From positions 2,252,526-2,316,525 of the forward strand of contig PJRA01000412.1 in assembly GCA_016987375.1 (NCBI GenBank): 64,000 nucleotides of DNA, in the 5' to 3' direction. The position numbers were made by a program, and so were the translations under genes. The first letter of the stretch is position 1, and every line of letters starts with the position of its first letter. Source of the stretch: Brachionus koreanus (lineage: Eukaryota > Rotifera > Eurotatoria > Ploima > Brachionidae). The notes beneath the pieces were generated by a model. It saw only the letters and a program-made list of their open reading frames with translations. It was not told the DNA's origin and did not search any database. Below are positions 1-64,000 of this stretch, piece after piece.

Positions 1-382
1 TCCAAGTGCTGCTAATTTGAGTTAATAACCATTATGTTTATTAGTTTGAGATTTATTTTTTGTAAAAAATTACTTTGTTATGTTTACTTTATTTGGAAAA
101 AAAATCACACTTTCATTTTAATTTAGACTTAAAGGGGGTTTAAAACGATTTAGATTAAATTTTAAAAAAATTTCAAAATCCTTGTTAATAATTAAAGAAT
201 TGGCATATAGAAGGGTAAGTGCTTTGTTTAATTTTTTATCGTTACAGAGAGCAACAATTAAAATAACATAGATTTTTTAATTTCTTCTTTTCTTCAATAA
301 TTAATGCTTTTAGCAAATCTGGTTGGTCTTTGGACTCATTATTGATTAAGTAAATTTCAGCTTTGAATGTTAAAAGCATAGA
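1..382. other. Upstream region of the LRR/EF-hand gene
   Basis: AT-rich sequence with no recognisable coding frame. It should contain the promoter and 5' untranslated region of the gene starting at 383. No defined motif could be supported by eye. Confidence 0.4.
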
Positions 383-2890
383 ATGCCTAAGACAGAATCA
401 ACAGGAAAAACAATTTTGAAAACGGATGGAAAAGCTAAAAGCTCAAGCAGTGATATTAAAATTCGTTCTAGCTCAACATCCAAAGAACCATTTAGATTTA
501 GCAAACATGTACAGACTCGTTCTATGTCTGTTGCAAAACCATTAGCAACGCGGGATTCGTATGAAAATGAAATGTTAGAATCAAATTCGATCGATAGACA
601 CAATGACTTTGAAGCGCAAGAAGCTGAGAGCAAGTTTCTAAATGATGACGAAGAACTAAAAATGCTGCAAAATGAAAGCTTCCAAGACGATTTTTATGAC
701 AATAGTGAAAATGAAGATTTTAATCAGGCTGAAAATGGCCAAGTGAAAAACCTGAAAAACTTTGTCGACGATACCAATTTGGATAATATATCATTTTGTT
801 CAGATGACACAGTCGATTTACTCCAAGAAGCCAAAAACTATTTGCATAAAAAAGACCACCTCGAAGAATCAGAGCGTATTTTAAAAACTGATTTAAAATA
901 CAATACCACACTTATAAGCAGTTCATTTGAAATAAAGATGAGTAATAGTCGCATAGACCCTAAAAAGACTCCCACTAAAAATGAAGGTTTTTATTTTGAT
1001 TTATTTTCTTCACATTTTTACCTTTACGACAAAGAATACATTAACTATTTTAGGCTTCAGAGACTCAAAAACTGTCTTAAAATTTTTTTCCAAGCAGCAC
1101 TTGGCGGCAATTTTTATCTATTTTTTCTAAATAGTTTTTTTTTCAAGAAGAAAAATCAAAAGATTTTTCATGCAAAGCAATTTATTTGGACAATTGTCGA
1201 AAACAAAAGACAATACCAGCCTCTTATTTCTTGCGTCACATGAACGATCCTGTTCTCTCAATGAAACATCATGGACTAGGCGCGCCAGGAATGCGACCAG
1301 TTTCAGCTGCATTAATGGTTCGACAAGATTTTCATATCATATATTTTGTTTATTAAGTATTAATAAAAAAATTTAGAATAACTCAATAGTTGCCAAGCTT
1401 GATCTTAGCGATAACTGGCTCGGTCCTGAAGGGGCTCAGTACATTTCCAAGATGCTCAAAGAAAATTGTTTTATTACTGAATTAGTACATTAAATTCGAC
1501 AATTTTTTTTTTTTTATTTCAAATTTTTCAAAGAATCTCTCTGACAATAATTTTTCATCAAATGGTTGTGAGTCTTTGCGAGATGTCCTAAAAACAAACA
1601 ATTCAATAACTCATTTAACAATGAGAGGAAATAAATTTAATGACGGATCCGCACCATTTTGGGCTGAAATTATTTCAGTACATTTTTTATTTAAACTAAT
1701 TAAAATAAAATTGATTTAATTCTATGTTTTAAGAACACAATTAAAATAGAGTTTCTAGATTTGAGCCATAATAATTTTGGAGAAGAGTCCGGAAAAATAT
1801 TAGGCCCGGCAATCGCTGAAAATATTAGCATCAAAACTTTAAATTTAAGCTGGAATAATATTAGACGTAAAGGAGCTGTGGCAATAGCCAAAGGTCTTGG
1901 TGTAAGTGAATTTCAAATTTTACAATGATGTCAAATAAGAATTTTAACTCAAGGCCAATAGTGTTATTAAGTCTTTTGATATTGGATGGAATGGCTTTTC
2001 GCAAGATGGCTGCAAAACTTTGCTCAAGTCCTTGAAAGAAAATGAAACTTTGGAAGAACTAGATCTTACGTAATGAAATATATATATTAATTGCTTTAAA
2101 TTAACTATTTACTTTTTAGAAATAATCGAATAGCTACTGAAGGTGCTGTGTATATTGCTAAAAGCTTAATTACTAATCAAACTATGAGGATTTTAAAAGT
2201 ATAGATTATTTAGGTATTGTTTTTTTTTCAAAAGTATTAATTTTTTCTCAAGATGGGTCTAAATCCGATGGAATCGGCTGGATGTTTTTCAATAATTAAA
2301 GCATTACAAAAAAACCAGAATACAAAAATAGAATTAATTGATTTTTCTGTATTTTTCGACTTGCTTTCTCAATTTTTTTTATTAATTTGAAATTGTCTAG
2401 GAAATCATAGTAGACAAATATTTTAAAGACGAATTCAAAAACTTTCAAGCTAATTTTCCTCACATTCAAGTTAAAACCGGTTGTGATGGAATAAAACTAA
2501 AGCCAAAAATAAAGATAAATCCGATATTTAAATTAAGAAATTTCATAGAAAAGCATCAAATAAAATTGATAGACTTTTTCAACAAGTTCGACAAAGACGG
2601 AAGTATGTCAGTGAGTAGAGAAGAGTTTAAAATCGGAATCTTAGAGCTAGGAGTCAGATTCAGTCAAGAAGAAATAGATCAGCTAATAGATGAACTTGAT
2701 CCGGACGGTGATGGAGAAATCAATTACAGGTAATTTCATACATTGTCTCCAATTTGAATCTATCATTTATTAAATGAAAAAAAAAAATTATTTAATTATT
2801 AATAGCGATTTTCAGCTTAAAATAATGAACTATACAGATAAAGTTGTGTTTTATCAGTATAAAATAGTAGACTTTAAATTTAAAATTTAA
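383..2890 (+). CDS. Leucine-rich-repeat protein with C-terminal EF-hands, LRRC74-like
   Basis: Ten exons join in phase: 383-986, 1163-1317, 1377-1484, 1534-1677, 1734-1901, 1954-2069, 2120-2198, 2253-2348, 2401-2729, 2806-2890, giving 627 residues. Residues 1 to about 200 are acidic, Ser-rich and low in complexity. Next comes an entry segment (KAIYLDNCRKQKTIPASYF) typical of LRRC74-type proteins. Then follow ribonuclease-inhibitor-like repeats with the LDLSDNWLGPEGA, LDLSHNNFGEESG and LNLSWNNIRRKGA pattern. The end carries two EF-hand-like loops (DKDGSMSVSREEF and DPDGDGEINY). The repeats suggest protein binding and the loops suggest calcium binding. Exons 3-8 each hold roughly one to two repeats, usual for this fold. 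The final exon (short, ending in FKFKI) is the least certain. Function in this family is poorly known. Start is the first ATG of the long open exon. Confidence 0.85.
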
Positions 2891-4055
2891 CGGTAAGCTT
2901 GTTAGGAGTAATCTTTGAACGGATAAATGAAAATGTTTAGTTGTTTAGCAGCATGTTATTATTTTTAAATTAAAAGATAAAAAAATATAAAATTAATTTC
3001 ATTTTTTAGTTCGCTTAAGGACAAAATTATGAGAATTTGAAAAAAAAAAGTAATAAAAAATTTAATTGCATGATATAAAGCTTAGAAAAATCGATTGCTT
3101 TTAGAAAAATGGCCATATGAAATTAAATTACGCTTTAAAGCTTTTTTTAACTTATTTTTATCCAGAGATATTACAAATCCTTCTGGCTTGAAAAAGAAAT
3201 GAAACGGTACTTAAAATCACTTACATAGATATAGAAATTTTTCCACTTAAATATTCCTCAACAAATCCAAACTTACCTGCAATAAATTCACATTATTTTT
3301 TTTTATTTTATTGGCATGTCTAAAGCATGTTTTTTTTTTGTATTTTATGTGTTAAATTAGTGTAAATTTTTAGAAAATGCTGGGACATAATTAGCGATTT
3401 TGACGAAACTCACTATAGAAAGCCAGCTGACAAGTTTACTAGCGAGTCGGCTGGTGAAATTTAGTCAAAATTTCGCCATTATTAAATGTAATGCTTTTTA
3501 AAAATTTAATTAATTGATGTTGGTTTAACCAGTCTATTGTTAATTGTAAGCTCAAATCTATGTCACTTCATATAAACTTTTTTCACAGAATTCATAAATT
3601 ATTATTGAACGTTTTTTGATACATCACTTAAAATCACATATTTTTAAATTATTCAAAATTAACCTTTAAATGTTAACTATTAAAACTTTTAATTTAAACT
3701 ATCTAATTATTGCTTTATTCAAGGAAATTCAACATATTTTACAATTAGAAGATAAAGAAAGTAGACACATGGCTATAAATATAAAATTTTTGATTCAATG
3801 TAAAATTTTTATCAATAAACAATTATTTATTAATTTTGAAATTATTTTTTTTATATTGATATATTTATTGAGAACAAGCAAAAATTTTTTTGTAAATAAA
3901 AAAAATTAAAAAACCTAAATTAAAAAGGGATTTATTCGAATTTTTAGTTCTTAAATCAATTGATCAGCCCTTTTTGTTGCTAGTTTATCTTAATTCTAGT
4001 AAGCTCGAGGGGTTCTTTAAAACCTTTTTTTTTAAAAATTGAAACTTAAATATTA
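2891..4055. other. Intergenic, AT-rich
   Basis: No supported gene. It contains one hairpin (3387-3485, listed separately). The open frame at 3670-3909 is low-complexity Ile/Asn/Lys-rich sequence typical of chance frames in AT-rich DNA. Confidence 0.5.
3387..3485. repeat. Imperfect inverted repeat forming a ~100-nt hairpin
   Basis: The left arm contains GCGATTTTGAC and GCCAGCTGAC. The right arm contains GTCGGCTGGT and GTCAAAATTTCGC. The two pair imperfectly around a loop of about 14 bases, with further A/T pairing outside. It could be a small MITE remnant or a hairpin RNA precursor; neither arm matches a microRNA I recognise. Confidence 0.55.
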
Positions 4056-4059
4056 AGTT

Positions 4060-4400
4060 AAGTTAGTTTGTAGTTGTTGCTGCGGCATTCTTACAAGAAT
4101 ATCTGAGCCCATTACTGCTTAGCAATAAGAAGCTGATGCAGCCATATCCATTGAATTTGTCCAAGGCAACCTTGAAAGCTTCCATGGATTTGGATTTGAC
4201 AGCACTATCAGGCAATCTAATTCATTGTGGGGCCAATCAATTTTAAAAGAAAACATGTCGGGCTCTTGCAAAATCGTTTCTCAATTTTGCTGGAAAGCTT
4301 TCCATGGGTATTACCTCTTAATATTACCTCAGATAAAGGAACTCTAGATGGTTGAACATTTTCCAATTTACTTGCTATTTTATATATTTCAATCAATCAA
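4060..4400 (-). mobile_element. Relic of a non-LTR retrotransposon 3' end
   Basis: Read on the minus strand, the segment encodes a broken tail containing AFKVALDKFNGYG, resembling the FKxxLDKF segment that closes the reverse-transcriptase ORF of CR1/jockey-like elements. It finishes in ACAACTACAAAC-type simple sequence. Stops and frame changes show it is dead. The family assignment rests on this short motif and its similarity to the tails near 19.9 kb and 24.2 kb. Confidence 0.45.
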
Positions 4401-5012
4401 AAATAAAATTTAAAACAAGTCTTTAAAAATTAAACATCTTGTTTTTAATTCTTAATTAATTTTAAAAAAAAATATTTAATTTGTTTACATAACTAAATTT
4501 GTAACTTTCATTTATAATCTTAATAGAGCTTTATCACAAGATATATCAGTTTTTCTAATTAAATATAAAAAAATTGGTAGAATTATCCTGAAAATAATGA
4601 ATCAAAAATGTCAAAAATTTATTTTGTTGATTGTGTTATAAAAACTTTAAATTTAATGATAATTTTTTTAAAAACTAATTAAATAAGAAAAAAAATAGAA
4701 TATGTTCAAAGTTAGTAAAATTACTTAAAGGATAAGAACCTAAACAAGTAGTAGATTTAATTTATTTATTTACCGTAAACTCGAAGATTCTCAAAATTTT
4801 CCAACATCGTCACCAATTACAACAGCACAGTTATTGAAATCAATTGCAACAGAAAAATTTATTGTAAAGAAAAAAGTTGGGAGACCAAGGTTAGCCGATG
4901 AACAAAAGACAGAAAAAAATTGAATGAAAATGAGAAAAAATTGTCTTTTTAATTTGAAAATATATACCAATTTGTAACTTTTTTATCTATTTATAATTTT
5001 ATTTAAAAACTT
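4401..5012. other. Intergenic, AT-rich
   Basis: Homopolymer-rich sequence; nothing recognisable. Confidence 0.4.
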
Positions 5013-5308
5013 TTTTTGAGTTTAAACGTTTTATTGAAAATAAGAATAATTATTGATTTGAGAAATAAATCTAATTGTACAATGTTTATTATATAAGAAA
5101 AGTGAAATAGTTTTAAAGGCTAGTTAATATAGATGCTGGCTCGCGAGGACAAATTATTGGCACTATTGCAAAATTTTCTGAGGAACTTCTGTAAAAAGCT
5201 ATTATGCTAGGTAGCCTTGTTTGCTTTTCTAGTTTGGTAAAGAAAGCGAGCATCTGGACGGAGGTTGAGTGGTAAAGAGGATGTGATTGGATGGCTTGGG
5301 TCGGCAAC
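5013..5308 (-). mobile_element. 3' fragment of non-LTR retrotransposon, copy 2 of family A
   Basis: This stretch is nearly identical to the 3' end of the longer copy at 13853-14707. They share the coding tail (minus strand, 5113-5307, with LPSIIAFYRSSSENFAI and ICPREPASI) and about 100 bp of 3' flank. The two diverge abruptly near 5308, so this copy is strongly 5'-truncated, as expected of target-primed reverse transcription. It lacks every catalytic motif. Confidence 0.8.
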
Positions 5309-5970
5309 TTAATTTGAAAAATAATTTTTAACTCAATAAAAAGCCATGGAGTTTAGTTTGATAACTTGAAAAAATTGAGTAAAAAACTACCGAGTCTGAT
5401 CTACGGACCTGAAAAGAATTAGTGAGATGGAGTCTGCGTAATAAACTCAATCCTAATCCAAACCTGATACTTCAAAACATTCTGAGTTTTTATCTCTGAA
5501 CTAAATATTTACTACTTTAAAATGAAGTCTAAAATGAATAAAAATAAAGACCTAATAATTTTGCCTATACTTTAAGTGTTAAAAAATTTTTATGGATTTT
5601 TTTCTTTTAAAAAATTTTAAAACTCACAATCTAAGTTCGAAACTAGAATTTTTTTCTAGATCAACTATTTCAAATTTTCAAACTAGATCAAAAATAATCT
5701 AAAATATTAAAACATTTTAATAATTTGTTTGTTTGTTTGAATAATTTAATAGCATTTTAATAGTTTGAATAATTTTTAATAAAATGTTAAGCCATCAATA
5801 CATTTAATTTTATTTCTAAATGCTTCGTTCTACCAAACTATGAAGCAAGATAATACTTACTAATATTTTACTTTGTTTGTAACTATGGAGACTAAAAATA
5901 TTACTCAATTCTTTTTATTCGAAAATTATAATTCTTTTTATTTTTTTTCTGAAATAAAATCTTAACTAAA
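5309..5970. other. Intergenic and upstream region of the 5971 gene
   Basis: No coding signal. AT-rich with short repeats of TTTGTTTG and ATAATTTAATAG type. It should contain the promoter of the downstream single-exon gene. Confidence 0.35.
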
Positions 5971-7002
5971 ATGTACTCAACACCATTAATTTCTACTGCA
6001 CTTGTTCCCTCTGTTACTACTGCCTCAGTAGCCACATATCCGACTACACTTTTGTTTAATACAACTGCACCTAGTATTGTTTATGAAAGACAAATAGGAG
6101 CCCCAGTCTATCCTAACTTGGTTCCTCTCATTGGAATCGATTGTCAGAAGCAGAAAAATAATAATGAAGAATATATCAATGAAAAAAAAATTGACGATTT
6201 GATAAAAAAACGAGTCGATGAACAAATAGCTGAATATCAAAAGCTTGAAAGAGATCAAAAATTAGAAAAAGTAAACTTACGCAAAGAGTGCCATTGTAAT
6301 TGCAACGGGTCAAGTAAAAAAAAAGAGCTCACATTAGATGAAAAAATTGAGCAAATTCGCAATGAACTTAATTTAACAAAGGAAAGAGATGAAAATAAAT
6401 TGATTAAAAAGTTGCATGAATATCAAAAGAGATATGAAAAAGCAACTAATACCCAAAAAATAGATTCAAATTGGTCATTTGATTCTAAAAATGATTACAA
6501 AATAAACTACTTGGAGTCAAAGTCAAAAAGTGATCTAAACATAAAAAGAGCTAAATCAAAATCGCCTTCTAGAAACAGATCACACTGGATCCCCACTGGT
6601 GCAAATGATTATTCGTTCACTAATTCAAAACGAGAAGAACTCGTCAATAATCAGCGAAATTACATTCCATTCGATTCAGAATCATCTACTAGCCTTGTGT
6701 TCTTTGATCACGAAAAGCCTAAAACAAATAAACAATCGATCATTACTTTAGAATCATATAAACCAGCACAAACAATATTCGAAACAACAGTAGATTCTAA
6801 AACAACAACTGTTAATAGACCATTAAAGGAATACTATTGCACCACCGATTATATAACTAACCATATGTCCAATTTAAATTCAAAATCCAAATATGCTACC
6901 ATTACAACCAAAGAACCATTATACTATGAAAAAACCATTTATCCTTTGGCAAACGAATACTATTATTACCCAATTGAGAGAAAAAATTCGTTTCATATCT
7001 AA
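5971..7002 (+). CDS. Single-exon protein of unknown function (343 aa)
   Basis: An uninterrupted frame with codon use and composition unlike the surrounding AT noise. Residues 1-55 are rich in Thr, Ser, Val and Pro. Residues about 60-155 are Lys/Glu-rich and likely form coiled coil (EKKIDDLIKKRVDEQIAEYQ). A Cys cluster (ECHCNCNG) interrupts the coil. A basic Ser-rich stretch (AKSKSPSRNRSHWIPTGAN) follows, and the C-terminus is Tyr-rich (NEYYYYPIERK). There is no signal peptide or membrane span. The mixture suggests a cytoskeletal or structural protein, but I recognise no family. The start is the first ATG, 30 bases downstream of a pyrimidine-rich stretch. It has no introns, although many neighbours do. 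Confidence 0.75.
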   Translation: MYSTPLISTALVPSVTTASVATYPTTLLFNTTAPSIVYERQIGAPVYPNLVPLIGIDCQKQKNNNEEYINEKKIDDLIKKRVDEQIAEYQKLERDQKLEKVNLRKECHCNCNGSSKKKELTLDEKIEQIRNELNLTKERDENKLIKKLHEYQKRYEKATNTQKIDSNWSFDSKNDYKINYLESKSKSDLNIKRAKSKSPSRNRSHWIPTGANDYSFTNSKREELVNNQRNYIPFDSESSTSLVFFDHEKPKTNKQSIITLESYKPAQTIFETTVDSKTTTVNRPLKEYYCTTDYITNHMSNLNSKSKYATITTKEPLYYEKTIYPLANEYYYYPIERKNSFHI

Positions 7003-8030
7003 AAAAAATTAACAAAAATTTCTGATAATTTTTTTATTAAATTATTTCTAAAAATGAGTTATTCTTTTTGCAGTTAAAATTTTTTAATGATTTTGAAAAA
7101 ATAAGCTTATTTTGTTAAAAATAAAGAAATAATCCCAATTATATCTTTAGATCTTTAACTGTAGAATTATTTTATTCAAATTTTTATGGTAACGATTTAA
7201 ATGACCCATTTGGTAAATCTTTTTAGTTAGAATTTTAATAAATTTTTTTGAAGCTTATTTTACCCAGAGAGAAACAATAGAAAAATTTTAGAGTTTATTA
7301 CAATTTTAGAGATATTAGAGTTTAATAGCCTTAATACTTTTTGTATTTTCTTTTATTTTTATGTTTAGTTTATTTTTGTTAATTGAATAAATATAAATTG
7401 CAAAGTAGATAACATACACCGTTGTTTACAGTACTATGTCTGTGAATTACTTTATATAATATTTTTTTAAAATTAAATTAATTGATTAAATGAATACGAA
7501 AAAAAAACAAGAAGGTTCTTGATTCGAATCTATTATAATACTATTTTGGGTTGTTTTACATCTTCTCATGTTTGTTTTGATTTTCGCCACTTTTACTCCT
7601 ATGTGAATTTCTTTAACTAGTATGGCTGGTCTAATTAATCCGTAGAGTTCTTTTTTGTTAAAGTCATCTCTTAGAGCTCGTATACATTTTTGAACCACGC
7701 TGTCATTTCAGATCTTTGTACTTGCTTTTTTGTTTTAAATCCAAATAAAGAAATAGAGCGGTTAACATTTCTTTATTTCATATTTCTGCAATAAAGAGTT
7801 ATAAAGATCAGCGAGTAGTTTAGAAATTTTCGGATGAGGATAAAAAAATAATAAATAGAATGTTAAAAAAAACATTTAAAACGTGATTCAAGCATAAACT
7901 AAAATTGACTTTTAAAAAAGTGAATCAAACAAAAAAAACTTATTTGTTTGGAGAAATTTTTTTTTTAAAAATAAAAAATTATGATTATTACTATTTTTTT
8001 GTAGACTGAGGATTATTTTCTATTTCTGAA
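7003..8030. other. Intergenic, AT-rich
   Basis: No supported gene. On the minus strand 7486-7698 stays open for 70 codons, and parts of neighbouring frames also look weakly protein-like. No family is recognised. It may be the flank of the transposon relic that follows. Confidence 0.35.
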
Positions 8031-9594
8031 TTAATCGATAAAGACCTTTTCATTCGAAGTTGAAACTTCTTCTTGGTCCGATTCATTTGCGATAGGTATT
8101 AAAAAATTCTTTATTTTTAAACCTGGTCTTTGTATTTTTGATAAATTGTGCCTTCCATAACTCATAAAATATATGACAGAAGCAACGTGACTACAACATC
8201 CGAGGGTTCTTTTTCCGGTCTTACAACTACAGATCCATGTTATGTCATCAACGTTTGTCGAATTCGGTTTGTATCTGACGAATATTTTATATTTCAGTTA
8301 TTTTGAGTGTCTGGACTGCATCTTACAAAATATAATCTTTGCATCTTCATCATTAGTCAAATTATTGCATACCAGTATTTCATAATCTTCATTTAAGTCG
8401 AAGTGTTCAGACAAATATCCGTAAGCTTGTTCTAGTTGGTAATAGCCGAAAGTGATTTTTTTTCTAATCATCTCAACGTCGAATTCTTACTTTTCATAGC
8501 CTCAGCGATTTCTTAAGCATCTCCTTTGTCGGATATTCTTTTACAGAAAAAAACGTTAATAACCGCTGATGCTATTCGATAATCATCAGTAATATGTGAA
8601 AGCATCGTGTTTTGTATTTCTTTTAAAGCTTTAAACTGTTGCTTAAAAATTCTGTTAATCACTTCAACCACATAACGGCATTTAGTTACCAATCGAGTTT
8701 CATTGTCTTTGTCTTTATTCCATATCATTTGCTAATTACCATCGTTAATGACAAAAAAAAAATAAATTAAATATTGATTTATTTAATATAAAATATTCCT
8801 GCAAGTTGGAATTTTGCAATTCAAACCGTAAATTGACGATAATATAGCTATACACTCTTTGAATCCGCGATCAAAAATTACTAGATCGCCTTTCTTTAGG
8901 AGTTCTCTTAAATTTAAATCTTTTTCCATTACACTCTCCATTATTGAAGCATTATTATCAAAGACATCATAATTCCCATAGACATCATTATTTTGCCATT
9001 TGTTGCTGTAATTACGAAAGGTTTTAACCAAAGGTCGCTTTTTGTGACCGCTATACAATTTTCGTTGAATCATATTGTTTGAACTTTTCTTGCAATAGCA
9101 ATATGTACCATCAGCAATTATAGCAAATTGTTTATCATTTAAATCGAATAACGATTTTACCATTTCAGTGTTTTAACCGAGACATTCATCTCTTGAAAAA
9201 CGTTTTGCTCCAAGATGAGGAACGAAATCTTTCGCATTACTAACTTGGGCGCAAATGTTACTAACAGTTTGTCTAAATTCAAAATCAAATATATTGGCGA
9301 TCATCAAAATTTAAAAAATCACCGATTTTTTTCGAAGTAAAAGCTGTGTGAAGCATACCCGCGGCTTATATTTAACACTGTTTTCATCGTATTTTGAATC
9401 ATATTATAATTTGTATATTGATCTTCTTGATCGGTCAGGGCTATTGTTTCAAAATTTTACTCGTCTTGATCAATAGATTCATTTGTATAATCTTCTTTAT
9501 TTGCTGATGTTGTAGGTTGTACATTTTCGTAAATATCAAAATTGTTCTCATCTTGAATTACCGACGATGAGTTGTTTTCTTCTGAATTCGACAT
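8031..9594 (-). pseudogene. Decayed DDE transposase (DDE_Tnp_4/ISL2EU-type) with SWIM-like Cys/His tail
   Basis: Start codon at 9594 (acidic, Ser/Asn-rich N-terminus) and stop at 8031. The core at 8783-9163 keeps the features of the DDE_Tnp_4 superfamily: IADGTYCYCKKSSN, then YSGHKKRPLVK, then VIFDRGFKE, which should supply catalytic Asp residues. Next (8513-8728) comes RYVVEVINRIFKQQFKALK, a usual segment before the third acidic residue. The C-terminus reads WICSCKTGKRTLGCCSHVASV, a C-x-C...C-x-H zinc-binding pattern like SWIM domains. At least one in-frame stop (about 9175), a stop near 8510 and several frame shifts near 9310, 8740 and 8280-8510 show it is inactive. No clear terminal inverted repeats were found. 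Confidence 0.85.
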
Positions 9595-9856
9595 TTCATT
9601 TAAATTGTTTTGGGCCGTCTTTTGTAAAAAAGCATAATATGCTTCTTACACATTATATCGCCGATAGCTATATTTTGAGAACAGAGGCGTTCCTTGAGAT
9701 TCTCAAGCATTTTTCGAATTTTAAAATTTATATTTCAATTTTGAATTTTTAAGTTTATAGATTATTTTGAAAATTTTGTTGCAAATTTTTGCAAATGCAA
9801 ATGTTTGTTAGTTTCCACGAAATTATATTTGAAATAACTGCTAAAAAGTTCAATAA

Positions 9857-10326
9857 TTATATCGGAAATTTAAAGACTTTAATTATTTTAACAGATAGAC
9901 CGTCTGGACTCGTTTCGCTTTTTCCAAGTCTTTCTAGGTTTTTTAAAATCACCGAGTGATTGAAAATATTTTTGATTTCAAGAATGGAATTTTTCTCTAC
10001 GAATCTTAATAAATCAGGTAGCTCTTTGCCTCCCAAGACGCCTGCTCCGTTTACTAACACTCCTACAAGTCTTTTTGTCAGATAAAGATCATCAACACTC
10101 AAAGATCCGGTGTCGATTTGACACCTTTTTTTTGGACTATATCTTTGGGACCGTTCATCAAAAAAATCCATTTTAGATATTTATTCACAATAGCAGTATC
10201 GGTAAGTTTTAGGTGGTGATGATTAATTCTATATAAGATATATGAGAATAAATAAAGTTTCAAATTTTCACCGGTTCTTTTAGTGTTAAAACTAAAATTT
10301 AATCTCTTTATAAAAAAAACGTGCAA
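9857..10326 (-). other. Two overlapping open frames of unknown nature
   Basis: Two frames of 75 and 104 codons overlap on the minus strand (10099-10326 and 9857-10171). The downstream one contains VDDLYLTKRLVGVLVNGAGV and LERLGKSETSPDGLSVKI and looks protein-like rather than AT noise. One frame shift would join them. No family is recognised. It may be the 5' part of the neighbouring transposon or a separate dead element. It also lies about 0.5 kb downstream of miR-125 on the same strand. Confidence 0.35.
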
Positions 10327-10853
10327 TTAATTTAAAAATGTAAAGTTTTTTTAAGATTAATATGCTTTTTTCCAAAAAATCAGATTTCTAAATTATTTTA
10401 AAAGATGTTGATTTTTGACCATAATTAAAAAGTCTTATTGAAAAGAATTCAAAATTTTTAAATTTTTTAGAATTTCTTTTAACGATTTTTTCCAATAAAA
10501 TCAAATCCTTAAAGCTATTAATCAAAATTTTGCTTATAATAAATTGTTTATTCGGTTCATTTATATAAAAATCTAATCTTTTATAACAATAGAATAAACA
10601 AAATGTTCTGTGAAGACGAATTAAAATTTAATTTAATTCTTTATGCGTTGGCTTCTTTTATAGTGATAGGAACATTTTTACAAAATACCGATTAATAAAT
10701 TATATATTTTTTATTATCTTCAAACATAATTGATTTTAAATCTTTGTATATTTGTATGATTTTTGAATCATTTAAATGAAAAATATAATTTTTTAAATTT
10801 TATTCTAAAAAGTATTTCCAAAAAAAAAATCATAAAAAATTGTGTTGATTAAG
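10327..10853. other. AT-rich interval downstream of the microRNA cluster
   Basis: No recognisable coding or structural signal. It may hold the 3' part of the primary microRNA transcript. Confidence 0.35.
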
Positions 10854-10950
10854 AAATAGTTGCATTATACCTGAAAATCTAACTTGTGAATAGGATAATT
10901 TGATAGGTCATCACAAGTTAGGGTCTCAGGGATCGTGCAACTGTTATTTT
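10854..10950 (-). ncRNA. mir-125: microRNA precursor miR-125 (lin-4 family)
   Basis: The mature 5' arm lies at 10911-10932 on the minus strand. All 22 bases match the canonical bilaterian miR-125 (seed CCCUGAG, then ACCCUAACUUGUGA). The opposing arm at about 10862-10889 pairs with it through CTAACTTGTGA and its complement, with a small internal mismatch, and a lower stem pairs AGTTGCA with TGCAACT. The terminal loop is about 20 bases. miR-125 represses heterochronic and developmental mRNAs in animals and is generally co-transcribed with let-7. It is last in a three-hairpin cluster on this strand, the conserved order. Identity is close to certain; the exact precursor ends are estimated. Confidence 0.96.
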
Positions 10951-10968
10951 GTAATGGCTTGAATCAAT

Positions 10969-11044
10969 TTGGTTTCGACGCTGAAACAAAAATTTTATTT
11001 AAGCTAGAAAGTTGCATGGTTAGCTTGAGTTTTGTTCCGAACTA
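10969..11044 (-). ncRNA. Candidate extra hairpin inside the let-7 cluster
   Basis: Between the miR-125 and let-7 precursors, AAGCTA pairs with TAGCTT around a 14-base loop. After an asymmetric internal loop, GGAACAAAA pairs with TTTTGTTTC. The fold is weaker than those of the three known precursors, and no arm matches a microRNA family I know. It may be a lineage-specific microRNA or only structured spacer. Confidence 0.35.
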
Positions 11045-11087
11045 GGAATGACTTTAATTCGATCATCCGAAGACTAAACGAAATCAT

Positions 11088-11164
11088 ATCGAAAAGTCTT
11101 TGGTTGCCTAGTCCGAAAACAAGTTTGTTTCCAATTCTAAACCATACAACCAACTACCTCAAAC
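11088..11164 (-). ncRNA. let-7: microRNA precursor let-7
   Basis: The mature 5' arm occupies 11140-11161 on the minus strand and starts with UGAGGUAG, the invariant let-7 seed region. It matches canonical let-7 at 20 of 22 positions; position 10 is U instead of A and position 19 is G instead of A. The 3' arm (about 11091-11117) pairs through GGCAACC opposite GGUUG, AGACUUUU opposite the seed, and CGGACUA opposite UAGUUUGG-like bases, leaving a loop of about 20 bases. let-7 drives developmental timing and differentiation by repressing targets such as lin-41 and lin-28. Position in the cluster (after miR-100, before miR-125, same strand) supports the call. Confidence 0.95.
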
Positions 11165-11217
11165 AAAACTCTTGATTCGATTGATATCATAGGTCTTGAT
11201 GGATTCATACGTCATTT

Positions 11218-11322
11218 AAAAATTTACCCGTATATTACAAACTCAGGTCTTTAATTTTGTATTTAAATTTTTTAATAGTCATTTTAGTATCCCACTCAAG
11301 TTCGGAATTACGGGTGAACTTT
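11218..11322 (-). ncRNA. mir-100: microRNA precursor miR-100 (miR-10 family)
   Basis: The mature 5' arm lies at 11295-11316 on the minus strand. The seed ACCCGUA (positions 2-8) and the 3' block CCGAACUUG are those of miR-100. Positions 1, 9, 10 and 21 differ from the canonical form. The opposing arm near 11222-11248 contains UACGGGU, which fully pairs with ACCCGUA, then a bulge, then a UGAGUUU segment opposite GAACUUGAG. The loop is about 45 bases, longer than usual. It is first in the cluster on this strand, 133 bases before mature let-7. Given the seed, the 3' match, the hairpin and the gene order, confidence is high. Confidence 0.93.
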
Positions 11323-13852
11323 TAAAACGATTTTTTAAAACTCATCGCATTGTTAACCATTTGCCATATTGGATTTTTCTCAACTTGCCATTAAAAATTC
11401 TCGGTTTTTATACTTACTTGGTTAGGTGAAAATAATGAAAAATTTTTCTCATTCCAAATTAAAAATAAAAGCGTGGTTTGTTCAAAGAGAAGAAAGCTTT
11501 GGAAAAATGATAATTTACTTATAAAATTCAAGTCGAATAAAATAGAAAAACATTAAAAAAAAAAAGCAAAATCATTCTTTTTTATTTTAGTGAATTTGGA
11601 AACAGAGTAGAATGAGTTTAAACCTAGAGTATAGCTATTATAATATTGAAATAATAAAAAAAAAAAACGCTTGCAAGCCCAAATTAGAAAGCATGTTCTC
11701 TAGCTTTGTTTCTTCTTAATCACTTTGACATTCACCTTCGTCTAAAATGAAGTAATAAGAGCTGTAACGTTGCCTAGACTCCCTCTAAAATGTTAGATAA
11801 TTTTATTCCTAAGATAAGATTTGAGCACGCTAGGCTTTAAACCTTTTGACTGTAAAAAAGTAACCTTACACTAACGCGTCTTTGTTCATGTGATGGCTTT
11901 AAAAATGGAGAAATGAGCTTAGATAATTTTATACGAAGAATTTTTTATTTGAAGTGTTTGTGTGAGCAAACATTGAATTCCAATCTAACATTGAATTCGT
12001 TTCTTGAGAATATGAAAACTATAAGATGCCATCGTTTTATATAGTGAAGAATTCAGAAATTTATTATTATTATTTTAAAAGAATTTATTAAATTTTATAA
12101 GAAAAATTTAAAATAAAAACTAAAACGTCTGACGCTTAAGTTAAATTAGAAAATAAAAATGGCTAGCGTTATAACAAATGAAAAAGCTAAAATTTTCTAA
12201 ATGATATTAGGGCTTTTTAAAGATAAAGCCTTTTTTTTTCTAAAAACATTTAGTACAGGCATCGCATTTAGAAATGTTTTTTTCTAAAAAATAAATTCAT
12301 TTTTATTTTCTGCTCTCATGTTTTTACCAAACTAACAACATTATAAAAATTATGTAAAATTCAACACGATAAAATTAGAAATTTTCCTATTAGATAGATA
12401 AAATGTTGCAAACAACATTAGCATAATATTTAAATCAACTATTTCTAGAATGTAACCTTGGCATAATTTGGAGTATTTTATTGCTGTGGAGCATAAGTGT
12501 TCTCCCCATCCAATATTGCTTCATAGTGCCTTAACTGTCTAGACACAAAGCAACACTCAGCCTTGAATAATTTTTTTTAAAAATCAATCTCAACATTAGC
12601 AACACTAATGCTCATAATTATTTATAATTTAAAATTAGATATTTATTGATTATTGTATAATGAATAAAAATCAATAATGTTCATCCTAAAAAACTGAGCA
12701 TTTTTTTTTCCAAACTATGGAAACCTATTCCTGATGTTTGACAAAGATGATTTAGTAAATTTAAAACACGCTGCAAGCTATACAATTAATGAAAATATAA
12801 ATGGCAAAAAGGCAATAATTTAAGCGAGCAAATTTCTAAATGTTAAAATTAAAACTTATCATGAAGCTAATAAAATTTCACATTGTTTTAAAGCAGGAGA
12901 AATTTATTTTTATCTAATACCAAAACAACTAAGCATTTATTCAAAAAAATGTATTTTAAGCTTAAAACAAATTTTGCTCAGCTTTTTTCTTTTATTTTTT
13001 TTAAATTAAAAAATGCATTTGGTTTTGATAAAAAACAATAAAGATTAAGCAATATAAGGCTTTAGAAAAAAAATGTTTTAGTTTTACTGTGTTTGATAAT
13101 GTTAAAAACAAAGTTATCTATGCCAAAGTTTATTAAAATAAACTAAAATTCTATAATGGATATGATTCGAGTTTGATAAAATAAAATTTATGGTAAGAAT
13201 GTATCTGAATTCACATGAGTTTTCATGTGAAAATTTATTCTAATGAAAATTTGGGATATTAAAGATTAGAATTTTTTAAACTAGTCTTATTTTTTGTGGA
13301 CTGATTTTTCTAATCAAAAATTTACATATCAAAAATCAAGCTCTAGTAATTTTTAGAAATTTTCTTAGTTATGTATACATAATATTCTTTTACTCGGCTT
13401 GGTTTTTTTTCTAGTTTTTTTTTTTTAACAATCAAGACAACAAAAAACAAATAATTTTTCTTAAATTTAAATCATCGAATTTTAATTATCGAAGACCATC
13501 ATTCTTTACACCCATTTTCATCATGATTTTTATTACACATGAAATTTTTCAACCATTTTTAATGTTCATATAGTTTAATTAAAGTGTATAAAAATTTATT
13601 CCACAAATAAGAGAAAAAGCAAGTATTTTTTCTTTATTTTTTTTACTTTTTAAACAATAAATAGTCTATCTGATGTCCAATATTAAAAAGTATATGATAT
13701 ATGCAGATAAAACACTATTAAATCGTTCTATTAAATTAAGCATTCATTTCTGGCTTTGTTTAAGATTATTTAAAATTTTTCTTAGGTAGAATTTTTGGAC
13801 TGAGGACTAGTTTCTTGATTATTGTTTTTCTCTTTATTGAAGTAATTAGATT
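11323..13852. other. AT-rich interval upstream of the microRNA cluster
   Basis: No protein gene is supported. The primary microRNA transcript probably starts somewhere here on the minus strand. A short hairpin at 12511-12560 is reported among the findings. The rest is homopolymer-rich sequence. Confidence 0.4.
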
Positions 13853-14707
13853 TTGAGTATTAAACGTTTTATTGAGAAGAAGAATTATTGTTTTGAGAAA
13901 TAAATCTAATTGTACAATGTTTATTATTAAAGAAAAGTGAAATAGTTTTAAAGGCTAGTTAATATAGATGCTGGCTCGCGAGGACAAATTATTGGCACTA
14001 TTGCAAAATTTTCTGAGGAACTTCTGTAAAAAGCTATTATGCTAGGTAGCCTTGTTTGCTTTTCTCGTTTGGTAGGGAAAGCGAGCATCTGGACGGAGGT
14101 TGCGCGATAGAGAGGACGTGATTGTTTGGCTTGGCTCGACAAGAATTCTTTTGAGTATTCGTTCGCAGGCTTGATCAACGAAGTCGGGGATTGGAAGAAG
14201 TTTGTAAGAGCCTGCAGTTTGCTAGTCGATACCAATTATATGCCAGAGGCGGGAGTTAAGCACGATCATCTCATATTTACTAGCTGCATAGGTTGATGTA
14301 AGCATTACGGCGCTATACGTTAGGTGACTGATACAATAAGCTCTGTGGGCGTTGACGAGCATGGGCGTTGTCCAGCCATTGAGTTTAAGTTGCTTTAGTA
14401 GGAACTTTACAGGATTGATTACTGAAAGTACGCGTTTCCATTGTAGATCGAGGTCGAGTCTGAGAGCTCAAAGCCGAGATATTTATATGAATTGACAATT
14501 TCGAGAGTTTGGTTGAGCAGATAGATAGTGGTAACACTCAGGTCGGTTTAAATGCGGGGGGTTGATGCAAATCACTTTGCACTTATTCACGTTCAAGCGC
14601 ATTTTGTTATCATTACACCAACGTTGTAAGGCGTCTACTATTTTCTGGGGAAGTTCGCCAAATGTGTTACCTGCAATGTAAGCTAGAATATCGTCTTCAT
14701 ACTTGAG
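13853..14707 (-). mobile_element. 5'-truncated non-LTR retrotransposon, copy 1 of family A
   Basis: The minus strand starts inside a reverse-transcriptase palm: YEDDILAYIAG carries the x-x-D-D catalytic motif, followed by LPQKIVDALQRWCNDNKMRL and NVNKCKVICINP, the usual thumb-side continuation. The remainder runs to a C-terminal segment (13948-14235) with LTNFFQSPTSLIKPANEYSK and ICPREPASI, followed by about 95 bp of 3' flank. At least one frame shift and stops around 14240-14560 break the ORF. The 5' end stops abruptly near 14707. The final 290 bp recur at 5013-5308. Confidence 0.85.
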
Positions 14708-15071
14708 TTACTCAACTCCATTTTATGAATTTTATTCTTATTTGTTTTTTTAAATCTTCAAGTGATTTAACTTACTGTCATCAAATCTTAAAGTGAATTA
14801 TATTCTTTAACAAAATTAAAAAATTAATAATTTCCTAACTTACATTTATATTTGATTTTCAGGAGAAAAAATAGAAAAATATTGTTCTGTTGAAAAAATA
14901 TTAAAAAATTGATTTATTAAAAAAAAACTAAAATCAAGAAAAAAGGTTAAATTTTTAATTAAAAAATGATTGAAAAAAAAAAATTTTTACAAAAATATTT
15001 AAAAAACTTTTTTTTAATTGCTTTTAACAAATTAAATTTAAATTGATAAAATTTAATTTACATTACTTAAA
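14708..15071. other. Intergenic, AT-rich
   Basis: No coding signal; very A/T-rich homopolymer runs. It includes the 3' untranslated region of the gene ending at 15072. Confidence 0.4.
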
Positions 15072-16001
15072 TCATAAATTGTTAATTTTGGTTTGAAAGC
15101 GATTCGGTTCATCATAAATGGAAAAATTTTTTGTCGACTGAAAAGTTGAGAGAACATTTACGACAGGCTCGGAATCATCATCAATAGAATCGGTAGACAA
15201 GACAGGCGAATACGGATTTTCCAAGCAACAACTTTCGTCTAACTTTATAATCGACGGATCGGTTTCTTGCTTTAAGATGGTTTCAGTCTTTTTAAATTCA
15301 CTCTTGAAGCTTTGATTTTTCCTAGTCGAAAAAGTCTGAAACCTAGTCTCGTATTCACCGGTATTGAATAATTTTTCTCCATATGTATACAAATAGGGTA
15401 CTTCATAAATCAATCTATCACTTATTGCATCACTATTCTGCTCCGGCTTACTATTATTATTACTAAAATTCTCGAATTGATACTCTTCTGATATTGAATT
15501 TGAATCATCTTGATTAGACCACTTAAAAATTTTAAAGCTGTTTCGATATCCCATTAGATCGATTACGTCAAAGCTAAAATTTTTTTTCTTCTTAAATTCT
15601 ACTTTTAGCAAATTTTTTGCTTTTCTTGACCTAAAATATTTTAAAATTATGAGTCCAGCTATGCAAATTATGGTCAAAAGCACTGAAATAAACAAAATTG
15701 AGTAAAGAATTTTTTCATCTCTAAAAACATGGTTCATTTTTGACCTAAAAAAGCTAAAAATTTTGCCATATTGAAATGTATTTTTAGTAGTTATTGGATC
15801 TGGATCGATTTGATCTTTTTGATCTATTTTTTGCGAGACAAACAATTCATTTAGTTTTTGGATTAGATTCGAATTTGAGTCTAATGTTAAATCGACATAG
15901 AAATTATCATCTTGACCAGAACATTTGGCTATCAAAAATGGCACTATGGTCAAAATAAATTTTCCAATGAGCATGTTAGTATTTACATTAATATTAAACA
16001 C
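15072..16001 (-). CDS. Predicted single-pass membrane protein of unknown function (309 aa)
   Basis: One uninterrupted frame. Residues about 10-29 (MLIGKFILTIVPFLIAKCSG) look like a cleaved signal peptide, so translation may begin at the second Met. A short extracellular segment of about 75 residues follows, then one strong membrane span (ILYSILFISVLLTIICIAGL) near residues 100-125. A basic stop-transfer stretch (KYFRSRKAK) comes next, then a cytoplasmic tail of about 180 residues rich in Ser, Asp, Glu and Tyr (EVPYLYTYGEKLF). The topology suggests a small type I receptor or adhesion protein. The extracellular part has no recognisable domain and little Cys. No homologous family is recognised. 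No introns. Confidence 0.7.
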   Translation of the reverse strand: MFNINVNTNMLIGKFILTIVPFLIAKCSGQDDNFYVDLTLDSNSNLIQKLNELFVSQKIDQKDQIDPDPITTKNTFQYGKIFSFFRSKMNHVFRDEKILYSILFISVLLTIICIAGLIILKYFRSRKAKNLLKVEFKKKKNFSFDVIDLMGYRNSFKIFKWSNQDDSNSISEEYQFENFSNNNSKPEQNSDAISDRLIYEVPYLYTYGEKLFNTGEYETRFQTFSTRKNQSFKSEFKKTETILKQETDPSIIKLDESCCLENPYSPVLSTDSIDDDSEPVVNVLSTFQSTKNFSIYDEPNRFQTKINNL

Positions 16002-19000
16002 TGGCTCAAAATGAAGTAATTAATCCAGCATTGAAACTCGAGATTAAACTGGTCGGAATATTGATAAGAAAATTAATTCTTGAGAAACAATGAGTTGAAA
16101 TATGATGAAGCCATTTAATTTTGTTTTGGCAGCGAATTTCGAATTTTTAGTCTGATGTTGTTATATCTGATTAGTTGATTTGATTCTAAAATAGGTTGAA
16201 TTATTTATTGTTCCGAATGAAAGCTTTGTTTTAGTTAGGGATAAATTTTTTTCTAAGTGTAAAAGTAATTAAGTTCGAGATGAATTCAAACGAAAAAGAA
16301 TATAAAATTTGGTCTGTATTTATTTAAAAAAAAAGAACCCTAATCTATCTGTGATTAGATTAATCTTTTATCAAATGAAAAAAAAAACATCAGTGCAAAT
16401 ATAAAATTCTTAATAAGATAAATTAATGGATGCATTTAAAAAGTTGGCATGACAACATTCTGAAAATAACCAGATGATCTCAGATCAAAGCCTAATTAAG
16501 TGCCTTAAGAGGAATTAAGATTAGATTTGCTGGCATATAGTGATTAATTAAATCAGGTAACGATTCGGTCAGTTTCAGCCTAAATTTAGAGTTTAATGAG
16601 AAAATTTTTATAACAAGCTGAAATATTTTCTTTAAAAATTAATTCAAATTTATACTAAGGAACTGACAACTTTAATTATTAAAAAAAAGAAGTGTCTAAT
16701 CTTTATTCGATGATCTACCATGTTGTTTCTTCTAATCTTAGCTTAATCTGTCTCAAATCTAAAACCTTCGTGATATTATCAATACATTTGAATTTTTAAT
16801 TAATTGTTACATAAAAAAATACGGTACTTTTTTTTAAAATAAAATAAATACTCATTTTGTCACTTAAATGAAAAAATTTTAAACTCTTGCTTTATTATTT
16901 TTTAAATTTAAAACAAAAAATTACATTTTAAAAAATTCAACTGTTCGATCAAATGTTAATATCCTATTTTAGAAGAAAAAATATTTACTTATCATTTAAA
17001 TTCAAATATTTGCTCAACTTAGGAAAAAAATGTTTTAATACAAAATTAGTAATGATTAAACCTTAACGTGTCTTTAAAATCACTATTGGAGAGTTTGACT
17101 GGATTAGTCAGAGACAAACAAATTCGAGAGCACACTATTATTATTTAGCTTATTAGAATTTTTAATCAAATTGAATTCGTGGCTCTATTTTAATCAGACT
17201 AGAGAAATATTTTTCCACTTGTTTAAAAATTAAATTTCTTAAATGATAATACAGAAATATTTTTAATTTTGGTCTAAATTTGCAAACAGAATGAGCAGTT
17301 CTAAATGGAAATTATGATTTTTGACTTAGAAATGCTTATTTGTTTTCCGACTAAGCAATAACTTAAGCCGATAAGGAAAATGGAAATTTTCGATTTGTGT
17401 TTGATGACAAATCATGAAAATATTGCGCAACAAGCTAATCTTCTAAATTAATATTTGGCACACAAATTCTGTTTTCGGAAAAATGAATATCTTTTTCCGA
17501 ATGAATGATTGAACAATTTCAAATTTCTTTTTTCTCTTAATGACTGGCTAAATTCACAAACAAAATATTATATCAGGTAATTTTTAGGATTTTTTTAGCT
17601 AGCACTTTTGTCGTAAGCATTTTCCTAATCACAAATTAATAAAATTCCAAATTTTAAACTAAAAACAAAAAATACCTAATTACAAAAAATTCAATCAATG
17701 GTTATTCAAACGAAAAATAAAAAGGAATCCAAAAAATTTTGTTTTTTTTTGGTGGGTTTCTAAATTTTAAAGACTGCTTAGCAATAAAATATTCAATCAA
17801 GTTGTGAAATTTAGTTTGAATTAAGAAAAAAAAGAAAGCTATTTTTATTCTATTCTAAAAGATTTTATTTCTAATATAAAAAAAAACATAAAAAAATCGT
17901 GTTAAATTATATTTTTTGTCTAAATTTAAAATATTTTGGATAATTTTTTTTAGGTTTTGTTTGAATTTACTTGATTTAATTAGAAGTATAGTATTAAAAT
18001 GTATTAAAAACGTCAAAATAAGTCCACAATAAACAAAAATCAATAAGTCTATTAACTCAATTCTTGTTTTAGAAAATCGAATTTGCTTCTGAGTTTTAAT
18101 CTAACAAGTAAACCATATTAAAATTTCCAATTAATTTTATGCTTCTCAATCAGAATCTAAACAAAAACCAGTGTTTTCATACTTAAAAAAAACTTGCAAA
18201 CCAGACACCGGAATCGGAATTCAATATTATGTTCTAAAATCGATTCAACTTGATTAATAAAATCTATTTGAAATGATCACCTATAAAGAATATTTTCACA
18301 ATTTTATTATTAATAAAATTCCAAAGTTTATACAATTGATATCTTATCTTTGAACGTAATCTTTTAAATTGAACTAGAAGCGTCCAATTTGTCTCTAAAT
18401 CAAAGAGATCAAATTCATATTTATAAATAATCTATAATCAATACTTTTTAATGACTCAAAGCTTTATCTAGTGTATTTTAAAGCTTTCTAAAAAATTTTT
18501 TTTTCTCATTGATTTGAAAGATAAGAATATCAATTAATTCTCATTAATTCATCTCTTGAAAGTTTCGAGAATATATATTTAAATCCATTTGAGGAACGTA
18601 ATTATATTAATAGCTAACTAAGAGCTATTTGTTCTTCAAGTATTTTCTTAATTAATTTATTTTAAACTTATTTTTATATTTTTTTTTATCGGTTTTACTC
18701 TCATCAATTTACAATAATTCAAAGAAACGTTTCATTAACATCAAAAAATTAAAGAAAAAAATTTAAGAAATTTTTTCATTTGCTATAGATCTCTCAACCA
18801 ATTCCCATTAATTATTTTTTATAATTAAATTAAAAACGAAATTTTAAGTACAATTTTAAACTATTTTAAATGACTTAACACAGTTTGTTGCCAAACTAAT
18901 AAATACAAGAATTTAAATGCACTTATTATATTTCAAATATCCCAAATATTTGTTTTATTATTTATTTATTTAATTGATTGATTCAGAAACACCGCAAGAC

Positions 19001-19319
19001 TGTTGAAGAGGAAAAATATGCTAATTAAAATATTAAAATTTAATAAGAAAATCCAAGTTAATTTTGATTTTATAAAATTCTGAAAAAAAATCTGTTTTGA
19101 TGTATATTTTTATTTATATTTTTTTTAAAACTTTTTTCTAAATTATATAAAATGATGTGAAATTTTGAGAAAATATGACAGCTTTGAGATCAATGGTTTA
19201 TGCATATATTTATTATTCTTGTATGACTTCTGGTTATTCTTTAACAAGTCGAAATTTTATCGATCAAGTTTTTGTTTATCTTTTTAAATTTTATTATTTT
19301 TTGTTACAAAATTCTACAT
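16002..19319. other. Long AT-rich intergenic stretch
   Basis: No gene or repeat family could be supported across about 3.3 kb. The open frame at 17855-18043 is Ile/Phe/Lys-rich and overlaps homopolymer runs, so it was not accepted. Confidence 0.4.
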
Positions 19320-19990
19320 GGTGCATTCTCTAATTTCTTAAATTTTAAAAAACATAGAGCAATCCAATATTGACGTCCTATTTTCATTTCAATTTTGCCT
19401 TGTGGAAATCGTGTTTTAGGTATGATAGCTAAAAGTTTCAAGAAGTTGAACATTGACTCATTACATAGCACTAGTAAGACCTCATTTAGAATTTGCCATA
19501 AGATCATGGTGTCTATTTCTTGAGAAAGATATTTCAGAAATCGACAAGATACAAAGAAGAGCGACCAAGATCATTCCTTCACTACGGAAATATGATTACG
19601 CCACAAGGCTTTAGATGTTTAACTTAACCGATCTCAAAATTAGGCGCATGAGAGGTGATTTAATTCAATTATTTAAAATAATTAATGGACATGAAATTAT
19701 TAATTTTGAGAATGGTTTATATTTTTCTTGTAATCGGGAGAAGACATAATAAATGTATTGTTAGGGAAGAAGCGAAAAACTGCATGCAACGATATCATTT
19801 TTTGACTAACCGAGTAGTTAATGTCTGGAATAGTTAGCCTCATCACATCATTAATTCTATATCAATAAACAACTTCAAAAATAATCTGGACAAATGGCTC
19901 AGGAAACAGTCGAATTTACTGCCATAGCTTCAAGGAAGCTTTACCCTAAGGGTCGCAGTAATAATTACTACTACTACTACTACTACATAC
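19320..19990 (+). mobile_element. Relic of a CR1/jockey-like retrotransposon 3' end with (ACT)n tail
   Basis: Broken plus-strand frames give NRVLGMIAKSFKKLNIDSLH, LVRPHLEFAIRSWCLF, DKIQRRATKIIPSLRKYDYA and FKNNLDKWLRKQSN, the standard order of the C-terminal part of non-LTR reverse transcriptases. Frame changes near 19460 and 19740 and a stop near 19613 make it non-functional. The element ends in a perfect ACT trinucleotide run (about 19966-19986), typical of microsatellite-like tails. Confidence 0.8.
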
Positions 19991-22129
19991 TATCTTTAAG
20001 AAAGTGTATTCTAAAGTAAAACTAAAAAATTTTAGATATAAAGAGAAAAATGTCGTTTAAAAAAATTAAAATAATTTGTAAATAAAAAATATTTTTATAA
20101 GCAGAATTTTTTAAAAATTAAATTATTCTCTAGAAATCAATAAAAGCATCGACTTTTTTAATGAAGGAATTTGTTTGAATTTAAGTTTATTATCTCAACT
20201 TTTTAGCCCATAAATTATTGATTGGCCTTTTTATCAAAGGTAAAATATTAAGCCGTCATATCAATAATTAATATTAGTATTAGGTATTTGGAATAGATTT
20301 TTTGACATATAATAAAAAATGTTTTTAATAACCAAAATTTCAGCTAATTTTTTATCAAAAAAAAATTTTCTTAGTTATTTCCATGCTAAATAAATTGACA
20401 AAAATAAATTATATCGGTTTAAAACAATAATTGGCTCGAACAAAAACTTATTAAACAAAATTTTATTCATTTCTGGTATAAGAATAATGTGTAAATTGAA
20501 TTTGGTCAACAATTTTTTCAATAGAATTAAGCATTAAGCTCAAATATTTAGTGTGTTACTAATTTTCACTTCATTTTTAAAAGTTTTTTAGTATTAAAAA
20601 GTTATTCTTTAAATTTTTTAAATATTTATTTCTTTTATTGACCATAAATGCTTTTTAAAATGTTAACATATTTTTCTTAGAAAAATTTATCAAATGATTT
20701 TTTAGACAAATCTAAATAGAGAAAAAAATATAATTGAAAATTAACAGACTTGATTTTAGAATACAATAATCGATTCTGTAAATATTATTTCAGAAATCAT
20801 GGAAATTAAAATTAAAGTTAAATAAAAATATGACTTGTTACTTATTAATAAAATGATCGAGAACTTTTAAAACAAATTTTTTTTTATTAAGTCAAAACCT
20901 GATGAAAAAAAATTTTGTCTAGCTTAGAAGCATAAATTTTGCTTAATAAATTTGAATAATGGTTGTCATGGAATAAATTATTCAAAGATCAATCTTGATT
21001 TTTTTCAAAAGATAAATTTACTAAAGAGATTTATTTAATTAACTTTTTTGTTTTTTTTGTAAATTTTTTTAATATCTTTTGATTTAAGTTTTTAAATAAT
21101 TGTTTAAAAGTTTATTCTAATGCAAAATATCTGAAGAATTTTTTTAAAACAATATAACGAAAATTAATCTTGAAATATTTTGTAAAAGAAGTAAGTCAAC
21201 GTTTCAGTAAGTTTTTTTTATTATTAAAAAAGCTTAAATTTTCATGATCGTAATAAATTAAATGAATTCGATTGCTAAAAATTCAAGGTTTTTATTTCTA
21301 ATTTTTTTAAATTAGCAAATTATTTAAAAATTGAATATTTTTTTGCCTTTTAGTGAATAATTTCAGTCTCAAACAAATGATTAAGAAAATAGAAATTCAA
21401 ATTAAAAAAATAAAGTTTAAAGAATTTTTTCATTTTATTTATTGTTTTTTTCTTTAATAAAAAAAAAAAATAAGACAAAATTTTAATAACCAGCTTAAAA
21501 ATCTTTCAAATCGGGTGTGTATTTTGTTAAGTTTTTAAAAGTTAGATTAGAAAACTGCATTCAAATACAAATTTAAAAAATATTTCAAAATAATTTCGGA
21601 AACAAGTCGAAAACTTAATTATTTAAATTTTCTACTGCCGAACCCAAGCTGAAGCATATTGAATTTTCGTTTAAAAATCACGAATAATTTGCACACCAGC
21701 TTTGTAATATTTCATATGCCGAGCTTTAAACAGAATTTATTTGACTTAAGCATTATACCAAGTATTAAAAGCTGAATCACCAGCTAAATAAACTAATATT
21801 TTATTGTAACTCTTGATAAAATCACTCGTAAGATATCGAAGAATTGAAGAATATGCATAAACGGTGTCTAAAAATTAGTTTTTAAATTTCAAAAGATAAT
21901 AATTCAAAAATTTGATAAAATTTTCTATAATCAAAGATAAGATAAGAATCAATATAAGTTGGCAAAAATTGGCCTTTTTGTTTTATCCAACGGCCTAAAT
22001 ATAAAAAAACTCAGCTAAACAAAAATAATTGATTAAAAATTGTTATTTTTTTTAGAAATTTTATAAAAAAAAAAAGCAAAATTTCGCTATCGTTGTGTTT
22101 TTAGTAGCTAATTTTCTTTGACTTTCATA
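19991..22129. other. AT-rich intergenic stretch upstream of phosphatidylserine synthase
   Basis: No coding or repeat signal over about 2.1 kb beyond homopolymers. The final few hundred bases should contain the promoter of the next gene. Confidence 0.4.
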
Positions 22130-23738
22130 ATGTCGGGTACCAATGCGTGCCAAACTAAATATCCCAAAGAATGGGAAAATTCTAAAATAAAATCTAAAAA
22201 TCAAACAGTGTCTGATGACGGAACACAATCGTTTTTCTGGCGAGCTCATACATTCACTGTACTGATTATTATGATTGTTGTTCTAGTTTACGAATGCTTG
22301 GTTGAGCAGCAAGTCCAAGACCAAAGCTACAATATTAAACGTGGATTAATTGCATGCGCGAGTTTTTTTGTTCTTTTTGGTGTTACCCAGACTCCCGATG
22401 GACCATTTATTAGACCTCATCCAGGTGAGACCAATTAATTCTGCTTCTAATTTTAAAAATTTATTTTATATTTTAGCTTTTTGGCGTTTGATTCTTTGTC
22501 TAAGTGTCTTATATGAGATAGCTTTGATTTATATTTTATTCCAAGTAAATTTTATTTTAAATAAATTAAAATCCAATTTTGATAATGTAAAAAATTTAGT
22601 CTGTTGACGATGCTAGACAATTGTTGACCCATTTAGATGCCAGTTTAGGAAAGCCTCTGCCTGAAAAAGACTATGGAGGAAGTTGTAAAATATATGATCC
22701 TGATAATTTAGAAAGTCCTTTTCATAATTTCTGGGTATGTTTTTTTTTTTTTTAAATTTTAGTATTTTTCAAGTATTTTTAATTTTTTAGGACAAAATGG
22801 ATGGTTTTGTACCAACTCATTTTTTTGGATGGTGGTTGAAAGTAAAAAAAATTCTAATGTTTTGTTTAAAAGAAATTTTTTAAGATTTTTTTTTATTATT
22901 AAGACCCTAATTTTGAGGGACTATTGGCTTTGTAATGTAATGAGCATTGGCTTCGAGCTTCTGGAATATTCTTTGCAGCATCAACTACCAAATTTTAGTG
23001 AATGTTGGTGGGATCACGTTAGTAACTTAAAAAAAAAACATTATAATATTAATTTTTTTTTAACTTTTTTAGTGGATCCTTGACTTTTTAGTATGCAACG
23101 GATTAGGTATCTATCTTGGCATGAAGACTTGCGAATATTTTGAAATGAAGCCTTACAATTGGAGAGGACTTTGGAATATACCGACATTCAAGGGAAAAAT
23201 AAAGCGTATTGTCACCCAATTTAGTCCGTACAGCTGGGTGTCATACGAATGGCGGCCCACATCAAGCTTAAAGAGATGGCTTTTCATGATTGTGCTTATT
23301 GTCTTATTTTTTATGGCTGAATTGGCCACATTTTATCTAAAGTTTATACTTTGGATACCACCTCCACATTTTTTGTGCTTGGGTCGTCTTATTTTTATGT
23401 GGCTTGTTGGTGCCGTCGCTATGAGAGAAAGCTTCGAATACCTTGATAACACGTAGGCTGAAATTTTTGATCTAAACATTTTTCAAAATTTATTTTTGCT
23501 TAGCTTGTGCAAAAAGATGGGAACTCAAACATGGGTTTGTATTGCCATCATAATGACTGAGTTATTAATTTGTCTAAAATTCGACTGGGAGACCGTAACC
23601 AAGCCGTTTCCGCCAGAGGTCGCATTCTGGTGGTACATATTTCTGAGCGCTTTAGTTACATGGACGATAGGTCAATTTTTGATTCGTCCATACTTTTGGC
23701 CTCAAGAAGCTGGTCAAGTTGAAAAAAAAAAGGAATGA
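22130..23738 (+). CDS. PTDSS2: Phosphatidylserine synthase (PTDSS2-like)
   Basis: Seven exons join in phase: 22130-22424, 22477-22544, 22600-22734, 22791-22841, 22904-23017, 23073-23452, 23504-23738, giving 425 residues, usual for the family. The enzyme exchanges the head group of a phospholipid for L-serine in the endoplasmic reticulum. Conserved blocks are unmistakable: [87 protein letters not shown] and [17 protein letters not shown]. Multiple membrane spans alternate with these blocks. The YNIKRGL and [12 protein letters not shown] segments resemble PTDSS2 (the phosphatidylethanolamine-using form) more than PTDSS1, though this is by eye. The ATG at 22130 follows no upstream in-frame ATG. 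Lys-rich C-terminus (EKKKE). Confidence 0.95.
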
Positions 23739-24205
23739 TTTAAAACACTTTTTTTTATCTGCAGCACGTAAAAATTCCTTTTGTTTTTGTTAAATGCCGG
23801 TTAGAAGATCTTTTTTTCATATATTTTATTTTGAATTATATCAAAAATTAGAATGTTTATTAATTAAAAGCTCTTTGAGCTTGAATTTAGCTCATATAGA
23901 ATATAGTTTTTTTGAAATGTTTTAAAAAATTTTTGGTCTATTTAAAAAATAAAAAATTAGCCATGAAAATTTTTTTAATAAATAAATAAAATTGAAAAAT
24001 GCTATCACTAATTCTCTAGGATTTAGAACAGTTACAACTAGCTTTATTAAGAATAAAACTAAATGGAGAAAAATAAGGAAATGGTATTTGGAAAAATTCA
24101 ATAAAAGTATTCAAGTAATTTAAAATGCTCCAGTTTCATGATGTTTATGACTAATAAAACAGCAAAGATGATATTTCATGATCAGTGTAAATGATTTTAA
24201 TGTAG
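23739..24205. other. 3' flank of PTDSS2-like gene
   Basis: AT-rich; several AATAAA-like hexamers (for example around 23946 and 23981) could serve polyadenylation. No further gene. Confidence 0.35.
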
Positions 24206-24760
24206 TCATGTAGTTGTAATAATAATAATAATAAAAAAAGTTATATTGAATGGGTTTTTAAACCCACTGTAATAGCTTGACAATTTAAGTTTATCCAATC
24301 TATTTTTAAATAGATTAATTGAATTTGAATCAATAGCTTCTTTTGGTAGTCTGTTCTGAGGCTCGATTAATAAAGAAATAGCTTCGCTGATAGCAAATAC
24401 CAATCAGTTGTCTCTCCAATGTTAAATCATGAAATATTGGACCTAGTCTTAGATCATTAAAAGAATTTTTTTTAAAATAAAATTGGATTGTACCAATTAA
24501 TTTAGCGAACTTGAACATTTGAATTAGATCTCTTCGATTTCTTCTCATTTCCAGTGTGTTTAAATTAAATTATTAGAAAAGAATATCCCAAAATCGCATT
24601 CTTCAATCTCACTCTTTAATTTCTTGTTTTTTAAGCTACTTTTATTGTGAGGATTTTCATCTCCAAAATGAAGTACTTTACACTTTTCCTCATTCAAAGC
24701 AAAAAACCAATCTTCTGTCCAGCTGTTAACCATTTCGGCTCTAAATCAAAATAGCAAACC
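24206..24760 (-). mobile_element. Relic of CR1/jockey-like retrotransposon 3' end
   Basis: Minus-strand frames give WFFALNEEKCKVLHFGDENP, MRRNRRDLIQMFKFAKLI, LTLERQLIGICYQRSYFF and NRLPKEAIDSNSINLFKNRL, the usual order of the post-palm region of a non-LTR reverse transcriptase. The element ends in an ATT-type trinucleotide run (about 24218-24232). Frame changes near 24400 and 24540 break it. A second, oppositely oriented reverse-transcriptase fragment begins about 560 bp away. Confidence 0.8.
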
Positions 24761-25320
24761 GTATCCTTTTAAATGATTTTTTTCATGGTATCGACATATT
24801 TGAAGATATAGATTAAAATCACATACAATATAACTAATTTAATTTATTTATCTTTTCATTTACATATTATATTATCATCATTATATTTTTTTCATTCCAA
24901 CTCTATTAAAAACTTTTTCAAAGGCAAAATTTATAACAACATACTAACAACTCATTAATTTTTGATTGAAGGAGCTCACGCTCGAAAGTCTTTAAATAAA
25001 CTTTTTAATAAATAATAACAATAATAATTCTAGTCTTATAAAATGGATATTGAATCTTTAAAAAGTCAGGTCTAGTTCAAAGCCATTTAAAACATGTAAA
25101 ACTGAACGAACGTATAAGAACTTTATTAAGGAATTATAAAAAAGAAAATTTTAATGATATTTTTAAAAAAATTTATCATTGATAATTAAGTATTGAATAT
25201 TTTATTTTTTTATTATAATGTGATGACTTTAATGAACAAATTATTTTCAATTTCTGGCTTTTTTGACACTATTTATTTTTTTTACTTATTTAATTTGATT
25301 TAATTATTTTGGAAAAAGAA
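24761..25320. other. AT-rich spacer between two retrotransposon fragments
   Basis: No clear coding frame; it may contain more diverged retrotransposon sequence. Confidence 0.3.
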
Positions 25321-26285
25321 ATGATATTAATAACTATAGGGGTATTAGTGTTCTGCCACCAATATCAAAAATCTTTGAACGGTTACTAGCATCTCAAATA
25401 TCAAAGTATTTCGAAACCAACAAGATTTTTTTCTCAGGACAACATGGTTTCAGGAAAAATTTTTCTTGTGAAACTGCTCTACATGAGCTAATTTCTGATT
25501 TAAACGAAATTCGAGATAAAAAATCAATAGCTATTTTGCTTTTTAAAAAAGCGTTTGATACTGTAGATACTGATCTATTACTTTCAAAGTTGTTTCATTA
25601 TGGTTTTGATAATACCAGTTTGAACCTAATAAGGAATTATTTTTTTAATCGAAGTCAAATTGTAAAAATAGGAAAATATCGATCAGGAGTTGAGAAGATC
25701 AAGTTAGGTGTACCGCAAGGTTCCGTTCTCGGCCCATTATTCTTCCTTATTTTTATAAATGACTTGCCAATGTATTTAACTAATCTTAAATCGAAATTAT
25801 TTGCTGATGATACAACAATTTATTCTGATCACTTTAATCTTGAGGATTTAACAACAGAATTTTTTCGAAATATTCGCCGTCTCTTTGAATGGTGTAACTT
25901 TAATCGTATAGATATCAATTGGTCAAAGACTTTTTGTATGTTTATTACAAACAAACAAGTTAAAATACCTGAATATCTTATACTTGAAGGTATTAAAATT
26001 GAAGTGATCACGAAATATAAACTACTTGGAGTAACTATTGATTCAAAACTAGAATTTGGCCAACATGTAAGTGAATTTCGGAAGCTTATTAACTATAGAC
26101 TCTTTTCAATTAAAAAACTTTTTTATTTGTCTTTTTCAGTAAAAGTTCAATTTTTAAAACTTTTATCCTTCCTTATTTTGATTATTGTCTTTCTTTAAGT
26201 ATTTACTTTCACAAGTCTAGTATTCAAAGACTAGCTAATTGTTATTATCTTTGTTTATTTAAGCTGTTTAATTTTAAATTTTCAT
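25321..26285 (+). mobile_element. Reverse-transcriptase fragment of a CR1/jockey-like element, running into a gap
   Basis: A single frame runs from about 25321 (NNYRGISVLPPISKIFERLL, SGQHGFRKNFSCETALHEL) through KKAFDTVDTDLLLSKL, GVPQGSVLGPLFFLIFINDL and LFADDTTIY (the catalytic x-A-D-D motif) to YKLLGVTIDSKLEFGQHV. The motif A position that normally reads LDFxKAFD is LLFKKAFD, so one catalytic aspartate is absent. A frame shift near 26170 is needed to continue into KSSIQRLANCYYLCLFKLF, which then enters the N gap. The copy is therefore probably inactive. Confidence 0.88.
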
Positions 26286-26691
26286 NNNNNNNNNNNNNNN
26301 NNNNNNNNNNNNNNNNNNNNNNNNNNNNNNNNNNNNNNNNNNNNNNNNNNNNNNNNNNNNNNNNNNNNNNNNNNNNNNNNNNNNNNNNNNNNNNNNNNNN
26401 NNNNNNNNNNNNNNNNNNNNNNNNNNNNNNNNNNNNNNNNNNNNNNNNNNNNNNNNNNNNNNNNNNNNNNNNNNNNNNNNNNNNNNNNNNNNNNNNNNNN
26501 NNNNNNNNNNNNNNNNNNNNNNNNNNNNNNNNNNNNNNNNNNNNNNNNNNNNNNNNNNNNNNNNNNNNNNNNNNNNNNNNNNNNNNNNNNNNNNNNNNNN
26601 NNNNNNNNNNNNNNNNNNNNNNNNNNNNNNNNNNNNNNNNNNNNNNNNNNNNNNNNNNNNNNNNNNNNNNNNNNNNNNNNNNNNNNNNNNN
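26286..26691. other. Assembly gap (406 N)
   Basis: A run of N inside the retrotransposon copy. The repeat probably caused the break. The sequence directly after it (to about 26800) is consistent with the end of the same element but too short to prove it. Confidence 0.99.
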
Positions 26692-26799
26692 TTCCATGAT
26701 AAAATTATTATGGAGCCCTTAACTTAAAAAGTTAACTGGTAAACATATACCAGATAGACGATTGTCTTTTTTAACTTTTGTTCACATTTAATAAATAAA

Positions 26800-27483
26800 T
26801 AAAATAACTAAATTTTGACGTTAGGTAATTTGAACATTTCCCAACCATATCTAACTGTATTTGTAATTTCATTGTTTTTAACTTTTATCAACAGTGTCAC
26901 CAAATTTTATCAGGAGTATACCTGTTCCAAAATAATTTATTCAAATTTTGAAGCTAGAAAAATTTTAACAACTTAAATATTTTACTTTTTTAATTTTTTG
27001 TTTAATTTTACTAAAAAATTCTTCAAAAAAGAGCTGTTTTATGGGTATAATTATTTTTTGAAGTTATGATAAAATTTATTTCCTGATAAATCATGAAACT
27101 AAATTTAAAGTTGAAATAAATTTGTGTTCAACTAGATGAAATTTGATTTAATATGTGTTAATATGTGTTCGAACAAAAATTTTGAATTTGATCAAAGCTT
27201 ACAAAAGTAATTAACAGATTAAAATTTTTAAAATTAGTCAATATAAGCAATAAATATTTAAAACATCAATTTTGAATTATTATGATAAAAAAATCTAAAT
27301 TTCTTAACAATTCAACTGATCCAAGTTAATCTAATTTATGACTCATCAATTTGATTAATAAAGTTTTTTGTTTATATCATTTTTCGATCACCAAATCAAT
27401 AGCAAAAAGAGTTTTTAATTAATATTTATTTTGAATCTAAAATTTTTAAGTTTGATCTTTAAAAAATTTTAATTATATTATAT
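26800..27483. other. Intergenic, AT-rich, 3' of NDUFS2
   Basis: No gene is supported. It should include the NDUFS2 3' untranslated region (minus strand). Confidence 0.4.
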
Positions 27484-30400
27484 TTATCTATCAATTTCTC
27501 CAAATACAATATCCATGGTACCAATGATAGCAACAACGTCAGCAATCATGTGATTTTTAGCAATCTTGTCCATAGCAGCCTAATTAAATAACTAATAATA
27601 ACTAAGAATTTTATAATCAAATTTTACCAAATGAGGAAAACCAGGAGCTCTTATGTAGCATCTGTATGGTCGACTAGTACCATCTGATACCAAATAAACT
27701 CCCATTTCTCCCTTAGGTGCTTCAATTGCAGTATATGTAGCCCCAGGAGGTACCTGATAGCCTTCAGTGAAAAGTTTGAAATGATGAATCAAAGATTCCA
27801 TTGATTCCTTAAATTATCAAGTAATTAAATTGAATAAAATTATTTTCAAAAAATTAATTGCCTTCATTTCAGCTCTTTTTGGTGGGACAACTTTGTGATC
27901 ATCAGTTCTAATATCTCCGGCAGGCATTTTATTCAAACATTGTTCTATTATTCTCAAGCTTTGTCTCATTTCTTCCATTCTGACCAAATAACGATCATAC
28001 GTATCACCATTGGTACCAACAGGAATATCAAATTCTACCTTATCATAGGCATCATAAGGCTGAGCCTTTCTCAAGTCCCATTTAATTCCAGAACCTCGCA
28101 GCATGACACCACTAAAACCAAGATTTAGTGCGTCTTCAGCAGTAACTGTTCCAATTCCAATTGTTCGTGCTCTCCATATTCTATTAGTCGAAACCATGTC
28201 TTCAACTTCGTCTAGACGCTGGCCAAAGTGATTAATAAAGTGATAAATATCGTCCATCAGACCAATTGGCAAATCAAAAGCAACTCCACCTGGACGAACA
28301 TAAGCTGCATGGAGACGAGCTCCAGAAACTCTTTCGTAAAACTCCATCATCTTTTCTCTTTCTTCGAAAAGATAGAAATATGGTGTTAGAGCACCCATGT
28401 CAAGAGTATGTGTACCGACAGCCATCAAATGATTCAATATTCGAGTTATTTCGGCAAACATGGCTTTTAAATTTCATAAATATTAAAAATTTTTAGAAAA
28501 AATTAATTTTATAGTAAAATAATACTTCTTATAAATTTTGCTCTTTCCGGAACTTCTATTCTTAGCAGGTTTTCAACAGCTAAAGAATAAACTTGCTCAT
28601 TTGTCATCATACTAACGTAATCCAAACGATCGAAATAAGGCAAAGCCTACAAAAAGAGACAATATGTAATTTTTTTGTAAACATTTTATAATTCACATGA
28701 ACTTAATAGAAATTTTTCAATTTTTTATTCTAATATAATTTAGATTTTAAATTTTTATCCAATTCATAAGGCAAATTATTTTTTTTAATTTAAAACCAAA
28801 ATAAATAGGCCTAATAGTATTGTTAAAATTTCTGATTTTTGATTAAGATTTAAATTTTTTTTAAATGCAGTATTTGGAATATGCCAAAACTTTTGATATT
28901 CAAAAGACTTAAGATACTGGGATTGATAACGTCAGAAGAATGTTATGACATTAACAGACGAAATACATAAAATCTTTATTTATTTAAACCTAAATTAAAT
29001 TAATAATTATTAGTTTAAGTAGCATTATAACCATTCTATTTCTTTTTTGTTAATAGAACTTTTACATTAAGCTTCTAACTTAAAATAGGCATCATTCCTT
29101 TTCTTATTGATCGGCTAACATATATACTGGATTGAATACAAAATTTTTATTTAAAATTTAACTATAATTTAACAATAATTTGTTAAATTCAAAATAATTA
29201 AATACATTAATTAAAACTTTAATTAAGAGAAAAAAATTTTTTAAATAATTAAATTAATTTTTATATTTTAATTTCAAAAATAAAAAAAAATTAATTTAAA
29301 TCGAAAATAAAGAATTCATATGAAAAAAAATTCAAGTCAAGTCAAATAACTTGACTTTTGCTAAATGACTTATAAGCAACTCTGATTATAATTTGCTTAA
29401 AAACTGTTCAAAAGCTGTTAAAACAGGGCGTCTCCTATCACTGCTTTTTGGGAAAATAAATCCAATTCATTTATTGCTACTACTAATTATCAGCTGATAA
29501 AATTAGAAGCAAAATCATCGATTCAAAAAGCAATTTAGAAAAAGTAAAGCGATCACTTTTAGTAAACATACTTAAAAATAAATGAGAAAAACTTCATTTT
29601 GAGGCTCTCCTTGGGAAATCAAAAAAAATTAGAAATACAAAAATAAAATTCTGATGATTTGAACGAAAAAATAACTGATAAAAAATACCTAAAATAAAAC
29701 TTGAAACTACAAACAATGTAGCTAATAATTTTTAATTTCAATTTCTAAAAAACTAAAAAAATTTTAAAAATTCTGAAATATTTACCAAATTTTAAAAAAT
29801 AAATTTTTTTTTTTTTTTCTATTTTTTAATTAGATATAATTTAATAGAAAGTCATTTTATCATTCAAACACTTTTTTGATGCAAAAAATTTTTAAATTTT
29901 CTTTTGATAATTTTAGACAATTTAAAGTTAAAAAAATATAAAATTTACCTGAGTGTATGTTTTATATTCGATCAATTTTTCAGTACCACGATGCAGGAGA
30001 CCAATATGAGGATCAGATCTTCTTACCAGCTAAATGAATAGATGAAAGATTGAAAATAAACTTAATTTGAAAATAAGTACCTCTCCGTCTAATTCTAAGA
30101 CTAAACGCAAGACACCGTGTGCAGCCGGATGCTGTGGACCAAAATTAAGTATAACATTCTGACCGACTGATGAGTTAATTTTTTCTGTCCCAAAAACTGA
30201 TATAAAAATTAATTTTACTAATTTTTTAAAAGCTAAAAATATACAATTAGCCGGTATTTGTTTCCATTTAGAAGCAGTTTCATCGTTTGCCAATAAAATC
30301 TGTTCTTCGTTTGATTTAAATTCAGCTGGTTCACCATGATACGATTTTGATCTTTTTAATTAATTTAATCATTTTTTTTTTCAAAAAAAAACTGGAAACT

Positions 30401-30533
30401 AAAAAAACCTTTTTTGTTGAGATAGAACGCTATTCAATGGCAAAGTTGAGTTAATGTTTGCTTTAATAGAAGAATTAAGTACATTTTTAACAGCTTTTCT
30501 TCCCAAGAAGGCCAATTGAATCGATTTTGACAT
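27484..30533 (-). CDS. NDUFS2: NADH:ubiquinone oxidoreductase 49 kDa subunit (complex I)
   Basis: Eight exons on the minus strand join in phase: 30533-30409, 30351-30245, 30196-30081, 30029-29949, 28646-28526, 28463-27862, 27807-27628, 27579-27484, giving 475 residues. The protein is a core subunit of the peripheral arm of complex I and helps to form the ubiquinone site. Residues 1 to about 45 are basic, Ser-rich and fit a mitochondrial presequence ([19 protein letters not shown]). Hallmarks: [78 protein letters not shown], and the conserved ending FGEIDR. The fourth intron is 1.3 kb while others are about 50 bp. The sixth intron (27808-27861) starts with GC, not GT, and contains no alternative GT on that strand. 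Divergent from V-ATPase subunit F. Confidence 0.97.
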
Positions 30534-31479
30534 TTTGACCTGTTTTAAAACATCAAAATAATTAATTGATCACTAGAAAACAATATTTAAAAGTAAAAAA
30601 AATTGGAATCTGATGCGTTTTTTTATGTAATAAAATTGTTAAATAATTTTGCATTTTTTTTAGCACAAAATTTTCAATTAGTTTGAATATATAGCTTAGT
30701 TTTTGAAAAAAAAATAAATTATAGTTTATTTGTGCATAAAATAAGATTTTTTAAGCAAAGTTTTTTCTTCAATTATTTTTTCTATTAAAAAAATTGTCTT
30801 TTATTTTTTTCTTAAAAATTTTATTTTTAGATTTTTAGTTTAATTTTAAATTAAAAATGATTATGATTTAAAATAAATTTCTATTTTATAAAAACAATTT
30901 TTCTATGTCTAAAGACAGTAATTTTTTTTGATATTCTTTTTGTAAACGAATTCAAGATATTTTGTTTTAAAATGTAATAAAATACAGTTAATTAACTTAT
31001 ATACGACTTTTAGATCCATATTTGCTTATTATTTATTAAGATTTATTAAATTTGACTTTTTGTTTTTTAATTTTAAAAACCGAGTTAACTTTAATAATAA
31101 AAAATTCAAATTATTTTGGAATAAATCCTTTTAAGAAAAAAGCAAAATTTTTTGGATTCTTAGTTCTAAATTTTTAATTCTTTTGGCCATATTCAACTAA
31201 AATATTGAATTGATCAAAGATAAAACTTGATTAAAGGTTAAGTTTATTAGGAAAATAAAATTCAAAAAAAAATTTTAATAATAAATTTTCTTTTATAAAG
31301 CATTATAAAGACATCAATTCGTTTAATTATCAAACAAAATTTACTATCTTTTTTTATGATTTATTCTTACATCTTCTAACCAAAATTTATCACAACACTG
31401 GAATAATAACTAGTTTTCTAAGCTATAAACTTAAAAAAAAATACAATATTTTAGAATTAATTTTATAAAATTTTATAAA
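30534..31479. other. Divergent intergenic region between NDUFS2 and ATP6V1F
   Basis: About 0.95 kb separates the two start codons. It is AT-rich, with no coding frame. It probably carries both promoters. I see no defined element. Confidence 0.4.
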
Positions 31480-32000
31480 ATGAGTAATATTAAAGGAAAA
31501 TTGATCGCTGTGATCGGTGATGAGGTAAATTGTGAGAAATATTTTTAGAAAAATTATAACATTTTCAAAATTTAGGACACAGTTATCGGATTTTTAATGT
31601 CTGGATCAGGCGAATTGAATAAATCAAGACAACCAAATTATTTCATCTATGACAAAAGTAAGAATATACTCAAAAGTATTCTAAATTAAAAACCTTAAAA
31701 AAATTTATTTCTTAAGATACGTCACTAGCTGAATTAGAAGAAGCTATTAAAAGTTTTATAAACCGAGATGATATAGCTGTATTATTAATTGTTCAATACG
31801 TTGCTGATATGGTTCGTCATTTGATTGATAATCATACCAAGATAACTCCAGCAATTTTGGAGATTCCAAGTAAAGAGCATGCCTATGATCCATCCAAAGA
31901 TTTTATTCTTAAAAGGGCTCAGGTAAAATAAAACTTTCCATTTTGATTTATTTGTTATTTTCAATTTAAGAAAATGTTTTCTGCTGATGATTTTAAATAA
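31480..32000 (+). CDS. ATP6V1F: V-type proton ATPase subunit F
   Basis: Four exons join in phase: 31480-31524, 31576-31657, 31717-31922, 31971-32000, giving 120 residues, the normal size of this small subunit. It is part of the central rotor stalk of the V1 sector that couples ATP hydrolysis to proton pumping in endosomes, lysosomes and other membranes. The N-terminus (GKLIAVIGDEDTVIGFLMSG) and the segments LLIVQYVADMVRHLID, ITPAILEIPSKEHAYDP and DFILKRAQKMFS are diagnostic. The last exon encodes only nine residues plus stop. All introns are about 50-60 bp. It starts at the only ATG ahead of the conserved N-terminal strand. Confidence 0.96.
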
Positions 32001-32395
32001 GATGTTGCATTGAAACTGGTACATTTTAAAAATTCAGATTCAATTAATGTTTTTAATTTATTATTTGTATCCTAATTATAGAATTTTCCGATTGTAAAAT
32101 TTGATATTTTCATTTCGTCATATTCCATATTTTTCTTAGTCTTAGATGATTAAAATTTTCAATACCTAAATAAAAAATTCATAAAACTTAAAATAAATTT
32201 ATATTTTTTTTTTATTAATTATTAAATGCAGAGTTGTTTAAGTCACAATTCTTAAATCAAGTCAAAATAAAGTCGATTTGTAGCGACTTGTAATGATGAT
32301 TTTCCAACAAGTAAAAGTCATGACTTTTAAAATTAAAAATTTTGAAATCTAAGTCTCGACTTTAACTTTTCACTGATTTGTTAAGACTTTTTTCC
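32001..32395. other. 3' flank of ATP6V1F
   Basis: AT-rich; contains short repeats of CAAGTCA/GACTT type around 32240-32395. No gene. Confidence 0.35.
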
Positions 32396-32731
32396 TTACC
32401 ACATTCCCTCGTTCGATTATGCTGCACCACAAATTAAAACACGTCTTTGGATAATGCACCAAAGTACATCTCGCCCGTGCTATAACGTTGTTAACTTTAT
32501 TTTTTATTAAAAAATTATTTTTTATTTTTTACTTTAAAATCATGTCTTGATGACGCATTAAACTAAGGCTTTCAGTGTTTGATGCGGACCTAAACGCGTG
32601 ATTACGCTATTAGAGCATGCGTTCAAAGTTAACAACATTATAGCATGGTCGAGATGTACTTTACATGTGCATGGTCCAAAGACGTGTTTTAACTTGTAGT
32701 GCAGCATAATCGAACGAGGGAATACGGTACT
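32396..32731. mobile_element. MITE-like palindromic element, about 336 bp with ~100 bp terminal inverted repeats
   Basis: The left arm runs from TTACCACATTCCCTCGTTCG through ATTATGCTGCA, AAAACACGTCTTTGG, AAGTACATCTCG and GTTGTTAACTTT. The right arm carries the complementary series in reverse order and ends CGAACGAGGGAATACGGTA. The inner part shows no coding capacity. The ends match a shorter element at 51596. The 60-codon open frame on the minus strand here is only the arm itself. The source transposon is not identifiable from this copy. Confidence 0.88.
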
Positions 32732-33461
32732 TTTATACAAGTATGATTTAATAAAAGAATTTTTTTTGATTTTGATAATATTTTGAATTTTTTTAATTTT
32801 AATTGATTAATCTAAAGAGTTGATAAATTAATGGTCTTACTTTCACTTATTTTTTTCTGATTATTTTGCTCTCAAATTGCAAAGAATTATGTTGTCATTA
32901 AAAAATTAGATTCGTGAGACCCCCTTACACTTTCTGAAAAAGATCCTTACAATAGGACTACTTTTTTAGAATTTTATTTAGTACTCGAAGGCCGGAGAAG
33001 TCTTTTGAACCCTTTTTGTTACTTTCTACATTTGTTTTTATTCAATAAATGTAATCAGTTTTTTTTTCAATCACATATTAAATCAAAAATATAATAAGAT
33101 TATTTAATTTTTATTACATAAAATTTTTTTTTCATTGTAAAAAAAGTAAAAAAAAGAGTCAAATAAAATAGGTAGATAAATCCCTTCAGTGTTAAAAAAA
33201 GGACTCAGTTAGATTCCTGCTTGATGTTAAAGTGTTAGTATGATGATATAATTAAAATTCAAGCAGGGGCCTACAAGTAATAAAAATAAATTTTTTCTCG
33301 GTCTCACCAGAAAAAAATTTAATCTTTATTTAATTTTGAATATAGAACAAGCTCAATTCACTTTTTTATTATTTTTTTAAAATATTTTATTTAAATTAAA
33401 AAAAAAATGTTTACTATAAAAAATAACAAAAAATGTATGTATAATTAGTAAATTTATATAT
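32732..33461. other. Intergenic, AT-rich
   Basis: No gene. A 9-bp inverted repeat (CCTGCTTGA/TCAAGCAGG, about 33210-33270) is present but its interior pairs poorly. The 3' untranslated region of the downstream minus-strand transporter probably lies at its right edge. Confidence 0.35.
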
Positions 33462-35258
33462 CTAAGAATCAAAACTTACAGACTTGTCAAAATTACTCAT
33501 TTCATTTTTTTCTTGAATATCAATTTTCTTTTTTTTCCAAAAGCCAAGCAAGTTGAACAATATTAAGGAATCATCAATGTAATGCTTTGGTCCACCAGTG
33601 ATCAAACTTACTAACAAACCAATTATAATAGTTATAAAAGTGCCCAAAGGAGTGTACAACATGTAAGAAATTGAGTAAATTTTGGAAAAACCAGTCAATT
33701 GAGAAATTTGATAATTGGCTGTTGAATTTGTAAAACTTGCTGTAGTGTTTAAAAAGGGACAAAATTCAGTGCTAACATCTAATTTTGGATAATATGGCTT
33801 TACTATAAATGCTCCAAAACTAATCCAAATACCAAAAGCAAATCCAAAAAAGCTGCCAACCAAGGCTCCCCATGAATTAGTATTTTTAAATAAACAACCC
33901 AAAACAAAGAGGCCCAGAATGGGCGAAATCATTGCTCCGTTTAAACTAGTTGAAATCTGTTGAAGATTAGTTCCGAATGCAGCAATGATAAAGGAGAATA
34001 GAGTACTTAAAATTCCGCAAACAACAACAATTATTTTGGTAGTAGTCAAACTCTTAGATTCATCTAAATTTTTGAAATACTTAAAAGATTTAAAATAATC
34101 TTCCCAAATAATGGAAGATAAACTATTTAATGAAGAAGAAACTGAACTAAATGATCCACAGAAAACTGCGGCCAAAAAAAAACCTGCTGATCCTGGAATA
34201 TTTTTTAGATTATTAGCCACAAAAAAACCGACCAATTGATTCGGATTTGTAATTTGTTTCGATGCTAATGGATCACAAGTTGCAAAATTTGCATATAAAA
34301 CTAGTCCAACAAAGCAGCACAAAGATAACATGATAAAAACCCCAGGTACATTAAGTAACAAAGCTTTTTGAGCCAATTTTTTAGTTTTTGTTGCTTGAAA
34401 TCGTTGAAGTGTCTGCTGATCAGTAGAAAACGAATAAGAAAAATAGACCAGAAATCCAAAAAAAATAGACCAGAAGGTCTGACGCTCAAAAGGATTTGGA
34501 TCAAAATCTAGCACGTTAAACCTTCCTCCTTTAGAATTTATCTCAAATAAATTTGCAAAACCTCCAACATCATAAATACCTTTTATTAAGATAACTAATA
34601 AAGAAACAATCATTATGTTAACTTGAAAAAAATCCGTCCATATTACGCCTTTAATTCCACCAATTGTTGTGTAAAATGTTGCTATAGATCCAACAATTAT
34701 TATCGAGTATTTTTCGCTCAAGTTTGAAAAAACATTCAAAGATACTGCTGGTCCAAATATAAATATAGCTGTGGAGATAAAATTTTTTACAATGTAACAA
34801 AGAGTGCCGACATATTTTACCAATGGTGAGCTAAATCTAATATGGAGGTATTGAAATATGGTAAATATTTGAAGACGTGCAAATAGAGGTCCGGTTGTGT
34901 AAGCGCCAATTAAGGGAGTAAGCATTCCAGAAAATGCTGTAATCCAATATTCAAGACCAAATTGATAAACTTCAGCTGGAATTCCTAGCAATGCAGTAGT
35001 TGAAAAAAAAGTAGCCAAAAGAGAAAATGCAACTGGTATTGGATTCATTGAAGAATTTGCTGTTAAATAATGAGAAACACTGTTCGTGCTTTCATTCTTT
35101 GATATTTTATTCTTGGAAAATAAGCCATTTATCTTTTCTTTGAATCCATGATATGAACCGATTATTATTGTGATTAAAAATATAAATATCAGCACTAGAT
35201 AATCCAATACTTCTAGTTCATTTATCATTCTCAAAAATACTTTAAAAATAAATAACAA
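33462..35258 (-). CDS. SLC5-family sodium-coupled solute symporter (SLC5A8/SLC5A12-like)
   Basis: A single open frame of 598 residues, the normal size of the family, with about 13 hydrophobic spans. These transporters use the sodium gradient to import monocarboxylates, vitamins or iodide across the plasma membrane. Conserved blocks: SMNPIPVAFSLLATFFSTTA, EVYQFGLEYW, TTIGGIKGVIWTDFFQ, FSTDQQTLQRFQATKTKKLA and FFLAAVFCGSFSSVSSSLNS. The core most resembles the SMCT/SMVT branch rather than glucose or choline carriers; the substrate cannot be told from sequence. N-glycosylation-type motifs (NTTASFTNSTA) sit in a late extracellular loop. A second Met at residue 11 (MINELEVLDYL) could be the real start. 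It has no introns, unlike most neighbours and unlike vertebrate SLC5A8. Confidence 0.9.
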   Translation of the reverse strand: MLFIFKVFLRMINELEVLDYLVLIFIFLITIIIGSYHGFKEKINGLFSKNKISKNESTNSVSHYLTANSSMNPIPVAFSLLATFFSTTALLGIPAEVYQFGLEYWITAFSGMLTPLIGAYTTGPLFARLQIFTIFQYLHIRFSSPLVKYVGTLCYIVKNFISTAIFIFGPAVSLNVFSNLSEKYSIIIVGSIATFYTTIGGIKGVIWTDFFQVNIMIVSLLVILIKGIYDVGGFANLFEINSKGGRFNVLDFDPNPFERQTFWSIFFGFLVYFSYSFSTDQQTLQRFQATKTKKLAQKALLLNVPGVFIMLSLCCFVGLVLYANFATCDPLASKQITNPNQLVGFFVANNLKNIPGSAGFFLAAVFCGSFSSVSSSLNSLSSIIWEDYFKSFKYFKNLDESKSLTTTKIIVVVCGILSTLFSFIIAAFGTNLQQISTSLNGAMISPILGLFVLGCLFKNTNSWGALVGSFFGFAFGIWISFGAFIVKPYYPKLDVSTEFCPFLNTTASFTNSTANYQISQLTGFSKIYSISYMLYTPLGTFITIIIGLLVSLITGGPKHYIDDSLILFNLLGFWKKKKIDIQEKNEMSNFDKSVSFDS

Positions 35259-35764
35259 TTAATTTAATCTATTTTTTTTATATTTGATAAAATTTTATTT
35301 AAATTCTGATATGATGTGATATTAAAATTTATCAAATTTACAGGGTTTATCTTTTTATTTGCTGTGATCTTTTTACTTTTTAAATGCTAAAGTTACTAAT
35401 TTTTTTTGAATTTATTCTTTTCGTTGAATCTCAAAAATAAATTAAGTAAAATTCTTCTTGAAAACTTTCGGGTAATCGAAAAAAGATAGATAACACAAAA
35501 ATTTTCATAATCTTTTATAAAATGTTCTTTTATTTAAAACTAAGAAAGCAAATGAATTGAGAAGAAAATGTAAATATTGGGAATTAACGATATTTAAAGA
35601 TATTTAAGAAGATTAAACCTATTTAAATGTTAAATGTAAACAGCAAAACAAATTTTAGCAATTTTTGGTTTCAATTGAAGAAGTATAACGATTCTCTTAA
35701 GCAAAAATTTAATGAAACATAAATTGAAAATTAAAAAAATTTATATTTATTCACTTTACTTTTT
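35259..35764. other. Intergenic, AT-rich
   Basis: No coding signal; it probably contains the promoter of the transporter to its left. Confidence 0.35.
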
Positions 35765-35955
35765 AAAATTAAATCTAAATTAACCTGGCATCTACTTTGA
35801 TTATCGGTTAAATTATCTAGAATGAAAAAAATAATTTATTTTAAAGGTTTAGTAGATGAATATTTAAAGTTATTCTAGTTAAACAATATTTTTTTTCTAG
35901 ATAATTTAACTAGTAATAAAGTTGATGTCAGATTAATTTAGATCAAATTTTAAAA
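35765..35955. repeat. Palindromic element of ~190 bp with ~65 bp arms
   Basis: The left arm (AATCTAAATTAACCTGGCAT then CTACTTTGATTATCGGTTAA then ATTATCTAGA) pairs with a right arm starting TCTAGATAATTTAACTAG and ending TGATGTCAGATTAATTTAGA. The arms agree at most positions and the middle is about 60 bp. Best read as a small MITE; its ends differ from those of the elements at 32.4 and 43 kb. Confidence 0.75.
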
Positions 35956-36110
35956 TTCATTTAATAAATTTTAATTCAAACAATCTTATAATTTAAAAGT
36001 TTTAAATAGCAAAAAAAACTCGGACTTTTATTATTTTTTTTATATTTTAAAAATAGATAAAAAACAAAAATTTCATAAAATTTTTAAAACAGATATTTTT
36101 AATATATCAT

Positions 36111-36980
36111 CTACTTGGCCAATTTTTTTAATTGTTCTAAAAAGATAAAAGTAAAAATTGTATGAGGTCCAAGACGAACAAAAGCTGGTGTAAATCCTTT
36201 GAAAAAACCACTTGGCCCAACCTTTAAAATATCTTTTGCACATTCTAAAATACCAGAATACTCTCCTGGTTTAGCGTTCATTAGTCTAGTTTTAAGCACA
36301 TCCAAAGGCATTGTAATAATCGTTGCAATCACTCCAGCGCTCAAACTCGCAGTGAAATGAGTCAGCAAATTATCGGCAAAATAGGTAGATTTGATTAGGC
36401 GAAATTTTATTTCATCATAAAAAGCTAGCTGACCAACAGTTACCAACATTCCTCTAGACGAGGCCATCGATGCACCAGCAAATAAGCGACTGAAGCCTTC
36501 GGTTCGCGTTATACGAAGCAATGCTTCAAAGCAATGCTTATAGTTTCGTCTCTGATCGATTGGAAGCTTGGAATCGTTTTGCATTCGAACATTAGTCAGA
36601 TCTGCTGGAGCTCCAACTATGCCACCAATTGCTCCACTCATACCAGCGATGAGTATTTTTTGATAAAATGGCATGTCTTTTGGTTTTGAACCTGAATTTG
36701 ATCTATTATTTACAATATCTTTGACAATTTCATAGCAAGCAAAACGCGTGGTCGAATAAGTAGCTTGTCTAAGAACAGCGGCCGAAATTCCATTATAAAG
36801 AGCAAAAAAACCATTGTTTTTGACAATATTGACTGTCATTCCAAAGAAGCCAAAGCGAGCATGCTGTTGAGTCTGCAATTGGACTTTTATTGTGTCTAAT
36901 GGATGTGTTATCAAAACAGCACCGATCGATGCAATTCCACCTAAATACCAAGGATCTTTTTTTTGGTTTGATTTAGTCAT
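36111..36980 (-). CDS. SLC25A10: Mitochondrial dicarboxylate carrier, intronless copy
   Basis: A single frame of 289 residues, the usual size for an SLC25 carrier. The protein exchanges malate or succinate for phosphate or sulfur anions across the inner mitochondrial membrane. Three tandem repeats each carry a P-x-[DE]-x-x-[KR]-x-[RQ]-like signature: PLDTIKVQLQ (residue 27), PADLTNVRMQ (second third) and PLDVLKTRLM (last third). The segments NGISAAVLRQATYSTTRFACY, GGIVGAPADLTNVRMQND and GMLVTVGQLAFYDE are typical of dicarboxylate carriers. All three signatures are intact. It has no intron, whereas the paralogue 3.7 kb upstream in the same orientation has three, so it may be a retroposed copy or a copy that lost introns. 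Confidence 0.93.
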   Translation of the reverse strand: MTKSNQKKDPWYLGGIASIGAVLITHPLDTIKVQLQTQQHARFGFFGMTVNIVKNNGFFALYNGISAAVLRQATYSTTRFACYEIVKDIVNNRSNSGSKPKDMPFYQKILIAGMSGAIGGIVGAPADLTNVRMQNDSKLPIDQRRNYKHCFEALLRITRTEGFSRLFAGASMASSRGMLVTVGQLAFYDEIKFRLIKSTYFADNLLTHFTASLSAGVIATIITMPLDVLKTRLMNAKPGEYSGILECAKDILKVGPSGFFKGFTPAFVRLGPHTIFTFIFLEQLKKLAK

Positions 36981-38780
36981 TTTTTTGTAAATAAACTTTT
37001 CTAAATCTTATTTTTTGCATTTAATAGTAAAGTTTTAGTTCTCATATTTAAAAAAATTTATTATTATAATTATTTGAAAAATATTTTCAACATTATCAAC
37101 TAGTTTTATAAAATGGACTTAATTTATTTAAATAATTGTTTTTTTAAAAACTACGTGAAAATTTCAGCTGAATCGTTTTGTCTAAAACTTTCTAAAAAAA
37201 TTTTTTAAGTGTTGGCAAAAATTTCAATTTTTTTTTGTTAAGAATTTATAATCTTGTTAAGGGTGGGAAAATTAGCGTGCATTATCAACGTTTAAATTAT
37301 GATTTTGTTTCTTTAACGTTGAGATATATTATTTTTACAATAATAATTATAAATTCGATTCCAAAAAGTTTAAAGTCTGTATAGAAGCATTTTTGCTACA
37401 TTGATATTCCTAGATTTAAAATTGCTCTTTTAGTCATCATGATAGTGCATTTATTCTAAAAAAAATATTTATTTTCTCTGAATTAAAAAAAATTTTAAAT
37501 AATAGCAACTGCCATAATTTTTTTTCGTTTTTAACAAATAATAAAAAAAATTGGTGTTTTAAAATCAATGATTAAAGATCGATCTGGTTCTTAGTTTATG
37601 AAAATTATTTTTTTTACTTTCATAAATGACACACTTTTGTTTTAATCTCATATTTAAAAAATTTGATATGAATTTATCAATGTTTTTTTGTTTTCAAAAT
37701 AACAGATAGTTTTATTTNNNNNTTTTTTGAAAGTAAAATTTGGCTTTTTTTAAAATTAAATAGTTAATTTAATAATTTTAAAATAATTAACTTTTCTTTC
37801 TTAAATTTAAAAAAAAAATGTAAATGATCACTTTGGTTAATTTGGAAAAAATTCAAAAATAAAAAATAAAGTTAATAAAAAGATTTTCTATGATTTATTT
37901 AAAACAACTTGTTTTACATCAAAAAAAAATTTAATAATTTTAAATTAAATTTTGTTGAAATTTTAAAATTCTTTATTCTTAAAAATTTTAAAATAACAAA
38001 AATTTTTTTACACAATTTCAATGTTATTTTCTTTTTTCACTTATAATTAAATAAGAAATAGTGTTGCGTACCGTCAGTGACTGTCACCAGACCGCAATAA
38101 CTTGGTGTTGGTCATCTTGATGGCGGCGTGGAAAAAAATTTTTTAATTTTTTTCTTATATTTAATTCTTTTATATATCGAATTTTTATATTTGAAAATTT
38201 TTTAAATTTTATTTTTGTACACGGCCTATCAAAACATATTCAGTCCTCTTGCTATCTCTTACTCAATTCAAAATTTCGAATTAGATGTTCATGATGTACA
38301 TATTCTTTTTAATTCGATTGCAAAAAACCCAAAAGGAATTATTTTAAAAAATTCCGTTTTGAGATTCAATGCTTTTTAATTTATTTAAACATGTATTTAA
38401 AAGAAATATGTGGATACAATTTATTCTCATAATATTTCTTCCAAATTTCTGATCAATACTTCTAATTTTATTTTAATAAAGCTTTTATTTATTTTGAATA
38501 CGTTTTTTTATCATTATTTATCAATTATTAAATAATTAATGGGACCGTGTGCAAACTAATGTCTGCTTTTTTACTTTTTACTAATTATCAAAGAGCAAAG
38601 TTTGACATTTACAGCAAAAACATCACGTATAAATTGTGTGACATGTAACATGAAACAAAAAATTTATTCTTCTGTTATTTCCTCAAGGAAATGAGATATA
38701 TTTTGTTCGAATTTTTATTTTCTCTTCCCTAGATACATAGCTTTATATTTGTTCATGTTTAGATTTTTCGATCAAGTATC
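36981..38780. other. AT-rich intergenic stretch with a 5-N gap
   Basis: No supported gene. Five N at 37718-37722 mark a small sequence gap in a T-rich run. A stretch near 38740-38790 (GATTTTTCGATCAAGTATCT region) has a close match near 52345-52390, so part of this area is repetitive. Confidence 0.4.
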
Positions 38781-38817
38781 TGTTCATATTCAAGATCATG
38801 AATATGCTGATGATTTG

Positions 38818-40038
38818 AACATCATCAAGACCGACTACTAAATCCACGGCAACACCTAAGACCAGTTGTAATCAACGATTTACTAAAGTTAATTTTGATC
38901 AAGACGAAGATCCAAGCTTGTCACCTAGTCCTTCAACATCATTAAGACCGACTCCTAAGAAGAGCAGTTACAATTTGGTCAAATCTAATATTTCAATTTC
39001 CAAAATAAACAACGAATTAATTTATGCTGTAGTTTTTTGGACACAGGAATCCAAATTTTCCTTAGTTTCGTGCTGCCAAATTCACGCTAAAAGTGGGCAG
39101 AAAATTGGGGTAGACTTAGTTTATGAAACCTCTTTCGGAAATTGTAAATATCCAGCCTGTGTAAAATTTATAGGTAATTATTTAAATTTTCTATTATAAT
39201 TTATTTTTTACCCATTTACTGGGCATAAGGACATGACATGTTCACCTTTTAAAAAAATAAAATATATAATTATTCAAAATTTAATTATTGAAGGATCTAA
39301 GAAAAAATGTCAAGAAGTTTTAAAAACTATTTTTTGCGAAGATGATTCATTGTCAGTAAGCGATAATTTAAATCTTAAGACTCCGAACCAAAAAAATAAA
39401 AAAAATCATGTTCTTGATTTTGAAAATGTTCTGCTAAAACAAAAATTAGTTGAAATGTCTGAGTTGTTGAAAAAAAAAGATCATAAAATAAATGAATTGG
39501 AAGTAAAGTTATCAAAAGCTGAAGAAACAATTAAACTTCAAAAAGAAACATTTAGTAATATTTTTTTAAATATATGTTTTAACTAATTTTTACTAATTAG
39601 CTAATTTAACTAATTTTAAACAAATTTTTTCTTAGATCCTGCTGATTTCCAAAAAATTATGAAAATGTCAAAATTTTATATTGATATATACGGTTCCAAT
39701 GACGATTTGTCCTCAAATAATCGTATCACAATCAGATGAAATAAACAAATACGGAGAAAAACAAAAATCTAAGACCTTCAGAAAAGTGATTCTCATTCTT
39801 CTACAGAACAGAAAAGAATGGATCAGTCGTACCATGAGAGAAATAATAAGTAATTTTTTGGATCAAATAAACGTCGCATTCGGTAGTTCTTTTATTTAAT
39901 TTGATTAATATTCTATTTTTTTATTTAAGAGCTTCTCAAGGTAAAAGATCCAATCTTTGGTCTTTGTTTGGCTAAAGGACGCATCAATCAAATCATTCAA
40001 GACTCAAAGAAAAAATATCATAAATTGAAAAAACAGTA
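38818..40038 (+). pseudogene. Decayed multi-exon gene of unknown type, possibly BEN-domain-like
   Basis: Plus-strand fragments stay in protein-like frames: an N-terminal Ser/Thr/Pro segment (38818-39175, TSSRPTTKSTATPKTSC and again TSLRPTPKKSS), then SKINNELIYAVVFW and KYPACVKFIG ending at a GT splice-like site. Next, 39230-39560 contains GSKKKCQEVLKTIFCEDD and a Lys/Glu-rich coiled coil. A further part (39637-39890, FQKIMKMSKFYIDIYGSNDD, then RKVILILLQNRKEWISRTMR) is split by a frame shift near 39725. The last part (39931-40038) ends KDPIFGLCLAKGRINQIIQD...KKQ-stop. The layout recalls BEN-type DNA-binding proteins, but this is a weak impression. No start codon was located. Confidence 0.45.
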
Positions 40039-40040
40039 AA

Positions 40041-40229
40041 AATTGTACAACTGTAAATAAAAAACCCATTTTTCTCTATTACACTATTAATATAATAAAT
40101 TTAATAAAGAAATTTTTTTCTTATTTAAATAAATCTTAAAATAAAATTTCTTTTAATGATTATTCAGTGATTCTCTGATGAAATTATAATGATTTTGTAA
40201 TGAAAATGAGTCCGATTTCCTTAAAGAAT
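40041..40229. other. Spacer with repeat fragment
   Basis: Contains AAAGAATCATTAAATTTGGG (start about 40225), which recurs near 51346. Probably part of a dispersed repeat. Confidence 0.4.
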
Positions 40230-40525
40230 CATTAAATTTGGGTTGACTGGGAAAATTGTTGAAGCTCTATTCAAGGAGTTAATAAAAATTATGAATAAGA
40301 TTTGACTAACAATGGGCCCTTTTGGTACTCGGCTTGTATTTAGCTCCCAATTGGATGCATCATCACCAAAAACAACCCTTTGTTGCCTCATATTAAAAAA
40401 TGACTCAATCCATTTTTTAAGTTAACCATTATTTCTCATTTAATTCAAGTTGTTTCCTATGAATAACTTCATCAAAGACCTTTGACAAGTCAGTATATAC
40501 AATGTTCAAATATAAAGGTGAAATT
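40230..40525 (-). mobile_element. Relic of a non-LTR reverse transcriptase
   Basis: Minus-strand frames give LKKWIESFFNMRQQRVVFGD, NWELNTSRVPKGPIVSQILF and IIFINSL, matching the region around the GVPQGSxLGPxLFxIFIND motif of non-LTR reverse transcriptases, plus a KVFDEV remnant. The key motif is corrupted (RVPKGPIV for GVPQGSVL) and frames break. A related relic lies at 52440-52760. Confidence 0.75.
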
Positions 40526-40645
40526 GAGGTTAAGATGGATGTTCAAATTTTTTTTGATAATTTCTCAAACTCAACCTCAAAAAGTAACTTTGATGGTACA
40601 AATGAATTTAAAAATCAAGAATAAAAATTTTTTTTATGAAAATAT

Positions 40646-41724
40646 TTATTCGTTTAAATAATTTGAGATTATTTTTAATCTTTCATAAAAAACAAATGAT
40701 ATGATAGTAAACGGTCCCAAACGAACATATCTTGGCCAAAATCCTTTGAATAAACCCAGTTTGTCATATCTTAGTACTTCCCGGGTTGCATGCAAAATGC
40801 CATTGAGCTCACCTGGTTTTGCATTCATTAATAAAGTTTTTATCACATCAGCTGGCATTGTAATAAATGTTGCAACGAATCCAGCAGACATACTAGCTAC
40901 AAAATGAGTCGTAATATTATCGTTAAAATAGGGGGTTTGTATGAGCTTTGTTTTGAATTCATCATAGAAAGCTAATTGGCCAACAGTTACCAAAACTCCT
41001 CTCAAAGCTGACATGTGAAAACCGGTATACAAGGTGGTGAATCCTTCAGTTTTAGCTATTCTGTATAATGCTTCAAAACAATGTTTATAATTTCTTCTTT
41101 TTTCGAACGGAAGTTTTGAATCGTTTTGCATACGAACATTTATTAAATCAGCCGGACTTCCTTTTTTTCTTAAGCTTAATTAAAACTATTGAAAATAGGT
41201 TTTTTTCTAATTATACCCACAATGCTGCCAAAACCTCCACCAAGTCCGGCAATTATCATTTTTTGATAAAATGGAAGCTGATTTTTATGAATATCATTTC
41301 CTTTTTTTGCTTCCCATTCAACTAAAACCTCTTTTGCATATTCATAAAAAGCAAATCTAGTTGTTGAATAAGTTCCTTGCCTTAGTAAAGCGGCAGACAA
41401 TCCATTATAAAGCGATAAAACCCCACTGGTTCTTATTATTTTAAAAGTCATGCCTAGATAAAAATAAAATTTTAAATTTAAAAGCTTTTAAAAGTCTTGA
41501 TAGTACCGAAAAATCCGTATTGAACTTTTTTCTGAGTTTGCAATTGAACCTTTACGGTATCCAATGGATGTGTTAAACATGTTGCTCCCATACTTGCTTG
41601 AAAAACATTTCTTTAAATTATTTATGTTGATAAATTATCAAAATATAAATATAAGCATAACAGTTCAATTACCTAGGCCACCCAAATAGCCTGGCTCGGG
41701 TTTTCTGGCTTTATTAGCCTGCAT
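40646..41724 (-). CDS. SLC25A10: Mitochondrial dicarboxylate carrier, intron-containing copy
   Basis: Four exons on the minus strand join in phase: 41724-41673, 41596-41507, 41453-41217, 41160-40646, giving 297 residues. Function as for the paralogue at 36.1 kb: anion exchange across the inner mitochondrial membrane. First signature HPLDTVKVQLQTQ and second SPADLINVRMQND are intact. The third reads PADVIKTLLMNA, with Leu where the family normally has Arg or Gln (the paralogue has PLDVLKTRLMNA). That residue takes part in the conserved charged and polar network, so transport may be altered. LSAALLRQGTYSTTRFAFYE and GVLVTVGQLAFYDEFK are conserved. Starts MQANKARKPEPGYLGGL. It is divergent from the Asterix gene, 606 bp away. 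Confidence 0.93.
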
Positions 41725-42330
41725 TTTTACTTTAGAAAAATATTCGATTCAAAATAAATTGTCTAGACTCAAATAAAAAAGTTGTCGAGTCCTGAATTTA
41801 AACCTTGAAATATTTCAAAATTAGAAAAACGATGATTAAACATTAACTTTTTATTTAGTTAAACATATTTAACTTGAATTTTTCTCTTTTTTTATTTATT
41901 TTAAATTTAAATGAAAATAAAATTCTATTGAATGAATATCTTAATTTTACGAAAATAATTAATTAAAAGACCAAAATTTTTTTTAAATTTGGTTAATTAT
42001 TTTCTTTAATTCTAAATAGAAAGAAATTCTCAAAAATAATTCTTTAATTTATTCTTCATTTTTTCAAGTTTATTAATATCAAAACTTTGAATAATTTATT
42101 AATATTTTTATCACGAATCTATTAATCTTTAAAATAAAGTTCTATGCTCTAAATATTTTAATTTTTACAACCAAGATTTTTATTTTCGGTCATAAATTCG
42201 GTCTTAATAGTAAAAAAATTATGTTCAAAATTTTTATTCGGTTAGCATATGATGCGTTGGATAAAAAGAAATTCTAAATAAATTAATTCATTTAAATAAA
42301 AAATAAAAAATTTCAAGAAATCAAGTACAA
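41725..42330. other. Divergent intergenic region between SLC25A10 copy and WDR83OS
   Basis: AT-rich, no coding frame. It should carry promoters for both neighbours. Confidence 0.4.
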
Positions 42331-42684
42331 ATGTCTTCAGTAGATTTAAGACGAGGTGACAAAATAAAACGTTTTAAGTCATCGTATTCTCTTCAGTTTT
42401 CTGATGACAATCTCCAAGAATATATGAACGTATTAGGAATGATATTTAGCATGTGTGGTTTAATGATGAAAGTAGGATTTATAATGCCTTTTTTTTAGTA
42501 TTAAATAGTTATTTAGATTAAATGGTGTGCATGGCTGTCAGTTTTATGCTCATTTGTCGGATTTACTAATGCAAGAGGAGGAGATGATAGTAAACAAATA
42601 TTTAGCTGTTTTATGCTTTCTGTATCAGCAGTTATTATGTCATATCTACAAAATCCAACTCCAATGACTTTACCTTTTATGTGA
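42331..42684 (+). CDS. WDR83OS: Protein Asterix (PAT complex subunit)
   Basis: Two exons (42331-42471 and 42517-42684) join in phase, giving 102 residues, close to the human length of 106. Asterix is a small endoplasmic-reticulum membrane protein that with CCDC47 forms the PAT complex, an intramembrane chaperone for multispan proteins. The core [20 protein letters not shown] and the ending [20 protein letters not shown] are nearly invariant across animals. Between them lie two hydrophobic segments ([20 protein letters not shown]). The intron is 45 bp. The start ATG begins [15 protein letters not shown], matching the family's basic N-terminus. Confidence 0.96.
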
Positions 42685-42990
42685 TTTCTTATTGATTTTT
42701 TTATCTATGAATAAAATTTTATTAAATCAAGTTTTTAAAACAATCTTTGTATTTAATTTTAAGAAATTTATTTGAAAATAAAAAATTCAAATGCCTATTT
42801 GAAAAGTATGTCAATTTAATATTTACATATTTTAACCAAAAAGTAATCAAATTAGTTTTTATTTTATAAACTTTTTTTTTTTTCAAGAGTTAAAAATTAT
42901 TGATCATAGAAAGGAAAAATGTAATATATAACTATTGAGGGATGATATTCATGATCGATAAAAATAAAATTAAGTAATCATGTAATGATT
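42685..42990. other. 3' flank of WDR83OS
   Basis: AT-rich; AATAAAATTTT at about 42710 could act as a polyadenylation signal. No gene. Confidence 0.35.
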
Positions 42991-43285
42991 AGGGCCTTAT
43001 CTAGACCACACATTAGAACCCTTTTTGTTCAAGTTTCGGGTTTCGAATGGGTATACCTATCTGAATCAGAACTCATAAAGTATATGCCGAAATTTTTTAG
43101 ATGGCCCATTTGATTTCCATATCCATTTTTTAAACAAAAAGGTTTTCTTTCAAAAATTCTTTTTGAAAAATTTAGTTTTATTTTCTTTTTAAAAAACATG
43201 CATTAAAAAATTTGGGTTCTGGTTATGTACTTATCCCAAACCCGAAACTTGAAAAAAAAAGGGTTCTAATGTCTAATCCAGGCCA
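42991..43285. mobile_element. MITE-like palindromic element, about 295 bp with ~65 bp terminal inverted repeats
   Basis: The left arm contains GGCCTTATCTAGACC, ACATTAGAACCC and TCAAGTTTCGGGTTT. The right arm contains AAACCCGAAACTTGA, GGGTTCTAATGT and CTAATCCAGGCC. The arms agree over about 65 bp with small indels; the middle is AT-rich and non-coding. Termini differ from the elements at 32.4 and 51.6 kb, so this is a separate family. Confidence 0.85.
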
Positions 43286-44312
43286 AAATGTGAACATAAT
43301 ATCACAAAATAATGAATACTCTACTTTTGTGTTAGAAATTGTAAAATTGCATACCACTAAAAATAGTGTGAATATTTTCAAACTTAGTTTTGGCCGTCTT
43401 GATAGAAAAAGTCTTCAAAGCATGTAGGCTTTACATCTAATTACAATGTGCTAAGATTGCTTTAAATCCTCTTTTATCTTGATAGCCCAAGAATTACTAT
43501 TTGCGTTTGCTTTAATTTTTCTTTAAAATCAAATCGAGAGATTAGGGTATTTTTAGAACTAATAAATACATCAAATATTTCCATATAAAATCATAATCTA
43601 ATCCAGTATTTAATTCAGTATCAACGGTATAGCTATCATATCTATCAGATACAACATAAGAAATTTCACCAAGGCTTTAAAATTATAGTGAAGAAATTAG
43701 ATGAACAAAATATTAGCAAAAATAATCTAAATTTTTTTATTTTCTTTCATTTTAAATAAAATATTTTAAAAAATTCATTTTTAATAGATTATCTTCTAAA
43801 AATTTTGGCTTATTTTACCACATAAATTTGCACAGAGGAGAAAGAAATCACTGAACGGATTTGCCTGGGCTGATAGTTTAGCTGTTTGTGCTGACGCTTT
43901 GGTTCTCAATTTTCTAAGCTGATGCCTCTCAGAATGCTTTTTTTTTCTAGCTTTTCTTCTTTGTCATCTTTTGTCAATTTGTCTTTCTTTAGTGTTCCAT
44001 GCAATACATAGTTCTTTTAGGCGTAACTGGTTATGATAATTAGGAGTTTAACAGGGAAAAAATCCGAAATTGATAATTACTATTTTGAGACTAGACAATT
44101 AAATTAAAAGTATGAAATTAATTCAACTAAATTTTATTTTTAAAAAGATCATAAGATTTATCAAAATCATGTCGGTTTTCAGCCAACTTTCAATGCTGAA
44201 ATTTGTTCATTTTAATTAAATATAATTTTAAAAGCAAAAAATTGAATAATCTGTTACGCAATAAAAATATTTGTTGATTAGAAAATAATTGAATTCGATC
44301 ATTCAACGATCT
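43286..44312. other. Intergenic with possible protein-coding relics
   Basis: Minus-strand 43440-43690 reads as a plausible protein with one frame shift (GEISYVVSDRYDSYTVDTEL then NTGLDYDFIW, then SSKNTLISRFDFKEKLK). Minus-strand 43820-44020 gives a Lys/Glu-rich stretch and TKASAQTAKLSAQANPFSDF. Neither is recognised. Both are probably transposon remains. Confidence 0.35.
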
Positions 44313-45132
44313 CTAAACAACATTCATTTGAACCATAAATGGGTCTTCTTGTTCATCTCGTGAATAAAAGGAAGCATGCAATATAATAACAAAAATAGAT
44401 GCTCCAATTATCCAAAAAAAAGCTGAACCAGCACCCGCAATCAAAAACAATGGTAAAGAACAAATACCAACCCCAGTATACAATTGAGCTAAGCCCATTT
44501 CTTTACCTTTTTAAAATTGTTAATTAGAAAAGTTCTATCATCAAAAAATTTTTAATATTCTTACCAAATATCTTTAAGGATCCTTCCTTATATTTAAGAT
44601 TAATAATGTAGAGACCGCCAGCAAAAGCAATAAATGCAAACAATAAAAGTGGAGAAGTCAAACTTAAAACATAATTTTAACTAATTAAAACATTAAACGA
44701 ATAGTTTTACTTACACGCAATAAATAGCCAAGAATACAAAGACAAATAAGTAATTGCTTTGAAAATAAAGAATGTTTTTGAAGAGACGAGATCCGAACTG
44801 GCCTGGTGTTGCTGGCTTTTTAAATTTACTAAAACTGGCAAATTCAGTCCATGGTTTCAAGTTCTCTCGTCGTTTACTCACCCATTCGGTTGGTTTTAGT
44901 GAATCAAGGGACGGAACTGAAGAAAACATTCTAAAATAAAAAATAAATAAATGCATTAGAAAAAATTATTATTTTTATATGTTGTTATTGGATACCCTAA
45001 ATTAAAAGCTGAGTCCGATTTGGGTGGTGATTTTGTGTTTGAATTTGAATTTGAATTGACCTTATTTGGAGTTTCAATTTCTCCCTCTAAATTCAAATTT
45101 TCCATGTTAATTGTTGACTCAGTTTCAGTCAT
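44313..45132 (-). CDS. RABAC1: Prenylated Rab acceptor 1 (PRA1 family)
   Basis: Four exons on the minus strand join in phase: 45132-44996, 44930-44715, 44662-44565, 44506-44313, giving 214 residues. PRA1 proteins bind prenylated Rab GTPases and help to free them from GDI at Golgi and endosomal membranes. Residues 1 to about 46 are a hydrophilic Asn/Ser-rich leader (VNSNSNSNTKSPPKSD). Then comes the PRA1 domain: LKPTEWVSKRRENLKPWTEF, LFKNILYFQSNYLFVFVFLA, LTSPLLLFAFIAFAGGLYI and GAGSAFFWIIGASIFVIILH. The four hydrophobic stretches fit the two membrane hairpins of the family. It ends in an acidic tail followed by MVQMNVV. An internal Met at MFSSVPSLDSL is an alternative start after the first intron. 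Confidence 0.93.
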
Positions 45133-45525
45133 TGCTAATGTTAACTATTTATCTAATAAATTTCTAAATAAACTAATTCTATTTTTTTCTATTTAAAAAA
45201 AAAAAACTAAAAGAATTTGTATTCAATTTTCCGACTTTACGCGGTAAATTCAATTTCTAATATTTTTAAATAATTTTAAAGCTTTTTTTGTTAAAATTTT
45301 AATTATTTAAAGAATAAATTTTTCTTTATTTACAATTAGATAAACGGAAGGAAAAGAAATTTGAGTTCGCTACAGAAAATTTAACTTTTGAAAAGATAAA
45401 CTTTCTTATTTCTTATTATTTAAAACCTATCAAATATTTTACTTGAAAAAAAGAATAAACTTATTTTTTTACCCTAGTTACAAATAATGATAACGTGCAA
45501 TTTTAATACTTAACTTAGTTTCAAT
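45133..45525. other. Spacer between RABAC1 and the TFIIS-domain gene
   Basis: 394 bp of AT-rich sequence between two genes on the same strand; no coding signal. Confidence 0.35.
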
Positions 45526-46272
45526 TTAATTTTTTAAAAAGTCAATATTTTCGTCAATTTGAAGGAATTCTTTTGTGCTGGAAGTACAAGGTGTATCAAA
45601 AAAATTTATACTTGTTGTTTTAGAAATAAATCTATTTCCTGGTGATCCAGTTATTACATACTGATTAACTAAATCTTCTATTTTAATATTTAAATTTAAA
45701 AGATCGTTTCTTAGCTTTGAATTTTGACTTAAAATATTTATACATTTACGGATCAAATTGAAATATTTATTATTAACAAGTTTATCATTTTGTTGAAAAA
45801 TTGTAAATTCTAAATCAGATATTAATGAAATATGTTCTTCGTGATTTGAATCAAATAAAGCAGTTTTAGAATCAGTCGAATTTGTTTTAATAAAATATTT
45901 AGTTAATTCTTCGCGAGCTCTTTGACGGCTTTCGGTTGTTGGCTTATCACATTTGACATCATATTTAGGTGCTAAAAGAAGCTTTTTGTGAAATTCTTTC
46001 CATTTAGTTCTCAAGCTTAAGGCTTTTTCTCGGGTTTTTTTTGACAGATTTGGTCGTTTGGATATTTCTTTGAGGATAAAGCCAAGTTTTGTTTTCATCA
46101 AAACATCTCTTGATGGTGTCTTAAGGGCTAACTCGTTTAAAATACTATCTATTTGTCTATCATCCGAATTATCAGCATCTTTAAGTATATTAGCATATTG
46201 GCTAAATTTGTCAACGTTTACGACACGTTTCAACTCATTTATTTTCAATTGTTTGCCCATTATGCCAAACAA
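45526..46272 (-). CDS. TCEANC: TFIIS N-terminal and central domain protein (TCEANC-like)
   Basis: A single frame of 248 residues. The first third (ILNELALKTPSRDVLMKTKL then GFILKEISKRPNLSKKTREK then ALSLRTKWKEF) is a TFIIS N-terminal (LW/TFS2N) helical bundle, a docking module for transcription elongation factors. After a linker, RQRAREELTKYFIK and LISDLEFTIFQQND, then NKYFNLIRKCINILSQNSKL and RNDLLNLNI match the TFIIS central domain that binds RNA polymerase II. The C-terminal zinc ribbon of true TFIIS is absent. This two-domain, ribbon-less build is that of vertebrate TCEANC. Predicted nuclear. Start at MFGIMGKQL, with a second Met at residue 5. Assignment to TCEANC rather than another TFS2N protein is moderately sure. 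Confidence 0.8.
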   Translation of the reverse strand: MFGIMGKQLKINELKRVVNVDKFSQYANILKDADNSDDRQIDSILNELALKTPSRDVLMKTKLGFILKEISKRPNLSKKTREKALSLRTKWKEFHKKLLLAPKYDVKCDKPTTESRQRAREELTKYFIKTNSTDSKTALFDSNHEEHISLISDLEFTIFQQNDKLVNNKYFNLIRKCINILSQNSKLRNDLLNLNIKIEDLVNQYVITGSPGNRFISKTTSINFFDTPCTSSTKEFLQIDENIDFLKN

Positions 46273-48266
46273 AATAGAATTGTAATTGGAAACACAAGTT
46301 CAAGATACGTGTTCTTGAGTTGTTGGTATGCAAGAAAAATTTTAAAAAAAAATTATTTCAAAATTTTTTTATTTTCTCTTCAGATGAATAATAAATTAGA
46401 AAAATATTTTAAGTAGACGATATACTAATTTCGTGATTTAAATTTTAAATAAATTATTTTAAAATATTTAAAAGCAAAGATTTCTACACTTTTGTCTATC
46501 AATTAATTCAAGACAAAATAAAATTTTTTTTTTCAAATTTATTCTTGAGAAGCTTATGATTAAGTCAAATTATAATTTTTAAGTATGATATTTTGATTTC
46601 TATAATCGAAATCGAATAACCTAGAAACTCAAAATGTAAATTTCTATTTGGACATTTTAAAATATTTTATGCAAAATAAAATTGAGCAAACAGTTGTTTT
46701 TAAAATTATTTGAATCTATAATTAAATTCTTGATATTTTGAAACTTATTAAACAAACAAAATTTTCTAATCAAAAATCCTGTTCATTATCCTTTGTTAAA
46801 TGTGTGCGTAATATGTGTTTAAATTTTTTTTCAAAATTACATGGCGTGATCATGTAAAATTAATATTTAAAGTGAAAATTTATTTCTTCAAATTAAAAAT
46901 AAAACCGTTGAGTTTTTGAATGATAAATAAAATGCAAATATTGATTTTTGCTAATTAAAACAAGTTTTTTTGTATGTTGATAAATGATGTAAAGATTTTA
47001 AGGATTGAATTTTTAATTTATTTCCCTTTTTCAATATTTCTAAAAAAAAAGCAATTAGAAAATAATTATTTTATTCATTATTTTAGTTCAAGCGTTATTT
47101 CATAGTTTTAATTAATTTATTTTTAGATTAAATTCTACTTGTTATCTCTAAATAAATTTTGAAATTTAAATTTAAAAAAAACGAAAATTTAACATTCTTA
47201 ATGAAATTTTTTTTAAGACTTAAACATTAATTTTGAATATGCTTAAGCAGATTAGGTAATTATGCAAAGCAAATAGATTAGCTAGAAGAAATTTAATTCA
47301 AGCCGACAATATCAGGTCTTAAAAATAAAATAATCATTTAATTAGGAAAATTTTATGCTAATCTATTGGCAAATACAATAAACCATATAAATGTATTGAT
47401 TTAAACTAGCTAAGCTAATTTATTGGGTCAATCTTTAGGTAAGCCAGTCAAGACAAAATGAGGCACAAATATTGATTTGCATTCATAAATCAGCTAGTTG
47501 AAGCAAAACTACAAAAAAATAAAAATAAATGTGCAAATTATTTCAAGAATTTTTTATGCTAAAGCAAATAAGTGAAAAAAAAATTTTAGCGTTTTTTCGT
47601 TGTTTAAATTTTCGACCGAACATTGAACTCAATTTTGACTCTAAGCAGTACGAATTAATTAAATTCTTGTAGACAGGATAAATAGTTTTTTACCAAAAAC
47701 AATCGATATTTTTTGATTATTTCTGGTTTGTAAACCATACGTTTTTTATTTTTTTGTTAATAATTAAAAAGCATAAAATTATTGTGAGAAAAAAAGATTT
47801 ATTAAAAGAGAGGAGAAAATGTGTTCAAATTTTTAAAATTGAATTGAACTTATTTTTCAGGACATCATTTTGAAATTATTTAAAAACCGGCGATTAAACA
47901 TGAACATTTATTAGAGATTGATTTTCTATTCACTGTAATAAAAACCTCAAAATTTATGTAACCAAGCCTTTTTTTATGATCATTAGAATTTATTTAACAA
48001 AAGAAATGAGAGGATAAAAACACGCTTAGCTCGGTTATGACCCATTTAAATTATATCTATTGTTAGATCAACGTGTTTTAATTTTGAATATCTAAACGAA
48101 TTAATAAACAATATTGTTTTAAATATTCAGAGCTTTAGAGCTTACATAAAGTGATCCCAATTTTTTTTTTCATTTAAATGGCCAAAGTCATTTTTATTTA
48201 ACTTTTTCATAGATATAATTCAAAAAAAAGTTTCTAGACTTTAAATATTAGTCGCTCAATTTTAAA
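46273..48266. other. Long AT-rich intergenic stretch
   Basis: No coding frame, RNA or repeat could be supported across about 2 kb. The final part should hold the promoter of the LAPTM4-like gene. Confidence 0.4.
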
Positions 48267-50015
48267 ATGGCCAAAAAAATACTTTGCTGTTTGAAAATCA
48301 AATCAGCAACATTGGTAATTGGCAGCATTGACTTAGTGAGTCATGAAATTAAAGATTAAATAAAATAAATTAAATTTTTATCGATTTAGTTTGCTCACAT
48401 TATGTTTATATTGTCTTTGCTGACATCATGGTCACATCCAAGTGTATTTGATCATTATTATACAAATTCATTTAGTCTAATGGCATCGCCATCATCTAAT
48501 TGCCAGATACTGTCAAAACACGGAAATTTGGACTCTCCAACCGCAATGCCATTTGCCGAAGCCACAAATTTCATGGCCGTTTACAAAAACAAACGAAATA
48601 CAGAGATTTTATTGCAATATCCGTCTTCTAGTCAGTTAATATTATCAAATAATTCAAATGAAAGAAAAAATTCAAGTAAATTTTTAATTCATTTAGAACT
48701 TAACTAAAATGTTTTAGAAACTTAAACAATATGGCTGTGAGGAATCTAAGCAAAGAATGAGAAATAATGATTAAATTATTTTTTTTGAAAAATTTCTATT
48801 AATAGGACTTATACCAGTTCCATGTAAATCAAGCGTTATATTTTTAAAAAATCTTAAAAATTTATTTTTTAATTTATTTATATTTTCTATTGATATGAAG
48901 ATTTGAATGATAAATTTTTGGCGAAAAAAGCGAATTATACTAGTTTTCTTTATTTTTAATTAGATCTTATTCATGAAGATAAAAATAGCATGGAAAATTT
49001 AGACCTCGATAAATAGGAAATTTTTTCTATGATTTAATTTATTTTTTACTGTCAATAAAAGTTAAGAAAATTTAATTTTTGCAAGTCATTATTCTTAAAT
49101 GATTTCAATTGAGCTATCTTTTTCACTTTTTATCTGTTTTAACTATTTCATCATTTTACTCATGGTAAAAATTCTAATTATTAATCAGTAATAATTTTTT
49201 GAAATTTAATGAATCTTGATTCTAGTTTTTATGTTAAAAAAGAGGATTAATTTAATTCAAATCTCCACAATAATTTGATCATATGTATTTCAATGTAATT
49301 TAATTTAATTCAAATTAATATTTAAAAAATGAAAGGAAAATAATAAAATATTTTAATACTAAATAATATTAACTAGAATTATCTAATTTTTTAAATCTTT
49401 TAAGAAGACAAATCAGTTTATGTATTTGTTACATTTTTTTCAATTTTAATAATCTCAATGCTATTGTATGGAATTCGAAAGAACAAGCCAAGCTATTTAA
49501 TGCCATACTTCAGCATTAAAGTATTTCAATTAGTTATGGCAACTCTGGCTACTTTGAGCTTTTATACTTGTTTACCCAACGTAAGATTTTATATTCAAAG
49601 TCATAACTATTTTTTATTCAAAAATAAACTTCTCTCAATGGAAAATCAGTCTTTAGATCTTCTAGTATTTGCAATTTTGCTTGCTAGCATTTTGGTTAAA
49701 TTTTATGTGGTTATTATTGTATGGTACTGTTATCGAGACATGATTTCATTTGAATCGTTCCGAAGTCAGAACTATTCGGCATCGGGTAATGCTTTCATAG
49801 AGGAAAATAATACCGGTGTAAAATTTGATGAAGAGTCTTTTATGACTTTGCCTCCAAAATATGAGGAAGTCGTTAAAGATAATCCTGTACCGACAACTTC
49901 AAGTCTCATAGTTGCCAATGAAGTTACTAATCAAATTGATCGTGAACCTCTTTCTGATTCAAACCAAGTTCCATCTTATTCTCAAGCTATTTTAAACAAG
50001 CAATCTAGTGTTTAA
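48267..50015 (+). CDS. Lysosomal-associated transmembrane protein, LAPTM4-like
   Basis: Three exons (48267-48335, 48390-48675, 49405-50015) join in phase, giving 321 residues. LAPTM4 proteins are four-span late-endosome and lysosome membrane proteins that bind NEDD4-type ubiquitin ligases. The N-terminus (KKILCCLKIKSATLVIGSID) has the Cys-rich entry of the family. Spans include LFAHIMFILSLLTSW, YVFVTFFSILIISMLLYGI, VFQLVMATLATLSFYTCLP and LLVFAILLASILVKFYVVII, followed by VWYCYRDM. The tail has a PPxY motif (LPPKYEEV) and a second Pro/Tyr motif (VPSYSQA), the expected sorting and ubiquitin-ligase sites. The loop after span 1 is long, about 85 residues. The second intron is about 730 bp, larger than most here; its donor is the least certain boundary. 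Confidence 0.88.
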
Positions 50016-51595
50016 AAAAAATTGGATTAGATACAACTATTTTTAGAGATATTTTTTTAATATCATTATTATACTTCATTTTTATTTTATTTGAACTTTT
50101 CATCTGTTTTTTTTTCTATTGTGAAAACATAATCAACAAAAATTACTGTTTAGATATCTGTACTAAGTTTTTTTCATTATTTTCTCTACCAAGAATAAAA
50201 TTCTGTATATTTAAAATTTTTATTAAAAATATTTATTTAAAAAAAAGACACTACAAAGTTGAGAGCAATTTTAGAAAGTTTATATCTTGATCTAAAAAAG
50301 TTTTCTTTTTAATTGATTGAATAAGAAACAATAAGCAAATTTATATATGCTAATTTGGACAAACTTTTCAAAGATTAAAGTATTGTTCGTTGTTTGGATA
50401 AAACCGGACTCAAAAAAATTTCAATTTTCAAAATTGATTTGTTTTTAAAATTCCCTCTGCTCAAGAAAAAAATTATTTATATCCCGATTTAAAGAATTAT
50501 TAGTTTTATGAACATAATCTAATATTGTTCACTCAGGTAAATTATTTTAAAATATATCATATTGGTTTATTAATGCCGACCCTGATTATTAATAATAATA
50601 ATAATAGTTAATATTTTAAATATTAAAAAAGTTTTATTCGTTTATTCTTAAAATATGATGGAAAAAAGACTTCCTAAAAAATCAAAGCACCAGCATTTTA
50701 AACTTATATAACTTCGGAAAATTTGCAATTTTGTATAAATGTTAATTTTTAAAAAGTCATGTGATTTAAAAATTAAATATGCTTGAATAATCAAAAAAAT
50801 TTGCTTAAGCACTGAAGATATCAATTTGACATCTCATTTTTTTATTGTGAATCAAGAGCAAATCCTTCCAAAATCGAATCAGGAATTAATATTACTTGAA
50901 AGCCGCTAATAATTAACCAAAAAATCAAGAAATTTTTGATTAAGCAGATCATTTTCATTATGTCACTTATTAACCAAATTTTCATAAAATAGGCTGGGAA
51001 AAAGTTCGAAAAAATTACAATATTCGATATTAGTCACAATTTTTTGTACTTGTTTATCTATGACGATCTTAAGCTCTTTTAGATTAAAAAAAAATTAAAA
51101 ATATAAGAGTTATTTTGAAATTTAAGTTTTTTGAAAATAATAAAAACGCTAAAAAGATCAAATTTTTTAACCATTTTGTTAAATTGTAGAAAATATGTCA
51201 CATAATACAAATGATTAATCAATAAATTAATTTTTTTGGTTAATTATAAGAGAATTAATCAGGCTTTCAATAATTTCAATTTTTCATCATGATGATTTCT
51301 TAAAGAATCGTTAAAGAATTTTCAATGAAATTCAGTCCAATATCTTTAAAGAATCATTAAATTTGGGTTGACTTGGTATATCATATCAACCACTTCACTT
51401 TTCAGTAACGTTTCTAACAGTTTAAAGAAAGAAAATTTTGTTTTGAATACACCTTCTCCAAAAATGTTCAGCATGCTTGGTCAAAAATTGCAATAAAAAT
51501 AAAGCAAGAGAGATAAATACTGAAAATCAACTTGTAGTGTGTGAACTTTTAACTATTACCCCTGTCAGAACTGCAAGGCTAATTGAGTTTTTATT
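50016..51595. other. 3' flank and intergenic, AT-rich, with repeats
   Basis: An ATT/AAT microsatellite at about 50587-50607 and a stretch near 51345-51380 that matches one near 40222-40255 (AAAGAATCATTAAATTTGGG). No gene. Confidence 0.4.
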
Positions 51596-51726
51596 TACCG
51601 TATTCTCTCGTTCGATAATACAACTTTGGCGCATGCGGTGTAAGTTAAGATGGGCGAGATGGTGTTTAAAGTCTGCGCCAAAATTGTATTTTGGGTTTTG
51701 AAGCTGCAATTCGGGGAATACGGTAT
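51596..51726. mobile_element. Short MITE-like palindrome, same termini family as 32.4 kb element
   Basis: Begins TACCGTATTCTCTCGTTCGA then TAATACAACTTTGGCGCA and ends TGCGCCAAAATTGTATT, then AATTCGGGGAATACGGTA. The arms pair over about 55 bp. The outer 20 bp match the ends of the 32.4 kb element (CCGTATTCCCTCGTTCGA), while the interior differs. Flanks show TTTA/TATTTA that might include a short target duplication, not certain. Confidence 0.8.
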
Positions 51727-52439
51727 TTAAATTGAAAAAAACATAAATGGTATTTTTTATTCTAGTTTTTTTTTCAAGACTTTCTGAAAAAATATCGAAT
51801 CACAGTCATAAAATGTTATTCGGGCACTTGTAATTTCCTATTTATCTCAAGATTTTAAAGGAAATGAGATGTTTTTTTTTTGACATCAATGGTGCTTTAT
51901 AGAAAAAAAATGGTCCTTCTAGTGTTAATTGTGAAAATTACTGATTCATATCTATTAATATACATTTTTCAAATATGATACCAAATATTTTATCATTAAA
52001 GTTTTTAAATGAGTAGATGGTAATCTACAATTATAAATGATGAATGGACACTTATTGCAAAGATTTTTGTATTATCAGCATACATTGAACAAAATTTTAT
52101 TCTTAAGTAAAAAATACAAAAATAAAAAATTAGAATTAAATATTAAACCTAAACAGGTTAGATTTGAACGATTAAAATTATGGCTGGTTATGATATCAGT
52201 TTCACTCAATAGACATAAATATAAGTTTACTTTTAATTATGATTTATTGATTGAAGCAGGAGTTTAAAATAGAAATCAAATGTACGTAAATATGATGAGT
52301 ATTCGACTTTTTATTTACTCTTTCTTAAATAAAAAGCTTTACATCTGTTCAGATTTTAGATTTTTGGATCAAGTATCTGTTCAATCCATTAGGAAATCGA
52401 GTTCCTTCTTAAGTTCATATTTCTAGTTTTTTTTTCTTT
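51727..52439. other. Intergenic, AT-rich
   Basis: A 76-codon frame at 52037-52267 is Lys/Leu-rich and unrecognised. 52340-52390 repeats the segment near 38740-38790. No gene is supported. Confidence 0.35.
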
Positions 52440-52760
52440 ATTTGTTGTTTCTATTCAAGAAATTCATTTAATTCAAAAATTATGAATAAGATTGGACTAA
52501 CAATGGACCCTTGTAGTACTACGCTTGTATCTAATTCCAATTGCATGCATAGTTATCTAAAACAACTTTTTGAAGCCTTCAAATAAAAAACGATTCAATT
52601 CATTTAGAATTGGACCATTTATCTCATATGATTCAAGTTGTTTCCTATCAAGAATTTTATCAAAGGCCTATGAGAAGTTATTATACGCAATGTTCAAATA
52701 TTTGCCTTTATCATATTCATAAGTTGCTTTATCAACCAACTCCAATAGATTTGTTGGGTA
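52440..52760 (-). mobile_element. Relic of non-LTR reverse transcriptase, related to the 40.2 kb relic
   Basis: Plus-strand blocks AATTATGAATAAGATT-GGACTAACAATGG, ATTCAAGTTGTTTCCTAT and CAATGTTCAAATAT recur in the same order and orientation as at 40.28-40.52 kb. The minus-strand reading (AFDKILDRKQLESYE, PILNELNRFLFEGF) corresponds to the KAFDxVxHxxLLxKL region. It is frame-shifted and dead. Confidence 0.7.
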
Positions 52761-53083
52761 TGATCTGTTAGGTAAAAACCATACTGTTAATTATTCTATG
52801 CTAAATTTTCTTGTTTTTACTTTTATTTATAAGACAAACATTTTTTTTTCTTTCATAATTTTGGTAATTCATCTTCAAAGAAAAATAAAAGAGTAATTTA
52901 AAATTTTAGTAATAAATGGCTCGATTAAACTAATGGTCAACAATCTATAGGTAAAGACCTATTTATAGCAATTTTTTTGGCAAAGGAAGCAATATTCAAT
53001 ATCTAGTTTTTAAAATAAAAATGGGTTAGTATTCAATTAATAATAAAAAAAATAAAAGAGTAATTTAAATAAAATCTTTATTT
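52761..53083. other. 3' flank of DHODH
   Basis: AT-rich, no coding signal. Confidence 0.35.
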
Positions 53084-54536
53084 TTAATTTTTTTTAGCAT
53101 CTAAACCGATTGCTTCTGAAACGTTTGAGTATCCCTCTTTTCTAAAAAAAAAATAATCAATCAAAATAAATTTGTTTAATAAAAAATACATACCGTAAAA
53201 GCTCTATTAATTCTCTTTTTATTTTATTAACAATTATGGGACCTTCAAAAACCATAGATGTATATAATTGAATAAGAGTTGCACCTGATTTGATCTTTTC
53301 CAAAGCGTCATGACCAGATTCGATTCCACCAACACCTATGAGAGTTACTTTTCCATTAGTTAATTCATACATTTTTTTTAAAGCTTCAGTAGAAGCTTTT
53401 TTCAAAGGTCTGCCTGATAAACCACCAGATTCATTTTTATATTCACTTTTCAGATTACTAGGTCTTGAGATTGTTGTGTTGGAAACTATCAGTCCATCAA
53501 TTTTTTTCTAATTTAAATTGAAAGAAAAAAAATTGTAATTTTAAATAAAATTATATTTACATTATTTCTAATCAAAACTTTAGCAATATCTTTCATTTCT
53601 TCTTCATTCAGATCGGGTGCAATTTTAATTATCAAAGGTATTTTTTTATCCAGTTGATTCCTCATTTCTAATAACTTTAATCTAAATAGATTTAAAAGGA
53701 TTAAATTTATTTTCAATTACTGGATCAATCAAATTTTCAAGTTGTTCTTTGTTCTGTAAATTTCTTAATCCAGGAGTATTAGGACTTGATATATTTATAG
53801 TGATATAATCAGCTTTGTCTGCAAATAATCGTAATCCAGCAAGATAATCGCTTAAAGCATCCTGTTGAGTTTTATTTTTGCCAATATTGACACCAATGAT
53901 CTCTTCATCATTCTTCCTATTTATCCAAAACTGTTCTACTCGTTTTTTGACTTCTTCATGACCATGTCCATTGAATCCGTATCTAATCAAGGAATTAATT
54001 AATTTTTCAAAGTTTGGTAAAAAATTTACCTATTGATTACTGCTCTATCTTCAGACAACCGAAAGACTCGTGGTTTTGGATTTCCTTCTTGAGCTAATGG
54101 AGTAACCGTTCCAATCTCAACAAATCCAAAGCCTATTTTGAACAATCCTTCAATAGCCTCTGCGTTTTTGTCAAAACCAGCGGCACATCCGATTGGGTTT
54201 GCAAACTGCTTATCGAAAGCTCTAACATTCTAGATAAAAACTTTTATTTTGAATAATAAAATTATTAATTATTAACTAAAATTTTTTCATTTTCCAATTC
54301 TTTTATCTTTGGTATTAGGCCATATTTTGCCATTTTAATTGCTAAATTATGAGCTTCTTCACCATCCATTGTTTTGTGGATTAGTGGCATCAATAATTTA
54401 GAATAAACTGTCTCATTTCCATCATAAATACCATACCCTATAACAGAAGCTGATCCGATAATAGAAGTCCCGATTAATCTCTTTTTAACCGATTAAAAAT
54501 TCATTTTAATATTTAAATTCTTACCAAAACTTTCAT
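53084..54536 (-). CDS. DHODH: Dihydroorotate dehydrogenase (quinone), mitochondrial
   Basis: Seven exons on the minus strand join in phase: 54536-54525, 54480-54277, 54229-54030, 53982-53721, 53674-53561, 53507-53194, 53141-53084, giving 387 residues. The enzyme makes orotate in de novo pyrimidine synthesis, passing electrons by FMN to ubiquinone at the inner mitochondrial membrane. The N-terminal region ([20 protein letters not shown]) fits a short membrane anchor, as in class 2 enzymes. Conserved: [58 protein letters not shown] (with the catalytic-Ser region), [31 protein letters not shown] and [19 protein letters not shown]. The first coding exon has only 12 bases (MKVL). The fourth intron is just 46 bp and needs an acceptor after ATTAAAG rather than the nearer TTTAG to stay in frame. 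Confidence 0.95.
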
Positions 54537-55583
54537 TATTTTCAAATTTAAAAAATTAGAAATATTTTCTATATGTAAAGTTTATCTAGAAAATTTTATT
54601 CTAATTAAAACCATTTTTTACAGAAATTTTATTTTATTTTATTTAATGAATAAAATAAGTCTTTTATCTTTTAGTGCATTTTATGACTTCCATTTGTATT
54701 TGAGAATTTTGGGTTGTTTATTTTTCCATCAAAGATTTTAAATATTTTAGCGTTAAATATAAAAATCAACTTGAAAAAGAGAATAATTGAAAATATCGTA
54801 TGGTTTAACTTTCTGAAACGAATTTTTTTCAAACCAATTTGTATTAGTTCTTTTTCCTCTTGTATAGTTTTGATATGACTCCACGATGAACTTTGTTTTA
54901 CACGACTATATATTTTTTTATTTTTAGATTTTGAAAATAATTTTGGTTACTTTTTATTTTTTACCGACCAATTCATTTATGTCTATCTTTTTATATTCCA
55001 AATATTTAAGGCACTTTTGCAATAAACTTTTTACTAAAATAATATTTAAAAAACCTTTTTTATAATTAATCTTTAAGCTTGATTTTTTTAATTTCCATAT
55101 TTAAACCAAGTTGTTTGTAGAATTTCTTTTTTATAAAAATTGCTAAATTTATAAATACAATGTTATTATAATTATCGATTCAAGGCTTAAAGACAAATTT
55201 AGCAAAGAATATTTTTAAATAAAAAAATCATTTTATAAATACAGTTTTATTCAGATAATCAAGCTAATTTTTTATAAATTGGAACTATGAACAGTAAAAC
55301 AGAGTAATTAATTTGGAATGCATTTTTCGTTTATTTTGAGAATATTAATGTTAGGTTTTAATAGTCTATAATAAATTTCTTGTTTTTGCTTTATTATTTT
55401 TTTATCTTTTTTATCAAGTTTAACTTCAAGGTAAAAAGACAAAAAATAAAAAAGATAAAACTAATTTAATTTAAAATTTTCAATTTAAATTCGGTATATA
55501 AACTGAAATTTTTTTAAATTTCAAGTTGAATTAATTTTAGAATTAAAGTTTTTTTTGTTAATTTTTATTCAAAATTTATATTT
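54537..55583. other. Intergenic, AT-rich
   Basis: No supported gene over about 1 kb. It should contain the DHODH promoter next to 54537 and the 3' region of the next gene at its right edge. Confidence 0.4.
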
Positions 55584-56065
55584 TTAAATACTTAGTGTAG
55601 CTTTGACCATGAATCTAAAATACAAACTAGTGATTATTTAGATTATTTGTGAACTATGATTTTACCTGAACCATCCAACATATAAAATAAGGCAATAATT
55701 TGTAAAGCCACATATTAATAGAGAAAAAAATATGCCACAAAATGATTGATATAGTGAAAGCATTTTTCCTTCATATAAACAGGTTGAGTACCAACCTGAG
55801 ATTAATCCACAAATTATTGCTGCAGTTAAATGATAAACTAATAGGTCAATATTGATTATACCTTGAAGTAATGACACTTCACTAAAAAATAAAACAGTAG
55901 TAGCTGAAAATGTCATAAACCAAGACAGAACTAAAGTACATTTTGTAGACGCACTTAAAATATTGCTATATTCTACTAAAAAAATTTTGGTATTTTAGAT
56001 TATCAAATTATTGCCATTAAAAGGAAAATTTTACAAGTTGATTCTTTGGAACAAGTTGGATTCAT
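55584..56065 (-). CDS. Small multispan membrane protein, possibly TMEM107-like
   Basis: The first exon 56065-56035 (MNPTCSKEST) joins 55975-55666 in phase. The main exon encodes three hydrophobic spans (LVLSWFMTFSATTVLFFSEV, LVYHLTAAIICGLISGW and FCGIFFSLLICGFTNYCLIL). It either stops at 55662 (GWFR-stop) or splices at the AG|GTAAAA site to a short last exon, 55614-55584, giving FMVKATLSI-stop. The second reading respects a good donor and an in-phase acceptor. Length would be about 114-124 residues. The spacing of spans and SLYQSFC-like segment recall TMEM107, a ciliary transition-zone protein, but similarity is slight. Treat the family as unknown. Confidence 0.6.
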
Positions 56066-56454
56066 TTTGTTTTATTTAATATAATATGAATTTATAAATT
56101 TTTTGTAAAAAATATTTTAGTGGAATTTTAAAATTAGTTTCAGCTATTTTTATTTCTTCTAAAATTAGCCTATAAAATAAAAATCCCAATTTCATGTGGA
56201 TGTTATGTCCTTAAACTTCATGAAAAGAAATCAGAATTTTTTAAATTGACAAATTATAAATCAAAGCAAAATTTTATTCAAAAAATAATTCAATATCAAA
56301 TAAAAAAAAAACACCTCAAACTAAAACTTATATAATACAAAAAATAATGAAACTCTAAATTTAGGTGACTTGAATATTTTTTTTTTGATTTTGTATTAGT
56401 TATTGTCGATTAGACACTGACTCAGCATTTTATTATTCGAAGGTCCGTTTGGAT
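56066..56454. other. Intergenic, AT-rich
   Basis: Short spacer between two minus-strand genes; no coding signal apart from a possible longer C-terminus of the next gene in another frame near 56400-56540. Confidence 0.35.
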
Positions 56455-59409
56455 CTAATTTTGATCTAATTGGATTTCTTCGGATTGATCTAGGTGATAT
56501 TTTCTTATTACTCGAATTGGCATTCCATGCAAAAATAAAGCTCCTTAAAAGTAAACGAATTACGAAGAGAAAAGTATTTTCAATTTATTTTACCTTCTCT
56601 TCGGAAAATACATGAATCTTCGCAGTGTTTTCTAGTTTGAAAATTATTTTCGTTTCCTTTGCAACCACCCCAACTTGGAATCAAAATTAAAAAATTATTA
56701 GCCAAAAAATATTTTTAATACTTGAATGCTACACATTCCCTCTTCAATGAATCATAATAGTAGCGAATTATGTTGCCGTGACATGGTCCTCTGGCAGCAG
56801 GTAAACTGCAGGCTGAAGTTAAATTTTAAAAATTAATAATTAAAATTAAAATTGGTTTTTTTTTCATACTATTGCATTCCATTTCGCATTTTTCCCATGT
56901 ATCAAAATTATTTTGGTTACCTTCGCATCCAGTGTAAACAAAATGAGCACATCTTTGCAAAAATGAGTTGAAAAAAAATCTCGAGGTGTAATTCTTGCAT
57001 CTTCCAGTCGCCAATGGTAAATGACAATGAATTGGTCGCTCGATTTTAGATGGATCATAGCAAGCCCCGATATATTTTGACTCAGACATTTTTTCTATCT
57101 TACAAATATTGGCACCACATTTTTTTTCCTAAAAAAAGTATTTAGATTGGTTTGCCCAAACAGAGAGAGATGAAATAATCAAAAATGCTTAGAACATTTT
57201 TTTGTTACAAAAAAGTGTTGAAATATCTCTTTTAATTCTATAAAGCCTTAAATTGTTATTGTTTTTAAAGGATTGTTTCATTTATTTTTACATTACTAAG
57301 TACATAGAAAAAAAAGTTTTGAATTAGTTAACATAAAAGGTCAAAATTTTTAAACACATTATTGAAAATTTTCTAAAAATAAAACTTGTAGTATCAGCTA
57401 TTTTTTCATGTTTTATTAACAAAAATTAAAATTATAAAAAGCCTTTTTAAATGAAAAATTTTTTCAAAACATGTGAAAATCAATTTTTTGGAAAACGTGT
57501 CAAATTACTCTTTGGTGCTTCTAGTCTTAAACACAGATCTATTCTATCATGATTTAGTCAATTTTTAATTTTTTTAAAAGATTTTTCTTTCGTTTTTTCA
57601 ATATTTTATTTCAACTTTGTACTTTTGAACCGAATTTATAATTTTTTAACTATTATAATTAAAATTTTGATGTAAACGAGTTTAAATTAAAAATCTTGTC
57701 AGATAACTTCAGAATTTTAAATAAAGATGTTAAAAAAATATTCAATATCGTTTAAAGTTTACAAAATTCAAATATTTTGTTCTGTAAATAATAAATATAA
57801 ATCTAAAACTTATTATAAGTCTTAATTTAATAACTATTCAACTCTAGAATGTCAGTTTTCTTTACATTAAAGCTTAACATGAGTGAAAAAACTTCCTTTT
57901 TTTTATACAGTTTAATTATTAATTTTTACATATTAAAAATGAAAGTTTTTAGGTCTAATTTGAAACTTTTTTCATTTGATTTTTACCAAAAAAAATTTTT
58001 TCTCTTTATGATTCAAAAAACTGTATTGAAAAAAATTTTTCATAAAAATTTTTTTGAATGTTTATCGAACTTTTACCTTTTTTTTTAAATGATTATTCTT
58101 GTTTATATTTAAAAAAATTTTATATCTGCCCTCATGAATATAAAAAATTTAAGACATTTTTATTTAAGAAAAACACATCAAAAAATTATGAAAAAAGTGT
58201 AATATTAAACCTTCTTGAGCTGATATTATTAATTTATTTGATTAATTAAATTGCCTAAAGAACGATTAGTTTTAAAAGATTAAATTCAAATATTTTGCTT
58301 ACTCTTCAGGTGCAAATAATTTTTTTTTTAATTCAAAGAAGATATCAAAACAATATAATAATTACGTGACATGGATTAAAACATGAACAAATTGGTTTTC
58401 CAAACAAATCTGTCTTAAAACCAAACTCACAGTTCAGGTCTGGACAATTGGCAGTTAAATGACTTTCTTCTTCAAGTCTATCATTTACATCCATTTGTTT
58501 GAACCAAACAGATGGTTTTAGTGCTATTTTGGCTTCATTTTCGTAATCCTCTGCGATTCTATTACTATTTAGTAGTTGATTTTGATCAGGTTCATCAACA
58601 TTGAGTGATAAGTCTTCGTTGTCTTCATTATAAATATTTTCATCTACAATATCAGCTACTCCATCTATTTCAACTTCAATGTTATCCGTAGTTTTATCAG
58701 TTTCAAGGAATTGAGATTCTACTTCGGTGTTTAAAGAAGACTCAGTTGTTTTTAAAAGTGCATTAGAACTTTCCAAATCATTTGTTTCATAATCATATCC
58801 ATAATCAAAACCATAATAATCGTTGGCATTATTTACGTCAGATTCCTTTAAATTTTCAAGCTGATTTTCATCTGATAACGCATTTTTCTCTGGAAAATTT
58901 TCTTCTATTACTTTGTTATCAAAATTCTGTAACAAATCTACATGTTCTGCGTCATTGTTATGATAATCATTGTAATCATAAAAATACGTGCTAAAATCAT
59001 TCTGTAGATCAACATGTGGTGCCTCAGTCAGATTTTTTTGTGTATCTGAGTCGAAAGTTTCTTTATCATCAAAAACGTAACTGCTTACCGTATTAGCCAC
59101 TGTAGAGAGAACTATTTCACCTTCAGGTGTTGCATTTACATCATTTTCAATTTTTTTTAGCTCAGTTTCATCGGGGAATTTATAATTCTCGTTAGGTGAG
59201 CCAAAATAGTCTACATCATCATGAACTGGTAAATGATCTAGCCTCAAACTCTCATCCAACGGACTGAAATAATCAGTTTCTGATGGATCCTGTTCGCGTT
59301 TATTCTTCACTGACACTTGACTTGACAAACAAACCAGCAAAATAGTGGTCTTAAATTTAAATTGTATTTTAATTTTTTTATGTATTGCTTTTATTTATAA
59401 GTATACCAT
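56455..59409 (-). CDS. Secreted protein with acidic Tyr-rich region, antistasin-like domain and two Kunitz domains
   Basis: Proposed exons on the minus strand: 59409-59407 (ATG only), 59349-58366, 57128-56870, 56812-56722, 56673-56594, 56543-56455; phases join to 501 residues. Signal peptide MTTILLVCLSSQVSV. Residues about 20-300 are highly acidic with Tyr clusters (TYFYDYNDYHNN, NDYYGFDYGYDYETND). Then an antistasin-like segment CPDLNCEFGFKTDLFGKPIC with SCFNPCHEKKCG. Kunitz 1 has all six Cys (CHLPLATGRCK to EKCEMEC) with Lys just after the second Cys, the P1 site, suggesting trypsin-like targets. Kunitz 2 (CSLPAARGPCHG to HCEDSC) has six Cys, is split by an intron, and has His at P1. Predicted extracellular protease inhibitor. 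The first and last exons are the weakest calls. The second intron is 1.2 kb (57129-58365) and the frames inside it are low-complexity noise. Confidence 0.82.
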
Positions 59410-62236
59410 TATGTGATAATTTATATTTATTAGCGTGACCATATTTATGATCTTAAGGATTAAGTCTAAATTAAAAATGAGTGAATTAACCTTAAAATTA
59501 AAACAATACTAGGCAAGTAGAAGGGGAAGCTGTTCTTGCAGTTTAATTTATCAATTTGATTTATTGATTTAAAATAGTAAACTATTTAGAAACAAGGATT
59601 AGTAGAATTTCATTCTAAATTTAATTAGCTAAATTTTTATTTATCTTAAATTAAAGGAATGAATAAATCACGACTCCCAATTCTCTCGGTGCATTTATCT
59701 TCAAAAGAATTAAAACGATTGAGTAATAGAGTTTTATTTTAAAGTTCTAGCGATATTAGCTAAACAACGGAACTGCATGAACGCTTGACTCTTTGCATAC
59801 AAAAGCTAACACCAGCTTGTATATTGCTTGTATATTTATGATGTAATAGGCTCTGCTAATCTACGTGCCTAGAAAAAATGGGCTTTCTGGAACATTCACT
59901 AGTTTAACATTTTTTGTTTGCTAAAAACTAACTGATTACGTGAATCATTCAAAAATTAATTTTGATTGATTTTTCTTATTTTTTTTTTAAATTTATAACT
60001 CTCATACGGCAAAGTTACGTAATTTTAGTTTAAGTTTCTTATCAATTTTATTCGACTTAGACTTATCAATTAGATATAAAGGAAAATATTTTGATTAATG
60101 ATATCACTCTTTTTTTTTTTATTTAAGTTTTATTTATCTAAATAAACAAGAAAAAAATTTAAAATATCTGATCCCAAATGCTTCTAAACTTTAAATAATT
60201 TAAACGAGTTTATATGCTTGTTTATGACTAATTAATTTCTTTGCTTTGTCAAAATTTGCTGATTTTGCAAAATTAAATAAAAAAAAATCTCAAAAAATTT
60301 ATCTTGATAGAAATGTGGCCGTGTTTGATCCAAATTGTGCATTTCTTTTTTTCACTAATATTAAACAGCTGTCAAAATTAACAATATTCTGAACATTTTA
60401 GCTTATCTATCAATAACTTAACATTATTATTTGTATAACATTTCATAATTTTGATTGTTCGAGCTAATTAACAATGGGTACACACATAGGGATCCTCAAA
60501 AATAAAAATATTGCGCCAGTTTTTCTTATTCAAATGTCAATAAATCATAATTAAACATTTTACAGTAAAATTTTATTTTAGGTATATTTGATTTGATCTG
60601 CAACTGCTTTTATATATGAAGGTTAATTAAAAAAAATTTAATAAAATTTATTTTGGTTTAAGTAAAAGAATCAATTATCTAGAAGAATTACGTTCTTATA
60701 TAATCGATTGTTTAAAGGAATTTTGTTTGTTGTTTTAGCTAATGTTTCTGAAAAGCAGAAGAGTTTACACGAGCTTAGTATGCAGCGTTACTTTATTCTC
60801 AGCTAATTTACGTTAACATTTCTTGATTGATTTTATCATTATTCTATTAAAGCTAATGCGTTGAGACTTGTTTTATCTAATTTTATCTAAATATCTATTA
60901 CATCATAATGATTCATTATTGAGTAAGAAATGTTATTAAAGGCATTGGTTTCAACTAATAAAATTCTGAACTTAACTACCAAATATCTATTCCCTAAGAT
61001 AATCAATAACTCGATTACACATTTTTCAAGCTTAAAATCCTATTATAATTAAATAATTTAATTTTCACTTATTTGATTTAAATTTTACAATTCAAAACAT
61101 GTGAAAATTCTGCTTAAACTTAAGACAAAATACTTGTAAACTACTCAAGTGTTCTAGACAAGAGTCTCGTATTTTTTTAAGAAAAATAATCAAAAAAGTT
61201 TGATTTTTAGCTTAAATAAATAAAAATAGCAAAAAATTGGATTTTTCTCTGTTAAAATTTTTAGTTTATTGATTTAAATAACTAAAATTTCAGAAAAATA
61301 ATTCAAAAAATTAAACGAATTATTTTTTTTTAAATTGATTAAAAAATATAAAATTAAAATAAAAATTATTTAAATTAAAAATCAAAAATTAAAAATTCTT
61401 TTATAAAAAATTTCAAATTTCAAGTCTATTTAAGATTGTAAATATTGTTTGATTATTATTTATTTAGCAAAGTTTAATAATCCAAACATTATAAACTTAT
61501 TAACTTATACATGGAAATCTTTTTAGCATAAAAGATTATCATTCGAGCAACGCCAGAGTTGTTTAAAAGTCACAAGTCTCAAGCCATCTCGTCTTTTATT
61601 TACAATAAAAAAGTTTTTTCAATTTAGTCCTGATTCATTATACTAACCAATAAAGTTGTCTTCTAGGTTTTTGTCAGTTAATCTTGACCTATGTAGTCAA
61701 TAATAACCAGATTTAGAAAAAAAGCCTTTCTGAGCAATTCTGAGCAACACTACCTTCCAAACATCTAAAGTGCTGAAATCTATACTATATCTAACCAAAA
61801 GTATGATGGGCAACCACAAGCTTACTAATTTTAAAATGAATGTATGAAAAATTTTTGGTGTTAAAAAAAATGTAGGTAAATCAAATGGATTCCTTTCTAA
61901 ATATTTTAATGAAATGGTTAAAAATCATGTATTTTTTTTATTTGATTAAGCTTAAATACAGATTTTAACAAAAGTAATTTTTCTTTTAAGTGAATATTGT
62001 TATAACATCAAAAAATTAATTTTTTCAGATATAACTTTCAGTTCATACAATTGTAATTAAAATAATTTTTATATTTTTTTAAATAATGTGTAATTTTTAT
62101 ATGTTTATTAAAATAATATAGTAAAAAATAAGAAAAAAAATTATTTTGAAACTTGAAAAAAATTTCTATTTTACAGAATTTCATATTTTTTTCATTTCAA
62201 GCATACGTTTTTAGATATATTAAGAAAAAAATTTTT
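59410..62236. other. Long AT-rich intergenic stretch
   Basis: No gene, RNA or repeat could be supported over about 2.8 kb. Its left edge should hold the promoter of the Kunitz gene and its right edge the 3' untranslated region of the filamin gene. Confidence 0.4.
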
Positions 62237-63849
62237 TCAACAAGATAACATATCGTTTTCTAAATAACTCAGGTTTTTATCTTGAACAAATTCACTCAAA
62301 AAATTTTCCAATTCTTGCTTAGTTTTAAAAATTTGAACAATAAAAGGCGATTTAGGCACATGTTTTCCAGACCATTTAACATTTATTTCATATTCACCAC
62401 TCTGAAAATGCAAATGAAAATTAATCTTTTTTTTCAATAATTCAAATCATATTACCTCCAAAGGATCATAACTGCATTCAATTCGTCTATCTCTTTCATC
62501 ATTGCGCTTCATATCAACTCGAAATGCGCCTTTGGGTCCACGTATTCTTACAGTCAATTGACCAGCTCCAGCACCCCGAGTGTCACATATAAAATTTGAT
62601 TTAAACTCATCAATTACACCATGATTAATACCGGGTCCAAACACTTGAACCTTACTCGCATCAGGCGGCGATGATACCTTAAATATAAATGGACTGTTCG
62701 ATACATTAATATCATTGTATTTTAGACAAAGAAAGTGTTTGCCTGTTTCGACAGGTCTAATTTTCAATTCATAGGTTCCATCTTTTCTGTCTGTAAATTG
62801 ACACTCTGCTGATTTTGTTAAACCAAGACAACTAGCACTCAATTCACCATTACCAGCACCGCGTGTGTCAATTATTGTAGACATTATTTCTTCCATTGTT
62901 ACATTTTTAAAATCATTTTTGTTAATTTGTATTTTTTTAGGGTCTGTACTCATTTCAATATTTAGTATGAATGGAGATCCACAAATAAAGATGTTGTTTA
63001 ATTTAATACTTAGCAAATATTGGCCAGTTTTGTCAGGAACAAAAGTACAATTGTAAATTTTGTCTTGAATTTTTTTTACCTCAAATTTCAATTCATGAAA
63101 CTCGGTTGAAATTGCAGTTACAGATAAATCTAGATGTTTATTAGATAAGTCCATATTAGATAAATCTATGAAAAAATTTGATTCTTTAAACAAGAAAGCT
63201 TTTTTGGCTCCATCGCCATAAATTTTTGCTAAACTTGTGTCAAAGCAATCGGTTGTTTTTATGCATATTGGCGAATATTTAAGTTCATAATTATTAAAAT
63301 AAATATTTATTTTATATTCTCCTTCAGACACTGGACAAAAACTAATCTGCTGATGATGCAGACTGAAGTTTTTCTTGCTATAAGGCAATAACTGATTATC
63401 GGGAGCTAAAATATTCAGTCGGACATCACCTTCTCCTGCATCAAATGTGTTGAAGCAAAGTAGTTTCTCTTGGCCAAGTTCTAAGTCAATATTTTTTGCG
63501 TTAAAGAAATATTGACAATCATCTTTTATTCTAACCTTGTCCGGGTTAATTACATTTGCAGTGAAGGGACTCGAAGGAATTTCTGTTCCGTCTAATTTAA
63601 TACAAATTCTGAACTTTCCGATCTTGTGAGGAATATATTTAACCTCATAAAGAAACTCATCAATTTTGTTAATATAATTTTTAATCAATGTTCCGTTGGG
63701 TTCAAAAATATCCACTTCTATTTTTCCATCAAGTGAATCAGATATTTGTGCATAAAACACTGAATAAGTGTTCTCAAGGCCATTGTATAGACCATTTCCA
63801 TAAACCTTCAAAAAACAAGTTTCTGTTGCATTTATTTCGCATGTTTGAT
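62237..63849 (-). CDS. Filamin, 3' end of gene (partial)
   Basis: Two exons on the minus strand: 63849-62456 and 62401-62237, joined in phase; upstream exons lie beyond the window. Filamins cross-link actin and bind membrane proteins through chains of immunoglobulin-like repeats. Five repeats are visible, each ending in a SPF/SPI-type motif: IPSSPFTANV, LKYSPICIKT, CGSPFILNI, VSNSPFIFKV and VPKSPFIVQIF. The last two are the most typical (STIIDTRGAGNGELSASCLG, VFGPGINHGVIDEF, ICDTRGAGAGQLTVRIRGPKGAF). The final repeat is followed by a 29-residue tail ending LENDMLSC instead of stopping directly. No long hinge precedes the last repeat. The three upstream repeats are diverged. The frame at the left of the large exon is open through NATETCFLKVYGNGL, so the exon starts at an acceptor, not a start codon. 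Confidence 0.9.
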
Positions 63850-64000
63850 CTACAAAATTAAATAAATTATTTTTCTTTTAAAAAATTTGAACTAATGTCA
63901 AAAATCATATATCGAGTCGAAGAAAGGATTGTCTTTGTAGAAGGATTGTCTTTGCAAGGACCACCAGAAACACAAACCCAAAGAAAGAAAAATGACGAAA
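63850..64000 (-). other. Intron or upstream part of the filamin gene
   Basis: Bounded on its left by the splice acceptor at 63850-63851. It contains a direct tandem duplication of AAGGATTGTCTTTG (about 63925-63957). No exon could be recognised before the window edge. Confidence 0.4.

What the first reader, a model, noticed from the sequence alone, without database searches (positions are those of the whole stretch)
10854..11322. Intact let-7 complex: miR-100, let-7 and miR-125 within 0.47 kb
All three microRNAs of the ancestral bilaterian let-7 cluster occur on the minus strand, in the conserved order, each in a foldable hairpin with the mature sequence on the 5' arm. Mature arms sit at 11295-11316, 11140-11161 and 10911-10932. 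The cluster lies in a gene-free interval, so it probably forms one primary transcript. Such compact linkage is informative for rotifer or related lineages, whose microRNA complement is often thought reduced.
Basis: partly seen in the sequence, partly recalled or inferred. Interest (0 to 1): 0.9.

Follow-up and report, generated by a model that had tools for sequence, protein, structure and literature searches.

The report
Rotifer let-7 microRNA cluster, intact
This stretch of a Brachionus-like rotifer genome carries the well-known animal trio of developmental microRNA genes (miR-100, let-7, miR-125) side by side in the usual order; it is a real but expected find, with one odd detail: the predicted let-7 hairpin is more than twice as long as usual.

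Summary
On the minus strand miR-100 (11316-11295), let-7 (11161-11140) and miR-125 (10932-10911) lie in the conserved order within 0.47 kb. Each pattern matches once in the window and in 0 of 100 shuffles, and each lies on the 5' arm of a predicted hairpin. The genome holds one convincing copy of each. A gene in the window is 85% identical to Brachionus plicatilis, so the source is a Brachionus-like rotifer.

This is the ancestral bilaterian let-7 complex, a new member of a known kind. Rotifer microRNAs, those of B. plicatilis included, are catalogued in MirGeneDB, and the cluster is described as present in almost all bilaterians.

Its star arm lies at about 11021-10998, beyond a 118-nt structured apical part, which implies a precursor of about 164 nt against a reported monogonont mean of 69. 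Rfam's let-7 model scores far below threshold and chooses another 3' arm. Whether relatives share the long loop, or whether it regulates processing, could not be tested. No small-RNA reads were available.

The parts
11295..11316 (-). miR-100 mature, 5' arm (CACCCGTAATTCCGAACTTGAG)
   Evidence: 17 of 22 bases paired in the minimum-energy fold
11210..11329 (-). miR-100 hairpin including lower stem; inferred precursor 11316-11223, about 94 nt
   Evidence: z -2.6; mature-to-3'-arm pairing probability 0.74 in a 1001-nt context
11140..11161 (-). let-7 mature, 5' arm (TGAGGTAGTTGGTTGTATGGTT)
   Evidence: 19 of 22 bases paired
10998..11021 (-). let-7 star arm, inferred with a 2-nt 3' overhang
   Evidence: pairing probability with the mature arm 0.83 against 0.0 for the nearer arm 11080-11125
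11022..11139 (-). 118-nt structured apical part of the let-7 hairpin
   Evidence: single match of the 203-base hairpin in the genome
10987..11174 (-). whole let-7 hairpin with 13-pair lower stem; inferred precursor 11161-10998, about 164 nt
   Evidence: z -7.7, 0 of 200 shuffles
10911..10932 (-). miR-125 mature, 5' arm (TCCCTGAGACCCTAACTTGTGA)
   Evidence: 19 of 22 bases paired
10858..10942 (-). miR-125 hairpin including lower stem; inferred precursor 10932-10866, about 67 nt
   Evidence: z -9.1, 0 of 200 shuffles
10981..11417 (-). speculative 437-nt intron of the primary transcript that would hold miR-100 and let-7 (donor GTAAGTAT at 11417-11410, acceptor TTTTTGTTTCAG at 10992-10981)
   Evidence: donor 8-mer occurs twice in 64 kb on both strands; but the acceptor fails a stricter pyrimidine test (at least 10 of 12) in the same call. 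Inference only

Best explanation
This is the orthologue of the ancestral bilaterian let-7 complex (miR-100 / let-7 / miR-125) in a Brachionus-like monogonont rotifer. It is probably transcribed on the minus strand as one non-coding primary transcript, cut by Drosha into three hairpins and by Dicer into 5'-arm microRNAs that silence target mRNAs by their seeds (pathway from established knowledge of these families). The let-7 hairpin carries a 118-nt structured apical part, so its precursor (about 164 nt) is unusually long while its Drosha-proximal stem and mature arm look normal. Shown here: sequences, order, strand, hairpins by prediction, single copy. Inferred: transcription, processing, star arms, function.
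For: Matches in the window with 0 of 100 shuffles; hairpins; one convincing copy of each in the 83.26 Mb genome; conserved order as described for the mir-100/let-7/mir-125 cluster (passages; the 5'-3' order itself is recalled); Brachionus-like source; gene-poor interval. For the long let-7 form: pairing probability 0.83 with the distal arm and 0.0 with the nearer one in a 1001-nt context; a 13-pair uninterrupted lower stem directly below the mature 5' end.
Against: No expression data were available. No model of Rfam reaches its gathering score anywhere in the window; at relaxed thresholds mir-10 scores 17.5 and 20.9 bits on the miR-100 and miR-125 hairpins (cut-off 47.5) and let-7 19.5 (cut-off 53.5), and the miR-125 hairpin scores slightly better on the opposite strand (22.2). 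The miR-100 hairpin is only modestly better than shuffles (2 of 200 as good). No let-7 7mer-m8 site was found within 1.5 kb downstream of the TRIM-NHL frames looked at, though several of those stretches read N.
Confidence: 0.95

Rival explanations
1. let-7 is processed from a conventional short hairpin whose 3' arm is at about 11110-11088, and the long fold is a by-product of the inverted sequence beyond it.
For: Rfam's let-7 model aligns to 11167-11088; that stretch folds alone at -24.4 to -27.3 kcal/mol.
Against: In a 1001-nt context the pairing probability with that arm is 0.0 against 0.83 with the distal arm; the long form folds at -55.2 kcal/mol and has an uninterrupted 13-pair lower stem. 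Co-transcriptional folding, which could favour the short form, was not modelled.
Confidence: 0.08
2. The cluster is a decayed or silent remnant: sequences persist but one or more members are no longer processed.
For: miR-100 has four changes from the recalled canonical 22-mer, outside its seed, and its hairpin is the weakest.
Against: miR-125 is unchanged over 22 bases and pairing on the star arms is kept in all three.
Confidence: 0.03
3. The three matches are chance resemblances.
For: None beyond low Rfam scores.
Against: 0 of 100 shuffles give any of the three matches, and they lie in order within 0.47 kb.
Confidence: 0.001

Closest known systems
Bilaterian mir-100/let-7/mir-125 cluster (let-7 complex of Drosophila and others)
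   Same: Same three families, same strand, same order, 5'-arm mature sequences, close linkage (the order and arms in other animals are recalled).
   Different: let-7 precursor about 164 nt with a 118-nt structured apical part. The cluster spans 0.47 kb; mir-100 and let-7 alone are reported within 1 kb in Strigamia.
Brachionus plicatilis microRNAs in MirGeneDB (bpl)
   Same: Same or closely related genus; 54 microRNAs and 35 conserved families annotated there (text of the papers).
   Different: The database entry itself was not readable here, so neither the linkage nor the let-7 precursor length in B. plicatilis could be compared; the monogonont mean is 69 nt.
Long microRNA hairpins of the seisonid Seison nebaliae and parasitic flatworms
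   Same: Precursor length in the reported seisonid range of about 75-175 nt.
   Different: In Seison long hairpins are general (mean 117 nt); here, within the cluster, they are about 94, 164 and 67 nt.

Membership tests
LET-7 family | Mature sequence with seed GAGGUAG on the 5' arm | tested here: met
   seed identical, 2 of 22 mismatches to the recalled canonical sequence
LET-7 family | Hairpin with lower stem and mature/star duplex | tested here: met
   19 of 22 mature bases paired, 13-pair lower stem, z -7.7
LET-7 family | Covariance model of the Rfam let-7 family at gathering score | tested here: not met
   19.5 bits against 53.5. The model expects a short loop; this lowers recognition by Rfam and is not a defining biochemical feature
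MIR-10 family (miR-100 and miR-125) | Mature seeds ACCCGUA and CCCUGAG on 5' arms of hairpins | tested here: met
MIR-10 family (miR-100 and miR-125) | Rfam mir-10 model at gathering score | tested here: not met
   17.5 and 20.9 bits against 47.5
let-7 complex | Three genes on one strand, order miR-100, let-7, miR-125, close linkage | tested here: met
   0.47 kb
let-7 complex | One primary transcript; processed 22-nt reads with fixed 5' ends | not testable with these tools
   no RNA data held
let-7 under Lin28 control | Lin28 gene in the genome and GGAG motif in the precursor loop | tested here: inconclusive
   No GGAG in the 118-nt apical part. 19 cold-shock-domain matches; 14 of 19 translated, none followed by a CCHC knuckle in the same frame, 5 not translated. 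Lin28 second-knuckle model PF21890: no match, but no control genome rang either

The most novel reading that the evidence does not exclude
In this rotifer lineage pre-let-7 has acquired a long structured apical domain that serves as the site of regulation of let-7 processing, perhaps in place of Lin28, and its lower stem overlaps a splice acceptor so that splicing and Drosha cutting of let-7 compete while miR-125 lies in the next exon.
Probability: 0.07. Interest if true: 0.6.

Novelty: new member of a known kind. Interest (0 to 1): 0.3.

Why it matters
It adds a clear instance of the intact complex in a Brachionus-like rotifer, whereas nematodes and flatworms are reported to have the cluster broken and miR-100 lost. 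The long let-7 precursor shows how models that expect a short loop can miss a conserved microRNA gene, which bears on claims of microRNA loss made from genome scans alone. Otherwise it is ordinary.

Tried and rejected
Extra copies: let-7 with up to 3 mismatches gave 2 matches in the genome (control, pattern read backwards: 5); the second has a changed seed, and only about 13 of its bases pair, in one of three folds. miR-100 with up to 2 mismatches gave 4 matches (control 3); the three besides the cluster show no microRNA-like hairpin by eye. miR-125 with up to 3 mismatches gave 1 (control 1). miR-10 proper with up to 3 mismatches gave 2 (control 1), neither a hairpin by eye. In one search the loci of minus-strand matches were folded on the wrong strand; one search repeated four of them on the right one.

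Repeat origin of the let-7 loop: the 203-base hairpin and the 2001-base surroundings match only themselves; a diverged repeat would be missed.

Target test: the frame on L058 (705 aa, B-box, filamin, six NHL stretches) has the domain make-up recalled for LIN-41. Its readable 597 nt downstream hold one TACCTCA; the best duplex energy is matched or bettered by 26 of 50 shuffled let-7 sequences, so it is no evidence. Beyond that the sequence reads N.

Same-genome length comparison with miR-1: no match with up to 2 mismatches, so no comparator. Lin28: inconclusive; a search of solved structures for a Lin28 query led nowhere. Related loci: no exact match of let-7 or miR-125 in viral contigs or of let-7 in genome contigs. 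Cox1 was not found.

Papers: searches found no paper on the linkage in rotifers; only listings were seen except PMC12256650 (abstract, section 7, passages), PMC8728216, PMC4244043 and PMC3763532 (passages).

Full report
What is there. The minus strand of 10858-11329 holds three hairpins, in transcript order miR-100, let-7, miR-125. The miR-125 22-mer is unchanged from the recalled canonical sequence; let-7 differs at 2 of 22 bases; miR-100 differs at 2 of the 19 bases searched, seed intact. Each pattern with up to 3 mismatches matches once in 64 kb and in 0 of 100 shuffles. Folding supports all three: z -7.7 for let-7 and -9.1 for miR-125, 0 of 200 shuffles as good in each; miR-100 is weaker, z -2.6 with 2 of 200. 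[quoted passage not shown]

Whose genome. The window is G000:C5:2252526-2316525 of an 83,257,189-base assembly in 92 contigs. The transporter at 33465-35228 (-) is 85% identical to a Brachionus plicatilis protein and 79% to one of B. calyciflorus; the frame upstream of the cluster, 15075-15974 (-), is 63% identical to a B. plicatilis hypothetical protein. It is therefore Brachionus-like, but neither of those two by these identities. The species was not determined.

Copy number. let-7 is found exactly once, miR-125 once with up to 3 mismatches, and miR-100 once without mismatch plus three times with 2. The extra weak matches are as many as or fewer than the backward controls and show no convincing hairpin by eye. 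The surroundings are single-copy.

Anatomy. In the minimum-energy folds the mature arms pair at 17, 19 and 19 of 22 bases. The let-7 lower stem is 13 uninterrupted pairs directly below the mature 5' end; miR-100 has 13 with a 2-nt bulge on the 3' side; miR-125 has 8 pairs broken by a 2-by-2 internal loop. Taking a 2-nt 3' overhang, the precursors are about 94, 164 and 67 nt. CNNC (a motif recalled to help Drosha) begins about 17-18 nt past the inferred cut in let-7 and miR-125 and at 21 in miR-100; in so short a stretch this is weak evidence.

The odd let-7. A nearer 3' arm, which Rfam's model picks, has pairing probability 0.0 in a 1001-nt context, the distal arm 0.83. The 118 nt between the arms fold into a further stem with branches. 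Herlyn et al. 2025 (PMC12256650, section 7 read) give mean hairpin lengths of 69 nt in monogononts and 63 in bdelloids, and about 75-175 nt in Seison. This let-7 therefore falls in the seisonid range. That mean may hide such outliers in Brachionus, and I could not read the MirGeneDB entries or the supplement. The apical part has no GGAG. A Lin28 gene was not found, but the test is inconclusive: 14 of 19 cold-shock matches translated, no positive control for the knuckle model.

Surroundings. Among stop-to-stop frames of at least 45 aa, the longest lying within 10388-13954 is 79 aa. Downstream lie weak transposase-like frames (8.0-9.2 kb, below Pfam cut-offs), upstream a reverse-transcriptase fragment at 14.5-14.7 kb, also below its cut-off, then the Brachionus-conserved frame at 15-16 kb. 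A donor-like GTAAGTAT at 11417 (twice in 64 kb, both strands) and TTTTTGTTTCAG ending at 10981 would frame a 437-nt intron with miR-100 and let-7 inside. Rfam's weak U1 match at 11410-11450 on the other strand (12.9 bits, cut-off 69.5) reflects that donor's complementarity. The acceptor fails a stricter pyrimidine test. I hold this as a guess.

How it works. From established knowledge of these families: one primary transcript, Drosha and Dicer cutting, 5'-arm guides, repression of targets by seed pairing, with let-7 and miR-125 acting in developmental timing. None of this was shown here. The one target check gave nothing.

What is known. [quoted passage not shown] passages of PMC3763532 say it is highly conserved, but unlinked, with mir-100 lost, in nematodes and flatworms. 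MirGeneDB 2.1 includes Brachionus plicatilis (PMC8728216, passages). The rotifer paper gives 35 conserved families there; in what I read it names LET-7 and MIR-10 for acanthocephalans, not for Brachionus in particular. No paper found or 47 describes the linkage in rotifers; the database coordinates probably show it. I therefore file this as a new member of a known kind, interest 0.3.

Noticed in passing
window 8034-9172 (-): Frames with weak DDE_Tnp_4 and SWIM matches, below Pfam cut-offs, looking like a broken DNA transposon just downstream of the cluster.
   Followed up: no
window 14486-14707 (-) and 25299-26195 (+): Reverse-transcriptase matches: a fragment below cut-off and a clear one of 299 aa.
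   Followed up: no
window about 26278-26700: A run of N inside the window.
   Followed up: no
window 36114-37007 and 40649-41179 (-): Two mitochondrial carrier frames, the second shorter; perhaps a local duplicate.
   Followed up: no
G000 C8 and C44 (L008-L015): Arrays of four Y-box-type cold-shock matches on each of two contigs with the same scores or nearly so, perhaps haplotype copies in the assembly.
   Followed up: partly
whole genome G000: No match to the recalled miR-1 pattern with up to 2 mismatches, although miR-1 is reported as strongly conserved in syndermatans; divergence, a gap or a withheld stretch could explain it.
   Followed up: no
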